This document shows positions 1-64,000 of a DNA stretch of 64,000 bases, one piece after another. Each line of letters starts with the position of its first letter. The first letter of the stretch is position 1. A program made the position numbers and the translations under genes. Source of the DNA: Aequorivita viscosa (GTDB lineage: Bacteria > Bacteroidota > Bacteroidia > Flavobacteriales > Flavobacteriaceae); assembly GCF_900106795.1 (NCBI RefSeq), contig NZ_FNNS01000011.1, positions 47,620 through 111,619 of the forward strand, written 5' to 3'. Below the pieces are notes generated by a model. That model was given only the letters and a program-made list of their open reading frames with translations. It searched no databases and was not told the origin of the DNA.

Positions 1-120
1 AGGGCGCAAAGTAAAAACGCAAAGAATCGCAAAGTTTAATTTTCAATAATTTATGTTAACTCCCATAATATCAAGCATTCACAAATAACTAATAACTAAC
101 AACCAATAACTTCATAACCC
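1..120. repeat. Degenerate short-unit repeats at the window edge
   Basis: No gene is visible here. The heptamer CGCAAAG occurs three times within the first 34 bases, and a run of TAACTAA/AACAACC-like units fills about 80-118. It resembles the other short-unit spacers in this window (6.65-6.79 kb, 16.35-16.43 kb, 63.18-63.27 kb) but uses a different unit. It lies just beyond the 3' end of the TetR gene. No function is inferred. Confidence 0.5.
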
Positions 121-702
121 TTAATTCACTCTAATGCTATCCCAAGCTGCTTGATAGGCCATTTCTATATGTGTTTTATCCAATTGGAAACCGTTGCGTT
201 TATCTGCCATCATTAAAAACGATAGCGGATTTATGGTGTAGGCGTATAATATATAGTTAGATATGGGTTTAATAATTCCTTTACTTTTTCCACGTTCCCA
301 AAGGTCGAGTAGGGGTTGTAGGTGTTTAATTCCCTCTTGTCTACTTGTTTCGTCAATTATTGGGGTATTATCACATTGTGCTAAAAACATCGCGTTTTCT
401 GAATCTTTACATTTGAAATCGGCAATGCGTTTCCATATTGCTTCAAATCCTTCTTCAACGGTTAATCTATCATTATAGGTGGCGAAAGCATATTGAGTAT
501 ATTTTGCTTTAACTTCGATATAGGTTTTATTTACCAAATCTTGTTTGTTTTCGAAGTAGAGATATATAGTGGCAGGGGAGACATTTGCCATTTTTGCAAT
601 TTTACTCATTGGTGCAGCGTGAAAGCCATTATTGTTCACCAATTCTATAGTTGCCTTAATTAAGGCATTGCGTTTGTCTATACTTTTTTGAAGTTTCGCC
701 AT
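121..702 (-). CDS. TetR/AcrR family transcriptional regulator
   Basis: One-component DNA-binding repressor of 193 aa, the usual length for the family. The N-terminal helix-turn-helix spans about residues 12-57, with the typical motif VSPATIYLYFENKQDL at 41-56. The remaining helices form a ligand-binding and dimerisation domain that names no ligand. An inverted repeat of the TetR operator type (TGAATG-TT-CATTCA) lies 36 bases upstream of the start, so autoregulation is likely. The divergent neighbour is only a broken short-chain dehydrogenase, so the original target may have been lost. The family call is firm; the ligand and regulon are unknown. Confidence 0.93.
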   Translation of the reverse strand: MAKLQKSIDKRNALIKATIELVNNNGFHAAPMSKIAKMANVSPATIYLYFENKQDLVNKTYIEVKAKYTQYAFATYNDRLTVEEGFEAIWKRIADFKCKDSENAMFLAQCDNTPIIDETSRQEGIKHLQPLLDLWERGKSKGIIKPISNYILYAYTINPLSFLMMADKRNGFQLDKTHIEMAYQAAWDSIRVN

Positions 703-721
703 ATTGATTCTAATTCTGATG

Positions 722-751
722 CAAAGATATGTAAAAATGAATGTTCATTCA
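722..751 (-). promoter_or_regulatory. tetR promoter with palindromic operator
   Basis: On the minus strand TATCTTTG (722-729) matches the Bacteroidota -7 consensus TAnnTTTG, 20 bases before the tetR start. Directly upstream is the palindrome TGAATG-TT-CATTCA (738-751). A repressor bound there would cover the region just upstream of the -7 element. The sequence match is direct; binding by the adjacent TetR protein is inferred from position and symmetry. Confidence 0.7.
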
Positions 752-972
752 CTTTTTTAACAATGATTTATAGTTGATCGCTTAAGTGGTACTTTTTGAA
801 TTGGTTTATTATAGAAGTTACAGACCAAAACAGTAGTAGAATAAATTGAATGCGATTTCTAGTAGCTTCATCAATCGTAGATTTTACACTGCAGGTTTAT
901 TGGCAGCGAGATTGCGGGATTTCGTAGCTTTAGTGTCTGTTTAAAATATTTTCAGATAGGTTATGTTTCTAG

Positions 973-1452
973 CTAGCAAGTAATGCAATAGGGATGTTTA
1001 AATGTTTGCGTGAAGAATTAAAGCAAATGGTTGCCCAAAAACAAGGAGGTGCAATAGTCAATGTTGGCTCTGTAGCCGGTTTACGTGGTTTTTCTGGAAC
1101 ACCATCATATGTTGCAAGTAAGCACGCAGTGAACGGACTTACAAAAAATGCCGCCATTGACTATGCGGAGTTTGGAATACGAGTAAACTCTGTAAATATG
1201 GCTAATACTTCAACATCCATGGTTGAAAGAGCTTACCAACTTATGATGGCAAAAAGTAAAGCGAATAAAGACAATCCTGGCTCTGGAATTAGTGCTATAA
1301 AAACGCAGAGTTTATTACAATTTACAGACTCTGGGCACAGAGACTCAACACCAGAAGAACAAGTTGCAATAATGTTGTTCTTATTATCACCTGAAGCTTC
1401 ATATATAACAGGAGCCAATTGGGCTACAGATGTTCGATTTACTGCTTTTTAA
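973..1452 (+). pseudogene. Short-chain dehydrogenase/reductase, N-terminus missing
   Basis: About 159 codons match the C-terminal two thirds of an SDR. Present are the residues before the catalytic serine (GGAIVNVGSVAG), the YxxxK pair in SYVASK, and a C-terminal segment ending GANWATDV. Homology runs upstream of the first ATG (994): NAIGMFKCLREEL fits the SDR helix that follows the NNAG motif. A stop at 970-972 ends the frame, and the nucleotide-binding GxxxGxG half (about 90-100 residues) is absent. No Rossmann-like peptide is recognisable in 703-970. A 5' deletion or rearrangement is the simplest reading; expression from ATG 994 would give a protein without its cofactor site. Confidence 0.75.
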
Positions 1453-1940
<488 letters not shown>

Positions 1941-1941
<1 letters not shown>

Positions 1942-1972
1942 AAAATAAAAAGAAGCCCAACTTAGGGCTTCT
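1941..1972 (-). terminator. Rho-independent terminator after the nitroreductase gene
   Basis: Stem AGAAGCCC (1951-1958) pairs with GGGCTTCT (1965-1972) around a 6-base loop. Read on the minus strand it is followed by TTTTTATTTT. It lies about 70 bases beyond the nitroreductase stop codon. Confidence 0.8.
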
Positions 1973-2040
1973 AAAATAAACTCGATGTTGTATTTCTTTG
2001 ATTAGATACTATAGCAAAAGCTAGAGTAAACTCAAATCTC

Positions 2041-2646
2041 TTATTTTTTATAATCTCCATTAAAAGCAAATTCCGATTGCGCATTTCGGATACGTGTTTC
2101 TTTAAGTTCTTGTTCTCTTAAGCCTTCGGGTAATTTAGATACATCTCCACCATAATATCCAAAGGCGACTCCTGTGGCAACGTGATAATCATCGTTGAAT
2201 TTAAATTCCTTATTCGCATCCTTAAACCGAATTCCAGCCATTTGGTGTGCTGCAATGCCCATACTTTCTGCTTGCATAAGAACATTTCCCATAAAAAGTC
2301 CCAAATCGTGAAGTGCGTGAAAATTTTCTCTATTGTCCTTTCCCATTGTTTTCTTAAAAACATTCAGCCAAAGTACTTGTGCACTGCCAGCCCATGATTG
2401 GTTAAACTCATCTAAACAGTTAAAGATCCTGTCGTAGGTTTCTGTGCCTTTAATTCCCCAAATAACCCGCCAAGGCTGAAGATTGGATGCACTCGGAGCC
2501 CAACGACCTGCTTCGAGTAGTGTTTTTACCGTTTCTTCTTTAATTGGCGTGTCTGAAAATGCTCGAGGGCTCCATCTGTTTTTGATAGTATCTAAAATTG
2601 GATATTCAGTGTTTGTAATTTTTTTGATTGTGTTTTTCTTGTCCAT
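2041..2646 (-). CDS. Nitroreductase family protein
   Basis: FMN-dependent NAD(P)H oxidoreductase of 201 aa, normal for the small nitroreductase family. The N-terminal signature RWSPRAFSD (24-32) and the following EAGRWAPSASNLQPWR contain the residues that bind the FMN phosphate and ring. The C-terminal FGYYGGD segment is also typical. The natural substrate cannot be read from sequence; relatives reduce nitroaromatics, quinones or enals. It appears monocistronic, with a terminator downstream and an oppositely transcribed terC upstream. Confidence 0.9.
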   Translation of the reverse strand: MDKKNTIKKITNTEYPILDTIKNRWSPRAFSDTPIKEETVKTLLEAGRWAPSASNLQPWRVIWGIKGTETYDRIFNCLDEFNQSWAGSAQVLWLNVFKKTMGKDNRENFHALHDLGLFMGNVLMQAESMGIAAHQMAGIRFKDANKEFKFNDDYHVATGVAFGYYGGDVSKLPEGLREQELKETRIRNAQSEFAFNGDYKK

Positions 2647-2794
2647 ATATTTTCAATTTTTATGTCTACAATTTACTGAGTTCTATTACACTTAGAAAGC
2701 AATTTGAAAACTTTTAACGTAAGCTCATAATATTAACATTTTGCTATGCATGTTGAATTGAATTTGAAACTAATTTCACGCAAAAAATAACCGT

Positions 2795-3751
2795 ATGCTT
2801 GTCTGGGGAATCTTTATTGCCTTTATCATATTTTTTCTAATAGTAGACCTTGGTGTTATCAACCGTAATCCGCACGAAATCAAGACCAAAGAAGCTGCTT
2901 TTTGGACTTCTTTTTGGGTTTTGTTGGCCTTGGGATTTTCAGGAATTATCTACTGGCTTTTTAGCGAAGGCATGGTTGAAAACCCGACAAATCTAACAGC
3001 AAATCAAGCAGTATTAAAGTACATCACGGGTTACTTTATCGAACTATCATTAAGTATTGATAATGTGTTTGTGATTGCCGTTATATTTTCTTCGTTTTCT
3101 ATACCTAAAAAATACCAACACGAAGTATTATTCTGGGGAATTATGGGTGCTATAGTGTTTAGGGCCTTAATGATTCTTTTTGGTGTTGCCCTCATCAATA
3201 AATTCGATTGGATTATTTACGTTTTTGGCGTTTTTCTTTTGTTTACCGCTTATAGAATGTTGGTTCATAAAGAAGCTGAATTTGATCCAAAGAAATCGAC
3301 TGTTTTTAAGTTTATGAAAAAGTTGTTCCCAATAACAAATAAAATGGATGGCGATAAGTTTTTTATCCGACGTATGGGAATTAAAGCCGCCACTCCCCTT
3401 TTTATTGCCTTAATTATTATTGAATTAACCGATATTCTATTTGCCTTAGACAGTATTCCGGCTATTTTGGCCATTACTTCGGATCCGTTTATCGTATTTA
3501 GCTCCAATATACTGGCTATTATGGGATTACGCTCTATGTATTTTCTAATTTCCAGAATGTTGGATAAGTTTAGGTATATCAATTACAGCTTGGTTATAAT
3601 TCTTGCATTTGTAGGAATTAAAATGTTGCTGTCTGATTTTGTGCATTTTCCCGAATTACTTTCTTTGGGAATCATCGTTTTTTCTTTAATTGGCGGAATT
3701 GTGGCCTCGTTACTACTGCCCTCCTCTGGAACATCTGGTTTAAAGGAATAA
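2795..3751 (+). CDS. TerC/Alx family integral membrane protein
   Basis: A 318-aa polytopic membrane protein with about eight or nine hydrophobic segments. It carries the TerC hallmarks: the acidic intramembrane motif ELSLSIDNVFV (about 93-103) and the second copy ELTDILFALDSIPA (about 212-225), whose aspartates are thought to handle metal ions. Relatives (Alx, YkoY, TerC) act in manganese export or tellurite resistance; the former is more likely for a stand-alone gene without other ter genes. No riboswitch-like leader was recognised in the 148 bases upstream. Confidence 0.92.
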   Translation: MLVWGIFIAFIIFFLIVDLGVINRNPHEIKTKEAAFWTSFWVLLALGFSGIIYWLFSEGMVENPTNLTANQAVLKYITGYFIELSLSIDNVFVIAVIFSSFSIPKKYQHEVLFWGIMGAIVFRALMILFGVALINKFDWIIYVFGVFLLFTAYRMLVHKEAEFDPKKSTVFKFMKKLFPITNKMDGDKFFIRRMGIKAATPLFIALIIIELTDILFALDSIPAILAITSDPFIVFSSNILAIMGLRSMYFLISRMLDKFRYINYSLVIILAFVGIKMLLSDFVHFPELLSLGIIVFSLIGGIVASLLLPSSGTSGLKE

Positions 3752-3831
3752 TATCATAATTTTCTTTAAAAAGCTTGGAATGGTTTTCCTCCTATTGTAT
3801 CTTTAGTTTTCGTAACCAAATTGTATATTAT

Positions 3832-4134
3832 ATGAACATACATTTCGAATACCACGATGTGGCGGCAAGCTCTAGATTAGAAGAGTTTATTTCAGAAAAA
3901 CTTAATAAGCTCGAAAATAAATACGACTTTATTGTTAAGGCAGACGTATATTTAAAAAAGGAAAACTCCAATAATCCTGAATTAGGAAAAATTTGTAGTG
4001 TAAAACTCGGTACACCGGGGCAAACAATTTTTGCAGAAACATCGTCAGGTACTTTCGAAGCTTCGATTGCTAAAGTAATTACTGAATTACGTTCACAATT
4101 ACAGCGACAGAAAGAAAAAATGAGACCACATTAA
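3832..4134 (+). CDS. hpf: Ribosome hibernation-promoting factor, short form (HPF/RaiA)
   Basis: A 100-aa S30AE-domain protein that binds the 30S decoding channel and stalls ribosomes in slow growth. The start MNIHFEYHDV is chosen at 3832; an in-frame ATG at 3775 would add 19 atypical residues and swallow the probable promoter element TATCTTTA at 3798-3805. The fold shows as the N-terminal strand, the helix RLEEFISEKLNKLENKY and the basic end QLQRQKEKMRPH. It lacks the C-terminal dimerisation domain of long HPF. Only two bases separate its stop from the next start, so the two genes are probably cotranscribed. Confidence 0.88.
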   Translation: MNIHFEYHDVAASSRLEEFISEKLNKLENKYDFIVKADVYLKKENSNNPELGKICSVKLGTPGQTIFAETSSGTFEASIAKVITELRSQLQRQKEKMRPH

Positions 4135-4136
4135 TA

Positions 4137-4610
4137 ATGAAAAACATGGGAATTATAGCACGGGATGAAAATCAAATAACGCTAATATTTAGTAGCAATA
4201 CTCGACTTGGTGCGCACACTCTAAGTTATTTGCGTGGAATAGATAAAAAATATTTACCTATCGATCTTGCCAAATCTAAAATTGGGGATACTATATGGGT
4301 AGAAATTGCTGAATCGCTCGGTGTAAAAGTTGGCGATTTAGTCGATAAAAGAGCGTTAGATATAGACACAATCGTTACCGAAAACTATGGTACACACGAT
4401 TGGATTAAAATTATTCAAAATAATGATAGTGTTATTTCTAGACCTATTTTGATTAAGGGCGAACGCACCCAACAAATAGAAAACCCTACTGAAGTTTTAG
4501 AATTTTTTGAAGTAGATTCTGCAGGTCTTGAGCAAAGTCAGATACGAGAGGAAGATATTGACATTGAAAGGACTACTAAAGGAGAAAATTTTATAGAAAG
4601 GAAAAAATAA
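4137..4610 (+). CDS. ArsC/Spx-fold protein lacking the catalytic cysteine
   Basis: A 157-aa protein that I place tentatively in the arsenate reductase/Spx thioredoxin-fold family. The support is the helical middle, the KVGDLVDKRALD segment and the motif SRPILIKGE (about 101-109), like the conserved RPIL strand of ArsC. The protein contains no cysteine at all, so thiol-based reductase chemistry is impossible. The acidic tail beyond residue 115 is not part of the fold. It sits two bases after hpf, suggesting a linked role in stress or ribosome physiology, which is only inferred. A second ATG (MGIIARDEN) three codons in is an equally good start. Confidence 0.6.
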   Translation: MKNMGIIARDENQITLIFSSNTRLGAHTLSYLRGIDKKYLPIDLAKSKIGDTIWVEIAESLGVKVGDLVDKRALDIDTIVTENYGTHDWIKIIQNNDSVISRPILIKGERTQQIENPTEVLEFFEVDSAGLEQSQIREEDIDIERTTKGENFIERKK

Positions 4611-4979
4611 TCATTTCTTTTCTACTGTTTTTACTGGTTGAATTTGGGGTTTTACTTTTCTGTAAAACTCCATTTGCAACCTTGTAAGTATATCATTCAT
4701 TTCCCTGGTTTCTTCGCGTTGCAGCGCCGAAAGTAAATCAATTTTTTTCTGTCCGCTAAACGCTTTTTCTATTTCGTTCTTTCTTATTAAGAACTCTGCT
4801 ACTTTTTGTCGAAACAATAATTCTTGTTCCCCTGAAAATGCTAATTCACGATTATACTCAGTTGTTATTCTGATAGCTTCGCTTCGTACATTTTCATTTG
4901 AATTTTGAAAAAAAGTATCTTGCGCCATTACAATAATCGGCGCCATTAGTATTGTAATTAATAGAAGAAGGTTTTTCAT
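4611..4979 (-). CDS. Small secreted protein of unknown function
   Basis: A 122-aa protein starting at MKNLLLLITILM, followed by a clear signal peptide ending near VMAQD. The mature part is helical and charged, with a heptad-like stretch (RQKVAEFLIRKNEIEKAF) and a Lys/Pro/Val-rich end. The layout resembles small periplasmic helical-hairpin proteins (Spy/CpxP-like), but no LTxxQ motif is present, so the resemblance is only in shape. An upstream in-frame ATG at 5021 would mask the signal peptide. Its stop codon abuts that of the convergent ArsC-fold gene exactly. Confidence 0.7.
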   Translation of the reverse strand: MKNLLLLITILMAPIIVMAQDTFFQNSNENVRSEAIRITTEYNRELAFSGEQELLFRQKVAEFLIRKNEIEKAFSGQKKIDLLSALQREETREMNDILTRLQMEFYRKVKPQIQPVKTVEKK

Positions 4980-5113
4980 AATATTTTTCTTTTTAGTCCT
5001 GATTAAGGTACTAAAAATCAAGAAAAATATTCTTTTTTTAACCTACTTTAACTGATTGATAATAAGAACTTAACACGCTTTCTTGTCGTTCATTTCAGTG
5101 AAAAATTGTTATA

Positions 5114-5365
5114 CTATTTGGCTATTTTTTGTTGGATAAGCAAAATAGCATCATTAACATTTCGAAGTTTTTCCATATCCTCATTTTTAAACTCAATATT
5201 AAATTTATCCTCAATATCAAGCACAATATCAACAAGATGTGCAGAATTGATATTAAGCTCCCTTGTTAAATCGCTAGAACGGTTTATATCTATAGCTGAA
5301 ACATCTTCAGGTAAATAGGTTTTAATTATTGGTTCGAGAAGGTCGTAAATCTCATCTGAAATCAT
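5114..5365 (-). CDS. Acyl carrier protein of the type III PKS operon
   Basis: An 83-aa acyl carrier protein, the last gene of the operon. The phosphopantetheine serine is predicted at about residue 41 in ELNINSAHLVDIV, so the usual DSL motif is replaced by NSA. The rest of helix II (VDIVLDIEDKFNIEF) is typical. The start overlaps the ketosynthase stop by 4 bases, implying coupled translation. It is too divergent to look like the housekeeping AcpP and is probably dedicated to this pathway. Confidence 0.88.
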   Translation of the reverse strand: MISDEIYDLLEPIIKTYLPEDVSAIDINRSSDLTRELNINSAHLVDIVLDIEDKFNIEFKNEDMEKLRNVNDAILLIQQKIAK

Positions 5366-6642
5366 ATATATTTATTTTTTCTAAAGATAACACAAGCGTT
5401 TACATCTCCAAAGCCAAAACTCGCCTTAGCGATTGTTTGTAGCGGTATTTCTTGAAGTTTAGTCACCACTTTTTCTGACGCAATGATTGATGCTATTTCA
5501 GGATGTAAATTACCACAATTTACATTTGGAAAAATAAAGCCTTCGTGAAGTTGAAGAATAGCCGAAACAATCTCGATACTTCCACTCGCAGCCAAGCAAT
5601 GGCCTGTCATTCCTTTTAACGAATTTATATATGGAAAATCGTTGTCTTTTCTGTTAAGAGCACTACTCCAATTCTTTATTTCGTCTGTGTCTTTAATAGT
5701 TGCCGTTAAATGACCGTTTATATACTCAATTTCTGAAGCTGTAATTCCAGCATCGGTCAAAGCATCTGTAATACATTTTTGAATCGCAATACTGTTTGGA
5801 GCGGTCATGCTTCCTTCTCCTCTTTGTCCGCCGTTATTAATAGCACCGCCAAGTACTTCGGCATAAATTGTGGCCCCACGTTTTTGAGCACTCTCTAAGG
5901 ACTCCAATAAATAAGCCCCTGCCCCACTTCCTGGAACAAAGCCGCTAGCATTTGCACTCATAGGTCCGGCTACATTTTGAGGCATATCGTTGTATTTGTA
6001 TGTAGTGACTTTCATCGCATCAAAACCACCCCAAATATAAGGCCCGTAATCGCTAGTGCTGCCGCAGAGCATATAGGTTGCCTTTCCGTTTGCAATGTGT
6101 TCAAACCCCATTAAAAGTGCTTCTGTTCCTGTGGCACAGGCAGATGAATTGGCCGTAACTTTATTTCCTGCGCCAATAAGTCCGCCGAGGTAGGCACTTA
6201 CGCCACTTGTCATCGTTTGCGCCACAGAAGTACTACCCAAGCGACGTACATTTTTATCGTCGATTTTATAAATGGCTTCTCTAAACTTTTCAACGCCGCT
6301 AGTACCACTTCCGAAGATTATTCCTAATTCCCAAAGTGGTTCTTCGTTCTTATTTGTAACGTTTAAACCAGCGTCTTTTAAAGCGTCCATTCCTGCAATA
6401 ACACCGTACAGAATTCCACTACTATTGAAGTTTCGAAGTTGTAGTTCGGATAGGTATTCTCGTTTTTTTTCTTCTGAAATTTCGGGTTGCCCACCTAACT
6501 GACAAGAAAACTTTAATTCGCGCAGTTCGGGAAAGAAACGTATTCCTGAAGATCCTGATTTTATGGCTTCTTTAAAATCAGGAATCCCCACACCATTTGG
6601 TGAAACCACTCCTAATCCAGTTATAACGACTCGTTTTTTCAA
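5362..6642 (-). CDS. Beta-ketoacyl-ACP synthase (FabF/KAS II-like)
   Basis: A 426-aa thiolase-fold condensing enzyme that extends acyl-ACP with malonyl-ACP. The nucleophile is Cys169 in NSSACATG, and the two histidines lie in INGHLTAT (about 310) and MTGHCLAASG (about 345). This gives the C-H-H triad of elongating KAS enzymes rather than the C-H-N triad of KAS III. The first histidine motif is altered from the usual HGT to HLT. It has no chain-length-factor partner. It overlaps the ACP gene by 4 bases and lies 183 bases downstream of the dehydratase gene, across a repeat-rich spacer. Confidence 0.92.
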   Translation of the reverse strand: MKKRVVITGLGVVSPNGVGIPDFKEAIKSGSSGIRFFPELRELKFSCQLGGQPEISEEKKREYLSELQLRNFNSSGILYGVIAGMDALKDAGLNVTNKNEEPLWELGIIFGSGTSGVEKFREAIYKIDDKNVRRLGSTSVAQTMTSGVSAYLGGLIGAGNKVTANSSACATGTEALLMGFEHIANGKATYMLCGSTSDYGPYIWGGFDAMKVTTYKYNDMPQNVAGPMSANASGFVPGSGAGAYLLESLESAQKRGATIYAEVLGGAINNGGQRGEGSMTAPNSIAIQKCITDALTDAGITASEIEYINGHLTATIKDTDEIKNWSSALNRKDNDFPYINSLKGMTGHCLAASGSIEIVSAILQLHEGFIFPNVNCGNLHPEIASIIASEKVVTKLQEIPLQTIAKASFGFGDVNACVIFRKNKYI

Positions 6643-6825
6643 GTTTATGTTTAAAGGGTTTAAAAAGTTTAAATGTTTAAGAGTTTAAGAGTTTATAGGT
6701 ATTATTGGTAATGAATCTTTGGTTGGCGTTAAATACACGTTTCTTTACTCTTTGTTCTCTAGTCTTTACTCTCTAGTCATAATTCTCTAATCTTTTTTCA
6801 TCAACAAAAACTAATTGTTTAAAAA
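6643..6825 (-). repeat. Short-unit tandem repeats inside the PKS operon
   Basis: The only wide gap in the operon. On the minus strand it holds about two and a half copies of a 14-base unit, GACTAGAGARYAAA (6741-6780 plus a degenerate part to 6792), and about six copies of an 8-base unit close to AAACTCTT (6648-6697). Neither block is coding and no terminator is evident, so read-through from the dehydratase gene to the ketosynthase gene is plausible. Confidence 0.7.
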
Positions 6826-7266
6826 TCAATGGATTATCATTCCCGAAACAACTCCTTTTGCGATTAATTCTTCTTTTGAATTGATCATTTTTACTTTACA
6901 CTTTAATTTTTTGAATCTAAAGTATATTTTTTCTGAAATTACCATAACCTTTTCATTGGGAAAAACGGGTAGATAAAAATCAATTTCGGTACTGCTCAGC
7001 GCAAATGATGCATCTTTTGGTAAATCTTCTTTTTCTAATAGATAAATTCCCAAACATACTAGTCCAATTTGAGCCATACATTCTGTGAGTATAACGCCAG
7101 GCGTTACTGGGTTATCCTTAAAATGTCCTTCGTAAAAAAAAGCATCTGATCGAAATGTATAAACTCCCTTTACACCTTCTTCTGAAACCGATAACAGTTC
7201 GTCCACAAACAGAAAGGGCTCTGAATATGGAAGTTGCGCAAGTATGGTTTGATATTCCAAATTCAT
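6826..7266 (-). CDS. FabZ-like 3-hydroxyacyl-ACP dehydratase (hotdog fold)
   Basis: A 146-aa single hotdog-domain dehydratase. The FabZ signature YEGHFKDNPVTPGVILTE is complete, with catalytic His48 and Glu62. The length equals that of housekeeping FabZ. It would remove water from the 3-hydroxyacyl-ACP made during chain extension. Its presence with a KAS, an enoyl reductase and an ACP shows that the operon encodes most of a reducing elongation cycle. A ketoreductase is the missing step and may be borrowed from primary metabolism (FabG). Confidence 0.88.
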   Translation of the reverse strand: MNLEYQTILAQLPYSEPFLFVDELLSVSEEGVKGVYTFRSDAFFYEGHFKDNPVTPGVILTECMAQIGLVCLGIYLLEKEDLPKDASFALSSTEIDFYLPVFPNEKVMVISEKIYFRFKKLKCKVKMINSKEELIAKGVVSGMIIH

Positions 7267-7315
7267 TTCTTTTAGTTAAATCGTCACTCTTAAATAGTAC
7301 ATCATAAATCGTTAA

Positions 7316-8131
7316 TCACCTAAGGCTTTCCCCTCCATCTACTTTAATGATAGAGCCATTGATCCAGTTTGCTTCATTATTACAAAGTAAGGCAACTACA
7401 TTAGCGACATCATCTGGGGTTGTAAGTCTATTGAACGGATTGCGATTTATTGCCATTTTAGCTAATTCTTCACTATCAGGAATTGCCCGAAATGAAGCTG
7501 TTTGTGTAGTTCCCGCCTGAATACAATTGGTGGTTATACCCAAAGCTGCGAGTTCTACGGCCATATTTCTCATCAAGGATTCCAATACAGATTTAGCAGC
7601 TGAAACTGCACCGTAACCGGGCCATACCCTGTTGCTTCCTTCACTTGTAAAAGCTATGTTTCGAGCGTTTGCTGTAAATTTTTCTTGTTGAATTAAAACT
7701 TGAGTCCATTCGTGCCAACTAGTTGCCATTGCGTGAATTGTAATGTCCAAATCTATTTTTGAAAGCGTTTCAGATTCGGTCCCTGTCATTTTTTTTAAAC
7801 TGCCTTTAGCTATGCTGTGCAGGAGTAACTTCACACTGTTTTTAGGCAGTTGTTGTACTATTTCGTTTCGCGCTTCTTTACTTAAAGCATCCCGATTAAA
7901 TGTTTTAACCAGCACTCCAAAAGACTTTATTGTTTTTACTTCTTCTGCAATGTGCGGTAAACTACTTTTTCTATCCCGATGTACAATACAGATATTGAAA
8001 CCTTCCGAAGCGAGCTTTTTTGCACTAGCTAAACCAAGTCCGCTACTGCCTCCAAGAATAATTGCCCACTCGCCTTTTATGTTTAACGGTACGGTGTTTT
8101 TTTGGGATCTGTCAGCTTTTATTTCATTCAT
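7316..8131 (-). CDS. FabI/FabL-type enoyl-ACP reductase-like SDR
   Basis: A 271-aa SDR. The dinucleotide site is GGSSGLG (27-33), as in FabL. The segment LLLHSIAKGSL (102-112) matches the VHSI motif of enoyl-ACP reductases. The catalytic pair is Tyr173 and Lys180, a Y-x6-K spacing (YGAVSAAK) that marks enoyl-ACP reductases rather than the Y-x3-K of ketoreductases. The C-terminus (NPFNRLTTPDDVANVVALL then VDGG) also follows FabI. An NAD(P)H-dependent enoyl reductase is therefore more likely than a FabG ketoreductase. It starts 2 bases after the PKS stop. About 20 residues precede the domain. Confidence 0.8.
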   Translation of the reverse strand: MNEIKADRSQKNTVPLNIKGEWAIILGGSSGLGLASAKKLASEGFNICIVHRDRKSSLPHIAEEVKTIKSFGVLVKTFNRDALSKEARNEIVQQLPKNSVKLLLHSIAKGSLKKMTGTESETLSKIDLDITIHAMATSWHEWTQVLIQQEKFTANARNIAFTSEGSNRVWPGYGAVSAAKSVLESLMRNMAVELAALGITTNCIQAGTTQTASFRAIPDSEELAKMAINRNPFNRLTTPDDVANVVALLCNNEANWINGSIIKVDGGESLR

Positions 8132-8133
8132 AA

Positions 8134-9186
8134 TTAAAACTTCAATAGCACTTGTTGCGCAGAGAATCCTGGGCCAAAACTAAGCATCAGGCCCAACTCT
8201 CCAGAATCAGGTTTTTTATCCATAAATCGTTCTAAAACATACAAAACAGTGGCGCTACTCATATTCCCGTACAATTTAAGTACTTCTTTAGTATCATCAA
8301 TGTTTTTGTTTAAAGTTCCAAATAAATCTTCTACAGTTTCCACGATTTTCCTTCCTCCTGGATGAAAAACGAGATGGTCGATGTCATTAATTTCCAGCTT
8401 GTTATTTTTAAGGAAAGGGTGAATAATTAACGGAAAATGTGCTGCTATTTTTTCAGGAACCGATTTATCAAGAATCATTTGGAGTCCTGAATTTACAAGT
8501 TTAAAGCCCATCATGTTGGTCGCATCATAAAAGTGATACATATCGTCTGCCAGAATTTCTGGTCCTGAGTCCGTTTCATTGGAAGACATTAAAACGCAAG
8601 CCGCACCGTCGCCAAAAATTGCAGCACTTACAATATTTACCATTGAAAAATCCTCGAGCTGAAACGTTGCTGTAGGCGCTTCTAAAGCAATTACAGCCGC
8701 TCGTTTTCCTGGGTTTGCTTTTAAAAAATTATTAGCATAAATAATCCCTGAAATACCAGCCGCGCAGCCCATTTCTGTAACAGGAAGGCGCACGATGTCC
8801 TGTTTCATTTTTAGTTCGTTAATTAAATAAGCATCAACAGAAGGAATCATAATTCCTGTACAGCTTACGGTAATTATGAAATCTACATCGGTTGGATTCC
8901 AATTTGCTTTATCTAAAGCTTTCTCAAGACATTGTTTCCCGAGTTTGGTAATCTCACGACTATAAATATCGTTCCTTTCTTGAAAACTGGTTTTGGTAAA
9001 CACATCTACAGGATCCATGATCGAGTACCGTTTGTCGACCGCAGCACTTTCAAAAATTTTTATAACCTTTCGCTGAAATCGACTGTCTTGGGCTTGCATC
9101 CATTGTTTTACAAAGGGAATTACCTCGGCAGTATTTCTGCTGTATTTGGGAAGTTGTTTGGCTACTGTGGTAATTTTAACGCTCAT
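8134..9186 (-). CDS. Type III polyketide synthase (chalcone/stilbene synthase fold)
   Basis: A 350-aa ketosynthase of exactly the family length when the start is MSVKITTVAK at 9186. That ATG overlaps the methyltransferase stop as ATGA, which favours it over the upstream in-frame ATG at 9231. The C-H-N triad is complete: Cys141 in MGCAAGISG, His275 in VFHPGGRK and Asn308 in LYGNMSSAT. The enzyme extends an acyl starter with malonyl units and cyclises it to a resorcinol or pyrone. Adjacent acyl-ACP genes suggest a fatty-acyl starter, as in bacterial alkylresorcinol and alkylpyrone synthases. Starter and ring type cannot be read from sequence. Confidence 0.93.
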   Translation of the reverse strand: MSVKITTVAKQLPKYSRNTAEVIPFVKQWMQAQDSRFQRKVIKIFESAAVDKRYSIMDPVDVFTKTSFQERNDIYSREITKLGKQCLEKALDKANWNPTDVDFIITVSCTGIMIPSVDAYLINELKMKQDIVRLPVTEMGCAAGISGIIYANNFLKANPGKRAAVIALEAPTATFQLEDFSMVNIVSAAIFGDGAACVLMSSNETDSGPEILADDMYHFYDATNMMGFKLVNSGLQMILDKSVPEKIAAHFPLIIHPFLKNNKLEINDIDHLVFHPGGRKIVETVEDLFGTLNKNIDDTKEVLKLYGNMSSATVLYVLERFMDKKPDSGELGLMLSFGPGFSAQQVLLKF

Positions 9187-9902
9187 ACATTTTTTTTGAG
9201 TATCCATTGGTAGCGATATGCCCAGCGCCAATGAATAGTACTTTTTTGATAATGAATATTCTTTGAAATAGTTTCAAGTTCCTGCTTTTTAAATCCGCGT
9301 GCTATTGAAATTAATCCGTCATGTTTGGCAGTGTTGGTCTTTAAAAATAAAGTACTCACAATTTTGAATAAGTTAAACGCCCATTTGTTTCTGTGTAAAT
9401 CATTTACAACAATCCCCAATCTCGATTTAGTTATAAGAACATTGAGAAAGCGTTCTATCTCTTTATTTGAAAAATGATGCAAAAACAGCGTACACAATGC
9501 AATATCGCAATTTGGAACCAATTTTTCACCTAAAAAAATGTCAACATTTTGAAAAGATATGTTTGAATACATACGACTTTTTTCTTCTGCCAATGCTAAG
9601 ATATTATGGTTGAAGTCTATGCCAATACATATAAAAGTAAAATTGTGCTTTTGTGCGAAATCACTGCATATACGAAGCATTTCGCCATCGCCACAACCAA
9701 CGTCCAGAATGACAATAGGTTTGTTTTTTGGAAGGGTTTTTAATAATTGTTGAATTCCTTCGATTGTAATATTATTTCCTCCTAACCATTTATTTACGAC
9801 TTTAAGGTCTTTTAGAAGATTTTTCATCTCATCTCCTTGAAAATCTAAATCGTCCATTATTTCTGACTGATTTGATCGGTATTTATTGTTAAATTCAATC
9901 AT
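9183..9902 (-). CDS. Class I SAM-dependent methyltransferase
   Basis: A 239-aa Rossmann-fold methyltransferase. Motif I is VILDVGCGDGEM (about 66-77), followed by the acidic motif II region and a UbiE-like LCTLFLHHFSN segment. It overlaps the oxidoreductase stop and the PKS start by 4 bases each, so translation is coupled on both sides. By position it resembles SrsB of Streptomyces griseus, which O-methylates an alkylresorcinol; acting on the ring product here is inferred. The first ATG is used; an ATG 15 codons in (MDDLDFQGDE) is an alternative. Confidence 0.85.
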   Translation of the reverse strand: MIEFNNKYRSNQSEIMDDLDFQGDEMKNLLKDLKVVNKWLGGNNITIEGIQQLLKTLPKNKPIVILDVGCGDGEMLRICSDFAQKHNFTFICIGIDFNHNILALAEEKSRMYSNISFQNVDIFLGEKLVPNCDIALCTLFLHHFSNKEIERFLNVLITKSRLGIVVNDLHRNKWAFNLFKIVSTLFLKTNTAKHDGLISIARGFKKQELETISKNIHYQKSTIHWRWAYRYQWILKKNV

Positions 9903-11026
9903 TTTGAAGGACTTCCGTGAGTTTTTTCAATAATTTTTGGCACCAATGCAGGAACTAAACTTGCGGCTGTAAATCCAATTTTTGCGGTACTCGGATTCAT
10001 TATAATGCGTTGAATAAACCTTCCGGTTTTTAATCTATCGCCAAATTCCTGTTGCCAATGAATTGTGTACTTTAGTTCAAGTTTGTTTCTATCAAAATCA
10101 TTATTCTTAAAGGCATCTAAGAATAAATCTGAGAAGATTTGAGAACTTCTTATAGCCATTGCCATTCCATTTCCACACAGAGGGTGAATTAGCCCTGCAC
10201 TATCGCCAATCATAAATATATGGTTTTCGACAGGTTTTTTTCTTTGAAAAGATATCTGACTAATACTTAAGGGTTTTTCAAATATTGGATTGGCTTCTTC
10301 AAAAAACGATTTTAAATACGGGTTTTTAGATAGTGCTGTATTTTGGAAGGTTTCAATATTTTTATGTTCTTTAAAAGATTTAAATGTAGCTAAGTAGCAG
10401 GCATTAACCGCATTTGTTTCTGTTTTACTCAAGCCACAATATCCACCTTTGAACGTATGTAGGGCTACTGTATCTTCAGGAAAATCGTAATCATAATGCG
10501 CTTTTACGGCTAGCCAAGGAGAGCGTTGCGACATAAATTTCCGATTTAGAAATGAATCAATATTAGATCTTTTTCCGAACGCTCCAATTACGAAACTTGC
10601 TTTTAAATTTGCTTTTCCTTTGGTTGTGATATCAAAATGGTTGTTTTGAAAACTCACTTGTTCAACTGTATCAAATAAAAATTCGATTTTATTCTGTAAT
10701 GACTTGAAAAGAAGGTTGTCAAAGGCATATCGGCTAAGTCCGAACCCGCCTAGGGGTAGTTTTACGTTAATTGGAATTCCTTTTAAATCAGTTAATTGAA
10801 ATTTAGATATTTGCTTCGCCCCTACTGAGAACGGATCAATTTTCAGGGAGTTTAAATACGGTAAAATCTCGTTGCTAACATATTCTCCACATACTTTATG
10901 ATGTGGATATTCATTTTTTTCGATCAAACAAATTTTCAAATTATTAGTGGCAAGTCGTAATGCCGTGGTAAGCCCTGCAAGACCTCCACCAATAATAACA
11001 ATATCCCACTTTGCTTGATTTACCAT
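9899..11026 (-). CDS. FAD-dependent oxidoreductase/monooxygenase (UbiH/geranylgeranyl reductase-like)
   Basis: A 375-aa flavoprotein, the first gene of the PKS operon. It has the N-terminal FAD motif VIIGGGLAGL, the KVCGE segment typical of this family, and the second FAD motif in IGDSAGLIHPLCGNG. The start MVNQAKWDIV at 11026 is preferred because the longer frame from 11080 would run through the ompA terminator hairpin. In the analogous srsABC operon a flavoprotein hydroxylates the methylated resorcinol to a quinone; a comparable ring hydroxylation is inferred here. A reductase acting on an acyl chain is the main alternative. Confidence 0.85.
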   Translation of the reverse strand: MVNQAKWDIVIIGGGLAGLTTALRLATNNLKICLIEKNEYPHHKVCGEYVSNEILPYLNSLKIDPFSVGAKQISKFQLTDLKGIPINVKLPLGGFGLSRYAFDNLLFKSLQNKIEFLFDTVEQVSFQNNHFDITTKGKANLKASFVIGAFGKRSNIDSFLNRKFMSQRSPWLAVKAHYDYDFPEDTVALHTFKGGYCGLSKTETNAVNACYLATFKSFKEHKNIETFQNTALSKNPYLKSFFEEANPIFEKPLSISQISFQRKKPVENHIFMIGDSAGLIHPLCGNGMAMAIRSSQIFSDLFLDAFKNNDFDRNKLELKYTIHWQQEFGDRLKTGRFIQRIIMNPSTAKIGFTAASLVPALVPKIIEKTHGSPSK

Positions 11027-11043
11027 TACGCGGATTAAAGCTA

Positions 11044-11077
11044 ATAAAAAATCCCGACCTAGCGTAGATCGGGATTT
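11044..11077 (-). terminator. Terminator between ompA-like gene and the PKS operon
   Basis: AAATCCCGA (11049-11057) pairs with TCGGGATTT (11069-11077). On the minus strand the stem is followed directly by a run of T. It follows the OmpA-type gene by 21 bases, and its T-run ends about 20 bases before the start of the FAD oxidoreductase gene. No separate promoter could be placed in the space left. Confidence 0.85.
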
Positions 11078-11097
11078 CAATGTTTTTTTATTAAAAC

Positions 11098-11805
11098 TTA
11101 GTTTCCTGCTTCTTTTTGAGCGTCGCTTTTCATTTTTTCATTCGGAACAATGGCAAGATTCACACGACGGTTTTTAGCGCGACCTTCTGCAGTACTATTA
11201 TCTGCAATAGGAGCTTCTTCTCCGTACCAGTTTGTTGTAAAACGTCCTGCGCTTAGTCCTTTTGTTTGCACAAAATAGTTAGTTACAGACATAGCACGAT
11301 TTTTTGACAATGTCATGTTCATCGCGTCGGCACCAACACTATCAGTATGTCCTACTACAAGAACGTTTGTGTCAGGATACTCACGTAGCACTCGCGCCAA
11401 CTTATCTAAAGTTTCTTGAGATTTTGCATTTACATTATATTTTGCAGTATCAAAATAAACACCACTGTTTTCGTCGAATGTGACTACAATACCGTCATCA
11501 ACCCGTTCTACTTGTGCGCCAGGAATTTCGTTTTCAATCTGTTGTGCTTGTCTATCCATTTTGTCACCAATAAGCACCCCAGCCGTTCCTCCTACTACTC
11601 CACCGATTACTGCACCAATAGCGCCGTTACCGCCTTTACCAACATTATTTCCGAGGATAGCCCCTAGAATCGCACCGCTACCTGCTCCTATAACAGCACC
11701 TTTTTGTTTGTTGTTAGCATTTTTTGTAGCCTCACAGCTCGCAAAACTTGTAATTAGTGTGAAAGCAAGAAATAATACACCTACTTGTTTTAAAGTCTTT
11801 TTCAT
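11098..11805 (-). CDS. OmpA-family lipoprotein with glycine-zipper domain
   Basis: A 235-aa outer-membrane-anchored, peptidoglycan-binding protein. An N-terminal signal and lipobox (ITSFASC, Cys about 24) are followed by a Gly/Ala-rich zipper (about 36-82). A complete C-terminal OmpA domain follows, with TDSVGADAMNMTLSKNRA and the GRAKNRRV arginine motif. The layout matches YiaD-type lipoproteins. It follows the lipocalin gene by 77 bases in the same direction, so the two may share a transcript ended by the hairpin at 11044-11077. Confidence 0.92.
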   Translation of the reverse strand: MKKTLKQVGVLFLAFTLITSFASCEATKNANNKQKGAVIGAGSGAILGAILGNNVGKGGNGAIGAVIGGVVGGTAGVLIGDKMDRQAQQIENEIPGAQVERVDDGIVVTFDENSGVYFDTAKYNVNAKSQETLDKLARVLREYPDTNVLVVGHTDSVGADAMNMTLSKNRAMSVTNYFVQTKGLSAGRFTTNWYGEEAPIADNSTAEGRAKNRRVNLAIVPNEKMKSDAQKEAGN

Positions 11806-11882
11806 TTTAAGTTTTTTAATTTGTTATGATTTAGCTCTGTGATTGGAGCCGTAGTTTTAATTTTTATTTGAAAGTATAAATT

Positions 11883-12362
11883 TTACTCTTCTATTTTAGA
11901 GAAGTCCATTTTAATTTTAAATGGTTCGCCGTCTAAAGTCACAGTTTGCTCCCAACGCATATTGTTGTCGCTTAATTGAGCCAAACGCAGTCTAAATCCG
12001 GATTTATCAGCTGAATTTCCTTTTGCATCAGTTGGTTTTACTATAAAATCGTATAAACCAGAGGCAGGATCGATTTCAACTATTGTAAAAATGAAGTTTC
12101 GTTCACCAGTAGGACAATCGGGATTGTCGATTGAATATCTTCCGGTATTGTTATTGGGGATAAATCTCCAGGTACTTCCTTCGAAACATTCTGCAGACGT
12201 GTCGTTGAAAACAGTAACATTAAAGGTTCCAGACTTGTTGTAAGAAATTTCGTCCAAGTTCCAGTAGCCTTTAATAACTTTTTTAGATTCCTGAACTGTC
12301 TTAGGGGGTCCGCACGCAATTGATGTGGCAGCAATAAGTGCCAAAATTAAAAACTTCTTCAT
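11883..12362 (-). CDS. Lipocalin-like lipoprotein
   Basis: A 159-aa protein starting at MKKFLILALIAATSIACG with a lipoprotein signal (Cys 17). The mature part begins IKGYWNLDEISYN, the GxW signature of lipocalin-like proteins in Bacteroidota, and continues as predicted beta strands. Two cysteines around 57-76 (SAECFEGS and NPDCPTGE) could form a disulphide. The ligand is unknown. An upstream ATG at 12416 lies across a hairpin terminator and is rejected as start. Confidence 0.8.
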   Translation of the reverse strand: MKKFLILALIAATSIACGPPKTVQESKKVIKGYWNLDEISYNKSGTFNVTVFNDTSAECFEGSTWRFIPNNNTGRYSIDNPDCPTGERNFIFTIVEIDPASGLYDFIVKPTDAKGNSADKSGFRLRLAQLSDNNMRWEQTVTLDGEPFKIKMDFSKIEE

Positions 12363-12381
12363 TTTTTTAGATTGTGTTAAT

Positions 12382-12418
12382 TTATAAAAAAGGTAACCAC
12401 AATGCCCTATGGTCACCT
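12382..12418 (-). terminator. Terminator or leader hairpin upstream of lipocalin gene
   Basis: On the minus strand AGGTGACCA pairs with TGGTTACCT (one G-U pair; plus-strand arms 12391-12399 and 12410-12418), followed by TTTTTT. It lies about 83 bases after the DUF1328 gene and only about 20 bases before the lipocalin start, so it could end the former transcript or act as an attenuator in the latter's leader. Confidence 0.7.
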
Positions 12419-12500
12419 AAAATTGAAAATTGATATCTTAAATCAATGGGCATTAATTTGAGTAGTTTCTTTTTTGAATTAGAATATTTTCAATTCTATT

Positions 12501-12662
12501 CTATCTTCTAAATAGACTAGATAGTAAAGAAAGCACCAATAGAACTAAGAATATCCAAAAGATAATCATTGCAATGTCGGTTGCTCCTTCGGCAATGCCT
12601 CCAAATCCAAAAATTGCAGCAATAATTGCTATAACAAGAAAAATAACGATCCAACGTATCAT
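12501..12662 (-). CDS. DUF1328-type small membrane protein (YtjA-like)
   Basis: A 53-aa protein starting [21 protein letters not shown], then [11 protein letters not shown], a second hydrophobic helix and a basic end (SLFRR). This two-helix pattern, with FGFGGIA followed by A-I, is the DUF1328 family of small inner-membrane proteins, often induced by stress. Function is unknown. It is transcribed in the same direction as its neighbours, with a hairpin terminator 83 bases downstream. Confidence 0.8.
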
Positions 12663-12761
12663 AATATATAAGGTTTTAGTGATTAGTATGCCACTAAAGT
12701 AAATAACAAACCACTTTGGTTAATATTATTTATATTAAGTTTAACTAGAAACGTTAAACAA

Positions 12762-14771
12762 TTAGTAAGATAATAGGTTTAATAGTTCTTTTTTAAACTT
12801 TTCTTTAGGAAGATAGTTTGATTCTAACGATGCAGCAAATGGGATTGGAGTTTCTAAACTGGCGACTCTTTTAACGGGCGCATCAAGATCTTCAAAACAA
12901 TTTTCCATAATCATCGCCGAAATATCTGAAGCTATTCCTCCAAACATAGAGTCTTCTTGAAGTATTATTACTTTCCCTGTTTTTTTAACAGATTGGTAAA
13001 TAGCCTGAATATCTAATGGAACTAGAGTTCTTAAATCAATAAGGTCTGCGCTAATATTATCCTGTTGCTCTAATGTTTCCAGTGCCCAATGTACACCGGC
13101 GCCATACGTTATTATTGTAACATCTGTTCCTTCTTTTAAAACCGCTGCTTTTCCTAATGGAATTGTGTAATAATCGGTTGGTACATCTTGACGAATACTT
13201 CGATACAATGCTTTATGCTCAAAGAACATTACAGGGTTTGGATCTTCAATACTACTAGCCAATAAACCTTTAGCATCGTACGGGAAAGCTGGATAAACTA
13301 CTTTTAATCCCGGTGTATGAGTAAACCAAGCTTCGTTTGTCTGGCTGTGAAAAGGTCCGGCTCCTACTCCTGCACCACAAGGCATTCGCACAACAACATC
13401 TGCATTTTCACTCCATCGGTAGTGGCTTTTTGCCAATAAGTTTACAATTGGATTAAAGCCAGACGAAACAAAATCTGCAAATTGCATTTCTACAACAGCC
13501 TTAAAGCCATTAATAGAAAGACCCATTGCCGCCGATACAATTGCCGATTCACATATAGGAGTGTTTCGGACTCTTTCCTTTCCAAAAGCTTCTACAAAGC
13601 CTTCAGTTATTTTAAAAACACCTCCATATTCAGCAACGTCCTGTCCCATAATAACAAGATTGTCGTGACGCTCCATAGCTTGTTTTAAACCTTGGGAAAT
13701 TGCGTCTATAAATCGGATATTTTCTGTTTCTGAATTTTCCTTAAATTCCTGATGATTAAATTCTTTGTACACATCATTTAACTCGTTGCTTATAGGTGAC
13801 TCTATTGTAGGTTCGGCAAATGCTAGGTCTAAATTTTCATCAATTTCTTGCTTAAATTCAGCTCTATAGGTTTCAATTTCTTCTTCAGAAATAATTCCTT
13901 CAACCAATAAATACTGTTCAAAATTAATCAACGGATCGCGCAATCCCCATTCATCAATAAGGTAGGTTGGTACGTATTTAGTGCCACTTGCTTCTTCGTG
14001 ACCGCGCATTCTAAAGGTTTTAAACTCCAATAAAACTGGGCGTGGATTTTCCCTCATGCTTTCCACAATATTGTTTAATGTGGTGTAAACTTCAAGAATA
14101 TTATTACCTTCAATGATATGCGACTCCATTCCGTAGCCCTTTCCACGATCTGCAATATTTTCGCAGTTGTATTGCTCGTTACTCGGTGTTGATAGTCCGT
14201 AACCATTGTTTTCCACACAAAATAAAACGGGTAATTGCCATACAGATGCTACGTTTAAAGCTTCGTGAATATCACCTTCGCTTGTACCACCTTCACCAGT
14301 AAAAACCGCACAGACCTTATTATTGTTCTTTAGTTTATTAGCTAAGGCAATTCCATCGGCTATTCCAAACTGAGGTCCTAAATGTGAAATCATTCCAACA
14401 ATGTTAAACTCTTGGGTTCCAAAGTGGAAACTACGATCACGGCCTTTTGTAAAGCCATTTGCTTTTCCTTGCCATTGGGAGAAAAGTCGGTATAACGGAA
14501 TTTCCCGCATGGTAAATATAGCCAAGTTTCGGTGCATAGGCAGGATATATTCGTCCTTGTCTAATACTGCCGCAACCCCAACAGATATTGCTTCTTGCCC
14601 TATTCCGCTAAACCATTTTGAAACCTTTCCTTGCCGAAGCAGGATAAGCATTTTCTCTTCAATCATTCGTGGCTTTAGCATGCCTCGATAGAGCATTTTA
14701 AGGGTTTCGTCGTCCAGATCCTTTCTGTCGTAATCAAATAGTATATTTGGGGAAATCTCGGGTTTCATCAT
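12762..14771 (-). CDS. Branched-chain 2-oxoacid dehydrogenase E1, alpha and beta fused
   Basis: A 669-aa single-chain thiamine diphosphate dehydrogenase. Residues about 20-330 are E1-alpha, with the ThDP motif GEGGTSEGD...ENNGYG. A linker at about 330-350 leads to E1-beta (about 350-669), with GQDVAEYGGVFKITEG and the RMPCGAGVGAGPFHSQ segment. Such fusions are common in Bacteroidota. The enzyme decarboxylates 2-oxoacids from Val, Leu and Ile and feeds acyl-CoA into iso-branched fatty acid synthesis. E2 and E3 are not in the window. Branched-chain versus acetoin or pyruvate specificity is assigned from overall resemblance, not tested. Confidence 0.88.
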   Translation of the reverse strand: MMKPEISPNILFDYDRKDLDDETLKMLYRGMLKPRMIEEKMLILLRQGKVSKWFSGIGQEAISVGVAAVLDKDEYILPMHRNLAIFTMREIPLYRLFSQWQGKANGFTKGRDRSFHFGTQEFNIVGMISHLGPQFGIADGIALANKLKNNNKVCAVFTGEGGTSEGDIHEALNVASVWQLPVLFCVENNGYGLSTPSNEQYNCENIADRGKGYGMESHIIEGNNILEVYTTLNNIVESMRENPRPVLLEFKTFRMRGHEEASGTKYVPTYLIDEWGLRDPLINFEQYLLVEGIISEEEIETYRAEFKQEIDENLDLAFAEPTIESPISNELNDVYKEFNHQEFKENSETENIRFIDAISQGLKQAMERHDNLVIMGQDVAEYGGVFKITEGFVEAFGKERVRNTPICESAIVSAAMGLSINGFKAVVEMQFADFVSSGFNPIVNLLAKSHYRWSENADVVVRMPCGAGVGAGPFHSQTNEAWFTHTPGLKVVYPAFPYDAKGLLASSIEDPNPVMFFEHKALYRSIRQDVPTDYYTIPLGKAAVLKEGTDVTIITYGAGVHWALETLEQQDNISADLIDLRTLVPLDIQAIYQSVKKTGKVIILQEDSMFGGIASDISAMIMENCFEDLDAPVKRVASLETPIPFAASLESNYLPKEKFKKELLNLLSY

Positions 14772-15001
14772 TTATAATTTAAAGTTCAAATGTAGAAAAA
14801 AAGCTGAAGGTTTGCATGTTTTAGTCAGTATATAAATTCATTCTTATAAAGGAATATTTCTGTGGGCGTAAAGGGCTTCAAAAACAAAATACAAATTGGT
14901 AACTTGAACACTTTATATTCTATCCTAAAGCTTATATTTACAGTTTGCGAATAGATAAATCGCCATAAAATGTGGCTTTTCAATTAAAGGAATGAAATTA
15001 A

Positions 15002-15009
15002 TATCTTTG
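15002..15009 (+). promoter_or_regulatory. -7 promoter element of the 2OG-oxygenase gene
   Basis: TATCTTTG matches TAnnTTTG, 19 bases before ATG 15029. No clear -33 TTTG is seen at the usual distance. The rest of the 257-base divergent spacer (14772-15028) shows no other defined site. Confidence 0.65.
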
Positions 15010-15028
15010 TAAGATAAAATTGTACAAT

Positions 15029-15979
15029 ATGAATAATATCCCGAGTGTAAATTTGGCTGATTTTCTTTCTGAAGATCCAAAACGAAAGCAGAAGTTTGTA
15101 GACGAAATAGGAAAAGCTTATGAAGAAATAGGATTTGTATCATTAAACAACCATTTTTTAAGTGATGAGTTGGTGGACGAACTCTATAAAGAAGTTAAAG
15201 GATTTTTTGCCCTTCCGCTAGAAACTAAGAAAAAATATGAAATTGAAGGCTTAGGCGGACAGCGTGGATATGTTTCTTTCGGAAAGGAACATGCAAAAGG
15301 TAAAAAAGAAGGAGATTTAAAAGAATTCTGGCATTTTGGTCAAGAACCATCTGAAGATGCCAATTTATCCGACACCTATCCCGATAATGTTGAAGTGGAA
15401 GAACTTCCAGATTTTAATAAAACAGGGATGGAAGCCTACAGAATGTTAGAAAAAACGGGCGTTTATGTGTTGCGGGCATTGGCTCTGTATATTGGTCTTG
15501 ATGAGTTTTATTTTGACCATTGGGCAGCAAACGGTAATAGTATTTTACGACCAATTCACTACCCTCCTATTACCGAAGAACCAAAAGGTGCTGTAAGAGC
15601 TGGAGCTCATGGCGATATAAACTTGATAACATTATTAATGGGTGCGTCGGCTGGCGGACTTCAAGTGTTAAGGAAAGATGGAGAGTGGATCGACGCGATA
15701 CCAAAAGAAGATGAATTGGTTATTAATGTAGGTGATATGCTTGAACGGCTCACAAATAACAAACTACGTTCAACGATACACCGCGTTGTAAACCCACCAA
15801 AAGAAGAATGGGGAAGCCCTCGGTACTCTATCCCTTTCTTTATGCACCCGCGCAGCGATATGAAATTAAACTGTTTGGAAAAATGTATTGATGACGAACA
15901 TCCAAAAGCTTACGACGATATTACCGCTGGTGAATTTTTACACCAAAGATTAGTAGAAATCGGACTTATAAAAAAGTAA
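15029..15979 (+). CDS. 2-oxoglutarate/Fe(II) oxygenase, isopenicillin N synthase-like
   Basis: A 316-aa double-stranded beta-helix oxygenase. The N-terminal non-haem dioxygenase domain (IPSVNLADFLSEDP, about 3-16) precedes the catalytic core. The iron ligands are His and Asp of GAHGDINLIT and the distal His of STIHRVVNP; the co-substrate Arg is in SPRYSIPFF. ATG 15029 is preferred over an in-frame TTG at 15020 because it sits at proper distance from the -7 element. It resembles oxygenases acting on small molecules; the substrate is unknown. The next gene starts 28 bases downstream. Confidence 0.9.
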   Translation: MNNIPSVNLADFLSEDPKRKQKFVDEIGKAYEEIGFVSLNNHFLSDELVDELYKEVKGFFALPLETKKKYEIEGLGGQRGYVSFGKEHAKGKKEGDLKEFWHFGQEPSEDANLSDTYPDNVEVEELPDFNKTGMEAYRMLEKTGVYVLRALALYIGLDEFYFDHWAANGNSILRPIHYPPITEEPKGAVRAGAHGDINLITLLMGASAGGLQVLRKDGEWIDAIPKEDELVINVGDMLERLTNNKLRSTIHRVVNPPKEEWGSPRYSIPFFMHPRSDMKLNCLEKCIDDEHPKAYDDITAGEFLHQRLVEIGLIKK

Positions 15980-16007
15980 CCGTTAGCAGTAGCATTAGTC
16001 AAAAAAC

Positions 16008-16352
16008 TTGAAACCAGAAACAGTGACATCGTTAGAAGACCAGTTAAAAAATTTATTTCCGGAACACGAACCAAGTAAGGAGACAGAGATCACAGAAGAA
16101 CCAACCATTTGGCTTCAGGACGATCCCTTACTATGCAAGTATGAAAAGCGTAAAGGAAAACCAATTACGATTATTGAAGGATATAACGGGGCCGACAAGG
16201 ATTTTAAGATTCTTGCCAAAGAAATAAAACAACTATTAAGCGTAGGCGGAAGTTTTAAAAATGAACAAATTATAATCCAAGGCGATTACCGAGATAAAAT
16301 TATGCAATTCCTTAAAGATAAGGGATTCAGCGTGAAACGAGTTGGAGGGTGA
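16008..16352 (+). CDS. SUI1/eIF1-like translation initiation factor (YciH family)
   Basis: A 114-aa protein with a SUI1 domain at about residues 43-114. Signature pieces are KRKGKPITIIEGY, LAKEIKQLLSVGGSFKNEQIIIQGD and a C-terminal FLKDKGFSVKRVGG. The N-terminal 40 residues are acidic and probably flexible. The frame has no ATG before the domain and a TAG at 15996-15998, so TTG at 16008 is the only reasonable start (GTG 16023 is a weaker option). Bacterial homologues influence initiation fidelity. A short CAGT-type repeat precedes it. Confidence 0.88.
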   Translation: MKPETVTSLEDQLKNLFPEHEPSKETEITEEPTIWLQDDPLLCKYEKRKGKPITIIEGYNGADKDFKILAKEIKQLLSVGGSFKNEQIIIQGDYRDKIMQFLKDKGFSVKRVGG

Positions 16353-16430
16353 ATCAGTAATTCAGCATTCAGTGAGGCAGTAATTAGTTAGGTTGACAGC
16401 TCATAAACTTTAGATTATAAACGCATAACC
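16352..16430 (+). repeat. CAGT-rich degenerate spacer repeat
   Basis: The 94-base gap between the SUI1 and phosphorylase genes is built from variants of CAGTAATTCAGCATTCAGT. Similar CAGT-containing strings lie at 15982-16000 and 21340-21370, each directly before another gene with a TTG start. No stem-loop or promoter was recognised. Confidence 0.5.
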
Positions 16431-16446
16431 TTAAAAAAAAAGCATT

Positions 16447-17328
16447 TTGAAAATAGAAAATATATTAGCTAGTGAATTAATTCTTACCCCAGAAGGGAAG
16501 ATATATCACTTAGACCTCGCCCCTTCTCAATTGGCCGAGACTGTTATAACCGTAGGAGATCCTGGGAGGGTAAAAATGGTTTCTAAGTATTTTGATACCA
16601 TAGAAACTACTGCGGAACATCGCGAATTTAAAACGCATACTGGAACCTATAAAGGAAAGCGTATTAGTGTAGTTTCTACAGGAATTGGCCCAGATAATAT
16701 CGATATTGTTTTTAATGAGCTAGATGCCTTGGTGAATATAGATTTCGAGAAGCGAACTGAAAAATCGAAGAAAACATCATTAGACATCATTAGAATTGGT
16801 ACTTCGGGTGGTTTGACTCCAGAAATTGAAGTAGATAGCTTTTTAATCAGTAAGTTGGCAATTGGACTGGATAATGTGATGCATTACTATGCTAAAACAG
16901 ATAAAATATTTATCCGCGAATTTGCGCAGGCATTTATAAACCATACAGACTGGAATCCCGACAACTCCGTGCCTTATGTTGTGAAAGCCGATAAAACATT
17001 GTTGAAAAAACTGTCTTCAGAAAAAACAATTGAAGGTTGCACTATTACCAATGTAGGATTTTATGGACCTCAAGGAAGAGTACTCCGAGCGCAACTTCAA
17101 GATCAAGGTTTAAATGAAAAACTGAAATCTTTTGAGTATAAAAATCATAAAATAACCAACTTAGAAATGGAAACCGCAACAATGTATGGACTGGGACGAT
17201 TGTTGGGGCATAGCACGCTTTCTATGAATGCAATTATTGCCAATCGTGCATCTGGCACTTTTAGCAAGGATACGAAAGCCACTGTGGACGCTTTAATACG
17301 GTACACTTTGGAAAAAATTGTGGAATGA
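16447..17328 (+). CDS. Nucleoside phosphorylase (uridine/purine phosphorylase family)
   Basis: A 293-aa member of the PNP/UDP phosphorylase family, cleaving nucleosides with phosphate. The phosphate-binding motif is ITVGDPGRVKMV (about 35-46), followed by STGIGPDNID, IRIGTSGGL and the ribose-binding NLEMET (about 239-244). No ATG precedes the domain, so TTG at 16447 is the likely start, with an A-rich upstream stretch. Base specificity is not certain, though the length and EMET motif fit uridine phosphorylase-like enzymes. Its stop overlaps the next start by 4 bases. Confidence 0.88.
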   Translation: MKIENILASELILTPEGKIYHLDLAPSQLAETVITVGDPGRVKMVSKYFDTIETTAEHREFKTHTGTYKGKRISVVSTGIGPDNIDIVFNELDALVNIDFEKRTEKSKKTSLDIIRIGTSGGLTPEIEVDSFLISKLAIGLDNVMHYYAKTDKIFIREFAQAFINHTDWNPDNSVPYVVKADKTLLKKLSSEKTIEGCTITNVGFYGPQGRVLRAQLQDQGLNEKLKSFEYKNHKITNLEMETATMYGLGRLLGHSTLSMNAIIANRASGTFSKDTKATVDALIRYTLEKIVE

Positions 17329-18179
17329 AGAAATTTATAATAGGTGGAGTGCCGGAACACTTCAATTTACCTTGGTATTTAGGTCTTCGCGATAAGAAAT
17401 TTCAAGAGAAGGACATCAATTTGCGATGGAAAGATTTTCCAGGAGGAACGGGCGAAATGAATCAAGCGCTTCGTGATAAGGAAATCGATATGGCGGTTAT
17501 TCTTACTGAAGGAATTGTTCGCGATATTATTCACGGAAATCAAAGCAGTATTGTTCAGGTTTTTGTTGAATCTCCTTTATTATGGGGAATCCATGTGGCT
17601 ACAGATTCTGAATTTGAAGAAATTTCAGATTTAAAAGGAACTGCGGCAGCCATAAGTCGCTACGGATCAGGCTCACACCTAATGGCGTATGTAAATGCTG
17701 AAAACCACGATTGGGATTTACAAAATGATTTAAACTTTACTGAAATCAAGGATTTGGAAGGAGCGATAGAAAGTCTTCCGAACGGGGAAGGCGATTATTT
17801 TATGTGGGAAAAGTTTATGACGAAACCCTACGTAGATAATGGTACGTTTCGCTTGGTTGGCGTTTCTCCTACTCCTTGGCCTAGCTTCGTTATAGTCGTT
17901 AGAAACGAAGTGCTGAAAGAAAACGCCGAAATTGTAAAAACAATTTTAGAGGTTATCAACCATATTACTATAGATTTTAAGAATCTTCCATCTGTAGCCG
18001 AAATGATAGCCAATCGTTACGGACAAGAACTAGAAGATGTTAATGAATGGCTTAGTCTTACACATTGGAGCCAAAAACAATTGAGTGAAAAAACACTTGA
18101 AAAAGTTCAAGATCAGCTTCTAAAACTCGGTCTTATAGAAGATAAATTACCAACCGACCAACTTCTTCATAATTTTTAA
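17325..18179 (+). CDS. Cytoplasmic solute-binding-type (type 2 periplasmic-binding fold) protein
   Basis: A 284-aa protein that resembles NMT1/SsuA-like substrate-binding proteins: GGVPEHFNLPWYLGLRDKKF at the start, FPGGTGEMNQALRDKEIDMAV, then a hinge and second lobe with SRYGSGSHLMAYV. There is no signal peptide or lipobox, and no permease or ATPase nearby, so it probably works in the cytoplasm as a ligand sensor or enzyme rather than in transport. It is translationally coupled (ATGA) to the nucleoside phosphorylase gene, so a nucleobase- or thiamine-type ligand is possible but unproven. Confidence 0.75.
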   Translation: MKKFIIGGVPEHFNLPWYLGLRDKKFQEKDINLRWKDFPGGTGEMNQALRDKEIDMAVILTEGIVRDIIHGNQSSIVQVFVESPLLWGIHVATDSEFEEISDLKGTAAAISRYGSGSHLMAYVNAENHDWDLQNDLNFTEIKDLEGAIESLPNGEGDYFMWEKFMTKPYVDNGTFRLVGVSPTPWPSFVIVVRNEVLKENAEIVKTILEVINHITIDFKNLPSVAEMIANRYGQELEDVNEWLSLTHWSQKQLSEKTLEKVQDQLLKLGLIEDKLPTDQLLHNF

Positions 18180-18245
18180 AAAAGATTTTATCTAGACGCA
18201 ACCACTTTACAACTGTTGCATCTTTTAGGTATAAATCTAATTATT

Positions 18246-18353
18246 ATGACTACTTTCTTAATTGTTTTAGGTGCGTTGCTAGTCACAAACTTTCTTTTAT
18301 TGCAGTTTAGCTGTAATGACGCCAAGGACACTGAAGTTCCTGAGGACGAATAA
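18246..18353 (+). CDS. Possible 35-aa membrane peptide
   Basis: A short frame with one hydrophobic segment (MTTFLIVLGALLVTNFLLL), a cysteine in QFSCND and an acidic tail ending VPEDE. It could be a tiny membrane protein or lipoprotein. It starts 66 bases after the solute-binding-type gene, in the same direction, and a good terminator follows 34 bases after its stop. No family is recognised. Support is the signal-like composition and the terminator only. Confidence 0.4.
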   Translation: MTTFLIVLGALLVTNFLLLQFSCNDAKDTEVPEDE

Positions 18354-18387
18354 TTTATTCGCTTCAACACCCATATTTAGTTGGCTA

Positions 18388-18410
18388 CAGTCATTTCTGA
18401 CTGCTTTTTT
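18388..18410 (+). terminator. Rho-independent terminator
   Basis: Stem CAGTCA (18388-18393) pairs with TGACTG (18398-18403), loop TTTC, followed by C and six T. It ends the plus-strand unit that begins with the oxygenase or phosphorylase genes, upstream of the convergent ung gene. Confidence 0.75.
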
Positions 18411-18466
18411 AAAACACTTAATTGTTTGTGGTTTTTAAGAAGCCCGTAATAATAAATTTCACAAGA

Positions 18467-19132
18467 TTACCATTCAATCGGGGTTTTCCCATGCGCTTTT
18501 AAATATGCGTTGGCTTTGCTAAAGTGCTTATTCCCGAACCAATAACCACGATTTGCCGCCAATGGAGATGGATGTCCACTACTAAGCACCAAATGTTTTG
18601 ATTCGTCAATTTTTCTGCCTTTCTTTTTCGCTGGGCCACCCCAAAGCATAAAAACCAAGCCTTCGCGTTCTTCAGATAGTTTTTGAATTACAACATCTGT
18701 AAACTTTTCCCAACCCTTGTTTTGATGACTTCCTGCCTGATGTGCTCGAACAGTTAATGTAGCATTAAGCATTAACACACCTTGATCTGCCCATCTTGCC
18801 AAATTTCCGTGCGTTGGAATAGCAATACCAACATCAGTCCTAAGTTCTTCAAAAATATTTTTAAGAGACGGTGGTATTTTAACATTTTCGTCTACAGAAA
18901 AACACAAACCGTGCGCTTGATCTGGTCCGTGATATGGATCCTGCCCTATCATAACAACTTTAACATCGTTAAAGGGAGCGTGATTAAAAGCTGAAAAAAC
19001 CTTACTGGCCGGCGGGTAGCAAGTATTCGACTCATACTCATTCCTAACGAATTCGGTTAATTCTTTAAAATAGGGTTTCTCAAATTCATCGTTTAAAACC
19101 TGTTTCCAACTTGCTTCAATAGTTACCTTCAT
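18467..19132 (-). CDS. ung: Uracil-DNA glycosylase, family 1
   Basis: A 221-aa enzyme that removes uracil from DNA. The catalytic water-activating motif GQDPYHGPDQAHG starts at residue 63 (Asp65) and the second motif HPSPLAA holds the catalytic His near 188. Length and motifs are complete. The start codon lies in a 39-base divergent spacer shared with mutS2, whose sequence nearly repeats the bcp|nth spacer 14 kb away. Confidence 0.97.
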   Translation of the reverse strand: MKVTIEASWKQVLNDEFEKPYFKELTEFVRNEYESNTCYPPASKVFSAFNHAPFNDVKVVMIGQDPYHGPDQAHGLCFSVDENVKIPPSLKNIFEELRTDVGIAIPTHGNLARWADQGVLMLNATLTVRAHQAGSHQNKGWEKFTDVVIQKLSEEREGLVFMLWGGPAKKKGRKIDESKHLVLSSGHPSPLAANRGYWFGNKHFSKANAYLKAHGKTPIEW

Positions 19133-19157
19133 TATCCTTACTTTTGTGTAAAATTAC
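19130..19157. promoter_or_regulatory. Bidirectional promoter ung|mutS2
   Basis: On the plus strand TACTTTTG (19139-19146) fits TAnnTTTG, 25 bases before the mutS2 start. On the minus strand TAATTTTA (19149-19156 complement) is a weaker -7 for ung. Over 28 bases, aligned from the minus-strand start codon, 24 positions equal the bcp|nth spacer at 33563-33590. Confidence 0.65.
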
Positions 19158-19171
19158 AAGAAACAAGACGA

Positions 19172-21331
19172 ATGGGGCGCATCGCTAGTAAAACATTGGA
19201 GGATTTAGAATTTCCATCAGTTCTCAAACAAATTTCGGAAGGCTGCGTAACGGCACCTGGAAAAGAACGGGTCCTTGCCATTACTCCTTTTCAGGATCTT
19301 TCTAAAATAGAGCCAGAACTCCAACGTGTAAAAGAATTTACGGCATCACTCAGTGGTGAAAATCAAATTCCAAATCACGGTTTTGATCCAGTTTTTAAGG
19401 AGTTGCATTTGCTCGATATAGAAAGGAGTACGTTAGAAATTTCAGGTTTTCGGAAAATTCTATCCATTTCAGAAACCACGCGTATTCTTCTAAAATTCTT
19501 TAAAAAATATGAAGAGTTTTATATTCACCTAAATTCATTTTCTGAACAAGTAAATCATACCTCTGCAGTCTCGGAAGCAATCAATCAAATAATTGATAAA
19601 TATGGTGAAATAAAGGATGATGCTTCGCCTGAATTAGCTAGTATTCGCCGCAGGTTAAATGGGTTAAAAGGAAAGATAAACGCTTCTTTTAACAGAGCGC
19701 TTTCGCAATATATTCAGAATGATTATCTCGATGAAATACGCGAATCGGTAGTTGAAAACCGCCGAGTGCTTGCCGTAAAAGCTATGCACCGAAAAAAAGT
19801 AAGAGGCGCTGTTTTGGGAACTTCAAAAACAGGAAGTATTGTTTATATCGAGCCTCAGGAATCTTTAGAATATGCCAACGAACTCAGCAATTTGCTGTAT
19901 GATGAAGATGAAGAGATTAAGCGGATCCTAAAAGCTCTAACAGAGTTTGTAAGACCTTACAAGGAACTTATAGGGAGCTTTCAGGATTATCTAATTTTGA
20001 TAGATACCTTTTATGCTAAGGCAAAATACGCTTCAAAAATAAATGGTGTACTTCCTATAATTACTTCAAAAAAACGGATTTCACTTATTAATGCATATCA
20101 CCCATTATTACTCGCTGCAAATAATAAACGTAACGAAAAAACCTACCCACAGTCCATTGATTTAGTTCCTGACAAAAGAATTATAGTAATATCTGGTCCA
20201 AATGCTGGTGGGAAAAGTATCACTTTGAAAACTGTAGGTTTACTTCAGGTTATGCTTCAAAGTGGAATACTCATTCCAGCCGATCCACAAAGCGAAATGT
20301 GGTTTTTTAAACGAATCTTAACCGATATTGGTGACAATCAATCTATTGAGAATCATTTAAGCACTTATAGTTACCGGCTTAAAAAAATGAATCAGTTTTT
20401 ACGAAAATGCAACGATAAAACGCTTTTTTTAATAGATGAATTTGGAACAGGAAGCGATCCTGAACTTGGAGGGGCTTTGGCCGAAACCTTTTTAGAGGTT
20501 TTTTATGAACGTAATGCTTTTGGAATAATTACGACTCATTACAGCAACTTAAAACTACTGGCTAATGAGCTGCCACACGCTATTAATGCGAACATGCAGT
20601 TCGATAGTAGAACATTAGAGCCTTTATACCAGCTACATTTAGGTGAAGCTGGGAGTAGTTATACTTTTGAAGTAGCCCAAAAAAACGGAATACCGTATAG
20701 CTTAATTAATAAAGCCAAGAAAAAGATAGAACGCGGCAAGGTTCGATTTGATAAAACCATTGCAAACCTTCAAAAAGAACGTTCTAATTTGAGGAAGACT
20801 TCTGAAACACTTAAAAATGAAGCAGAAAAAGCTCGACTTGGCAGCCGACAACTGGAAGAGGTTAATTCTAAAGTTCAAGAAAAATTAGAGAGCTATCAGG
20901 AGTTATATGATGCGAATCAAAAGCTAATTAGTCTTGGAAGAAAAGTGGACACACTGGCTGAAAAATATTTCAACAACAAACAGAAAAAACAGTTAATAGA
21001 TGAGTTGATGAAATTGGTTATGGTTGAAAACAGCAAACGCAAAAAACTGGCTCCCAAGGTCAAAAAAGCCGTTAAAGCTAAAAAAGTAGCCGTAATAAAA
21101 GAAGTAGAAAAGAAAGTAGAAGTTATACGCGAGCGCAAAAAAGAAGAAAAGGAAAAAGCAAAAAAACTGCCTCCACCGAAGCCAAAAGTTACCTTAAAAG
21201 TAGGTGATAGAGTAAGAATGTTAGAAGGTCGCGCAATAGGCACAATTGATACTATAGAGAAAAATAAAGCCTTTGTTAATTATGGAATGTTTACCACGAA
21301 CGTGAGTTTAGATGAATTAGAGAAAGTATGA
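19172..21331 (+). CDS. mutS2: MutS2-type ATPase without Smr domain
   Basis: A 719-aa MutS2-like protein. It begins with the MutS2 N-terminus (TLEDLEFPSVLKQISE) and contains the clamp domains, the Walker A GPNAGGKS (about 343-350), the Walker B region DEFGTGSDPELGGALAE and a long coiled coil (about 500-620). It ends with a small beta domain (KVGDRVRMLEGRAIGTIDTI). The C-terminal Smr endonuclease domain of canonical MutS2 (about 780 aa) is absent. Canonical MutS2 acts in recombination control or collided-ribosome splitting; the Smr-less form must act without that nuclease. The Lys/Val-rich segment at about 626-680 is low in complexity. Confidence 0.9.
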   Translation: MGRIASKTLEDLEFPSVLKQISEGCVTAPGKERVLAITPFQDLSKIEPELQRVKEFTASLSGENQIPNHGFDPVFKELHLLDIERSTLEISGFRKILSISETTRILLKFFKKYEEFYIHLNSFSEQVNHTSAVSEAINQIIDKYGEIKDDASPELASIRRRLNGLKGKINASFNRALSQYIQNDYLDEIRESVVENRRVLAVKAMHRKKVRGAVLGTSKTGSIVYIEPQESLEYANELSNLLYDEDEEIKRILKALTEFVRPYKELIGSFQDYLILIDTFYAKAKYASKINGVLPIITSKKRISLINAYHPLLLAANNKRNEKTYPQSIDLVPDKRIIVISGPNAGGKSITLKTVGLLQVMLQSGILIPADPQSEMWFFKRILTDIGDNQSIENHLSTYSYRLKKMNQFLRKCNDKTLFLIDEFGTGSDPELGGALAETFLEVFYERNAFGIITTHYSNLKLLANELPHAINANMQFDSRTLEPLYQLHLGEAGSSYTFEVAQKNGIPYSLINKAKKKIERGKVRFDKTIANLQKERSNLRKTSETLKNEAEKARLGSRQLEEVNSKVQEKLESYQELYDANQKLISLGRKVDTLAEKYFNNKQKKQLIDELMKLVMVENSKRKKLAPKVKKAVKAKKVAVIKEVEKKVEVIRERKKEEKEKAKKLPPPKPKVTLKVGDRVRMLEGRAIGTIDTIEKNKAFVNYGMFTTNVSLDELEKV

Positions 21332-21385
21332 GTAAAGTCGTAGTTGGCAGTATCAGTTAACAGCATCTTTTAAAATTACAATAAA

Positions 21386-21793
21386 TTGAAGCACATTGAA
21401 TCACATAAAATAATCTTGTTCGACGGCGTTTGCAACCTGTGCAATGGCGCCATCAACTTTGTTATAAAAAAAGACAAAAAGAACATTTTTAAATTCGCCC
21501 CGCTTCAAAGTGAGATTGGTGAGACCTTACTTTCAAAGTTTCAAATAGATACTTCCAACGTAGATTCTATTATACTGGTGGATGGTGAAAACTATTATGC
21601 CAAATCTTCAGCTGCCTTGCGTATTTCCAAAGAGCTATCTGGAGGTTATCCCCTACTTTATGGTTTTTTAATACTACCGAGGTTTATCCGAGATGCAGTT
21701 TACGACTACATTGCTAAAAACCGTTATAAATGGTTTGGGAAAAAAGAAAGCTGTATGATTCCAACACCAGAATTAAAAGAAAAATTCCTTTAA
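21386..21793 (+). CDS. DCC1-like thiol-disulfide oxidoreductase family (DUF393)
   Basis: A 135-aa protein with the family signature LFDGVCNLCNGAINFV, i.e. DxxCxxC (about 13-19), a thioredoxin-fold site. Basic and aromatic residues follow (KFAPLQS, SAALRISKELSGGYPLLY). No ATG is available upstream of the domain; TTG at 21386 is the probable start, again after a CAGT-type repeat. The start lies 55 bases beyond the mutS2 stop. The redox partner is unknown. Confidence 0.88.
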   Translation: MKHIESHKIILFDGVCNLCNGAINFVIKKDKKNIFKFAPLQSEIGETLLSKFQIDTSNVDSIILVDGENYYAKSSAALRISKELSGGYPLLYGFLILPRFIRDAVYDYIAKNRYKWFGKKESCMIPTPELKEKFL

Positions 21794-21800
21794 ACCTATT

Positions 21801-22097
21801 TTATTTTTCCACTCTAATAGCGTGCATTACTGGCTTTTTCTTCCATACAAAAGTATACACCCACATTAGCGTAAAGGTTGGCACAACGTCGGTAAAAGGC
21901 AATACCTCTTCAAGGAATACTATTACACTTGCTATTTTCCCTTCAGGGCCTTTGTACATTTTATGCATTTGCTTGGCCGCAATTGGAGCCCATAGCAAAT
22001 CGAAGAAAGGTCCAATTACAGGAATAAGAATGGAAATCATTCCTATTAAATCATAAATAATTCCGCGTTTGAGTAAATTATATTTTTCGTTTTCCAT
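21801..22097 (-). CDS. Small membrane protein, unknown function
   Basis: A 98-aa protein with two or three hydrophobic helices: DLIGMISILIPVIGPFFDLLW, IASVIVFLEEVLPFTDVVP and a TLMWVYTFVW segment. The proline- and acid-containing helices (FLEEVLPFTD) are unusual for simple membrane anchors and could line a polar site. The ends are basic. I do not recognise a named family. It is convergent with the DCC1-like gene (7-base gap) and 49 bases downstream of folE in the same direction, so cotranscription with folE is possible. Confidence 0.65.
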   Translation of the reverse strand: MENEKYNLLKRGIIYDLIGMISILIPVIGPFFDLLWAPIAAKQMHKMYKGPEGKIASVIVFLEEVLPFTDVVPTFTLMWVYTFVWKKKPVMHAIRVEK

Positions 22098-22146
22098 TTT
22101 GGATAAAACTATTTTTCCATCATAGATTCAAAAAATGTTCCAAAAA

Positions 22147-22746
22147 TTAAGAAAGGTCGTTGCTAATCAGTTTTAGAAATTCGTTTCTTGTCTGCAATGC
22201 TTCAAACTCACCACGAAACCCTGAAGTTGTAGTAACGCTATTCTGTTTTTGAACTCCGCGCATCATCATACACATATGCGAGGCTTCAATTACCACGGCA
22301 ACTCCTCTTGGTTTTAATGTGTCGTTAATACACTCTAAAATATCGTGTGTTAAGCGTTCCTGCACTTGTAATCTACGTGCAAAAACATCTACAACACGCG
22401 GAATTTTACTTAAACCAACAATATGTCCGTTTGGGATATAGGCAATATGTGCTTTTCCGAAAAATGGAAGAATGTGGTGTTCACAAAGCGAATACAATTC
22501 TATATCCTTAACGATAACCATATCGTGGTAACTTTCCTTAAACATTGCGCTTCTGAGTATTTCAGCAGGATCTTGGCAGTTTCCTGAAGTAAGGAATTGT
22601 ATAGCCTTTGCAGCTCTTTCAGGAGTTTTTACTATTCCTTCCCGTTCAGTATCTTCACCTATTGTTTTCAGAATGCTACTGTAGTTATCAGTCAGGCTGT
22701 CTGTAACTGGTTGATTGTATTCTTCAAAATACCTATATGACCCCAT
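22147..22746 (-). CDS. folE: GTP cyclohydrolase I
   Basis: A 199-aa enzyme converting GTP to 7,8-dihydroneopterin triphosphate, the first step of folate (and possibly queuosine-type deazapurine) synthesis. The zinc ligands are in [12 protein letters not shown] (Cys and His) and [12 protein letters not shown] (Cys). The [11 protein letters not shown] and TTSGFRGEF motifs are typical of the type IA enzyme. The N-terminal 20 residues are variable, as usual. Confidence 0.97.
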
Positions 22747-22874
22747 AATGTTTTAAGTTTCAATTAAAGTTCGATAGCCAAAAGTAAATCTATAAATTGA
22801 AAGCCAAAACTATATTCTTGTTTGAATTGCAGAATAAGGCTATAAATAGTACTTTCACAGCTTAAATATTAGGA

Positions 22875-23534
22875 ATGATAAAGGCTCAGAACATTCACAA
22901 ATATTATGACAACCTTCATGTTTTGAAGGGAGTGGACTTGCATATTAAAAAAAGTGAAATTGTTTCTATTGTTGGAGCATCGGGAGCGGGAAAAACCACT
23001 CTTTTGCAAATAATTGGTACACTTGATACGCTCCATGATGCAAGTAGTACACTTGTAATAAACGGAATAGATATAAACTCGCTTTCGGGAAAAAAGCTAG
23101 CTAAATTTCGGAATGAAAACTTAGGTTTTATATTTCAGTTTCATCAATTACTCCCCGAATTTACGGCTATTGAAAATATTTGTATTCCTGCATTTATAAA
23201 AGGTACTTCTAGATCTGAAGCCATTAAAAAAGCTGAAGAATTACTTTCATTTTTAGGACTTTCGCATCGAAAGAATCATAAACCTAACGAGCTTTCTGGA
23301 GGTGAACAACAACGTGTCGCCGTTGCCCGAGCCTTGGTTAATGACCCACCGATTATCCTGGCCGATGAACCCAGCGGTAATTTAGACACCGAAAGTTCCG
23401 AAAATCTTCACAATTTGTTTTTTAGGCTTCGCGATGAATTTGGTCAGACGTTTGTGATTGTTACCCACAATAAAGATCTTGCGAATATGGCCGATAGAAA
23501 GTTGGTTATGCGGGATGGAATAATTGCTGATTAA
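22875..23534 (+). CDS. ABC transporter ATPase, LolD/MacB-type
   Basis: A 219-aa ATPase. Walker [10 protein letters not shown] (about 36-44), Q-loop QFHQLLPEF, signature [15 protein letters not shown], Walker [12 protein letters not shown] and the H-loop VTHN are all present. It belongs to the LolD/FtsE/MacB group, and LolD (release of outer-membrane lipoproteins) is the usual annotation for this gene in Bacteroidota. No LolC/E permease is adjacent; the partner must be encoded elsewhere, so the specific role is inferred. Confidence 0.88.
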
Positions 23535-23603
23535 CCTATTCATTTCAATACTAGAACCATAGCATTACAACAAAAAAACATTTATACTAAAGAATTAAGT
23601 GAT

Positions 23604-24368
23604 ATGAATCAACTTCCTCTAAAAGAGTTTCTTGAAGAAAAAGTTATTCTGTACAACAATTCCGATTTTATTGAATCTGATCCAATTCAAATTCCTCATT
23701 TATTTACGCTAAAAGAAGACATTGAAATCGCCGGGTTTTTGGTGGCAACTATTGCTTGGGGAAATCGAAAAAGCATTATCAAGAACAGCCATCAATTAAT
23801 GGAACGGATGGGTAATTCTCCTTATGACTTTGTTATGAATTATACAGATAATGATTCTGAATTATTGTCAGGTTTTGTCCACCGCACCTTCAATAGTGAT
23901 GACCTTTCCTATTTTATTAAATCGCTTCAGAATATTTATACAAATCACGGCGGATTAGAAAACATCTTCAACTCAAATAAGGGAGCGGATTCGCTTCAAG
24001 AAGCAATTCATAAATTTAAACACGTATTTTTTGAGCTTCCACATTTAGGGCGGACGCAAAAACACGTGAGCGATCCGATGAAAAATTCGGCTGCCAAACG
24101 GATTAACATGTATTTGCGTTGGATGGTTCGAAACGATAATGCCGGTGTAGATTTCGGAATTTGGAAAAACATTTCTCCTGCCCTATTATCTTGTCCGTTA
24201 GACGTTCATAGCGGAAATGTTGCTCGTAAATTAGGTTTGCTTAAGAGAAAACAAAATGACGCTAAGGCCCTAAACGAATTGGACGCCTCATTGCGATTGC
24301 TCGATGCACAAGATCCAGTTAAGTATGACTTCGCTTTATTCGGTCTCGGTGTTTTTGAAGGATTTTAA
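23604..24368 (+). CDS. TIGR02757 family protein
   Basis: A 254-aa protein conserved in Bacteroidota and some other phyla. Recognised by LKEFLEEKVILYNN at the start, the helical middle with VATIAWGNRKSIIKN, the HLGRTQKHVSDP segment and LDVHSGNVARKLGLL near the C-terminus. The all-helical pattern and the PLDVHSGNVAR segment recall helix-hairpin-helix DNA glycosylases with their catalytic Asp, but a glycosylase role is only an inference. It lies 69 bases after the ABC ATPase, in the same direction. Confidence 0.8.
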   Translation: MNQLPLKEFLEEKVILYNNSDFIESDPIQIPHLFTLKEDIEIAGFLVATIAWGNRKSIIKNSHQLMERMGNSPYDFVMNYTDNDSELLSGFVHRTFNSDDLSYFIKSLQNIYTNHGGLENIFNSNKGADSLQEAIHKFKHVFFELPHLGRTQKHVSDPMKNSAAKRINMYLRWMVRNDNAGVDFGIWKNISPALLSCPLDVHSGNVARKLGLLKRKQNDAKALNELDASLRLLDAQDPVKYDFALFGLGVFEGF

Positions 24369-24458
24369 GTCAATCCCTATTTCCCTTGAAAATTTAAAAT
24401 TTTTGATTACCAAAATTGCCTAAAATGTTGTACTTTTATCGGCAATCTTTAAACGATT

Positions 24459-25706
24459 TTGTTTTTGGATAGCCCCACAAAAAGAAAACAATACGTGATA
24501 AAACCACCTATTCCCTCTGATGAAAAGCAACGCCTTGCAGCGGTGCGTTCATACCACCTTCTAGACACCCTTCCAGAGAAAGATTTTGATAATATAACAG
24601 CCCTAACTGCTAGTATTTGCGATACTCCCATAGCTTTAGTTACCCTATTGGATACGGACCGTAATTTTCTTAAATCTCATTACGGACTCGCATTTAATGA
24701 AGCGCCAAGGGATACTTCTTTTTGCGGACACGCTATTTTGGAAGAAACTGATGTATTTGTAGTTGAAGATGCGAGAATAGATCCTCGATTTGAGAAAAAT
24801 CCGCTTACAACCAATATGCAAGCTGTATTTTATGCAGGTGCCCGTTTGGTAAATTCTGATGGGTTTTCTTTAGGAACCCTTTGTGTATTCGATACCAAGC
24901 CAAGAACTATTACGTCTAAGCAACGAAGAGCGCTTACTGCACTCGCCTACCAAGTAGTAAACCTGTTTGAGGCAAGAAAGCACAACAGGATGTTGTTGGC
25001 AGCGCAAGAAGAGCTTAAAGAACGCAACGAAGAGCTTAAAAGTTTTGCAGGAATCGTTTCCCACGATATGAAAATGCCTTTGGCAAATATGATTATCACC
25101 TCCGATATGCTGCACGCAAAATACGGGAACGTTTTAGATGCACAAGCAAAAAAATACCTAGATTATATTAAACAGTCTTCATTTACTTTAAGCGAATATA
25201 TCTCTGGATTACTAGAACATTACGAAACAGACAAAACTATTTCTAGTATAGCAGAAACTTTTGACAGCCAAGACCTTATTGAAGAAATCATTGAGTTATT
25301 AAATATTAATATCGATTGTGAAATTAATCTTCCAGAGGAAAATATTGAAATGCAGGCCAATAAGTCGGCTCTAGAACAAATTTTCATCAATCTAGTAGGT
25401 AACAGTCTAAAGTATAACGATAAGGATAAGATAAAAATTGATATTGACTGCTTTGAAAAAGATGATGTTTATTATTTTTCGATTTCTGACAATGGAATGG
25501 GTATTCCTGAAGAAGAGTTAAGCAATATTTTTGACCTTTTCGGAACAATTGGAGTTCTTGATAGAAATGGGGTAAAAGGAAATGGCATTGGCCTTTCTAC
25601 AGTAAAGAAATTGATAACAAAATTGGGAGGGGAAATTGAAATTTTCTCAACTTTGGGAGTTGGTACTACTTTTAAGTTTTCTATTCAGAAAAAAATTATA
25701 GTTTAA
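24459..25706 (+). CDS. GAF-domain sensor histidine kinase
   Basis: A 415-aa soluble kinase. A GAF domain (about 25-165) includes SFCGHAIL and GARLVNSDGFSLGTLCVFD. A HisKA dimerisation helix carries the phosphoacceptor His near 202 in SHDMKMPLAN, and an HATPase domain follows, with N-box FINLVGNSLKYN and glycine boxes DNGMGIP and GNGIGLS. No membrane segment is present, so it senses a cytoplasmic signal. The frame lacks an ATG before the domain; TTG 24459, TTG 24465 or GTG 24495 are possible starts. No response regulator is adjacent; the one at 36.7 kb lacks its output domain. Confidence 0.9.
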   Translation: MFLDSPTKRKQYVIKPPIPSDEKQRLAAVRSYHLLDTLPEKDFDNITALTASICDTPIALVTLLDTDRNFLKSHYGLAFNEAPRDTSFCGHAILEETDVFVVEDARIDPRFEKNPLTTNMQAVFYAGARLVNSDGFSLGTLCVFDTKPRTITSKQRRALTALAYQVVNLFEARKHNRMLLAAQEELKERNEELKSFAGIVSHDMKMPLANMIITSDMLHAKYGNVLDAQAKKYLDYIKQSSFTLSEYISGLLEHYETDKTISSIAETFDSQDLIEEIIELLNINIDCEINLPEENIEMQANKSALEQIFINLVGNSLKYNDKDKIKIDIDCFEKDDVYYFSISDNGMGIPEEELSNIFDLFGTIGVLDRNGVKGNGIGLSTVKKLITKLGGEIEIFSTLGVGTTFKFSIQKKIIV

Positions 25707-25731
25707 GGTAATCCCGTTTATGTACTTCGGA

Positions 25732-25764
25732 TTTGATATTATTACATAACCTTTTTTATCTTTG
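25732..25764 (+). promoter_or_regulatory. Promoter of the BatA-like gene
   Basis: TTTG (25732-25735) and TATCTTTG (25757-25764) are separated by 21 bases, matching the -33/-7 pattern of Bacteroidota sigma-ABfr promoters. The ATG follows 16 bases later. Confidence 0.75.
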
Positions 25765-25780
25765 AAAAATAATCTTAGGA

Positions 25781-27703
25781 ATGCTGTTCAAATACCCAGA
25801 AGTTCTATACGCCCTCTTTTTACTTCTCATCCCGATATTTATTCACCTATTCCAACTTAGGCGCTTTCAACGCGTTGAATTTACCAATGTTGCTTTTTTA
25901 AGAAAAGTAACCATTCAAACCCGAAAAAGTTCCACAATTAAAAAATGGCTAATCCTACTAATGAGGCTTTTTGCGCTTGCCTGTATCATTATTGCATTTG
26001 CTCAACCCTTTACAGCCTCCAAAACCGCTTTAAATTCGAAAAAAGAAACCGTTATCTATATTGATAATTCCTTTAGTATGCAAGCCAAAGGAAGTAGCGG
26101 CAGTTTACTTGATAGAGCCGTACAAGACCTTTTTGATAAAGCCGGACAAACGGAAAAATTAACTTGGTTTTCAAACGATTCCGAACGACTAAACAGTTCT
26201 TCGCAAGACTTTAAAAACGAAATTCTCGCTGTTGGGTACTCTCAAAATCAATTGGCGCCATCACAAGTATTAATGAAAGCCGATCAACTTTTCTCTCAAG
26301 AAAAGGATGTTTTAAAACAATTAATCTTTATTTCCGATTTTCAACAAAAAGAAGCTTTTCCAGACATATCTCAAAATATTAAAGTAGATGCTGTACAGGT
26401 AGCCCCTGTAAAGGCTACAAATATTACCATAGACAGTGTTTTCGTTGTTTCAAAAAATGCCACAACAACTCAGTTGCAGGTAAATGTTTCAAAACAAGGC
26501 GATGCGATTTCAGAAGTGCCTATTTCGCTTTTTAATAATGGCAAACTAACTGCAAAAACAGCCGTAGATTTATCTCAAAATTCGACTGGTACAATCACTT
26601 TCGACATAGACGCTTCTGAAACATTTAATGGCAAATTGGAGCTTTCCGAGGTCAATATGCCATTCGACAATAGTTTATTTTTCAGTATAAACAGACCAGA
26701 AAAAATTAAGGTTTTAGCCATTAATGGAGCAGATGGTAATTTCCTACAACGCCTATTTGAAAAGGAACGTTTCCTATTTAAACAACAAACATTTAAAACG
26801 CTGGATTACAATCAGATTCCCGATCAGAATTTCATTGTTTTGAATCAATTACAAGATATTCCAAACTCATTAGCAACAGCTTTAAAGTCCTTTAGTGATG
26901 CTGGTGGTAGCGTATTGATAATTCCATCGCGCGACGCTGTTTTGAACAGTTACAACAGCTTTCTTGCTATGATGAATATAGGGGTGTTTTCGGAAGCACT
27001 GCAACAAGAAAAAAAGATTACCAAAATTGTTTTTTCTCATCCGTTGTTTCAAGGCGTATTCGAAAAAGAAGTAGTGAATTTTCAATATCCAAAGGTCAAT
27101 TCTATTTACGGTATTAAAACCACGGCTGCCCCTGCCCTAATTTTTGAAGACTTACGGCCTTTTTTACTTCAGAAGGATAAAACCTATTTATTCACCGCTG
27201 CTATAGACACCGAAAACTCCAATTTTATAAATTCACCTTTAGTCGTGCCAACTATTTACAATATGGGCTTGCAGAGTTTACCTTTGCCTAATTTGTACTA
27301 TGTAATTGGAGGTCAAAATACATTTGGCGTGCCAGTGCAATTGGGCCCAGACCAAATATTGGCAATGAAAGACAGCATTTCTCAATTTATTCCAAGACAA
27401 CAAACCAAAGCGAATCACGTGCTAATTACGACAATCGACGAACCTAAAAAAGCCGGTAGTTATGAATTAGTTCGGGACAATGAAGTTTTACAAACAGTGA
27501 GTTATAATTACTCTAGGAACGAAAGCAAATTAAACTATTTGAATGCTGCAGACTGGGAAGGTGCTAATTTACACAATTCGATTAACGATCTGTTCGATTC
27601 ACTTTCAGAAGCGAATGCAATCAATAGTTTCTGGAAATGGTTTGTTATTTTTGCATTGTTCTTTTTACTTTGTGAAATGCTCATTTTAAAGTTTTTGAAA
27701 TAA
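25781..27703 (+). CDS. BatA-like membrane protein
   Basis: A 640-aa protein with the BatA/aerotolerance N-terminal region: two membrane helices (about 5-24 and 57-77) flanking the conserved FQLRRFQRVEFTNVAFLRKV. A degenerate VWA-like domain follows, in which TVIYIDNSFSMQAKG takes the DxSxS position as DNSFS. A large extracytoplasmic region and a final membrane helix (about 617-637) complete it. Homologues occur in Bacteroidota next to dihydroorotase-like genes. A scaffold or stress role is generally presumed but not shown. Confidence 0.88.
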   Translation: MLFKYPEVLYALFLLLIPIFIHLFQLRRFQRVEFTNVAFLRKVTIQTRKSSTIKKWLILLMRLFALACIIIAFAQPFTASKTALNSKKETVIYIDNSFSMQAKGSSGSLLDRAVQDLFDKAGQTEKLTWFSNDSERLNSSSQDFKNEILAVGYSQNQLAPSQVLMKADQLFSQEKDVLKQLIFISDFQQKEAFPDISQNIKVDAVQVAPVKATNITIDSVFVVSKNATTTQLQVNVSKQGDAISEVPISLFNNGKLTAKTAVDLSQNSTGTITFDIDASETFNGKLELSEVNMPFDNSLFFSINRPEKIKVLAINGADGNFLQRLFEKERFLFKQQTFKTLDYNQIPDQNFIVLNQLQDIPNSLATALKSFSDAGGSVLIIPSRDAVLNSYNSFLAMMNIGVFSEALQQEKKITKIVFSHPLFQGVFEKEVVNFQYPKVNSIYGIKTTAAPALIFEDLRPFLLQKDKTYLFTAAIDTENSNFINSPLVVPTIYNMGLQSLPLPNLYYVIGGQNTFGVPVQLGPDQILAMKDSISQFIPRQQTKANHVLITTIDEPKKAGSYELVRDNEVLQTVSYNYSRNESKLNYLNAADWEGANLHNSINDLFDSLSEANAINSFWKWFVIFALFFLLCEMLILKFLK

Positions 27704-27818
27704 GTTACAAGTAAGCTTGTACTTGTTTCGTATGAACGGATTAATTTGTTGAATTTCGAGATAATTGAGAATCAATTCCACCGAGTTAAGGCCTTCTAAA
27801 TTGATATAGAATAGTTAT

Positions 27819-29075
27819 ATGAAAATAGTATTAAAATCCGCAACTATAGTCGATTCCTCGTCAGCCCACCACGGAAAACAGCGTGATGTTCTAATTGTGA
27901 ATGGTACAATTGAGAAAATAGCCAACTCAATTCCTGCAGCAGATGGCATAAAGGAAATTTCCTTGAAAAACCTTCATATTTCACAAGGTTGGTTCGATAG
28001 CAGTGTTTCATTTGGCGAACCTGGATTTGAAGAGCGCGAGAATATTGATAACGGTTTAAAAACTGCGGCTTATAGCGGTTTTACAAGCGTTGCGGTAAAT
28101 TCAAATAGTTATCCCGTTGCAGATAGCAAAGGGCATATAAAATTTCTTAAATCGAAAGCCGAAAACAATGCTGTAAACCTTTACCCTATTGGCGCTCTTA
28201 CATTTGGCGGCAAAGGCATTGATTTAGCAGAATTGTACGATATGAAAAGCGAAGGCGCCATATCATTTTACGATTATAAAAACCCAATTGCCAATGCAAA
28301 CTTATTAAAAATTGCACTACAATATTGCCAAGGTTTCGACGGCCTGGTTCAATCGTTTCCTTTTGAAAAATCAGTTGCCCGAAACGGCGTGGTTAATGAA
28401 GAATTAAGCGGAACACGTCTTGGGTTAAAAGGAATTCCAGCACTTTCAGAAGAACTCCAGATTATCCGAGATTTGTACATTTTGGAATATACAGGCGGGA
28501 AACTTCATATTCCTACCATTTCAACTAAAAAGTCTGTTGCGCTAATTAAAGATGCTAAGAAAAAAGGATTAAATGTAAGTTGCAGCGTTTCAATTTTTAA
28601 TCTTGTATTGACAGATAGCGTTTTGGAAGATTTTGATACAAACTACAAACTCCTCCCTCCTTTGCGCACCAATGAAGATGTTAAGGCTTTGATTAAAGGC
28701 CTTAAGGATGGCACCATCGATGGCGTTACAAGCGATCACAATCCTTTAGATGTGGAACGGAAAAATGTAGAATTTGACAGAGCTGACTTTGGTAGCATCG
28801 GACTAGAAAGTTGTTTTGGAGCGCTCAACAATATTTTGGGAGTTGATAAAACCATAACAGCACTTACAAGATTAAAAGGTGTATTTGGTATTCCTGAGGT
28901 GAAAATTGAAGAAGGTAAAATTGCCGAACTTACACTTTTTACTCCCGATGAAACTTGGACGTTTACTAAAGATGATATAACCTCTACTTCAAAAAACGCT
29001 GCCCTTCTAGGAGCAAAATTAAAAGGAAAGGCGTACGGAATAATTTCAAATAATAACTTGGTTTTAAACACATAA
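27819..29075 (+). CDS. Dihydroorotase-like amidohydrolase with lost metal site
   Basis: A 418-aa protein of the type I dihydroorotase family. The N-terminal metal motif is degenerate: where active enzymes have DxHxHxRxPG, this protein has FDSSVSFGEPG (Asp60, Ser62, Ser64), so both histidines are gone. The later TSDHNPLD motif is kept, and CSVSIFNL replaces the CExTPHHL type, losing another His. It is therefore probably catalytically inactive, like the PyrC' pseudo-dihydroorotases that serve as structural partners of aspartate transcarbamoylase. A separate active enzyme should exist elsewhere in the genome. It overlaps the next gene as TAATG. Confidence 0.85.
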   Translation: MKIVLKSATIVDSSSAHHGKQRDVLIVNGTIEKIANSIPAADGIKEISLKNLHISQGWFDSSVSFGEPGFEERENIDNGLKTAAYSGFTSVAVNSNSYPVADSKGHIKFLKSKAENNAVNLYPIGALTFGGKGIDLAELYDMKSEGAISFYDYKNPIANANLLKIALQYCQGFDGLVQSFPFEKSVARNGVVNEELSGTRLGLKGIPALSEELQIIRDLYILEYTGGKLHIPTISTKKSVALIKDAKKKGLNVSCSVSIFNLVLTDSVLEDFDTNYKLLPPLRTNEDVKALIKGLKDGTIDGVTSDHNPLDVERKNVEFDRADFGSIGLESCFGALNNILGVDKTITALTRLKGVFGIPEVKIEEGKIAELTLFTPDETWTFTKDDITSTSKNAALLGAKLKGKAYGIISNNNLVLNT

Positions 29076-29395
29076 TGAAGAACTCCCTTTCAGGAAAATC
29101 GACCGCTTTGATTGCTTATGCACCGTTCGTCGGATTTTTTATAGCATTTTTTCTAAATGAAGATAAACGTGACCCTTTTGTTACTTGGCACGTTAAAAAT
29201 ATGTTTGGGATATTTCTGCTATTTGTTTCTGCAATGGTAGTGCAATCAGCAATCGATTATACAGTTGGAGATTTACTTTGGGTTGTATGCTTTATTCTTT
29301 GGGTATACTGTGGGATTCAAGCCTATAGAGGGCAAACCAAAGGAATTCCTTTTTTAAGTGAAAAGTTTCAAAAATGGTTTTCTTTTTTGAACTAA
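29075..29395 (+). CDS. DUF4870/Tic20-like small membrane protein
   Basis: A 106-aa protein with three hydrophobic helices and the family-like segment DPFVTWHVKNMFGIFLL between the first and second. Termini are basic. It overlaps the dihydroorotase-like gene by one base, so the two are translationally coupled. Function is unknown. Confidence 0.75.
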   Translation: MKNSLSGKSTALIAYAPFVGFFIAFFLNEDKRDPFVTWHVKNMFGIFLLFVSAMVVQSAIDYTVGDLLWVVCFILWVYCGIQAYRGQTKGIPFLSEKFQKWFSFLN

Positions 29396-29484
29396 GGATG
29401 CATATCTCAATTTAAACACTTCAATTTTTTTAGACTATTAACAAATAAGACCGAATGTGAAAGGTCTTGCTTATTTTTGCTTTT

Positions 29485-30141
29485 ATGGAAAAGAAAAAAC
29501 TACAATTAGAACACAATTATAGAGCAGCGCAAAATCCGTCAGGAAAACCGCCAGCTATAATTATGCTACACGGATTTGGCAGCGACGAGAACGATTTGTT
29601 TTCATTTGCAAGCGAATTACCCAGCCAATATGCAATCTTCTCTTTAAAGGCCCCTATCAAGCTGCAACCATACGGAAATGCGTGGTACAACATCTATTTT
29701 GACAATTCACAAGGCAAATTTAGCGACGATGAACAAGCAATTGAATCGCGAGAGTTAGTTTCAAAGTGTATCGATGAAATTATAGAAAAATATCAAGTGG
29801 ATAAAAACAATATTACACTCTTAGGATTCAGTCAGGGTACAATTTTGAGTTTTTCGGTTGCTTTAAGCTATCCAGAAAAAGTTAAAAATGTGATTGGACT
29901 AAGCGGCTATATAAATGAAGAAATATTGAAGTCTGGCTATGAGAACAACGACTTCAGTAATTTAAACGTATATACTTCGCACGGCACTGTAGATCAGGTT
30001 ATCCCTGTGCAATGGGCTCAGAGAACAAAACCTTTTTTGGAAAACTTAAATATTGATTGCAAATATTCTGAATTTCCTGTCGGTCACGGTGTAGCACCTC
30101 AGAACTTTCAGGAGCTTAAAGAATGGCTGGCCAAGCACTAG
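29485..30141 (+). CDS. Carboxylesterase/lysophospholipase-type alpha/beta hydrolase
   Basis: A 218-aa serine hydrolase of the phospholipase/carboxylesterase family. The oxyanion motif is LHGFGSDENDL, the nucleophile lies in LGFSQGTI, the Asp in GTVDQVIPV and the His in VGHGVAP. The start MEKKKLQLEH (29485) fits the family better than the upstream in-frame ATG at 29467. TATTTTTG at 29472-29479 lies only 5 bases before this ATG; if used, the transcript would be nearly leaderless. No signal peptide, so the enzyme is cytoplasmic. Confidence 0.9.
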   Translation: MEKKKLQLEHNYRAAQNPSGKPPAIIMLHGFGSDENDLFSFASELPSQYAIFSLKAPIKLQPYGNAWYNIYFDNSQGKFSDDEQAIESRELVSKCIDEIIEKYQVDKNNITLLGFSQGTILSFSVALSYPEKVKNVIGLSGYINEEILKSGYENNDFSNLNVYTSHGTVDQVIPVQWAQRTKPFLENLNIDCKYSEFPVGHGVAPQNFQELKEWLAKH

Positions 30142-30217
30142 CAGTACTATTAGGTTTCGGAAATTGTAATTGAGATTGTTATATTTACTTCTCATATATT
30201 TCGAAACCTAATCCTCT

Positions 30218-30712
30218 TTAATTTGGATATATCAAGGAAGCTATTGTATTCAAAGTTAATTCTTCGTCTTTACTAATAGAATATTCTAGTACCATTTCGC
30301 CCCAATATGTGCCATCGGTGAAGTCTGCTAAAATCCATTTGTGGTTTAAAAACTTCACTTTATTAACTTTCATGTCACCATTCATTCCAGCAAAAGGGAC
30401 TAACGGATTATTGCCTTTCAGCGCATTTTGATCGTAAATTTGATTGGAAACGAGCGCTTCTATATCGGCAGCATCATATCCAAAACTCTCTAAGTATGTC
30501 ATTGCATTTTCATTTCCAAGCAATGTAAAATAGTTTAGGTCGTTGTTTTTTTCCTTCAACTCTGCAATGGTCTTTTCAGCATTTTCAACCTTAGCCCTTA
30601 GATTTTCAATTTTCATTTCTTGGGCTTCAAAAATGGTTTTTTCGTTCATATACTGAAAAATTATCAGCAGGAGCGTAAAAAGGAATAAATAAAGAAATAT
30701 CTGACGTCTCAT
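30218..30712 (-). CDS. Membrane-anchored coiled-coil protein, unknown function
   Basis: A 164-aa protein with one N-terminal membrane helix (IFLYLFLFTLLLIIFQYM), a coiled coil at about 24-60 (EAQEMKIENLRAKVENAEKT) and a C-terminal beta-rich domain (about 95-164) with YWGEMVLEYSIS. The layout suggests a bitopic protein with its globular part in the periplasm. It starts 2 bases after the MBL hydrolase stop, so the two are coupled. I do not recognise a named family with certainty. Confidence 0.75.
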   Translation of the reverse strand: MRRQIFLYLFLFTLLLIIFQYMNEKTIFEAQEMKIENLRAKVENAEKTIAELKEKNNDLNYFTLLGNENAMTYLESFGYDAADIEALVSNQIYDQNALKGNNPLVPFAGMNGDMKVNKVKFLNHKWILADFTDGTYWGEMVLEYSISKDEELTLNTIASLIYPN

Positions 30713-30714
30713 TC

Positions 30715-31491
30715 TTAAATAGTTATAGTTAGTGTATCGTATGCAAGATGTACATTTTCTGGAAGCTTTTTCTCAACTTCTTCATGAAAACCCATAAGGT
30801 GACTAATATGCGTTAAATAGGCTTTTTTAGGTTTCACTTTATCAATAAAATCGAGTGCTTCGGATAAGGTAAAATGCGAATAGTGGGGTTCTTCCCGTAA
30901 TGCGTTAATAACCAGCACATCGGTTCCTTTAACTTTTTCAATTTCTTCGGGAACAATTGTTTTTACATCTGTTAAATAGGTGAAATTATCTATTCGAAAG
31001 CCTAAAACAGGCAATTTGTCGTGATAGGCTTCAATGGTAACAATTGTTTTGCCACCAATGGTAAAAATTGAGTTTTTATCTATTTCTATTTCTTCTATAT
31101 CGGGGGCGCCGGGATATTTGTTTTCCTTGGTAAAAACGTATTCAAAGCGTTGGTGAAGCGCTTTAAAAACTCGTTTATGGGCATAAAAAGCCATTTTGCC
31201 CTGCATAAAGTTGAAAGGCCGTATGTCGTCTATTCCAGCCGTATGGTCGCTGTGTTCGTGTGTTAGCAGTATTGCATCAACTTTTGTCACATTTTCACGC
31301 AACATTTGCTGTCTAAAGTCAGGACCACAATCGATTACACAAGAATAATTATTCCAACGAACCCAAACTGAAACACGCAAACGCTTGTCTTTAGGATCGT
31401 TGCTCTTACAAACGGGGTGGTTGCTTCCAATTACGGGAATACCTTGAGAGGTTCCTGTGCCAAGAAATGTTACTTTAATTTTCGAGTTCAT
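30715..31491 (-). CDS. MBL-fold metallohydrolase (PhnP/RNase Z-like group)
   Basis: A 258-aa metallo-beta-lactamase-fold hydrolase. It has the N-terminal FLGTGTSQGIPVIG, the metal motif LTHEHSDHTAGIDDIRPFN, then YLTDVKT and the C-terminal LTHISHLMGFH. These match the phosphodiesterase-like branch (PhnP, RNase Z) rather than beta-lactamases. The physiological substrate is unknown; a cyclic phosphodiester is plausible. It is cotranscribed with the coiled-coil gene downstream. Confidence 0.85.
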   Translation of the reverse strand: MNSKIKVTFLGTGTSQGIPVIGSNHPVCKSNDPKDKRLRVSVWVRWNNYSCVIDCGPDFRQQMLRENVTKVDAILLTHEHSDHTAGIDDIRPFNFMQGKMAFYAHKRVFKALHQRFEYVFTKENKYPGAPDIEEIEIDKNSIFTIGGKTIVTIEAYHDKLPVLGFRIDNFTYLTDVKTIVPEEIEKVKGTDVLVINALREEPHYSHFTLSEALDFIDKVKPKKAYLTHISHLMGFHEEVEKKLPENVHLAYDTLTITI

Positions 31492-31607
31492 CTGCATTTA
31501 AGGTTTACAATTCGTAAAAAAGATTGAACGCTATTCAGAAAGATTTCGAATGTATTAGAAAGGAATAAATTTACTGGTCTCATTCCCGCAAAAATAAAGT
31601 TATTTTT

Positions 31608-31637
31608 TTTGTTTGCCTACGCTATTCACTACCTTTG
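31608..31637 (+). promoter_or_regulatory. Promoter of the 484-aa unknown gene
   Basis: TTTG (31608-31611) and TACCTTTG (31630-31637) with an 18-base gap fit the Bacteroidota promoter pattern; the ATG at 31662 follows 24 bases later. This places the start at 31662 rather than at the in-frame ATG 31635, which would lie inside the -7 element. Confidence 0.75.
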
Positions 31638-31661
31638 TTAGCGATAAAACGGAACACTACT

Positions 31662-33116
31662 ATGCCCAATACGATAATAGGAGATAAGGAATTTCAGGAA
31701 ATTCCCTCCATAAAAAGTAAGGCTTTAAGAATCAATCTGAACGAGAACATTTACGGTAGTTTTGCCGAGATTGGTGCCGGGCAGGAAACAGTGCGTAATT
31801 TTTTTAGAGTTGGGGGTGCTTCTGGTACCATCGCGAAGACCATGTCTGCTTACGGCAAAGACTTCAGCGATGCCATTTATGGAGTCGAGGATGATGGAAG
31901 ATATGTTACTGAAGCAAGGCTTACTAAGATGCTCTCTCACGAAATTAATCTTATCGAAGAGCGAATTAATCGTGAAACCAATCCGAATAAATTGTTTTTT
32001 TCGTATGCAAATACGGTTACAACAATAGATTTTGCTAAGCAATACAAAGGCCATGGTTGGGTTGGAATACGTTATCAGGTTGATCCTAATGAAGATTATA
32101 ATGAAATAACGCTTCATATACGTTTTCACCAAAATGATGCACAGCTTCAACAAATTACCTTAGGAATTTTAGGCGTAAACTTGATTTATGGTGCATATTA
32201 CAAATACGATCATCCAAAGAAATTACTTAGGTACCTCTACGATCACATCGATAAAGATTCGTTAGAAATAGATACAATCAACTTTTCCGGCCCCCGTTTT
32301 AAAGATGTTGATAACCGATTAATGAGTCTTCAACTTATTAAAAATGGTATGACCGATGCTGTAATGTTTGGACCTGACGGCTATAATATTCTTCCAGCAA
32401 AAATTCTTTATAAAAAGAATATACTTGCTTTTAGAGGCAGTTTTAGACCTGTAACCAATGTAAATATTGATATGTACGAACAGGCCTATGAGTTATTTCT
32501 ATTGGAAAACAGGGTTAAAGAAGAACGAACAGAGGTGATTTTTGAAATAACCCTTTCAAATTTAAGGGCTACAGGCGAAATTGACGAAGAAGACTTTCTG
32601 GATCGTGCAAAACTACTCTGTAATCTGGGTCATACAGTGATGATATCAAATTTTCAAGAATATTATCGATTGGTTGAATATTTTGCGCGCTACACAAAAA
32701 TGCGAATGGGTCTGGCCATGGGCGTTAATAACCTAATCGATATTTTTGACGAAAAGTACTATCGCCATTTAAGCGGTGGTATTTTAGAAGCTTTTGGAAA
32801 ACTATTTTACAAAGATCTAAAAGTGTACCTCTACCCTATGAAAGATTTAAAAACAGGGGAATATATAAATAGCAAAAACTTGAAGGTTCATCCACGAATG
32901 AAGGAACTCTACAAGTTTTTTAAATACAACGGTAGGCTTGTTGATATTGCCGACTACAACCCTGAATTTCTGGATATATTTTCGCGCGACGTTCTTCTTA
33001 AAATTGAAAAAGATGACGACGGTTGGGAAAAAATGCTGCCAGAAGGTGTTTCGGAAATCATTAAAAGTAAAAAGCTATTCAATTACCGCCGTTCGCTTAA
33101 AGATATTGGAAACTAA
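31662..33116 (+). CDS. Large conserved-looking cytosolic protein of unknown function
   Basis: A 484-aa protein beginning MPNTIIGDKEFQEIPSIKS. Distinctive parts are the N-terminal EIGAGQETVRNFFRVGGASG (about 37-56), a central GPDGYNILPAKILYKKN and a helical C-terminus ending KKLFNYRR. There is no signal peptide and no long hydrophobic helix, so it is cytosolic. Relatives in Flavobacteriaceae are, as I recall, sometimes labelled TonB-dependent receptor, but nothing here supports an outer-membrane barrel. It has its own strong promoter and overlaps the convergent bcp stop by 4 bases. Confidence 0.8.
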   Translation: MPNTIIGDKEFQEIPSIKSKALRINLNENIYGSFAEIGAGQETVRNFFRVGGASGTIAKTMSAYGKDFSDAIYGVEDDGRYVTEARLTKMLSHEINLIEERINRETNPNKLFFSYANTVTTIDFAKQYKGHGWVGIRYQVDPNEDYNEITLHIRFHQNDAQLQQITLGILGVNLIYGAYYKYDHPKKLLRYLYDHIDKDSLEIDTINFSGPRFKDVDNRLMSLQLIKNGMTDAVMFGPDGYNILPAKILYKKNILAFRGSFRPVTNVNIDMYEQAYELFLLENRVKEERTEVIFEITLSNLRATGEIDEEDFLDRAKLLCNLGHTVMISNFQEYYRLVEYFARYTKMRMGLAMGVNNLIDIFDEKYYRHLSGGILEAFGKLFYKDLKVYLYPMKDLKTGEYINSKNLKVHPRMKELYKFFKYNGRLVDIADYNPEFLDIFSRDVLLKIEKDDDGWEKMLPEGVSEIIKSKKLFNYRRSLKDIGN

Positions 33117-33565
33117 TCCAATATCTGTGCAGCGTGATCCTTGGTTTTTACTTTCTCAATAACACGTTCTACAATACCTGTTTCGTCTATTATAAACGTC
33201 ATACGATGAATTCCGTCGTACGTTTTCCCCATAAACTTCTTTGGCCCCCAAACCCCAAACGCATTGAGCACTTCTTTATTTTCATCGGCCAATAAAGGGA
33301 ATGGAAGTTTGTGTTTCTCTTTAAAGTTTTTCTGACGCTTTTCACTGTCGGCACTTACGCCTAAAAGCTCGTAACCTTGTTTTTGAAGTTCTTCATAATT
33401 GTCACGAAGGTTACAAACTTCATTTGTACAACCTGGGGTACTAGCTTTTGGATAGAAAAAAACAATCCATTTTTTACCTTTATAATCTTCAGAACTGATA
33501 CTGTTTCCGTCTTGGTCGTTAACTTTGAAATTTGGTACCTTGTCGCCTGATTTTAATGTTTGCAT
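33113..33565 (-). CDS. bcp: Thioredoxin-dependent thiol peroxidase (BCP/PrxQ peroxiredoxin)
   Basis: A 150-aa peroxiredoxin reducing hydrogen and organic peroxides. The active site is FYPKASTPGCTNEVCNLRD, with peroxidatic Cys (GCT) and resolving Cys five residues later (VCN), the atypical 2-Cys BCP arrangement. The start MQTLKSGDKVP (33565) is the family start; the in-frame ATG at 33643 would extend into nth. It is divergent from nth over a 31-base spacer. Confidence 0.95.
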   Translation of the reverse strand: MQTLKSGDKVPNFKVNDQDGNSISSEDYKGKKWIVFFYPKASTPGCTNEVCNLRDNYEELQKQGYELLGVSADSEKRQKNFKEKHKLPFPLLADENKEVLNAFGVWGPKKFMGKTYDGIHRMTFIIDETGIVERVIEKVKTKDHAAQILD

Positions 33566-33590
33566 AATCCTTATTTTTGTATAAAAGTAC
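33563..33590. promoter_or_regulatory. Bidirectional promoter bcp|nth
   Basis: TATTTTTG (33572-33579) is the -7 for nth, 17 bases before its ATG. The complement of 33584-33591 (TACTTTTA) is a near -7 for bcp. The 28 bases align with the ung|mutS2 spacer at 24 positions with no gap. Confidence 0.65.
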
Positions 33591-33596
33591 TTCAAA

Positions 33597-34256
33597 ATGA
33601 CCAAACAAGAAAAAGTAAAATTTGTTATTGAAACATTGAACAAACTTTATCCTCAAGTACCGATTCCTTTAGACCACAAAGATCCTTACACACTGCTAAT
33701 TGCGGTTCTCCTCTCGGCTCAAAGTACAGATGTACGGGTAAACCAAATAACTCCGTTGCTTTTTGAAGTTGCTGACAACCCGTACGATATGGTAAAATTA
33801 TCTGTTGAAGAAATTCGTGACATTATTCGGCCAGTTGGATTGTCACCTATGAAATCAAAAGGTATTCATGGGCTCTCTCAAATATTGATTGATAAATACG
33901 ATGGAAAAGTGCCTGCCGATCTTGAAGCGTTAAAAACATTTCCAGCGGTTGGACATAAAACAGCGAGCGTAGTAATGAGTCAAGCTTTTAATATTCCCGC
34001 ATTTCCAGTAGACACCCATATCCACAGAATGATGTATCGTTGGGGACTCTCTAATGGTAAAAATGTAGTGCAAACCGAGAAGGACGCGAAACGTTTATTC
34101 CCCGAACATAGTTGGAATCTATTACACCTTCAAATGATATGGTATGCGCGCCAATACTCACCTGCTCGTGGCTGGGATTTAGATAAGGATATTATCACTA
34201 AAACTATTGGAAGAAAGAGTGTTATCGACGATTACCTAAAGAAGAAAAAGAAGTGA
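33597..34256 (+). CDS. nth: Endonuclease III-like DNA glycosylase lacking the 4Fe-4S cluster
   Basis: A 219-aa glycosylase/AP lyase that removes oxidised pyrimidines. The helix-hairpin-helix ends in PAVGHKTASVV with the catalytic Lys (about 122), and the catalytic Asp is in VDTHIHRMMYRW (about 140). In E. coli Nth four C-terminal cysteines hold an iron-sulphur cluster. This protein has no cysteine anywhere; the corresponding stretch reads WYARQYSPARGWDLDKDI and continues to a Lys-rich end. The cluster is therefore absent, while the catalytic residues remain, so activity is expected. Confidence 0.92.
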   Translation: MTKQEKVKFVIETLNKLYPQVPIPLDHKDPYTLLIAVLLSAQSTDVRVNQITPLLFEVADNPYDMVKLSVEEIRDIIRPVGLSPMKSKGIHGLSQILIDKYDGKVPADLEALKTFPAVGHKTASVVMSQAFNIPAFPVDTHIHRMMYRWGLSNGKNVVQTEKDAKRLFPEHSWNLLHLQMIWYARQYSPARGWDLDKDIITKTIGRKSVIDDYLKKKKK

Positions 34257-34292
34257 TGTATTGACTTTTAAAGGAGTTGAAACGACTTTGAT

Positions 34293-35684
34293 TTAGTTAG
34301 TGCCGTACCTATCAAAAAGATACAAGATACTCGCCATTGTTGCGGCGCCCAATTCCAATTCGCGTTTGTTTACAGCATCAAAAGTATCGGTGGCTGCGTG
34401 GTGGTGATTGAAATAACGTTGCCCATCGGGAACTAGGCCTGCAAGAACATCTATATTCCCTTTCATAGGATTAATATCCGCTCCAGCATAACCTTTTTCA
34501 AAAAGGTGAATTAGATATGGTTCAAAGAGCGATTTCCAGTTTTTGGCCTTTTCAAGATTGGCTGCATTGGTATCAAATGAAAACCCTCTTGGAGTAAAAC
34601 CACCAGCATCGCTTTCAATTGCAAACCTATGTTTTTCCCCTTTTCGTTTTATTTCTTCGGCATATTTTTTTCCACCGCGAAGGCCGTTTTCTTCATTCAT
34701 AAATAAAACAGCACGAATCGTATGTTTTGGCTTATAGCCTAATTTTTTAAATAGGTGAAGCACCTCCATACTCTGCACTACTCCTGCCCCATCATCTTGC
34801 GCACCATCTGCAAGGTCCCAACTGTCGAGGTGTGCGCCTACAACCATATATTCATCAGGATATGTGCTTCCGGTAATTTCGCCAATTACATTATAGCTTT
34901 GCACGTCATCCCAAGTTTTGCAGTTCATTTTATAATAAAACTTTAGATCGGGTTGCAATTTTAGCAGACTGCTTAAATATTCTGCCCCGTTTGTACTGAT
35001 GGCTGCCGCTGGAATATGCTTACTCGAGGGTAAATCGCCATAAGTCATTGATCCAGTATGTGGATAATCGTCTAAACTATGGGTTAATGAGCGTACTAAA
35101 ACGCCAACGGCACCATACTTCGCCGCTTCTTTTGCGCCTGCATATCGCTGATCTGCAGCTTCACCATACGCCTGATAAGTATGAATAAAACTGGGGTTCA
35201 TTGGTCTGTTAAAGAAAACAATTTTACCAGATAATTTTTCCTTTCCAAGCGAAGCAAGTTCTTCTATTCCTTGCACTTCTACTACTTCGGCTTTAATTCC
35301 TAAACTTGGAGTGGCTATAGAACCACCTAAGGCGCAAATATCCATTACTCTTTTTTGACCGCCTGCAGTTTCTAAATAAGCGTATTCCTTAAAGCCTCTT
35401 GTCCATTTTGGAACCATTACAGGTTGTAACCACACGTTGTCTAAACCTAATTCGTTAAGTATAGCTTCCGTATATTTAACTGCTCTTTCTGCTTCAATAG
35501 AACCTGAGAGCCTTCCTCCTATTTCATTGGCCAAATGATCCAGCCATTCATAACTTTTACCTTCTGTTAAAACAGTTGTAAATAGCTTGTTGATCATTAT
35601 TGAATCTTGGTCTTTATTCTGGGCAATTCCTGTGCAAGAAAAAATAAGCAGAATGATTAGTATGCGAAATGAGCAAGTTTTCAT
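34293..35684 (-). CDS. Secreted M28 family zinc peptidase
   Basis: A 463-aa aminopeptidase/carboxypeptidase-type enzyme with a signal peptide ending near GIAQNK. A PA-type insert (about 120-250) precedes the catalytic domain. Zinc ligands and catalytic residues are in VVGAHLDSWD (His, Asp), AQDDGAG (Asp), MNEENGLRGG (Glu-Glu), IESDAGG (Asp) and the late HHHAATDTFD (His). The full set indicates an active di-zinc peptidase in the periplasm or outside the cell. It stands alone, convergent with nth. Confidence 0.92.
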   Translation of the reverse strand: MKTCSFRILIILLIFSCTGIAQNKDQDSIMINKLFTTVLTEGKSYEWLDHLANEIGGRLSGSIEAERAVKYTEAILNELGLDNVWLQPVMVPKWTRGFKEYAYLETAGGQKRVMDICALGGSIATPSLGIKAEVVEVQGIEELASLGKEKLSGKIVFFNRPMNPSFIHTYQAYGEAADQRYAGAKEAAKYGAVGVLVRSLTHSLDDYPHTGSMTYGDLPSSKHIPAAAISTNGAEYLSSLLKLQPDLKFYYKMNCKTWDDVQSYNVIGEITGSTYPDEYMVVGAHLDSWDLADGAQDDGAGVVQSMEVLHLFKKLGYKPKHTIRAVLFMNEENGLRGGKKYAEEIKRKGEKHRFAIESDAGGFTPRGFSFDTNAANLEKAKNWKSLFEPYLIHLFEKGYAGADINPMKGNIDVLAGLVPDGQRYFNHHHAATDTFDAVNKRELELGAATMASILYLFDRYGTN

Positions 35685-35748
35685 TGTTTGTTTTTAAGTC
35701 TATTATAAGCTCCGGGCTATGGAGCCGAAATTTTGAGTTTTGATAACC

Positions 35749-36627
35749 TTAATCGTTCATAAGCCGTTCTCTATATTCGGAAATTTTAGCTTTGATATGG
35801 TCATCCAATTCGGGCTCTTTTATGCCTTTATACTTTTTGAGCTCTTGAAGCATTATTTCAGCCATAATAACACGGGCTGTTTCTTTGTTGTCTGACGGTA
35901 CAATAAACCACGGTGCGTTAGGCTTGGAAGTACGATTGATGGCTTCTTCATAGCATTTTTGATAATCGTCCCATAATTCACGTTCATCTAAATCGCCTGG
36001 AGAGAACTTCCAGTTTTTATTTGGCTTATCCAAGCGGCGCAGTTGTCTATGCTTTTGTTCTTCTTTTGAAAGGTTTAAAAAGAATTTGAAGATAATAGTC
36101 CCGTTTTCCTGAATGGTTTTTTCAAAATCATTTATTTGTTGAAAACGCTTATCCCAAAACGCTTCGTTTATATCGTCTAACGCGTTTACGTGCGGCAAGT
36201 TTTCACCGAGAATATACTCTGGATGCACTCGGGTAACCAATACATTTTCGTAATGAGTTCGGTTAAAAACACCAAATTTTCCACGTTCAGGAAGTGCGAT
36301 ATAGTGGCGCCATAAATAGTCGTGGCGTTTTTCGAGGGCGGTTGGCGTTTTAAAACTATGAACTACAACTCCGCGTGCGTTAAAATCTTTAAATACCTCA
36401 CGAATTAAACTGTCTTTTCCAGCGGTATCCATTCCTTGAATACAAACCAGAACAGCATACTTTCCGTGAGCATATAAGGTATCTTGAAGCTTACCTAACT
36501 CCTTTCGGGTGCTTTTTAATTGTTTTTTTAGCTCCTTCCTTGAAGCATTGAGGTCAAATTTAGTTTTTGTTTCGCCAATCCTGATTGTATCAGAAACCTT
36601 GAAATCTTCAACTTTAATTTCTTTCAT
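35749..36627 (-). CDS. ppk2: Polyphosphate kinase 2 family protein
   Basis: A 292-aa PPK2-family phosphotransferase that uses polyphosphate to phosphorylate nucleotides (AMP or ADP/GDP). The Walker A-like motif is QGMDTAGKDSLI (64-75), with the lid region RRLDKPNKNWKFSPGD and the conserved VFNRTHYENVLVTRVHPE. Single-domain length fits class I or III; the acceptor nucleotide cannot be decided here. The gene is monocistronic. Confidence 0.92.
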   Translation of the reverse strand: MKEIKVEDFKVSDTIRIGETKTKFDLNASRKELKKQLKSTRKELGKLQDTLYAHGKYAVLVCIQGMDTAGKDSLIREVFKDFNARGVVVHSFKTPTALEKRHDYLWRHYIALPERGKFGVFNRTHYENVLVTRVHPEYILGENLPHVNALDDINEAFWDKRFQQINDFEKTIQENGTIIFKFFLNLSKEEQKHRQLRRLDKPNKNWKFSPGDLDERELWDDYQKCYEEAINRTSKPNAPWFIVPSDNKETARVIMAEIMLQELKKYKGIKEPELDDHIKAKISEYRERLMND

Positions 36628-36747
36628 ATCGATGTTTTCTATGTGAAGGATTTTTTATTGATTCTGAATTTTTAATTGATCCTATTTATTCGTTCTAGCT
36701 AGTCACGATATTCTGCAATTTTCGATACATCGCAGTGCGTCGCTACC

Positions 36748-37911
36748 CTATTTGCTGGCAAACGATTTTACATCATCTTCGCTAATTTCTTGTCCGCCTA
36801 GAATGATTAGTCGTTCTACAACGTTGCGCAACTCTCTAATATTTCCAGTCCAATCGTATTCTTGTAACAACTTTACGGCTTTTGTGGAAAATTTCTTTTG
36901 TGTAGTGCCGTGTTCTTTTGAAATCTTTTCGGCGAAATATTCAACTAACAGTGGAATATCCCCTTGTCGGTCCTTTAGTGCAGGAACTTTTATTAGAATT
37001 ACCGCCAATCTGTGATAGAGGTCTTCACGAAAGCGACCTTCTTCAATTTCTTTTTTTAAATCTTTATTGGTGGCTGTAATTACTCTAACATCCACCTTAA
37101 TATCCTTATCGCTTCCAACGCGTTGCACTTTATTTTCTTGCAGTGCCCGCAATACTTTGGCCTGTGCCGAGAGGCTCATATCTCCTACTTCATCAAGAAA
37201 AATAGTTCCGCCATTGGCTGCTTCAAACTTTCCAGCCCTGTCTTTATTTGCAGAAGTAAAGGCTCCTTTTACATGACCAAAGAGTTCACTTTCGATCAAC
37301 TCACTCGGAATTGCAGCACAATTTACTTCTATCATTGGGCCACTACTCCTATCGCTTTTTTGATGTAACCAATGTGCCACCAACTCTTTTCCTGTGCCGT
37401 TAGGGCCCGTAATTAGCACGCGAGCTTCGGTTGGGGCAACTTTTTCAATCATTTCCTTGATTTTTTCAATGGCAGAAGATTCTCCGATCATTTCATAATT
37501 CTTAGAAACTTTTTTCTTAAGCCTAGCGTTTTCTACAACTAATTCTTGCGTATCCAAGGCAATTCGCACGGTATTGAGCAACCGATTTAAATCTGGTGGT
37601 TTCGAGATATAATCAAAAGCGCCCAAACGCATTGTGTTTACAGCGGTATCTAAATCGCCGTGACCTGAAATCATTACAATGGGAATTTCCGGTTTAATTT
37701 TTTTGATGGCTTCTAAAACTTCAACCCCGTCCATTTTTGGCATTTTGATATCACAAAGCACTAAATCGAAATCTTCATTTTTAATGATTTCCATTCCTGC
37801 TAAGCCATCTTCTGCTTCAAAAACCTCATAGCCTTTATTTTCTTCGGTCAAGATTTTATTTAATACGCGTCGGATAGCCGCTTCGTCTTCAATTATGAGT
37901 ATTCTAGCCAT
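36748..37911 (-). CDS. NtrC-type sigma-54 response regulator without a DNA-binding domain
   Basis: A 387-aa regulator. The receiver domain (1-120) has phosphoacceptor Asp54 in VLCDIKMPKMDG. The AAA+ domain (about 140-385) has Walker A GPNGTGKE (169-176), loop GAFTSA (216-221) in place of GAFTGA, and FLDEVGD. The protein ends at KSFASK just after the AAA+ lid, so the C-terminal Fis-type helix-turn-helix is missing. Such proteins activate sigma-54 from solution or bind DNA through partners. No adjacent kinase; the GAF kinase at 24.5 kb is a possible but unproven partner. Confidence 0.9.
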   Translation of the reverse strand: MARILIIEDEAAIRRVLNKILTEENKGYEVFEAEDGLAGMEIIKNEDFDLVLCDIKMPKMDGVEVLEAIKKIKPEIPIVMISGHGDLDTAVNTMRLGAFDYISKPPDLNRLLNTVRIALDTQELVVENARLKKKVSKNYEMIGESSAIEKIKEMIEKVAPTEARVLITGPNGTGKELVAHWLHQKSDRSSGPMIEVNCAAIPSELIESELFGHVKGAFTSANKDRAGKFEAANGGTIFLDEVGDMSLSAQAKVLRALQENKVQRVGSDKDIKVDVRVITATNKDLKKEIEEGRFREDLYHRLAVILIKVPALKDRQGDIPLLVEYFAEKISKEHGTTQKKFSTKAVKLLQEYDWTGNIRELRNVVERLIILGGQEISEDDVKSFASK

Positions 37912-37915
37912 TTTG

Positions 37916-38836
37916 TTAGTATTTAAATTTTAACCCTGTTCTAAAATAGGGTGAATTTTCATTGTTAATTTGATATACCTTATTCCCATCATTATCTTCA
38001 AACCTGAAGTTGCTGTAGACCGAATGTGCTGCATAGGCATAAAATAGTAAATTTTCTGTAAAAAAATGTTCGTATCCCACACCTGCTATTCCCATTGTAA
38101 CCTGAATATTTTCGGCGATTCTTCTATCGGGGTTTTGATCTTGCGAATTAGGGGCAAAATCCTGGTGAATATTAGCGTAATCGTTGTCTAAAGTAACAAA
38201 AGCTTGAATAGCATCTTTGCGTTTTCTATTAAGGTAATGCCGTATGTTGGTTTTTGGCAATCCCAAGGTGTACGTCCAGTTTGGATGAAACTCTTTATAA
38301 TAGTTTAAAATTGGCAACGGAAACCACCGTCCTGGTGTGTTAGAATACGTAAGGCCAAAAATAAATCTACTGGGTTTCTCACCTTCAGCTACGTTTTTTC
38401 GTTTGTCTTTGATTGCGTATACACCAACTTCAAAAAGAATATCATCTTTTTGTAATTTCCCTTCAAAATCGCTTTGCAGCTTTGGGCCTATTTTGGCGCC
38501 AAAACGCCATACCTTATTGTGTTCCCAAGTATAGGCTATGTAAGCATCTATTTCTTGAAATGAATTTATCTGATTTTTTATGCTGGAAAACCTGTCTTCT
38601 GCATCTGAAATTTTAATATCTAAATAACGATATTCCGCTCCAACAACTATAAAGTTCTTTTTTTCCTTGTGCACTCGAATCGGGAATTGAGCTAACGCCC
38701 TATATCTAGTCAACGAATTGTCCGAATTTGAAAAAGGAAGGTGTAAGAATTCCAATCGAGCCAAGTCTGTTGTTTGGGCCGATAACACCATTGCAAAAAG
38801 TAAAAGAACGATAGTCAATGGCTTTCTTCTGCTCAT
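37916..38836 (-). CDS. DUF6268-like outer-membrane beta-barrel protein
   Basis: A 306-aa secreted protein. A signal peptide ends near VLSAQTTD; the rest alternates polar and hydrophobic residues in beta-strand fashion and ends with an aromatic-terminated strand (YFRTGLKFKY), as in outer-membrane barrels. The GRWFPLPILNYYKEFHPNWTY region resembles DUF6268 proteins. It begins 4 bases upstream of the response regulator gene's end region in the same direction: its stop lies 4 bases before the regulator start, so the two are probably cotranscribed. Confidence 0.75.
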   Translation of the reverse strand: MSRRKPLTIVLLLFAMVLSAQTTDLARLEFLHLPFSNSDNSLTRYRALAQFPIRVHKEKKNFIVVGAEYRYLDIKISDAEDRFSSIKNQINSFQEIDAYIAYTWEHNKVWRFGAKIGPKLQSDFEGKLQKDDILFEVGVYAIKDKRKNVAEGEKPSRFIFGLTYSNTPGRWFPLPILNYYKEFHPNWTYTLGLPKTNIRHYLNRKRKDAIQAFVTLDNDYANIHQDFAPNSQDQNPDRRIAENIQVTMGIAGVGYEHFFTENLLFYAYAAHSVYSNFRFEDNDGNKVYQINNENSPYFRTGLKFKY

Positions 38837-38897
38837 AAACACAAAAATTATAATTTATAAATCAATCTCCACAACATCCAACGCTAAAATGAAATTA

Positions 38898-40205
38898 TTA
38901 ATATCGAAGCCATTTTAGCAGCTCTTTATATGTAGGTTTTTTCCCGTACATTAAAATTCCTACACGATAAATCTTTGCAGCAAACCAAACAGTTCCGAAG
39001 AAAGTAAGAAAAAGTATGGCAACCGAAATTAGTTGTTGCCACAGCGGCACACCAAATGGAATTCGCATTAACATAACCACAGGAGATGTAAATGGAATAT
39101 ACGAAAACACCTGAGATACAGTGCCATGAGGATTGTCAATTACAGTAAAAAATCCAACATATACAGCAAGCATTAACGGCATTAAAATAGGCATCATAAA
39201 CTGCTGAGTATCTGTTTCGCTATCTACTGCGGCACCAACCGCGGCATATAACGATGCGTAGAGAAGGTATCCACCAACAAAAAACAGCACAAACATAATA
39301 ACTAGGTTCGCTATTGGTAAATTGTTTATCTCTCGAATAACGTCTTGAACTATTTGTTCTGCTCCGCCATCTACACCTTGTTGTATAACTTGTTGCGAAG
39401 GAGCTCCCCCAGCAACGTCAACACCGAATATAGCGCTAATAGCCGTCAACAACGCAAAACTAAGAATAACCCAAATTAGAAACTGAGTAATACCAGCCAA
39501 GGTGGTTCCAATTATTTTTCCGAGGAGTAAAACGCGAGGTTTTACCGATGAAATAATTACCTCAATCACTCTACTTGTTTTTTCTTCAATTACGCTTCGC
39601 ATAATCATATTTCCGTAGATAATGATGAACATAAACAGTAAATATCCTGCAGCACCACCGAAAACGAGTTTAAGTCCAGACCCCATTTTTGAGGTTTCTT
39701 CGCCTTTAAATGTTACTTGATTTGCCGCAACTTTAATACGAAGGTCATTAATTAACTGCGAGTCTATACCCGCATCTTTTAGCTTAAGAATATTGACTTT
39801 AGACTCTAACATATTGTTTATGTCTTTCATCATAGATAATGATGGCGAATCTTGAGAATAAAATGTAATTCCTTCTGAAAGTGATTCTAAATTTTCGCTT
39901 TTCGGAATATATAAAAGGCCATAGATTTCGTTTTTTTCGGCTTCAGCTTTTGCATCTTCTAACGGAACGTTAAACAGCAATTTGTACTTGGTGTGCGATG
40001 TGCTTTCAAAATCTTCGGCAAATAGCCCGCTTTCATCTAAAACAGAGATGTTTCGAACTGTATCGTTATTCAGGTTTGAGAGATAAGCAACAAGTCCAAA
40101 GATTCCGACGATAAGAAGCGGACTCAAAAAGGTCATTATAATGAATGATTTGTTACGGACTTTGGTAAGGTATTCCCTTGTAATAATCAGAGATAGATGA
40201 TTCAT
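38898..40205 (-). CDS. ABC-2 type transporter permease (NatB-like)
   Basis: A 435-aa permease. An N-terminal helix (FIIMTFLSPLLIVGIFGLVAYL) is followed by a large extracytoplasmic domain (about 45-175) and five or six membrane helices in the C-terminal half, with the conserved EEKTSRVIEVIISSVKP segment. This is the NatB/ABC-2 architecture for export of ions or small molecules. It starts 5 bases after the ATPase gene, forming a two-gene exporter. The substrate is unknown; Na+ export by analogy with NatAB is only one option. Confidence 0.9.
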   Translation of the reverse strand: MNHLSLIITREYLTKVRNKSFIIMTFLSPLLIVGIFGLVAYLSNLNNDTVRNISVLDESGLFAEDFESTSHTKYKLLFNVPLEDAKAEAEKNEIYGLLYIPKSENLESLSEGITFYSQDSPSLSMMKDINNMLESKVNILKLKDAGIDSQLINDLRIKVAANQVTFKGEETSKMGSGLKLVFGGAAGYLLFMFIIIYGNMIMRSVIEEKTSRVIEVIISSVKPRVLLLGKIIGTTLAGITQFLIWVILSFALLTAISAIFGVDVAGGAPSQQVIQQGVDGGAEQIVQDVIREINNLPIANLVIMFVLFFVGGYLLYASLYAAVGAAVDSETDTQQFMMPILMPLMLAVYVGFFTVIDNPHGTVSQVFSYIPFTSPVVMLMRIPFGVPLWQQLISVAILFLTFFGTVWFAAKIYRVGILMYGKKPTYKELLKWLRY

Positions 40206-40210
40206 CGCTC

Positions 40211-41137
40211 TTAGTTTTTTTGGATGGTTTCAATAAAAATATCACTTGCAGATGGTACTACTTCTACAAAATGGGTTAATTGTCCTTGGGCTGTAAGAAA
40301 GCTTACAAAATCGTTACTTGAGCTAGAATCAGGTAATTTAACTTTGTATTGAAGTTCGTTATTTATGCTTTTAAATGAAGCCGGAAATATTTCAAACTTT
40401 TCTTTTAATGCAGCCGTTGTGGCGACGTGATCGGGAGTTACCAATCCAATTTCGAAGGTATTGCTTCTGTACTCTCGCTTAATATCAATTAAACTTCCAT
40501 CCAATATTTTGTTAGATTTATGAATTAACGCAATATGGTCACACATTTCTTCGACTGATTCCATTCGGTGCGTTGAAAAAATAACAGTCGCTCCATCATC
40601 GCGTAATTTTAAAATTTCATCTTTAATGAGGTTTGCGTTAATCGGATCAAAACCGCTAAATGGTTCATCAAAAATCAATAGTTTTGGAGTGTGGAGAACG
40701 GTAACCACAAATTGTATTTTTTGAGCCATACCCTTAGATAGCTCCTGAATTTTCTTATCCCACCAATCACCAATTTCCAAGCGATCGAACCAATATTTCA
40801 ATCGTGCTTTCGCTTCTTGTTTAGAAAGTCCTTTAAGCTGTGCGAGATATAATGCCTGTTCCCCTACTTTCATTGTTTTGTAAAGGCCGCGTTCCTCTGG
40901 TAAATATCCAATTTGTTGAATATGATGAGGCTGAAGTGGCTCGCCATCTAAAATTACCTTGCCTGAATCGGGCATAGTAATTTGGTTAATAATTCTTATT
41001 AAAGTGGTTTTTCCGGCGCCATTTGGCCCCAACAAACCAAAGATGCTACCTTTTTCTACAGTTATAGAAACGTCGTTAAGCGCTTTATAATCTCCGTAGT
41101 GTTTGGAAACATTATTGACCTCTAAGAGTTTTTCCAT
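40211..41137 (-). CDS. ABC transporter ATPase (NatA-like)
   Basis: A 308-aa ATPase. Walker A GPNGAGKTT (about 35-43), signature variant LSKGMAQKIQFV, Walker B LLIFDEPFSGFDP and H-loop STHRMES are present. The C-terminal 80 residues form the DUF4162-like regulatory extension usual for exporters of this class. It is the ATP-hydrolysing partner of the downstream ABC-2 permease. Confidence 0.93.
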   Translation of the reverse strand: MEKLLEVNNVSKHYGDYKALNDVSITVEKGSIFGLLGPNGAGKTTLIRIINQITMPDSGKVILDGEPLQPHHIQQIGYLPEERGLYKTMKVGEQALYLAQLKGLSKQEAKARLKYWFDRLEIGDWWDKKIQELSKGMAQKIQFVVTVLHTPKLLIFDEPFSGFDPINANLIKDEILKLRDDGATVIFSTHRMESVEEMCDHIALIHKSNKILDGSLIDIKREYRSNTFEIGLVTPDHVATTAALKEKFEIFPASFKSINNELQYKVKLPDSSSSNDFVSFLTAQGQLTHFVEVVPSASDIFIETIQKN

Positions 41138-41525
41138 AAAATTTATTTGAAGTTTGTAAATATATTGATTTGAATGTGCGCTATCCTATTAGTGAGTAAG
41201 ATTTATGATTTCTTTTGCAAATATAGGATTGAAGCGTAACTGCCAACATTTTTATTTAAAATTTCACTACTTTTTAAATTAATTTTTAGGCTGGTATTTC
41301 CCTGTGTTTGGAGTAAACCAAGGAGGTAACAGCAAAATTATAACGATTTAGTTGTGGGAAAGACTAGAATTTTCTCCTGCGTTCATTTTGACAGTGGATT
41401 ATTAATTGAATTTAGGAGGAAATGCTAGTTACAAATTTTGTAAAAAAAAGCGTCTATTGAACTCTATCTTAAAATGGTTGTTTGTTAAAATAATGAAAGG
41501 CCGAATAGTGTAAACTAGGTGGCTT
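41138..41525. other. Gene-free spacer upstream of the ABC exporter
   Basis: About 390 bases with no credible open frame and no recognised RNA. The region must hold the promoter of the ABC ATPase gene (reading to lower coordinates), but no clear -33/-7 pair was found. The dnaJ terminator lies at its far end. Confidence 0.5.
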
Positions 41526-41564
41526 AAAAACAAAACCCACCCAAAAAATTAATCTTTGGGTGGG
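41526..41564 (-). terminator. Terminator of the grpE-dnaJ operon
   Basis: A perfect 10-bp stem, CCCACCCAAA (41536-41545) with TTTGGGTGGG (41555-41564), is followed on the minus strand by TTTTGTTTTT. It lies 89 bases beyond the dnaJ stop. Confidence 0.9.
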
Positions 41565-41652
41565 AAAAAAAATTGCTATGAAAAAGAAAAATGTCTCTTC
41601 GTATTCTAAAGGGATTGTTCAAATATAAAGAAAAAATGTTATTTACAATTAT

Positions 41653-42771
41653 TTAAGAGAACATATCCTTCACTTTTTCAAAAAATGATTTGTCTTCTTT
41701 TTCTGGTAACGGTTGAAAATGATCATCATTACTCATTTTTTCAAAGAAATCCCTTTGTTCTTTTGAAAGCGATTTTGGCGTCCATACGTTAATATGAACA
41801 AGTAAGTCACCAGTGCCATATCCGTTAATACTTGGAATTCCTTTATTTCGTAATCGTAGTATTTTACCGCTTTGCACACCAGAATCAATTTTTATGCGAA
41901 CTTTTCCTGAAACGGTTTCAATCTCTTTAGATGTTCCTAAAACAGCTTCTGAAATACTTATATATAGGTCATAATGCAGGTTGTCACCCTCGCGCTGTAA
42001 AGTTTCGTGCGGTTTTTCTTCAATGGCAACTAATAAATCGCCCGAAATTCCATTTGCTGGTGCATCGTTACCCTTTCCAGACACTTTTAATTGCATCCCG
42101 TCTACTACTCCCGCTGGAATTTTGATTGAAACCGTTTCTTCGGTAGCCAACATTCCATCGGCATCGGCATTTGCAGGTTTCGAGTCGACCATTTGCCCCA
42201 AACCACCACAGGTAGTACACGGCGCAGAAGTTTGCATTCTACCTAAAATAGTATTCTGAATTCTAGTAATTTGGCCTTGCCCATTACACGTAGTACAGGT
42301 TTTATAAGTTGTTCCCTTTGCCAGTTTTTTACGCTTTACCTTAATTTTCTTTTCAACGCCATTGGCTATTTCTTCCAAAGTAAGCTGAACACGTATTCTC
42401 AGGTTGCTGCCTTTTACTGTTTTACGACCGCCGCCAAAGCCTCCTCCGAAGCCACCGCCAAAACCGCCGCCAAATTGACTACCGAAAATATCCCCAAACT
42501 GGCTGAAGATGTCGTCCATATTCATTCCGCCGCCGCCAAAACCACCGCCTTCGAAAGCTTGGTGACCATATTGATCGTAGCGTGAACGTTTATTTGGATC
42601 GCTTAGAACTTCGTATGCTTCGGCCGACTTTTTAAACATCGCCTCCGCTTCACTATCTCCTGGGTTTTTGTCAGGATGGTATTGAAGTGCTTTTTTTCGA
42701 TATGCTTTTTTTATTTCTGCCGCTGTGGCACTTTTTGAAATGCCAAGAATTTCATAATAATCTTCCTTCAT
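41653..42771 (-). CDS. dnaJ: Chaperone DnaJ with reduced zinc domain
   Basis: A 372-aa Hsp40 co-chaperone that stimulates DnaK. The J-domain HPD is at 32-34, a Gly/Phe-rich linker spans about 74-117 and the C-terminal substrate-binding domains are complete. The cysteine-rich region has only two CxxCxGxG-type motifs (Cys159/162 and Cys185/188) instead of four, enough for one zinc ion. I recall the same reduction in other flavobacterial DnaJ proteins, so it is a lineage trait. It starts 2 bases after grpE. Confidence 0.96.
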
Positions 42772-42773
42772 AT

Positions 42774-43322
42774 CTATTGTCCTATTACTACTTTTGGATA
42801 GCGGATTATTTTATCACCTAACGTGTAGCCTTTTTCAACCACATCTATAATTTTGCCTTTTAGCTTTTTATCTGGAGCGGGTATTTGTGTAATTGCTTCG
42901 TGTGCTTCAGAATCAAAACTATCGCCCTGCTTTACTTCCATCATTTCGAGTCCTTTAGAACGTAATGTTTCGCGAAGCTTGTTGTTTATTAACCCTACAC
43001 CTTTAAAATGGTTGTCTTCAATTTTATCTATTTCTTTTAGGGCTCTTTCAAAATCGTCTAAAACAGGCAATAAGGATAAAACAATATCTTCCCCAGCGGT
43101 TTTGAACATTTCGATACGTTCTCTGGCTGTGCGCTTTTTATAGTTTTCGAATTCTGCAAAAAGTCGTAAATAGCGATCTTTTTCACGTGCTAATTCGTCT
43201 TTTATTACAGCAACGGCATCATCAGTGTGCTCTTGATCCATTTCCTGTTCGGTATTTTCATTCTCATTCAACTCTACTTCCTCAATCGAGTCGTTTTCTT
43301 TAGATTTATCTTTTTTGCTCAT
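42774..43322 (-). CDS. grpE: Nucleotide exchange factor GrpE
   Basis: A 182-aa protein releasing ADP from DnaK. After an acidic flexible N-terminus (about 1-45) comes the long dimerising helix ([20 protein letters not shown]) and the beta-domain ending [17 protein letters not shown]. The start [10 protein letters not shown] at 43322 is chosen because it is the family-type start and lies 34 bases after a good -7 element; the in-frame ATG at 43388 lies upstream of that element. It forms an operon with dnaJ. Confidence 0.96.
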
Positions 43323-43356
43323 AGTAGCTATTTCTTTCAAGTTTTTCAGAAGGGTG

Positions 43357-43390
43357 CAAAAGTACTGCCATTTGTAGTAAAATGTCAAAA
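43357..43390 (-). promoter_or_regulatory. Promoter of grpE-dnaJ
   Basis: On the minus strand TTTTG (complement of 43386-43390) and TACTTTTG (complement of 43357-43364) are 21 bases apart, matching the Bacteroidota -33/-7 promoter. No CIRCE-type inverted repeat was seen nearby. Confidence 0.75.
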
Positions 43391-43473
43391 TGTCACTGGT
43401 TTTAATTTAATATTACTTTAAGAGAAAATGGTTTATAAAATATTATGTTTGCACGCAATTAAAAAAACAACAT

Positions 43474-44124
43474 ATGAAATCAACAACCTTAAAAATCACA
43501 ATGCTTGCCTTTTTGGCAATTGGAACATTTTCGTGTAAGAACAACGAAAAAGAAGTTGCAAAAGAAATCGAAACTGCTGCTGAAGCTTCTGAAGTGGCTG
43601 TAGAATACAAAGTAGATACAGCTGCATCTGCTATTAAATGGGAAGGCTCTAAGCCAACTACTACTCATTTTGGTACAATTAAACTTGCTTCAGGTGCTTT
43701 TTCTGTAAACAACGATAAAGTTGAAGCTGGAAAATTTGAAATCGACATGAAGTCTATTAATGTTGAGGATCTTGAAGGAGAGTACAAAGCAAATCTTGAA
43801 GCTCACTTAATGGGAACGGTTGAAGGAAAAGAAGGCGATTTTTTCAACGCAAACAAATACCCTACTTCTAAATTTGAATTGACAAAAATTGAAGGTAATA
43901 CTGTACACGGAAACCTTACAATTAAAGAAAAAACCAATGCTATTGAATTTCCTGCAACTATTACTATAAATGGTGATAATTTAGAGCTTGTTAGCGAACC
44001 TTTCAATTTAGATCGTACTAAATGGGACGTGAACTTTGGATCAAAATCTATTTTTCCAAACTTGGGTGATAAGTTTGTAAGCGATGATATGAAAATTACA
44101 TTGTCTATCGTAGCTAAGAAATAA
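43474..44124 (+). CDS. YceI family lipoprotein
   Basis: A 216-aa protein with a lipoprotein signal (AIGTFSCKNNE, Cys 21), an acidic linker and a YceI lipocalin-like beta-barrel (about 48-216): YKVDTAASAIKWEGSK, SINVEDLEG and KYPTSKFELTKIE. YceI barrels bind isoprenoid or other amphiphilic lipids in the periplasm; the ligand here is unknown. A 13-bp-stem terminator follows. Confidence 0.92.
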   Translation: MKSTTLKITMLAFLAIGTFSCKNNEKEVAKEIETAAEASEVAVEYKVDTAASAIKWEGSKPTTTHFGTIKLASGAFSVNNDKVEAGKFEIDMKSINVEDLEGEYKANLEAHLMGTVEGKEGDFFNANKYPTSKFELTKIEGNTVHGNLTIKEKTNAIEFPATITINGDNLELVSEPFNLDRTKWDVNFGSKSIFPNLGDKFVSDDMKITLSIVAKK

Positions 44125-44163
44125 TAATATTACCGCTCTTTTAAAAGAGCTCATAATAAAACG

Positions 44164-44203
44164 AAGGGTTGGTCTTTAAATTAAGACCAACCCTTTGTTA
44201 TTT
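44164..44203 (+). terminator. Terminator of the YceI gene
   Basis: AAGGGTTGGTCTT (44164-44176) pairs perfectly with AAGACCAACCCTT (44183-44195), followed by TTTGTTATTT. A separate 16-base perfect palindrome, GCTCTTTTAAAAGAGC (44135-44150), lies between it and the stop codon. Confidence 0.9.
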
Positions 44204-44254
44204 AAACAGTTTTGTAGTAATACTGTTCTTAATGTTTAGCAATAAAAACTTAGT

Positions 44255-45160
44255 TTACAACAAGTCTTGAAGCGCTGGTTCAATATTGTAAAACTTGAAT
44301 CTGTATCCTAATTCTTCAATTTTCTTTGAACTGACCAATTGTCCTTCTACGACCAAAACATACATTTCGCCTAAAATAAGCTTTAGTGCAAATGCCGGAA
44401 CATTAGGCAACCATAACGGACTGCCATAATGGTTTGCAATAAGTTTAGTTAGTTTTTTGTTTTGTATTGGGTTTGGTGCAACGGCATTAAAAATACCTTC
44501 AATCTGGTTTTGAAGTATAAACATATAAATTCCAACAATATCATCGATATGAATCCAAGACTGCCATTGGTTTCCATCTCCTAAAGGTGCTCCCAATCCC
44601 AATTTAATTGGCTGTACCAATTTTGGTAAGGCTCCATCGTTCTTGGCTAATACCATTCCGGTGCGCACTTTTGTCACCTCCATTCCTAAATTTTTAAATT
44701 TGGTAGCTGCTTTTTCCCAAGCAACAACCACTTTAGCTAGAAAGTTATCGTCAACTTCTTCACTTTCTTCGGTATATAACTTTGTCTCAGAATTGGGATA
44801 AATATTGACGCCGCTAGCCGATATAAAATGACTCACATCGTGCTCTATATTTTCTAGGGTATTATAAATAAGCTTCATTGACTCGACCCTACTTTCAATA
44901 ATTACTTTTTTATAACTAGACGTCCATCGCTTTGCGATAGTAGCGCCCACTAAATTGATAATAGCCGTAACGCCTTCAAAAGCCTCTGAATCTATTTTTC
45001 CTTCTTTCGGATTCCAATAAAACCCTTTATATTTTTCTGTTTTCTCAATCTTTTCTTTGCTGGTTGTAAGGTAATTAACCTCGATACCAGCATGCAGACA
45101 TGCTTTGGCAAGTTTACTGCCAATTAGTCCCGTAGCCCCTGTAATTAACACCTTTTTCAT
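44255..45160 (-). CDS. TIGR01777 family NAD(P)-binding epimerase (SDR39U1-like)
   Basis: A 301-aa extended SDR with VLITGATGLIGSKLA at the start, the family-typical INLVGATIAKRWTSSYKK and the C-terminal DUF1731-like tail (LPNVPAFALKLILGEM, then SSKKIEELGYRFKF). The catalytic Tyr/Lys pair of classical SDRs is not evident, as usual in this family. The biochemical role is unknown. Confidence 0.9.
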   Translation of the reverse strand: MKKVLITGATGLIGSKLAKACLHAGIEVNYLTTSKEKIEKTEKYKGFYWNPKEGKIDSEAFEGVTAIINLVGATIAKRWTSSYKKVIIESRVESMKLIYNTLENIEHDVSHFISASGVNIYPNSETKLYTEESEEVDDNFLAKVVVAWEKAATKFKNLGMEVTKVRTGMVLAKNDGALPKLVQPIKLGLGAPLGDGNQWQSWIHIDDIVGIYMFILQNQIEGIFNAVAPNPIQNKKLTKLIANHYGSPLWLPNVPAFALKLILGEMYVLVVEGQLVSSKKIEELGYRFKFYNIEPALQDLL

Positions 45161-45258
45161 ATTATCTTAAAAATAGAGCTATCTGCAGGAATAGCAAAGC
45201 TTGTTAACGGAAGATTATGAAATTTATGAAAAGTAACTAATAATGGAAATTGTGAATG

Positions 45259-45930
45259 CTACCCTGTTTTAGTAGCTCGCAACATTTCTCTTTTTCCTGG
45301 AGGCCCAGGAAGACGTTCTACAGAAAATCCGACAGCAGTCATGGCGCGTCGCGCACTACCACTTGCAGCATAAGTTACCAATACGCCATTGGTTTTTAGA
45401 GCCTTGTACATCTTTTGAAAAATGCTTTCAGTCCAAAGGTCTGGTTGAACACGAATTCCAAAAGCATCAAAATATATTATGTTAAACGTATTTTCTATAG
45501 CTATTTCTGAAAAAAATTTATTCACCTTGGTTAATTTAAAGTTATCAGAAATTGTTTCAGCTTTTTCCCAAGAAGAATCATGGAGTTTAAAAAAATCTTT
45601 TTCAGAAGCATTTAAAAGAGAAGGGTAATTGAGTGAGGTTGCTTCGGAAGCCATTAATGGATATGCTTCAACACCTGAATAATCTATTTTAAAGTGGTGT
45701 TTTTTAGTTTCTAGTAAAGTTAGGAATGCATTTAGTCCTGTGCCAAATCCAATTTCCATTATTGAAACTTCCTTACTTGCAAATGTGTCAGTCCAATAAT
45801 AAAGTCCTTCTTTAATAAAAACGTGAAGGGCTTCGGCTATTGCACCGTGCTTAGAATGGTATTGTTCGTTCCATTCTTCAATATGCAAAGTGTAAGAGCC
45901 GTCGCCCGTTTTTAATAGAGTGCGTTTCAA
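45259..45930 (-). CDS. mnmD: tRNA 5-methylaminomethyl-2-thiouridine methyltransferase (MnmD)
   Basis: A 223-aa methyltransferase matching the N-terminal half of E. coli MnmC: EWNEQYHSKHGAIAEALHVFI followed by the SAM motif IMEIGFGTGLNAF and IYFDAFG. The oxidase half is absent, as in stand-alone MnmD. It methylates the wobble uridine of tRNAs for split-box codons. It follows the DUF4920 gene by 5 bases, so the two are cotranscribed. Confidence 0.92.
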   Translation of the reverse strand: MKRTLLKTGDGSYTLHIEEWNEQYHSKHGAIAEALHVFIKEGLYYWTDTFASKEVSIMEIGFGTGLNAFLTLLETKKHHFKIDYSGVEAYPLMASEATSLNYPSLLNASEKDFFKLHDSSWEKAETISDNFKLTKVNKFFSEIAIENTFNIIYFDAFGIRVQPDLWTESIFQKMYKALKTNGVLVTYAASGSARRAMTAVGFSVERLPGPPGKREMLRATKTG

Positions 45931-45935
45931 AAGTG

Positions 45936-46451
45936 TTATTCTTTTTCAACTTGAGGAATAAGTACCCCATCTGCTTCAAAAGCTAAGGTTCGTTTTACCT
46001 CTGTAATAGCAGCAATTTCTTCCTCAGACTTTCCGCCATCTTCTGCATAGTGGCGTTGGTCTTCTACGCTCATTTCTTCGATGTATGCTTTTCCGTTTAG
46101 AATAATTTCTTGTCCAGCAATATCTTTTGGCATGAAGAAACCGTAGTCTTTAAATCGAACCATAGCAACCTCTTCTCCCATATCCACTTTCATCCAGCAG
46201 CCTTTCTTTTGGCAAACTTCTTTTACTTCTGATGAAAATTTAAGGTTTAAAGTATCGCCAGTTTTAAGGCTTTTAAATTTTTCGGCCATTTGAGATTTAG
46301 TCAACACTTCTTTATCAGTGATTTCATCTCCAATGCTTTGGTAATTAACGGCAATTTCCTGAACTTCGACTGGTTGTTCTACTTCTGTCTTTTCGTTTTT
46401 ACAGGCAATTGTAACTCCTGCTAATGCTAAAATAAATAGAATTTTTTTCAT
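45936..46451 (-). CDS. DUF4920 lipoprotein
   Basis: A 171-aa protein with a lipoprotein signal ending LAGVTIACKNE (Cys 17). The mature domain contains VKEVCQKKGCWMKVDMG, with two nearby cysteines that may bind metal or form a disulphide, and VRFKDYGFFMPKDIAGQEI, typical of DUF4920. Function is unknown; the domain has an OB-like beta pattern. It lies directly upstream of mnmD. Confidence 0.88.
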   Translation of the reverse strand: MKKILFILALAGVTIACKNEKTEVEQPVEVQEIAVNYQSIGDEITDKEVLTKSQMAEKFKSLKTGDTLNLKFSSEVKEVCQKKGCWMKVDMGEEVAMVRFKDYGFFMPKDIAGQEIILNGKAYIEEMSVEDQRHYAEDGGKSEEEIAAITEVKRTLAFEADGVLIPQVEKE

Positions 46452-46561
46452 TTAATAAAGATATTAGTTTATTGATTGGTAATACATTGCAATTTTAGTC
46501 ATTTTTTGGATTTTTTATGCCCTTAATTTTTGCTATTTTTACAGAATAAATACATTTATAG

Positions 46562-47632
46562 ATGAATACTCCTATTAGCAAGAAAATCAATATCCAAAAA
46601 GTAGATAAATCCAGAATCGATCAAGTAGATTTCGACAAGCTGGTATTTGGAAATGTCTTTAGTGACCATATGTTTGAATGTGACTTTAAAGACGGGGTTT
46701 GGCAAAATCCAACTATTAAAGCGTATGGGCCATTAACTATTTCTCCTGCTGCTAAGGTTTTTCACTATGGTCAAGCAGTTTTTGAAGGAATGAAAGCTTT
46801 TAAAGACGAAGAAGATAAAGTTTGGCTTTTTAGGCCAGACCAAAATGCAAAACGAATTAATAAATCTGCTGCTCGATTAGCAATACCTGAATTTCCTGAA
46901 GATTTATTCTTTGAAGCGTTAACCACATTAGTGAGTATGGACAGAGAATGGGTGCGAAAGGGTCCTGGAAACTCTTTATATATTCGTCCTTTTGTATTTG
47001 CAACACAAGCGGGTGTTGGTGCATCACCCTCTACAGAATATAAGTTTATGATTTTGATGTCGCCTGCACAAGCGTATTATACTGGCGACATACAAGTTGA
47101 AATTGCAGAGCACTACAGTCGTTCGGCTAATGGTGGTGTTGGTGCCGCAAAAGCTGCTGGAAATTATGCCGCACAATTCTTCCCGACAAATTTGGCTCGT
47201 GAAAGAGGATTTCAGCAAATAATTTGGACAGATGCAAGTACTCACGAATATTTAGAGGAAGCTGGGACTATGAATGTGTTTTTTAGAGTAAATGACACCT
47301 TATTAACAGCACCTATTAGCGACCGAATCCTTGATGGGGTTACTCGTAAAAGTGTTATCGATCTTGCAAAAAGAGACAATATTGCAGTTGAAGAACGAAG
47401 AGTATTGGTTTCTGAAATTGTAGAAGCAGCGAAAAATGGAAGTTTAAAAGAGATTTTTGGCGCTGGCACAGCTGCTGTAATTAGTCCGATTAGTGCTTTT
47501 AGTTTTCAGAACAAGACATACGAAATTGAAAAACAAGAGGACAGTTTTGCTGCGAAATTCAAAAAGGAATTAACAGATATACAACGAAACCTAAGTGAAG
47601 ACCCTTTTGGCTGGAGGTTTGAAGTTGTTTAA
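46562..47632 (+). CDS. ilvE: Branched-chain amino acid aminotransferase
   Basis: A 356-aa fold-type IV PLP enzyme (long, eukaryote-like BCAT type). The Schiff-base Lys lies in GGVGAAKAAGNYA, with the conserved HYGQAVFEGMKAF and EEAGTMNVFF. It interconverts Val, Leu and Ile with their 2-oxoacids, the substrates of the fused E1 at 12.8-14.8 kb. It is monocistronic, with a terminator directly downstream. Confidence 0.96.
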   Translation: MNTPISKKINIQKVDKSRIDQVDFDKLVFGNVFSDHMFECDFKDGVWQNPTIKAYGPLTISPAAKVFHYGQAVFEGMKAFKDEEDKVWLFRPDQNAKRINKSAARLAIPEFPEDLFFEALTTLVSMDREWVRKGPGNSLYIRPFVFATQAGVGASPSTEYKFMILMSPAQAYYTGDIQVEIAEHYSRSANGGVGAAKAAGNYAAQFFPTNLARERGFQQIIWTDASTHEYLEEAGTMNVFFRVNDTLLTAPISDRILDGVTRKSVIDLAKRDNIAVEERRVLVSEIVEAAKNGSLKEIFGAGTAAVISPISAFSFQNKTYEIEKQEDSFAAKFKKELTDIQRNLSEDPFGWRFEVV

Positions 47633-47665
47633 GCAACACTAAAACGTTTTAGCACTCCTATAATT

Positions 47666-47711
47666 AAAACCCCTTCAAATTCTTTAGTGATTTGAGGGGT
47701 TTTCTTCTTTT
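47666..47711 (+). terminator. Terminator of ilvE
   Basis: AAAACCCCTTCAAAT (47666-47680) pairs with ATTTGAGGGGTTTT (from 47690), with one unpaired base in the stem, followed by a T-rich run. It ends 34-79 bases after the stop codon. Confidence 0.85.
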
Positions 47712-47756
47712 AATCATCTTACATAGATTTTGTATCTCTGTTTGAATTATCCTCCC

Positions 47757-48143
47757 CTACTTTTCAAGGATAGCTTTTATGTCTGGACCAAAATAATTTG
47801 GACCTTTTAAAACCTTTCCATCTTCGCGATAAATAGGTTTTCCATCGGCTCCTAACTTGCTCATATTGCTTCGCTGAATTTCGTTAAAAACCTCTTCAAT
47901 TTTATGTTGCATTCCGTGTTCAATAATAGTACCGCATAAAATATAGAGCATATCGCCCAAAGCATCGGCTACTTCAACCAAATCGTTGTTGTTAGCAGCT
48001 TCAAGATATTCTTCGTTTTCTTCGCGCATGAGCTTATAACGTAATAAGTTCTTTTTAATGCCAAGTTCAGCTGTTGGCGCATCCTTCATTCCTAGACCAA
48101 ATGCTTTGTGAAATTCGGAAACGGCCTTTATTTTATTTTTCAT
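47757..48143 (-). CDS. MazG-like nucleoside triphosphate pyrophosphohydrolase
   Basis: A 128-aa all-alpha NTP pyrophosphohydrolase. The metal-binding acidic motifs are REENEEYLEA (ExxE) and VEVADALGDMLY (ExxxD), as in the MazG/dUTPase-2 superfamily. After about residue 95 a basic tail (GKPIYREDGKVLKGPNYF) matches the subfamily that includes phage-type and PRA-PH-like enzymes. It probably removes unwanted or damaged nucleotides; the substrate is not determined. Confidence 0.85.
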   Translation of the reverse strand: MKNKIKAVSEFHKAFGLGMKDAPTAELGIKKNLLRYKLMREENEEYLEAANNNDLVEVADALGDMLYILCGTIIEHGMQHKIEEVFNEIQRSNMSKLGADGKPIYREDGKVLKGPNYFGPDIKAILEK

Positions 48144-48236
48144 AGTTTATTTTCAAATTATACTTAGGTAAAAATGGTACTACTAGATTGAGAATTTGTT
48201 TTCTTACAAACCCGATTCTGTATATCATTTAATCGT

Positions 48237-48244
48237 TATTTTTG
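48237..48244 (+). promoter_or_regulatory. -7 element of the small membrane protein gene
   Basis: TATTTTTG matches TAnnTTTG 21 bases before ATG 48266 and supports the reality of this short gene. Confidence 0.6.
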
Positions 48245-48265
48245 GAGCTATAAAATTACAATATT

Positions 48266-48454
48266 ATGTTTACCTCAGGCCAATGGATTTTCGCAATAAT
48301 CGCTTTAATTGCTTTTTTTGGAATCATTGCTTATAGCTATTTAAAAGATAAAAAACTTCATAAAAAGCAATACAAAGGAAGTATTTGGGTTTTGGTTGGT
48401 TTTATTGCCTTTATAGCATTTTTAGTATTGATGAAAACGTACCTAAAGGGTTAA
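48266..48454 (+). CDS. 62-aa two-helix membrane protein
   Basis: Two hydrophobic helices (IFAIIALIAFFGIIAYSYL and IWVLVGFIAFIAFLVLM) flank a short basic loop, KDKKLHKKQYKGS. The first helix probably runs outward with the loop inside. Conserved-looking composition and a proper -7 element support a real gene. No family name is assigned with confidence. Confidence 0.75.
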   Translation: MFTSGQWIFAIIALIAFFGIIAYSYLKDKKLHKKQYKGSIWVLVGFIAFIAFLVLMKTYLKG

Positions 48455-48487
48455 TTTGACCTTACACACTTAGCGGGATAGTGTCAA

Positions 48488-48518
48488 TTAAAAAAGCGCT
48501 CCGAAAATTTCGAGGCGC
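48488..48518 (-). terminator. Terminator of the dipeptidyl peptidase III gene
   Basis: GCGCTCCGA (48496-48504) pairs with TCGAGGCGC (48510-48518) with one mismatch and one wobble pair; on the minus strand it is followed by TTTTTT. It lies 26-56 bases beyond the stop codon. Confidence 0.75.
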
Positions 48519-48543
48519 CTTTTCTAAATATTAGAACAACTTT

Positions 48544-50583
48544 TTAGTTTACAGCTGGCAAGTAACTGTAGTTTTTAGCATAATGTAACATCTGCTCGGC
48601 AAATGTTTTTGGTTGCTCAATTGTAAAACTTTCAATCTCGCCGTTATCGTTCATTTTTGGAACAATAACCGGATTTACAAATCCGCTATATGGTGCAGAT
48701 GTAAATTGCTTGTTACGCTCTAAAATTTCTTTGTGAAGATCGTAATTTACTTTAACACCATAAGTTTCAACTAATTTCTCAACCGCTGCATAGTCGCCTT
48801 CACTCTTGATTCTCTGAGTTTCGCGAAGCAATTGACCGAAAAGATCGTGAAGTTTTTCGTAATCGTTTATGTTGAAATATGTTTTACCATCACGAGTAAC
48901 TTTTTCAATTACGTTGTCGGCTTTCCCTTTTTCATAAACCCAAGAAGAAACCCACTGGCGGTTACGCATATGCGCCTGTACAACGTCGTCACCAAGGTTT
49001 AGACGAATTAACTGAGTCATTAATCCATTACGGATGTAACTATCATAAGCAGCCATTCCCACTTTTTTCCAATCATCAACCAATCCTAACTCTTGTAATT
49101 TTGGAGTGTATAAGTAATATAGTCCTACTAAATCTGCACGGCCTTCTTCTAATGTAGAAGCGTAGTTTTTAAGTGTTTCCTTTGTTTCACCTACACCAGG
49201 ATTTAATTGACCAGATGCGTGACCAATTACTTCGTGAAGTGCGGTGTGAAGTTTATCTGCAACTTGACCGTATTGTTTCTCTAATTCCAATTCTTCGTCG
49301 TCGTGAACAAATTCTTTCAATCTTCCTGAGCTTCCTGCGTTGTTGTAAGCTTCAATAATATTACCTAATGAAACAGATTTACTACCCACAGCCGCACGAA
49401 TCCAGTTAGCGTTTGGAAGGTTTACACCAATTGGCGTACTTGGAGAAGCATCACCAGCTTCACCTGCAACATTTACAACTTTGTAAGTAACACCCACAAC
49501 ATTTTTCTTTTTGTGCTCATCCATTAAAGTGGAATTATCTTCGAACCACTGAGCGTTTTCAGAAAGAACTGCCATTTTCTTTGACATATCAAAATCTTTA
49601 ACTTGAACAATGCTTTCATAAGTGCCTTTATACCCTAGCGGATCTTCGTAAACTTCAATAAAACTATTTATATAGTCAATGTTTCCTTCCGTTGCAGCTG
49701 TCCACGCTACATTGTAGTCGTCCCAAGTTTGCAGGTCACCGGTCTTGTAATATTGAATTAACAATCCAATAGCATCGGCCTGTGCTTGATTTTCGGCAAC
49801 ACCTTGTGCTTTCTCAAGCCACTCAACTATTTTATCAATTGCTTCACCATAAAGGCCTCCCGACTTATAAACCATTTCTGTTAACTTACCATTTTCTTTA
49901 ACTAGTTTTGAGTTAAGGCCAAAAGACAACGGCTTGGTAGCGTCTGGTGATTTCTTTTTAGAATAGAAGTTTTCTACATCCTTATTAGTCACGTTTGGTC
50001 CATAAAAGTTTACAGCGCTTTGAAGCACGTTGTCAATTCCTTTTGATTGATCAACTTTTTTTAGATCCTTATCATTGAAAACCACATCAAAAGCTTCTCC
50101 TTCTAGTGTAGTATTAGTTTCAGTCAATAATTGTTTTAAATAATCTGAAGAAAATTCAGGCTTCAGTTTATCGCTAGAATAGTGATGGTGAATACCGTTA
50201 CTAAACCATACTCTTTTTAAGTAAGTTTCAAAATTTTTCCAATCTTCAGTAGATTTATCACCTTCATAATTTTGATACACATTCTCCAATGCTTTTCTAA
50301 TGGTAAGGTTGTGGCGGTAATTTTGATCCCAGATAATATCTCTCCCAGCCAATCCTGCTTGGGTGAGGTAATAAACAAGTTTCTGTTCTTTTAAAGTAAG
50401 CTCATCCCACCCTGGAATTTGATAGCGTAAAACTTTAATGTCGCTAAATTGCTCTACACTATAGTCAAAATCTGCGGTTGGTTCAGTTTCCACTTGAGCA
50501 ACAGGCTTTTCTTCTTTTTTCTCATTACAAGAAAAAAACAATAATCCACTCATTGCCATTGCAATAAACAAGGTTTTCTTCAT
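48544..50583 (-). CDS. Dipeptidyl peptidase III-like zinc lipoprotein (M49)
   Basis: A 679-aa zinc peptidase. The N-terminus is a lipoprotein signal (SGLLFFSCNEK, Cys 19), placing the enzyme on a periplasmic or outer-membrane face. The M49 motif HEVIGH (HExxGH, about 446-451) and the second motif EEGRAD (EExxAD) are intact. DPP III releases N-terminal dipeptides from short peptides. A membrane-anchored M49 enzyme is typical of Bacteroidota and fits a role in peptide scavenging. Confidence 0.93.
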   Translation of the reverse strand: MKKTLFIAMAMSGLLFFSCNEKKEEKPVAQVETEPTADFDYSVEQFSDIKVLRYQIPGWDELTLKEQKLVYYLTQAGLAGRDIIWDQNYRHNLTIRKALENVYQNYEGDKSTEDWKNFETYLKRVWFSNGIHHHYSSDKLKPEFSSDYLKQLLTETNTTLEGEAFDVVFNDKDLKKVDQSKGIDNVLQSAVNFYGPNVTNKDVENFYSKKKSPDATKPLSFGLNSKLVKENGKLTEMVYKSGGLYGEAIDKIVEWLEKAQGVAENQAQADAIGLLIQYYKTGDLQTWDDYNVAWTAATEGNIDYINSFIEVYEDPLGYKGTYESIVQVKDFDMSKKMAVLSENAQWFEDNSTLMDEHKKKNVVGVTYKVVNVAGEAGDASPSTPIGVNLPNANWIRAAVGSKSVSLGNIIEAYNNAGSSGRLKEFVHDDEELELEKQYGQVADKLHTALHEVIGHASGQLNPGVGETKETLKNYASTLEEGRADLVGLYYLYTPKLQELGLVDDWKKVGMAAYDSYIRNGLMTQLIRLNLGDDVVQAHMRNRQWVSSWVYEKGKADNVIEKVTRDGKTYFNINDYEKLHDLFGQLLRETQRIKSEGDYAAVEKLVETYGVKVNYDLHKEILERNKQFTSAPYSGFVNPVIVPKMNDNGEIESFTIEQPKTFAEQMLHYAKNYSYLPAVN

Positions 50584-50732
50584 TTTTAATTGTTTTTAGT
50601 TTTTCGCAAATGTACTAAAATATTATCCTTTCAAATTAATTCGTTTTTGAACAAATGATTGAAGGTATTGATGTTGCGCAGCTTCAATCATTTTTCATTA
50701 TCTTAGCCCAAGAAATAAACACTCCCCCACTG

Positions 50733-51788
50733 ATGAAAATTTTAAAATATCTCGTATTTCTTATACTCTTAATAATTATAGGCGGCGCAATCTACTTTGG
50801 TACCAAAGATGGCTCGTACGTTGTTCAAGAAACCATTACCATACCCTCTCCTGCCGAAGTTGTTTTTGATAAGGTTAACGATTATAAAAGCTGGGAAAGC
50901 TGGATAACTTGGAAGCAGGAAAACCCCAATATGATTTTTAATTATGCCGAAAAAACAAGTGGTGAAGGCGCCTCGTTTTCTTGGGAAGGGAAAAACAGTG
51001 GTTCTATTACTACAACTAAACTTATACCGAACAAAGAAATTTTACAAGATGTAGTTTTTGATTCTCCTACGGGAACAAGTGAAGCTGCTATGTCTTGGAA
51101 TTTTGAATCGGAAGGCGACAGTACAACGGTGCGATGGGAAACAAGAGGTGAACATTCGCTAATGGATAAGGTTTATTACGCCATCAATGATTCAGGTCTT
51201 ACTGAAAAAATTCAAAAATTAAACGAAGAAAGTCTTAAAAATATCTCGCAGGAAGTTGTGGCCGATATGAAAAAATATTCAATTAATGTTGATGGTGTTA
51301 CTCAATTTGGCGGTGGTTATTATATGTACACAACATCGGTTGCCAAGCAACAAGAAGTCGATGGAAAAGCAACATCTATGATGAAACTTGTTCAGGGCTT
51401 TGTTTCCGATAATAACTTAAATATTTCTGGCGATCCTTTTATACTTTATAATGAAACCGATACAATAAACAACACCGTAATCTTCTCTACAGGGCTGCCT
51501 GTAAAAGAACGAGTTATTACACCAGAAGGAAGTCCAGTAGTATGTGGTTTTATGGATTCAGTTTCAGCTGTTAAAGTTTCTCTTAAAGGAAATTACAGTC
51601 ATTTACCTGAAGCTTTACTAAAAGGTATGAAGTTTATTGAAAAAAACAGTCATCAAGTTGATTCTGGTCGCAAAATATTCGAAGTTTATATAATAGATTC
51701 AAACGAAGAGCCAAACCCTGCAAAGTGGTTAACTGAGGTATACATCCCAATTGTTACGTCGGATGGATTGACAGAAACTGGCTTGTAA
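50733..51788 (+). CDS. SRPBCC domain fused to a GyrI/AraC effector-binding-like domain
   Basis: A 351-aa protein starting MKILKYLVFLILLIIIGGAIY, a single N-terminal membrane helix. Residues about 30-190 form a START-like SRPBCC cavity (ITIPSPAEVVFDKVNDYKSW, then SWNFESEGDSTTVRWETRG). The C-terminal part (about 200-351) resembles GyrI-like small-molecule binding domains, with NNTVIFSTGLPVKE and a final EVYIPI strand. A membrane-tethered ligand sensor is likely but unproven. The in-frame ATG at 50655 gives an unsupported extension. Confidence 0.82.
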   Translation: MKILKYLVFLILLIIIGGAIYFGTKDGSYVVQETITIPSPAEVVFDKVNDYKSWESWITWKQENPNMIFNYAEKTSGEGASFSWEGKNSGSITTTKLIPNKEILQDVVFDSPTGTSEAAMSWNFESEGDSTTVRWETRGEHSLMDKVYYAINDSGLTEKIQKLNEESLKNISQEVVADMKKYSINVDGVTQFGGGYYMYTTSVAKQQEVDGKATSMMKLVQGFVSDNNLNISGDPFILYNETDTINNTVIFSTGLPVKERVITPEGSPVVCGFMDSVSAVKVSLKGNYSHLPEALLKGMKFIEKNSHQVDSGRKIFEVYIIDSNEEPNPAKWLTEVYIPIVTSDGLTETGL

Positions 51789-51871
51789 AATATAGGGTTT
51801 TTCAAACTTTAACTCTATAATTTTATGTGGCAATAAATGATTCTAGAAATTAAAATATATTCTAACGCGAA

Positions 51872-52243
51872 ATGAAACAACTGGTATTAGTTTTTGTTGG
51901 AGGGGGAATTGGTAGTGTATTAAGGTATGCTATTTCTAGATATATGGATGGCGTTAAAACAGGGATTCCGTATGGTACTTTTGCAGCAAATATTTTAGGT
52001 AGCTTATTAATAGGATTAATTCTTGGAGCTGCTCTAAAAAATGAATCACTTTCGTCAAATACAGTATTGTTTCTCGCAACAGGATTTTGTGGCGGATTCA
52101 CTACCTTTTCTACATTTGCCTATGAAAATCACGTTTTTTTAAAGACTGGTGATTTTATGTTGTTCGCATTGTACACTCTAGCTAGTTTTGTAGTTGGCTT
52201 CGCTATGGTTTTTCTAGGAATGTGGCTTGTAAAATTTTTCTAA
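51872..52243 (+). CDS. crcB: Fluoride channel CrcB/Fluc
   Basis: A 123-aa four-helix dual-topology channel subunit exporting fluoride. Family motifs are complete: GGGIGSVLRYAISR (19-20 Arg region), PYGTFAANILGSLLIG with the pore Asn, and GFCGGFTTFSTFAYE, which holds the Na+ site and the phenylalanine box. A single gene is expected to form a homodimer. No crcB-motif fluoride riboswitch was recognised in the 83 bases upstream. Its stop overlaps the convergent DUF1684 stop by 4 bases. Confidence 0.95.
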   Translation: MKQLVLVFVGGGIGSVLRYAISRYMDGVKTGIPYGTFAANILGSLLIGLILGAALKNESLSSNTVLFLATGFCGGFTTFSTFAYENHVFLKTGDFMLFALYTLASFVVGFAMVFLGMWLVKFF

Positions 52244-52845
52244 TTCTTATGAAATTCCTTAACACCTGCTTCTATTCTAATCAAAAGGTCATTTTCCTTT
52301 GGCGGAATTGGACAAGAATATCGCTCATTATAAGCGCAATACGGGTTATATGCCTTATTAAAATCTAAGGTTAATGTATCGCCTACTGGAATTCGCTGGT
52401 CTAAATACCGGCCACCGCCATACGAACCGTCCCCACTCGTTAAATCAGTAAACGGAAGAAACAAATAATCTTCATATCCAGGTTCGTCGTACGGTTGTGT
52501 ACTTTTAAAGAGGCTCAATACAAAATCCTTTCCATCAATAGAAAAATGTGCTTCTCCATATTTTACATATTCTGGTAAACGATTTGTAGTAGTTGGCATT
52601 AAAAAAGGTTTTTCATTTGGCGTACGAATCAAACGAGCCTTTACGATAAACTTTTCATCGATTGGATAAAATTCCAAACCTGTGAAGTTTTTAAAGTCCT
52701 CCGGTTTAAAAATTGTAGTTTCTGGGTTTGTATATTCCTTATTTAATTCGTCTTGCGCTGCCCTGCTTTCAGTAATTGATGTTTTCTCTTGCGCAATACT
52801 AATTGAGTTGAATAGTAAAAATGATACTATAAGTAAATGTTTCAT
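52240..52845 (-). CDS. Secreted DUF1684 protein
   Basis: A 201-aa protein with a signal peptide ending SISIAQEK. The DUF1684 hallmarks are GGGRYLDQRIP and the C-terminal NPYCAYNERYSCPIPPKEN, with two cysteines nine residues apart. Biochemical function is unknown. Convergent with crcB. Confidence 0.9.
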   Translation of the reverse strand: MKHLLIVSFLLFNSISIAQEKTSITESRAAQDELNKEYTNPETTIFKPEDFKNFTGLEFYPIDEKFIVKARLIRTPNEKPFLMPTTTNRLPEYVKYGEAHFSIDGKDFVLSLFKSTQPYDEPGYEDYLFLPFTDLTSGDGSYGGGRYLDQRIPVGDTLTLDFNKAYNPYCAYNERYSCPIPPKENDLLIRIEAGVKEFHKN

Positions 52846-53011
52846 CTGTAGTTTTTAGTAAAAATAGGAAAAGTATTCAATCTTGAAATGTTTATTTTAC
52901 GTTGATGTTTTTAAAAATAATTCATCAAACCATTCAATTTAGAAAGTTTTTAAAAAGTATAAATACGTTCCCAGTTCTAAATAATTTTTATTTTTAGTAA
53001 AAATTAAAAAC

Positions 53012-53644
53012 ATGCTAAAACCCCTACTCTATCTGCTATTTATATGCGTTGCATCACCATTTATTTCGGCACAGCATATAAAAATTGACAAGAAAGCACT
53101 TTCTTTTTTAACTTCACAGAAAAATGTAAACATTGTATTTGTTCAGGATTCATTATTAATGATAGACGATGTATACGAAATGGAATTCATTCAAAAAATT
53201 AGAACAAAAATAAATAGGCAAGCATCTACTGTAGAAGCAAGTAAATGGATTTCTGAATACAATATTAACAAAATTAAAACTTGGCCAGAAATATTTACTA
53301 ATCAGTTAAATGCGAAGTTAAGCGATAGTAAAAATGCACCTAATTTTGAAATGAATAACACCGAAGCAACTTATACCATGAAGGTTGTGCCAACTTGGAT
53401 GTATTTTGGTTACGACGCTGGAATTATTGACCGACCTGCGAAAGTAACACTTCAAATATATTTTTATGAAACCAAAAAACCAGAAACTATAATTTATGCA
53501 ACTGAAATAAGTCGTGCTATGGCAAAATACAATAAACAAAAAGGTGATGGGGAAGGTGCAGGACCAAGTTTGTATCGAATGCGAAAAGCATACGAATTAG
53601 CTGCCTATAAACTAGCTAAATCGCTACAACGCTTAGTTGATTAA
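53012..53644 (+). CDS. Secreted protein of unknown function
   Basis: A 210-aa protein with a signal peptide ending FISAQHIK. A helical segment (VYEMEFIQKIRTKINRQAST) is followed by a beta-rich middle (MKVVPTWMYFGYDAG, then AKVTLQIYFYETKK) and a basic C-terminal helix (RMRKAYELAAYKLAKSL). The pattern recalls small periplasmic proteins that compute on outer-membrane or stress functions, but I do not recognise the family. It stands alone, with AT-rich spacers on both sides. Confidence 0.75.
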   Translation: MLKPLLYLLFICVASPFISAQHIKIDKKALSFLTSQKNVNIVFVQDSLLMIDDVYEMEFIQKIRTKINRQASTVEASKWISEYNINKIKTWPEIFTNQLNAKLSDSKNAPNFEMNNTEATYTMKVVPTWMYFGYDAGIIDRPAKVTLQIYFYETKKPETIIYATEISRAMAKYNKQKGDGEGAGPSLYRMRKAYELAAYKLAKSLQRLVD

Positions 53645-53753
53645 TTATTTTATCATCCAGACCACTTACAGAATAAATCTAATACAGGATAGCTAATACA
53701 AAATTTTTAATATTTTATTGAGCACAAGTTTCTTACAACAAAATAAAAGTTTT

Positions 53754-53957
53754 TTAACCCTTAACCTCTTCTGTTTTTACCTTTCTTCGATTTTTCCGAA
53801 TAACGATAATAGCATCTAAACACGAAATCATAAGTGCAATTCCAGCGAAAAGACAAATTAGTCTAACTACCATTACCCCTGGATAATCTAAACCAGTAAA
53901 TCCGAGTAATGCCGTAATAATGGTAATAATTAAAAAATGGATAGTATATTTCTTCAT
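53754..53957 (-). CDS. 67-aa membrane protein
   Basis: Two hydrophobic helices (IHFLIITIITALLGFTGL and VVRLICLFAGIALMISCL) and a charged tail (RKNRRKVKTEEVKG) that should face the cytoplasm. The ALLGFTGL...A layout is faintly like DUF1328 but not enough to assign it. The start MKKYTIHFL is preceded by an A-rich stretch. Confidence 0.6.
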   Translation of the reverse strand: MKKYTIHFLIITIITALLGFTGLDYPGVMVVRLICLFAGIALMISCLDAIIVIRKNRRKVKTEEVKG

Positions 53958-54054
53958 GTAAGTAAGTTTATTTTAACCGTTAAAGATAATTGTAAACCAA
54001 TCTAGTAAATCTTAAGGTAATTTTAATTAGAAGATATTTAACAGTTTACAAGCG

Positions 54055-54498
54055 TTATTTCATAGGTTTTAAGTCATTATTTTTAACAACATGTGAAAGT
54101 ACAATTTGCGTTTTTGTTTCGCCATAGACAATAAGTTGATCAATGAAAGCCTCTAAGTGCTTCTGATTTTTTAGAACAACTTCCATTACAATATTTTCGT
54201 TACCCGTAATACGATAACAATTGAGAACTTCATCATAGGTTTTAACAATTTCAAGAAAAGGTTTCAGTTTTCCCATAAATGCGCGAAGGGTAATAATTGC
54301 CTTGAATTGATATCCAACCTCAAAAGGTGAAATAACAGTAAAGTATCCTGCAATTATACCAGAGTCTTCCATTTTTTTAATTCGTTCTGAAACTGCGGGC
54401 GAACTAATGCCAACCTCCCTTCCAATTACAGTGTTTGGCTGACGAGGATTTTTTTGAAGGCAGTTAAGAATTTTCCAATTTAGGTTATCAATACTCAT
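54055..54498 (-). CDS. Lrp/AsnC family transcriptional regulator
   Basis: A 147-aa regulator: N-terminal helix-turn-helix (about 5-55, with NTVIGREVGISSPAVSERIKKME) and a C-terminal RAM ligand-binding domain (GYFTVISPFEVGYQ, then CYRITGNENIVMEVVLKN). It is likely an amino-acid-responsive octamer-forming regulator. It is divergent from the helical-protein gene at 54626, whose promoter it might control; this is positional inference only. Confidence 0.92.
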   Translation of the reverse strand: MSIDNLNWKILNCLQKNPRQPNTVIGREVGISSPAVSERIKKMEDSGIIAGYFTVISPFEVGYQFKAIITLRAFMGKLKPFLEIVKTYDEVLNCYRITGNENIVMEVVLKNQKHLEAFIDQLIVYGETKTQIVLSHVVKNNDLKPMK

Positions 54499-54587
54499 TT
54501 TAAGATAATGTTTAATTATAAGATAATATTTAAAGCAAATATAGCCATTTGCTTTAATATCAGTTGTGATTTGGCATTGTTAGTCCT

Positions 54588-54595
54588 TAAATTTG
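54588..54595 (+). promoter_or_regulatory. -7 element deciding the start of the 131-aa gene
   Basis: TAAATTTG matches TAnnTTTG. It overlaps an in-frame TTG at 54593, so that codon cannot be the start; ATG 54626, 30 bases downstream, is used. Confidence 0.6.
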
Positions 54596-54625
54596 GGTAA
54601 ATTTAAATTAAGAATACATCAAGAA

Positions 54626-55021
54626 ATGTCGTCTCCAACTTTCGGAAATAATTCAAATTCCGCCGTTTACAAAAAAGCTCAGGAAATACTCCAACTAACT
54701 AGGCATATTTCAAACTATCTTAGCCATGACTTGGTGCACCTCCAAAAAAATGGAAAAGAACATTGTGAAATATATTTTACTGGCGATATCATTCAACAAT
54801 CCGTTTCTTTGGGCCCGCAAATTTTAAAGGCTGAAAGCCAATTGTTTCAAGACGAAAAACACAAGCATGCAGCTTCAGTAATGCGCCTTTCAAATCTTTT
54901 GTATCAAAATTGTAAACGCCTAGAGCGTATTAACAGCAATGGTAAAGACTTTCTTCCGCTATTGCGAAAAGAGCTAATTAAATTTCGACGCCTTCAGCAC
55001 GTGTGGCAACTCACGCTTTAA
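54626..55021 (+). CDS. Four-helix-type protein, first of a diverged tandem pair
   Basis: A 131-aa all-helical protein. It shares a pattern with the gene that follows: an opening YKKAQEILQLTRHIS (second copy YKKAMLIWDLAYHIA), an internal TGDIIQQSVSLGPQILKAES (second copy YIVEDASKIAPKIAGA) and a C-terminal LLRKELIKFRRLQHVW (second copy LLRNEIEEFRILFAEW). The two probably arose by duplication. No known function is assigned; small four-helix bundles of this kind are common and poorly characterised in Bacteroidota. Confidence 0.75.
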   Translation: MSSPTFGNNSNSAVYKKAQEILQLTRHISNYLSHDLVHLQKNGKEHCEIYFTGDIIQQSVSLGPQILKAESQLFQDEKHKHAASVMRLSNLLYQNCKRLERINSNGKDFLPLLRKELIKFRRLQHVWQLTL

Positions 55022-55064
55022 TCCACGGTTGTGGCTAAATTAGGTTTTTTACTATTCCGATTCG

Positions 55065-55072
55065 TAGTTTTG
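55065..55072 (+). promoter_or_regulatory. -7 element of the second helical gene
   Basis: TAGTTTTG matches TAnnTTTG, 23 bases before ATG 55096, so the second copy has its own promoter. Confidence 0.6.
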
Positions 55073-55095
55073 TGATACACTTTTAAATTTGAATT

Positions 55096-55674
55096 ATGTT
55101 TGAGGAAGAGAATGAAAATATGGATTTCAAAAGTTTTGAAAAATCTCGTATTTATAAAAAAGCAATGTTAATTTGGGATTTGGCCTATCACATTGCTGAA
55201 TTAGCTTCAAAAACCAATAACAATTCAAACTCAGAGTTTGAAAAGGATTTACTCAAAGAATATGCTGGTTATATTGTGGAAGACGCCTCCAAAATCGCGC
55301 CTAAGATTGCTGGAGCTTGGGGAAGTCAGTTATATGACCTTAAAATGGAAAATGCCGCAATAATCCGAAAAGCTGCAAGGGAATTATCCGTTCATATGAC
55401 CGCCTTGAAAATGCACGGATTTAAAGAAATAGACTACTGCGATTTATTGAGAAATGAAATCGAAGAATTTCGAATTCTCTTTGCTGAATGGGTGAAAACT
55501 TTCGACCCATGGGACTACCTAATAGACCGATGGGGACTTTTCAATCCTCCAGGAGTAAACTATGATGACCACGATCCAGATGATGACATCCCTTTTGATG
55601 CATCCGATTTCTTTAGAGATTTTGATGAGTTTGGAGACCTCACTGACGAGGAGGATGACAATCCAGAAGATTAA
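55096..55674 (+). CDS. Four-helix-type protein with acidic tail, second of the tandem pair
   Basis: A 192-aa protein. Residues about 12-140 are helical and align by pattern with the preceding 131-aa protein. After WVKTFDPWDYLIDRW it adds a C-terminal extension of about 45 residues very rich in Asp and Glu (DDHDPDDDIPFDASDFF). Such a tail could mimic nucleic acid or bind a basic partner. The stop codon overlaps that of the convergent RES toxin gene. Confidence 0.75.
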   Translation: MFEEENENMDFKSFEKSRIYKKAMLIWDLAYHIAELASKTNNNSNSEFEKDLLKEYAGYIVEDASKIAPKIAGAWGSQLYDLKMENAAIIRKAARELSVHMTALKMHGFKEIDYCDLLRNEIEEFRILFAEWVKTFDPWDYLIDRWGLFNPPGVNYDDHDPDDDIPFDASDFFRDFDEFGDLTDEEDDNPED

Positions 55675-56129
55675 CGAAATAGCCTAGGGTCAATATCTAG
55701 TTGGTGAATTCCTAAAATCTTTAGTTTTTCAAAATCTTCATGTTTTGGATTAATCAAAATAGTATGCTCTTGAGGTAATATTACAGAAGGAACGCTCATA
55801 GCCAATCCTTCCTTCGTATTAATCCAATTCGAACCCACCATCTGAGTTTCGTTTACAGCGCCATCAGAGCTCCAATTAGGTTGTATAAAATCGATGGATT
55901 GAATCTTTTTAATACAAGAATCGGGTATTTCAGCTTCCACATACGAATAGTCCATGGGAAGTTTGGCATACTCAACATGAACGATAATTTCTAATAAACT
56001 TAAAGAAAGGTTTTGTGAGAAATACAACAGGGAATCTCCTTTTTTATTCCATCGCCCACCATAAAGCCTAGCCCCTTCACCGGACAAATCATTTATATAT
56101 TGTGTTTTGGAAATTCTATAAATACGCAC
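55671..56129 (-). CDS. RES-domain toxin of a RES/Xre toxin-antitoxin system
   Basis: A 152-aa RES-domain protein. The three residues naming the family are visible: Arg26 in LYGGRWNKKG, Glu47 in SLSLLEIIVH and a Ser in AMSVPSVIL (112 or 115). Characterised RES toxins degrade NAD+ and stop growth. It starts 2 bases after the antitoxin gene, in the usual antitoxin-first order. Intact length and motifs suggest a working toxin. Confidence 0.93.
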   Translation of the reverse strand: MRIYRISKTQYINDLSGEGARLYGGRWNKKGDSLLYFSQNLSLSLLEIIVHVEYAKLPMDYSYVEAEIPDSCIKKIQSIDFIQPNWSSDGAVNETQMVGSNWINTKEGLAMSVPSVILPQEHTILINPKHEDFEKLKILGIHQLDIDPRLFR

Positions 56130-56131
56130 AA

Positions 56132-56638
56132 CTACGAAGGAATACCGTGGGCAATACGCCCAAGAATGTTTTTAACGTAATGAGCCCCATAACTTGTGTC
56201 TAAAAAGTCTAAAGGCTTTTGACCGTTAAAGATATATGGGGTAGAATGTAGCCAACTTCTAAAGTTTTCGAGGGTATTAAACACATTTATACCTTCTGAA
56301 ACTACTTCAGCTATTACGAAGAGTTGTTCAGTAATAGAAACGGCTAGCAGATCGTCATCGGCTTTGCGCTGTAAGGTTCTATGCGAAATATGTAAGAGAT
56401 CGCTCAACTTTTCCATAGAAATATCGAGCACTTCGCATAATGAATAGACAACACTTTTAGGAAGCCCTTTTCGAGTAATGGTAATTAGGTCAATATCACT
56501 ATTAACGATCTGACCAACTTGGTTTACCCCACCAAGCACGCCTACAATTCTATCAAAAGGATTTTCCAAAAGGTAAAACACTTCTGGCTCTTTAATTAGG
56601 TTTACACTAGTATAGTTTTTATAATTACTCACAACCAC
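56132..56638 (-). CDS. Xre/MbcA/ParS-family antitoxin
   Basis: A 168-aa antitoxin. The central Xre-like helix-turn-helix (LSDLLHISHRTLQRK, about 85-99) is followed by the DUF2384 toxin-binding domain (VFNTLENFRSWLHSTPYIFNG and PLDFLDTSYGAHYVKNILG). The N-terminal 65 residues are variable. It should neutralise the RES toxin and repress its own operon. The pair sits between core genes, a common place for chromosomal toxin-antitoxin loci. Confidence 0.92.
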   Translation of the reverse strand: MVVSNYKNYTSVNLIKEPEVFYLLENPFDRIVGVLGGVNQVGQIVNSDIDLITITRKGLPKSVVYSLCEVLDISMEKLSDLLHISHRTLQRKADDDLLAVSITEQLFVIAEVVSEGINVFNTLENFRSWLHSTPYIFNGQKPLDFLDTSYGAHYVKNILGRIAHGIPS

Positions 56639-56696
56639 GACATTTGACTCAAATTTACGTATTTTTGTCGTACATTCCTATTGTTAAACCTATTTT

Positions 56697-59600
56697 TTAC
56701 ATATTTCTCCTATACTGCCCTCCTACTTTAAATAAAGATTCTGTTATCTGCCCTAATGAACACACTTTAGTAGCTTCCATTAATTGTTCAAACATGTTTT
56801 CATTCTGAATTGCAGCCATTTGAACCTTTTCAAGTGCAGGAGCCGCCTTTTCACCATACATTTTATGAAGATTTTGAAGCGTACCTATTTGCACTTGTTT
56901 CTCTTCCTCGGTAGCTCTAATTACTTCAGCAGGGAGAACAGTAGGCGAACCTTTACTGCTCAAAAATGTGTTAACCCCAATAATTGGAAACTCTCCATTA
57001 TGCTTCAAGGTTTCATAATACAGGCTCTCTTCCTGAATCTTACTACGTTGATACATCGTTTCCATAGCGCCTAGCACTCCCCCACGTTCGGTAATGCTAT
57101 CAAATTCTTTCAAAACCGCCTTTTCAACAAGATCTGTCAGTTCTTCAATTATAAATGCTCCTTGAATTGGATTCTCGTTTTTCGCTAGCCCCAATTCTTT
57201 ATTAATAATTAATTGAATGGCCATTGCCCGTCTTACGCTTTCTTCAGTTGGCGTTGTTATTGCCTCGTCATAAGCATTTGTGTGAAGCGAATTACAGTTG
57301 TCATAAATAGCATACAGCGCTTGTAGGGTTGTACGAATATCGTTGAAATCAATTTCCTGAGCGTGAAGCGAGCGCCCAGAAGTCTGAATGTGATATTTCA
57401 ACATTTGCGCACGTGGATTAGCACCGTACTTTTCTTTCATTGCTTTAGCCCATATTTTACGGGCAACTCTACCAATTACAGAATATTCAGGATCTATGCC
57501 ATTGCTAAAGAAAAACGAAAGGTTTGGCCCAAATTCATTAATATCCATTCCTCTGCTTAAATAATACTCAACATACGTAAACCCGTTAGACAAAGTAAAA
57601 GCCAACTGTGTAATTGGGTTTGCGCCAGCCTCAGCTATATGGTATCCACTTATAGAAACCGAATAGAAGTTTCTTACCTTCTTCTCGATGAAATATTCCT
57701 GAACATCTCCCATAAGTCGTAAAGCAAATTCCGTAGAAAAAATGCAAGTGTTTTGAGCCTGATCTTCCTTTAAAATATCTGCTTGAACAGTACCTCTAAC
57801 TTGCTGAAGGGTTTCATATTTTATTTTATTATAAACGTCAGCATCCAAAACTTGGTCTCCAGTTACCCCAAGTAACATCAACCCAAGTCCGTCGTTGTTC
57901 TCTGGGAGTTCTCCGTGATATTTTGGGCGATCAATTCCTTTATTTTCATACAAGCTTTTGATTTTCGCTTCAACATCGGCCTCCAATCCATTTTCTTTAA
58001 TGTATTTCTCACAGTTTTGATCAATAGCAGCATTCATAAAGAAACCTAATAACATGGGTGCAGGTCCGTTAATTGTCATACTTACCGATGTCATTGGGTG
58101 ACTTAAATCGAATCCTGAGTACAGTTTTTTTGCATCGTCCAAGCAGCAAATTGAAACTCCGGCATTCCCTATTTTTCCATAAATATCAGGGCGATGGTCT
58201 GGATCGTTTCCGTATAAAGTAACACTATCAAAAGCTGTAGACAATCGTTTAGCGGGTAAACCAAGACTTACGTAATGAAAACGTCTGTTGGTTCGCTCAG
58301 GGCCTCCTTCTCCGGCAAACATTCGTGCAGGGTCCTCCCCTGTTCGCTTAAACGGGTACAATCCAGCAGTATATGGAAATTCACCAGGAACATTTTCTTG
58401 TAAATTCCACTTAAGAATATCTCCCCAAGCTTGATATTTTGGTAAAGCTACCTTCGGAATTTGTGTATGCGACAAAGATTCGGTGTGAGTGTCAATCTTA
58501 ATTTCTTTTCCACGCACTTTAAAACTGTAAACTGGAGCTTTATATTTGTTCACTTTTTCTTCCCAACCCATAATTACTTCCCAATTATACGGATCTAGGT
58601 TCAATTTTTCACGATCAAATTCTGCTAATAATAACTTTAATAATTCTTTTTTGCTGTCATCGGTTAAAATAGGTTCTGAAACAATACCAGCCTTGTCTAA
58701 TTCTGGGGTAATACCCGAAATAGATTCTAACGTCTTGAAAACTCCATACAGTTTTTGAGCTACTTCAGATTGTTGACTTGCTTTTTTGTCATAAGCTCGA
58801 TTATTTTCAGCAATTTCAGAAAGGTAACGTGTTCGTGCTGGGGGAATTACAAAGACTTTTTCAGACATTTCTTCGGTTACATGATAATCACTCTTCAATT
58901 CTGATTTCGTCTTTTCAGCAATTTTCTCCATAATTGCTTTGTACAACTTGTTCATTCCTGGGTCATTGAACTGCGAAGCAATAGTTCCATATACAGGGAG
59001 GTCATCTTGAGGTGTCTCCCATAATTGATGGTTTCGAACATATTGTTTTTTAACATCGCGCAATGCGTCCAGCGATCCTCGTTTATCAAATTTGTTTATA
59101 GCAACCAAATCGGCAAAATCGAGCATATCAATTTTCTCCAATTGTGTTGCAGCTCCAAATTCTGGAGTCATTACATATAACGAAACATCACTATGCTCTA
59201 AGATTTCCGTATCGCTTTGACCAATTCCTGAGGTTTCAATAATGATAAGATCATATTCGGCAGCTTTTAAAACTTCAATAGCTTCGGTAACATATTTTGA
59301 AAGTGCCAAGTTGCTTTGTCTAGTAGCTAAACTTCGCATATATACTCTTGGCGAGTTAATAGCGTTCATACGAATACGATCCCCGAGTAGCGCACCACCT
59401 GTTTTTCTTTTTGAAGGATCTACAGATACAATTCCCATTGTTTTATCTGGGAAGTCAAGTAAAAATCTTCGTACCAGTTCATCGACAAGAGAAGATTTAC
59501 CAGCCCCTCCGGTTCCTGTGATACCCAAAACAGGAATAGTACTGTTTTTATTTTTAGTATGAATTTTATCGAGCGTTTTTTCAGCTACTTCTGGAAAACT

Positions 59601-60122
59601 TTCTGCAGCCGAAATAATTCTTGATATAGCCCCAATTTCTTTTGAAGGAAGCTGTTCAAATTCATTGTCCAGTTTATCACCTATAGGAAAGTCCGATTCT
59701 TCAACTAAATTATTTATCATTCCTTGTAGCCCTAACTCTCTACCATCATCTGGGGTATAGATGCGGGTAATTCCATAATCCATCAACTCTTTGATTTCAG
59801 AAGGAAGAATTACGCCGCCGCCGCCGCCAAAAATTTTAATATGTCCAGCGCCACGCTCCTTCAACAAATCGTACATATATTTAAAATACTCGTTATGCCC
59901 ACCTTGATAAGAGGTCATAGCAATAGCGTTGGCATCTTCCTGAATTGCTGTATTCACAACTTCTTCAACACTGCGGTCATGTCCAAGGTGTATTACTTCT
60001 ACACCTGTAGATTGAATGATACGACGCATAATATTAATAGCGGCATCATGACCATCAAAAAGCGAGGCAGCCGTTACAATTCGAACATTATTTTTAGGGA
60101 TATATGGTTTTATGACTTTCAT
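56697..60122 (-). CDS. icmF: Fused isobutyryl-CoA mutase (IcmF)
   Basis: A 1141-aa adenosylcobalamin enzyme. It contains a B12-binding domain (about 10-140; FDGHDAAIN with the cobalt-ligand His25), a MeaB-type G-protein chaperone (about 190-420; P-loop GTGGAGKSS from 203 and NKFDKRG), and a mutase TIM barrel from about 555 ([19 protein letters not shown], then [11 protein letters not shown]). This order is diagnostic of IcmF, which interconverts isobutyryl-CoA and n-butyryl-CoA, with isovaleryl/pivalyl-CoA as a side activity. It links branched-chain and straight-chain acyl-CoA pools. Database labels of methylmalonyl-CoA mutase for such proteins are loose. Confidence 0.93.
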
Positions 60123-60286
60123 AGTAATTAGGATATTTTATAACAGTTGGCAAATTTAGTGAAAACCTAATGAAAATGCTTGTAAAGTCAACTTTGCCTT
60201 TACTAAAAATATAAAAATTTTTGTTGTGCGAATTTGTTTATTTTGTATCTTGCAAAAATATTTATTAACAACAAAATCGTAATATT

Positions 60287-61195
60287 ATGAAAAAAGCCTA
60301 CTTATTAGCATTTGCAATGGCAGGAATGTTCCTTTCATCAAATGCACAAATTATTAATGATGATATGGAGAGCTATCCGTTTGGGCCTCTCGAGAATGAT
60401 CATTGGACCACTTGGACAGCGGGTGCAGAAGCTGAACGAATTATTATTGTGGACACTTATGCGCATTCAGGATTTCAATCAGGGATGATTGGAGACGACA
60501 GCACTCAAGATGCAATTTTAAAATTAGGAGGTGAATCCTCTGGTGAGTTTACAGTATCTTGGTATAATTATGTGCCTGCTGGAAAAAGCGGATACTATAA
60601 TTTCCAAGAAAACGAAGACCCAGGAGCTGGAGCTTGGGCAATTAACGTTTATTACAATTATATAAACGAAAACCCCGCTACAGGATGGATTGTAGACGAC
60701 CAAAACCCAGCAAACGTTGTAGCTGCTTTTGATTACCCTGAAGACACTTGGTTTAAAATTACTCACCATATCGATTTAGATGCCGATACTGTAGTTATTT
60801 TACTTGATGGAAATGAAGTTTATAACGGTCCTTTCTATTCTGGTTCAAATTTAGGGTCTGTCGATTTCTATTCGGCTCCAGTAGAAACAGGAGGTGATAA
60901 TTTTAACGAACTTTACATAGACGACGTTGTGTATGCCGAAGGTTTTCTTGGAGTTGAAGATTTTACTGCTGATAACTTCAGCGTATATCCAAACCCTGTT
61001 AAAGACGTTTTAAAGATTAGCACTAAAACTGCTGTTGACCAAGTTGTTGTTTATGACATTTTAGGTAAAGTTGTTCTATCTTCTCAACCTGGTATCATTT
61101 CTCCAAAAGTTGATATGAGCGCTCTTGCTTCGGGTGCTTATTTGGTTAAAGTATCTATTGGAAATACATCTAAAACAGTTAAAGTTATTAAGTAA
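60287..61195 (+). CDS. Type IX secretion cargo protein with lectin-like domain
   Basis: A 302-aa secreted protein. It has a signal peptide (MKKAYLLAFAMAGMF, cleaved near SNAQ), a beta-rich domain (about 22-225) with DDMESYPFGPL and late LYIDDVVYAE, as in laminin-G/concanavalin-type beta sandwiches, and a C-terminal Por sorting domain from about 232 (FSVYPNPVKDVLKI, then ASGAYLVKV). The T9SS signal implies export across the outer membrane with cleavage of the tail. No catalytic site was recognised, so an adhesin or binding role is likely. Confidence 0.88.
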   Translation: MKKAYLLAFAMAGMFLSSNAQIINDDMESYPFGPLENDHWTTWTAGAEAERIIIVDTYAHSGFQSGMIGDDSTQDAILKLGGESSGEFTVSWYNYVPAGKSGYYNFQENEDPGAGAWAINVYYNYINENPATGWIVDDQNPANVVAAFDYPEDTWFKITHHIDLDADTVVILLDGNEVYNGPFYSGSNLGSVDFYSAPVETGGDNFNELYIDDVVYAEGFLGVEDFTADNFSVYPNPVKDVLKISTKTAVDQVVVYDILGKVVLSSQPGIISPKVDMSALASGAYLVKVSIGNTSKTVKVIK

Positions 61196-61219
61196 TATTT
61201 ATAACGACGACCATTCAGA

Positions 61220-61252
61220 AAGACCTTTCCTTCGGGATGGGTCTTTTTTTTT
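61220..61252 (+). terminator. Terminator of the T9SS cargo gene, with UUCG loop
   Basis: AAGACCTTTCC (61220-61230) pairs with GGATGGGTCTT (61235-61245) around TTCG, a C(UUCG)G tetraloop, with one internal mismatch, followed by a run of nine T. The run leads directly into the next promoter element. Confidence 0.93.
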
Positions 61253-61259
61253 ATCTTTG
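61252..61259 (+). promoter_or_regulatory. -7 element of the DUF4197 gene
   Basis: TATCTTTG begins at the last T of the preceding terminator run and lies 18 bases before ATG 61278. Terminator and promoter thus share bases. Confidence 0.7.
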
Positions 61260-61277
61260 CAGCCAAAATTATATTTC

Positions 61278-61979
61278 ATGTTCTATAAAAAAATATTCTT
61301 AGTATTCTCGATATTTACCTTCGTGTCTTGTGCAGAATTACAACAGGTGGTTAATAACATGCCTACTCAAATGGATTCGGCCACAATTGCTAATGGATTA
61401 AGGCAAGCTCTGGATATGGGAATAGACAAACAGGTTACAAAGCTCACACAGAAAAATGGCTTCTACAATAATCAAATGGTGCGAATTCTATTGCCAGAAG
61501 AATTACAAAAAGTTGATCAAACATTAAGGGATATCGGACTTGGAAGTCTTGCTGATGAAGGTCTCAAGGTACTTAATAGCGCTGCTGAAGACGCAGTAAA
61601 AGAAGCTACGCCTATCTTCGTTCAAGCCGTTAAAGAAATTACTTTTACTGATGCTAAAAATATTCTACTTGGACCTGAAAATGCGGCTACTAATTATTTA
61701 GAGCAACGGACCAACAGAGCATTGTACTCAAAATTTAATCCTGTAATCAAGAATTCCTTTTCAAAAGTGGGTGCAGATCAAATCTGGAGCAATATTATTA
61801 ATAGATATAACTCGGTTCCATTCGTAACAAAGGTAAATCCAGATTTAACCGACTATGTTACTCAAGAAGCCCTTAAAGGTGTTTTCACGATGATTGCGGT
61901 TGAAGAAAAAGAAATACGAACTAATGTTTCTGCAAGAACCACTAACCTATTACGAAGTGTATTCGCCTTGCAGGACTAA
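61278..61979 (+). CDS. DUF4197 lipoprotein
   Basis: A 233-aa protein whose start MFYKKIFLVFSIF is set by the -7 element; a longer frame from 61125 would run back through the preceding gene. A lipoprotein signal ends TFVSCAE (Cys 18). The helical DUF4197 domain shows IANGLRQALDMGIDKQVTKL and NGFYNNQMVRILLPEEL. Function is unknown. Confidence 0.9.
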   Translation: MFYKKIFLVFSIFTFVSCAELQQVVNNMPTQMDSATIANGLRQALDMGIDKQVTKLTQKNGFYNNQMVRILLPEELQKVDQTLRDIGLGSLADEGLKVLNSAAEDAVKEATPIFVQAVKEITFTDAKNILLGPENAATNYLEQRTNRALYSKFNPVIKNSFSKVGADQIWSNIINRYNSVPFVTKVNPDLTDYVTQEALKGVFTMIAVEEKEIRTNVSARTTNLLRSVFALQD

Positions 61980-62153
61980 TTGAAACGTCACACAGAAAAT
62001 AATTTTACTAAGCAGGTTTCATCCTTTTGAAATCTGCTTTTTTAATGTTGTTGCCTAAAATTTTCTTCGGAATACTTTACAAAATCATTAACCTACTTTT
62101 AATAGACTATCGAGAATTATCATTGTAGATTTCGTATTCTAAAAAGTAGCAAT

Positions 62154-62321
62154 ATGTTCGAATGGTTTAAACGAAAATCGAAGCTTGAAAGATTGAAAAT
62201 TCGTCACAGAAAACTAATGCATCAGTCTTACGAGATATCATTAAACGACCCCAAGAAGAGCGAAAAATTACATCGTCAAGCTGAATTGATTTATGAAGAA
62301 ATAAAGAAAATTACGAATTGA
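62154..62321 (+). CDS. Lacal_2735-type small protein
   Basis: A 55-aa protein, [20 protein letters not shown] followed by [20 protein letters not shown] and a final helix. It is highly basic and helical. This short family is frequent in Flavobacteriaceae; function is unknown. Its 3' end overlaps the convergent pyrF gene by 11 bases. Confidence 0.8.
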
Positions 62322-63147
62322 AATCTGGTAGTTGACTCTTCAATATAGCTTCCATTTCGTTTTGTAAGCATTTGGCTTCATTTGAAGCAGCCTCAGCGAA
62401 ATCATTTTCTGTTGAAGCATAAATAATTCCTCGGGAAGAATTAACCAATAAACCAACATCTGCTGAAAGACCATATTTGCATACTTCGCTCAAATTACCA
62501 CCCTGAGCCCCCACACCAGGAACTAAAAGAAACGCATTGGGAACAATTTTCCGGATTTCCCTAAAATATTCCGCTTTGGTCGCCCCTACTACATACATTA
62601 GGCGCTCACTATTTTCCCAAGTTTTAGAAATTTCCAACACTTCTTTATACAATTCCTTTTCTTCTATTTTTTTAGTTTGAAAATCAAAAGCGCCTTCATT
62701 AGACGTGAGCGTTAATAAGATGGTATGTTTATTTTTAAAATTTAAAAAAGGTTCTACAGAATCTTTGCCCATATAAGGAGCAACGGTAACCGAATCGAAA
62801 TCTAAAGCTTCTAGAAACGTCTTGGCATACATTGTTGAAGTATTGCCTATATCCCCACGTTTGGCATCGGCAATTGTAAATATCTCCGGATAGTTTTCAT
62901 TCAAGTAATTTATAGTCTGCTCTAACGATTTCCAACCCTTTAACCCGTAGGCTTCATAAAAAGCAATATTGGGCTTGTAAGCTACGGCATATTGATGCGT
63001 AGCATCAATAATAGCTTTGTTGAACGCAAATATTGGATCTTCCTCGTCTAAAAGAAATGTGGGAATTTTATCTAAATCTACATCAAGGCCGATACAGAGA
63101 AAAGACTTTTTCTTTTTAATTTCAGAAATCAATTGGTTGGTTGTCAT
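62311..63147 (-). CDS. pyrF: Orotidine 5'-phosphate decarboxylase (type 2)
   Basis: A 278-aa TIM-barrel enzyme completing UMP synthesis. [14 protein letters not shown] opens the barrel, the catalytic motif is [11 protein letters not shown] (DxKxxD) and the phosphate-binding end reads [11 protein letters not shown]. Length and the [10 protein letters not shown] motif place it in the longer type 2 group. It is downstream of prfA in the same direction, separated by a 140-base repeat-containing spacer. Confidence 0.96.
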
Positions 63148-63184
63148 TACTGTTTAATTATATCCGACGGTTGTTTAATATGAC

Positions 63185-63272
63185 ATAGGACGGTAGGACG
63201 TAAGACATAGGAGTAGATTCAGCTTTCAAAAAAGGTATTATAAATTCATTATCACTTCGTCCTACGTCCTAT
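63185..63272. repeat. TAGGAC-unit inverted repeat between prfA and pyrF
   Basis: The left arm ATAGGACGGTAGGACG (63185-63200) and right arm CGTCCTACGTCCTAT (63258-63272) are inverted copies differing by one inserted base. The left side adds degenerate units (TAAGACATAGGAGTAG). The 57-base loop is AT-rich and no T-run follows, so this is a spacer repeat rather than a terminator. Confidence 0.7.
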
Positions 63273-63287
63273 AATTTTAAGTCATTT

Positions 63288-64000
63288 CTAAAACGATTCT
63301 CCAGAATCTTGCAACTTCTCAGTATTATGAACTAGGTGAAGTTCATCAATAATTTCCTGAATATCGCCGTTTATGATATTTCCTAAATTGTAAAGCGTTA
63401 AATTAATTCGGTGGTCGGTAACCCGTCCTTGCGAATAGTTATATGTACGAATTTTAGCGCTACGGTCACCGCTAGTTACCATCGAGCCTCTCTTAGCAGC
63501 ATCTTCGGCTTGTTTTTTTGCCAACTCCATATCATAAAGTCTAGAGCGAAGTACCTTAAACGCTTTCTCCTTGTTTTTATGTTGCGATTTTTGATCCTGA
63601 CATTGCGCTACAAGCCCTGTTGGGACGTGGGTAAGTCTTACCGCCGAGTAGGTTGTGTTTACCGACTGTCCTCCAGGCCCTGAAGAACAAAAGAAATCTA
63701 CACGAACATCTTTAGGGTTAATTTCTATATCAAACTCTTCTGCTTCTGGAAAAACCATTACTGTAGCCGCACTTGTGTGGACCCTCCCTTGAGTTTCGGT
63801 TTGTGGTACGCGTTGTACACGGTGTACTCCTGCTTCAAACTTTAAGGTTCCGTAAACATCGTCTCCTTCTATTTCTAACTGAATTTCTTTGAAACCACCG
63901 TTTGTACCTTCACTAAAGTCCATTACGTTAGTTTTCCACCCTTTACTTTCGCAATATTTGGTGTACATTCTAAACAAATCACCTGCAAAAATACTGGCTT
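63288..64000 (-). CDS. prfA: Peptide chain release factor 1 (partial, 5' end outside window)
   Basis: About 237 C-terminal codons of RF1, open to the window edge. It contains [11 protein letters not shown], the GGQ peptidyl-hydrolase motif in [17 protein letters not shown], and the family end [19 protein letters not shown]1 reads UAA and UAG; the anticodon-like PxT tripeptide region lies near [10 protein letters not shown], which supports RF1 over RF2. The N-terminal 120 or so residues are not in the window. Confidence 0.96.

Follow-up and report, generated by a model that had tools for sequence, protein, structure and literature searches.

Two compact divergent spacers of Aequorivita viscosa, ung-mutS2 and bcp-nth, as probable bidirectional sigma-A promoters of similar layout

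In the bidirectional promoters of E. coli and Salmonella described by Warman, Grainger and colleagues, the two transcription starts of a pair lie 7-25 bp apart (PMC10268837), commonly at a spacing of 18, 10 or 23 bp (PMC12825309). Such promoters are stated to occur in all prokaryotes (PMC12825309) and, therefore, the kind as such is already known. Promoters recognized by sigma-A of Bacteroidota consist of a TTTG element at -33 and a TAnnTTTG box at -7 (PMC6847099; PMC9723704), the latter occupying positions -12 to -5 in F. psychrophilum (PMC9723704) and F. johnsoniae (PMC6847099). For F. johnsoniae, the -33 element is described as much less evident (PMC6847099). Reported leaders have a median length of 24 in F. 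psychrophilum (PMC9723704) and are longer than 10 nt in 87% in F. johnsoniae (PMC6847099). In the flavobacterium Zobellia galactanivorans, adjacent genes on opposite strands are co-expressed in 55 segments (20%), which has been ascribed tentatively to closely spaced divergent promoters (PMC5613140). In the literature collection that we searched, no work on bidirectional core promoters in Bacteroidota was retrieved, and in the part of PMC5613140 that deals with co-expression, divergent promoters are named only as a possible cause.

The DNA analyzed here, referred to as the window, is a stretch of 64,000 nucleotides from the Flavobacteriaceae member Aequorivita viscosa (contig NZ_FNNS01000011.1, positions 47,620 to 111,619), whose assembly comprises 3.54 Mb in 62 contigs. 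Two pairs of divergent genes within this window, ung-mutS2 and bcp-nth, are separated by similar short spacers (Table 1). A preliminary description had reported that a 28-mer at each locus, anchored at the CAT of the minus gene, can be aligned to its counterpart without gaps at an identity of 24/28, and direct alignment confirms this identity, which fades on either side of both 28-mers. The match is real, whereas the 28 bases that had been taken for the spacers include a start codon; the true intergenic spacers measure 39 bp for ung-mutS2 (19133-19171) and 31 bp for bcp-nth (33566-33596), so that each 28-mer covers the start codon of the minus gene together with the greater part of the spacer. 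Both display the same order, i.e., the ATG of the minus gene, its leader, a perfect -7 box for the plus gene (TAnnTTTG), 2 bp, and, facing it, a near-box of the minus gene (TAnnTTTA). The two loci lie 14 kb apart, and the pair was noticed because it is extreme. The four products named earlier, i.e., uracil glycosylase, MutS2, peroxiredoxin, and endonuclease III, fit the Pfam assignments. A longer open reading frame for bcp reaches 33643, and its TTG start falls within nth.

Table 1. Genes, 28-mers and -7 boxes at the two divergent loci (positions within the window)
Feature	Position	Strand	Remarks
ung, uracil-DNA glycosylase, 221 aa	18467..19132	-	ORF; Pfam UDG 1.1e-15
mutS2, 719 aa	19172..21331	+	ORF; Pfam MutS_V (MutS domain V) 1.9e-32
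bcp-type peroxiredoxin, 150 aa from ATG at 33565	33113..33565	-	ORF; Pfam AhpC-TSA 1.6e-42
nth, endonuclease III family, 219 aa	33597..34256	+	ORF; Pfam HhH-GPD 1.9e-21
First 28-mer	19130..19157	.	ung start codon, leader and two opposed -7 boxes; 24/28 identical to 33563-33590
Second 28-mer	33563..33590	.	bcp start codon, leader and two opposed -7 boxes; layout in 26/28 genus genomes
mutS2 -7 box TACTTTTG	19139..19146	+	perfect TAnnTTTG; predicted start near 19151, leader about 21 nt
ung -7 box TAATTTTA	19149..19156 (read 19156 to 19149)	-	one base off TAnnTTTG; predicted start near 19144, leader about 12 nt
nth -7 box TATTTTTG	33572..33579	+	perfect TAnnTTTG; predicted start near 33584, leader about 13 nt
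bcp -7 box TACTTTTA	33582..33589 (read 33589 to 33582)	-	one base off TAnnTTTG; predicted start near 33577, leader about 12 nt

TAnnTTTG is a real promoter signal in the host genome, where 183 of 544 regions extending 100 nt upstream of genes contain it, in comparison to 28 of 663 intragenic control stretches. The core of ung-mutS2 is composed of TACTTTTG-TG-TAAAATTA and that of bcp-nth of TATTTTTG-TA-TAAAAGTA, each being 18 bp long and weakly dyadic. Both minus boxes end in A instead of the final G, and since each of them is thereby one base off TAnnTTTG, the earlier judgement of a good -7 box for the plus gene and a weak one for the minus gene was right. Core elements for both directions are found in one short stretch at both spacers, and the -7 box of Bacteroidota sigma-A is matched in the plus direction at both and loosely in the minus direction. 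By eye, a TTTG element at -33 is not clear upstream of either plus box. If the published position of the box, -12 to -5, is applied, the starts given in Table 1 are obtained and the opposed starts of each spacer would lie about 7 bp apart.

As in the bidirectional promoters of E. coli and Salmonella, the core is short and pseudo-symmetrical, the polymerase sites would overlap in such a way that binding of one excludes the other, and the predicted distance of 7 bp between starts falls within the 7-25 bp described. In contrast to those promoters, the box is TAnnTTTG and not TATAAT, and the distance of 7 bp, which is deduced from box positions, differs from the common values of 18, 10 or 23 bp. 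The perfect plus boxes and the predicted leaders of 12-21 nt resemble what is reported for the Bacteroidota sigma-A promoter, from which the spacers differ by minus boxes ending in A and not in G, by the missing clear -33 element, and by the interlocking of two promoters. With the case of Z. galactanivorans they share neighboring divergent genes and possible close promoters; that case, as presented in the pertinent part of PMC5613140, is deduced from expression segments without promoter sequences and makes no mention of the four genes considered here.

How unusual is an identity of 24/28? Among 184,528 start-anchored pairs, formed by 608 upstream 28-mers from 862 kb (24% of the genome), the top value is 24/28 and is reached by a single pair, followed by five pairs at 22; as genes in our samples were called with a simple codon-score script, starts and counts are approximate. 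A null model with independent columns predicts about 0.015 pairs with at least 24 identities in the sample, where one is observed, and about 0.25 such pairs per genome if 2500 starts are assumed, although this null is too thin in its tail (26, 5.3, and 0.9 pairs expected versus 55, 17, and 5 seen at 20, 21, and 22 identities). In a second null, random parts were placed in the same layout (60,000 draws each). The leaders and the boxes of either direction were sampled independently of each other from real genes, and the 2 bp separating the boxes came from a fixed mix. This same-architecture null yields a mean identity of 18.4/28 with P(≥24) = 0.0037, or of 18.9/28 with P(≥24) = 0.0065 when the minus box is forced to end in A. 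Once the layout is matched, the surprise is modest; the layout accounts for most of the match and the remainder consists of a few extra agreements. An intragenic stretch at 32732 of the window is identical to the second 28-mer at 22 and to the first at 19 of the 28 positions.

Throughout the 3.54 Mb genome, the merged consensus of the two 28-mers occurs within 3 mismatches only at these two sites, and thus the genome search for the 28-mer that had been suggested in the preliminary description, run here with the merged consensus and at most 3 mismatches, provides no third copy. A shortened consensus adds one site with 3 mismatches (L065). The sequence TANNTTTKTNTAAAANTA is encountered at seven places (three for the control), and among these only the ung-mutS2 and bcp-nth sites carry TTTG. 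Strict opposed boxes with gaps of up to 20 bp are not enriched genome-wide (43 versus 45 for the reversed pattern), and at a gap of exactly 2 bp there are 10 forward and 8 reverse matches versus 6 and 1 for the control. When the last base is relaxed, opposed boxes with a 2 bp gap are found at seven divergent sites in a pooled sample of 1.66 Mb taken from three Aequorivita genomes, versus 0-4 sites at each of the other gaps between 1 and 24 bp. All seven belong to A. viscosa, ung-mutS2 and bcp-nth being two of them, and none was encountered in 800 kb of the other two genomes. The excess at 2 bp is small and partly due to the two studied sites.

Opposed boxes 1-7 bp apart, at least one of them strict, are present in 14 of 219 sampled divergent spacers. 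Only five of these 14 spacers are shorter than 100 bp, and in the other nine the boxes are situated far from at least one of the genes. The layout recurs in this genome (10 of 120 divergent spacers). That it is a preferred compact divergent promoter in the lineage, as had been put forward earlier, is supported only weakly, with 4 of 54 spacers in G016, 0 of 45 in the sister genome G002, and all seven sampled spacers with a 2 bp gap coming from this genome. A scan of nine of the 28 proteins encoded at the 14 spacers identified PdxA, a lumazine-binding protein, an iron-dependent repressor, a TonB receptor, a LuxC-like protein, a 4Fe-4S protein, an aromatic amino acid lyase, a redoxin-domain protein, and an Lrp/AsnC regulator. 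These neighbors are not a repair set, although the redoxin domain is a redox link.

Comparison with 28 Aequorivita genomes, the own one included, shows that the layout is conserved and that the gap at ung-mutS2 has changed independently. At bcp-nth, the opposed boxes are kept in 26 genomes, 25 with a gap of 2 bp and one with 3 bp, and the two misses have an altered plus box. At ung-mutS2, all 28 genomes possess both boxes, separated by 2 bp in two genomes, 6 bp in three, 13 bp in one, 17 bp in 21, and 18 bp in one. Within the genus, the 2 bp gap at ung-mutS2 is restricted to A. viscosa and G002, which is its sister in the tree (support 98/90). Due to the variable gap at ung-mutS2, the two spacers of one genome agree at 24 of 28 positions only in these two organisms and at 15-20 positions in the other 26. 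Beyond Aequorivita, the boxes are separated by 2, 6-8, or 12-14 bp, and gaps of 9-10 bp exist in a wider set; some rows have no box pair. One comparison of loci outside the genus covered 20 regions from 13 genomes, a subset of those found. Five of the best 80 of 577 loci display the 2 bp gap at the start of ung, all of them outside Aequorivita (L157 from Marinirhabdus, L165, L167, L211, and L216), and with a simple pattern mutS2 is detected near ung in 69 of these best 80.

Of 52 distinct ung spacer tails, 40 carry a YAAAnnTA that faces the plus box at a distance of no more than 30 nt, versus 5.3 ± 2.2 (maximum 11) after shuffling; as these rows are related and mutS2 is not adjacent in all of them, the comparison is not a probability. 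The 52 tails were obtained from 83 rows, 17 of which were discarded (for want of a TAnnTTTG in the part searched or because the tail was too short), leaving 66 before duplicates were removed. In several lineages the opposed box is a perfect CAAAnnTA. The analogous shuffling for bcp-nth, in which just 5 of 30 rows passed the length filter, was given no weight. In a tree of 49 rows (7 genomes plus the first 42 of the best 80 of 577 loci, some genomes appearing twice), rows with the 2 bp gap do not form one clade; three changes are needed, two of them forced by well-supported branches, with gain and loss not being distinguished. Ten of the 49 rows are without a box pair under the pattern used.

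We consider it probable that ung-mutS2 and bcp-nth are two compact bidirectional sigma-A promoters of the Bacteroidota type, which resemble each other by a shared layout plus chance. The box for the plus gene would be embedded in the leader of the minus gene, and the opposed box for the minus gene would begin 2 bp beyond it. With starts about 7 bp apart, RNA polymerase could presumably proceed in only one direction at a time, and the plus direction has the better box. The likeness would then result from the same parts, i.e., start codon, AT-rich leader, box, 2 bp, and opposed box, being arranged with identical order and spacing, together with a few chance matches. Several observations count against this explanation. 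The identity of 24/28 is within the top 0.4-0.7% of the same-architecture null and is retained in G002, the minus boxes lack the final G, a -33 element is not clear, and 10 of 49 tree rows have no box pair. Also, strict opposed boxes are not enriched genome-wide and the 2 bp excess is absent from the 800 kb sampled in two relatives.

In the explanation that we regard as the best one, the near-identity is not due to a common operator, nor does it stem from a recent duplication. The preliminary description had offered a shared regulator, in which case both 28-mers would be one operator by which a regulator of DNA damage or oxidative stress co-controls ung, mutS2, bcp, and nth. The related functions of the four products, the weakly dyadic core, the identity of 24/28, the lack of further genomic sites that match the merged consensus with up to 3 mismatches, and the same identity in sister G002 would all fit such a regulon. 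However, a common operator should retain likeness and spacing, which separate promoters need not do, and the genus does not display a site that is common to the two loci and preserved among relatives; a likeness of 24/28 is confined to 2 of 28 genomes, with 15-20/28 in the other 26, and the gap inside the ung-mutS2 site ranges from 2 to 18 bp with both boxes kept. In addition, the conserved blocks coincide with promoter or leader elements, and other opposed boxes adjoin genes of different function, although one of the nine scanned proteins has a redoxin domain. A shared operator is disfavored by the narrow distribution of the likeness and by the variable gap, and we judge it very unlikely. It seems likewise very unlikely that one promoter was copied into the other by recent duplication or gene conversion, as the near-identity of two loci 14 kb apart might suggest. 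The likeness is absent beyond the 28-mer in this genome (G000), the layout of bcp-nth is kept in most of the genus, and copying is not required because the 2 bp gap at ung exists outside the genus as well, in rows that are not one clade.

A very low probability is also assigned to pure chance, by which the match would only reflect AT-rich upstream DNA. The expectation of about a quarter of a pair per genome, the thin tail of the null from which it derives, and the coding stretch of the window with 22/28 identity speak in its favor, whereas the single pair observed in the sample stands against an expectation of 0.015, known promoter parts appear in identical order and spacing, and the box pairs are kept at bcp-nth in 26 and at ung-mutS2 in all 28 genomes of the genus. 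Another reading, which we find rather unlikely, holds that only the plus boxes work, that the supposed minus box is part of an AT-rich sequence at the beginning of the transcript, and that ung and bcp start elsewhere. The deviation of the minus boxes by one base would agree with this, and TAnnTTTG followed by YAAAnnTA 2 bp further on is not limited to divergent genes, before which it occurs in 6 of 85 cases, as it also precedes co-directional genes (2 of 66). On the other hand, the opposed box at ung is far above its frequency in shuffles and is perfect in several lineages, and the minus box gives a sensible leader of about 12 nt.

If the two spacers are bidirectional promoters similar by layout plus chance, the apparent DNA-repair regulon would be an effect of layout, and near-identical compact spacers could come about with no regulator in common. 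The ung-mutS2 and bcp-nth spacers, which exist with many natural gap lengths, would be a convenient set for testing bidirectional promoters in Bacteroidota. One might go further and propose a class of bidirectional promoters of Flavobacteriaceae, in which opposed TAnnTTTG boxes lie 2-8 bp apart, starts lie 1-7 bp apart, the polymerase picks the direction, and the repair pairs ung/mutS2 and bcp/nth are coupled, whereas an evolving gap would tune the balance and produce overlapping 5' ends above about 9 bp; such a class is doubtful at present. In the light of the co-expression of adjacent opposite-strand genes in Zobellia, some coupling within each gene pair is plausible; the evidence speaks against coupling between the two pairs. 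Six divergent sites of the pooled sample carry back-to-back boxes 1-3 bp apart, and opposed boxes are thus not the sole compact layout.

At the ung locus, the offset of the plus box (TAnnTTTG, the Bacteroidota sigma-A -7 box) from the ung start is 9 and remains constant across many genera, while the gap separating it from the opposed, reverse-strand box varies. Among the ung spacers of L001-L030 and L138-L217, in and outside Aequorivita, gap lengths in the 49-row tree were clustered at 2, 6-8, 12-14, and 17-18 bp. With wider sampling, gaps of 9 and 10 bp are also present among the best 80 of 577 loci. A gap of more than about 9 bp would cause the 5' ends of the inferred transcripts to overlap. 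Three congeners (L017, L023, and L028) possess an ung spacer with two perfect opposed boxes and a gap of 6 bp, and in these the mutS2 start is about 100 nt or more distant.

Opposed boxes also occur near regulator genes, and one perfect palindrome was encountered elsewhere in the same genome.

Box-containing sites in the A. viscosa genome (G000)
Sequence	Feature	Position	Adjoining genes
TAAGTTTGTGCAAAGATA	opposed perfect boxes	L066 1501-1518 = G000:C28:149588-149605	start of iron-dependent-repressor gene
TAACTTTGCGCAAAGTTA	perfect palindrome	L076 1501-1518 = G000:C56:87832-87849	LuxC-like gene on one side, 4Fe-4S protein gene on the other
TAAATTTGGGTAAATTTA	opposed boxes	window 54588-54605	upstream of Lrp/AsnC-type regulator gene (Pfam)

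The iron-dependent-repressor gene is divergent from a TonB receptor gene (both products assigned by Pfam), and the boxes beside it could have a second role as operator. The divergent spacer upstream of the Lrp/AsnC-type regulator gene, which contains the window site, measures 597 bp, an approximate length based on scripted gene calls.

Back-to-back strict boxes, i.e., CAAAnnTA followed 1-3 bp on by TAnnTTTG, constitute another compact layout, found at six divergent sites in the 1.66 Mb sample from three genomes of the genus. Within a gene of the window, the stretch 32732-32759 is identical at 22 of 28 positions to the 28-mer of the bcp/nth spacer (33563-33590), indicating that AT-rich composition easily comes near the motif.
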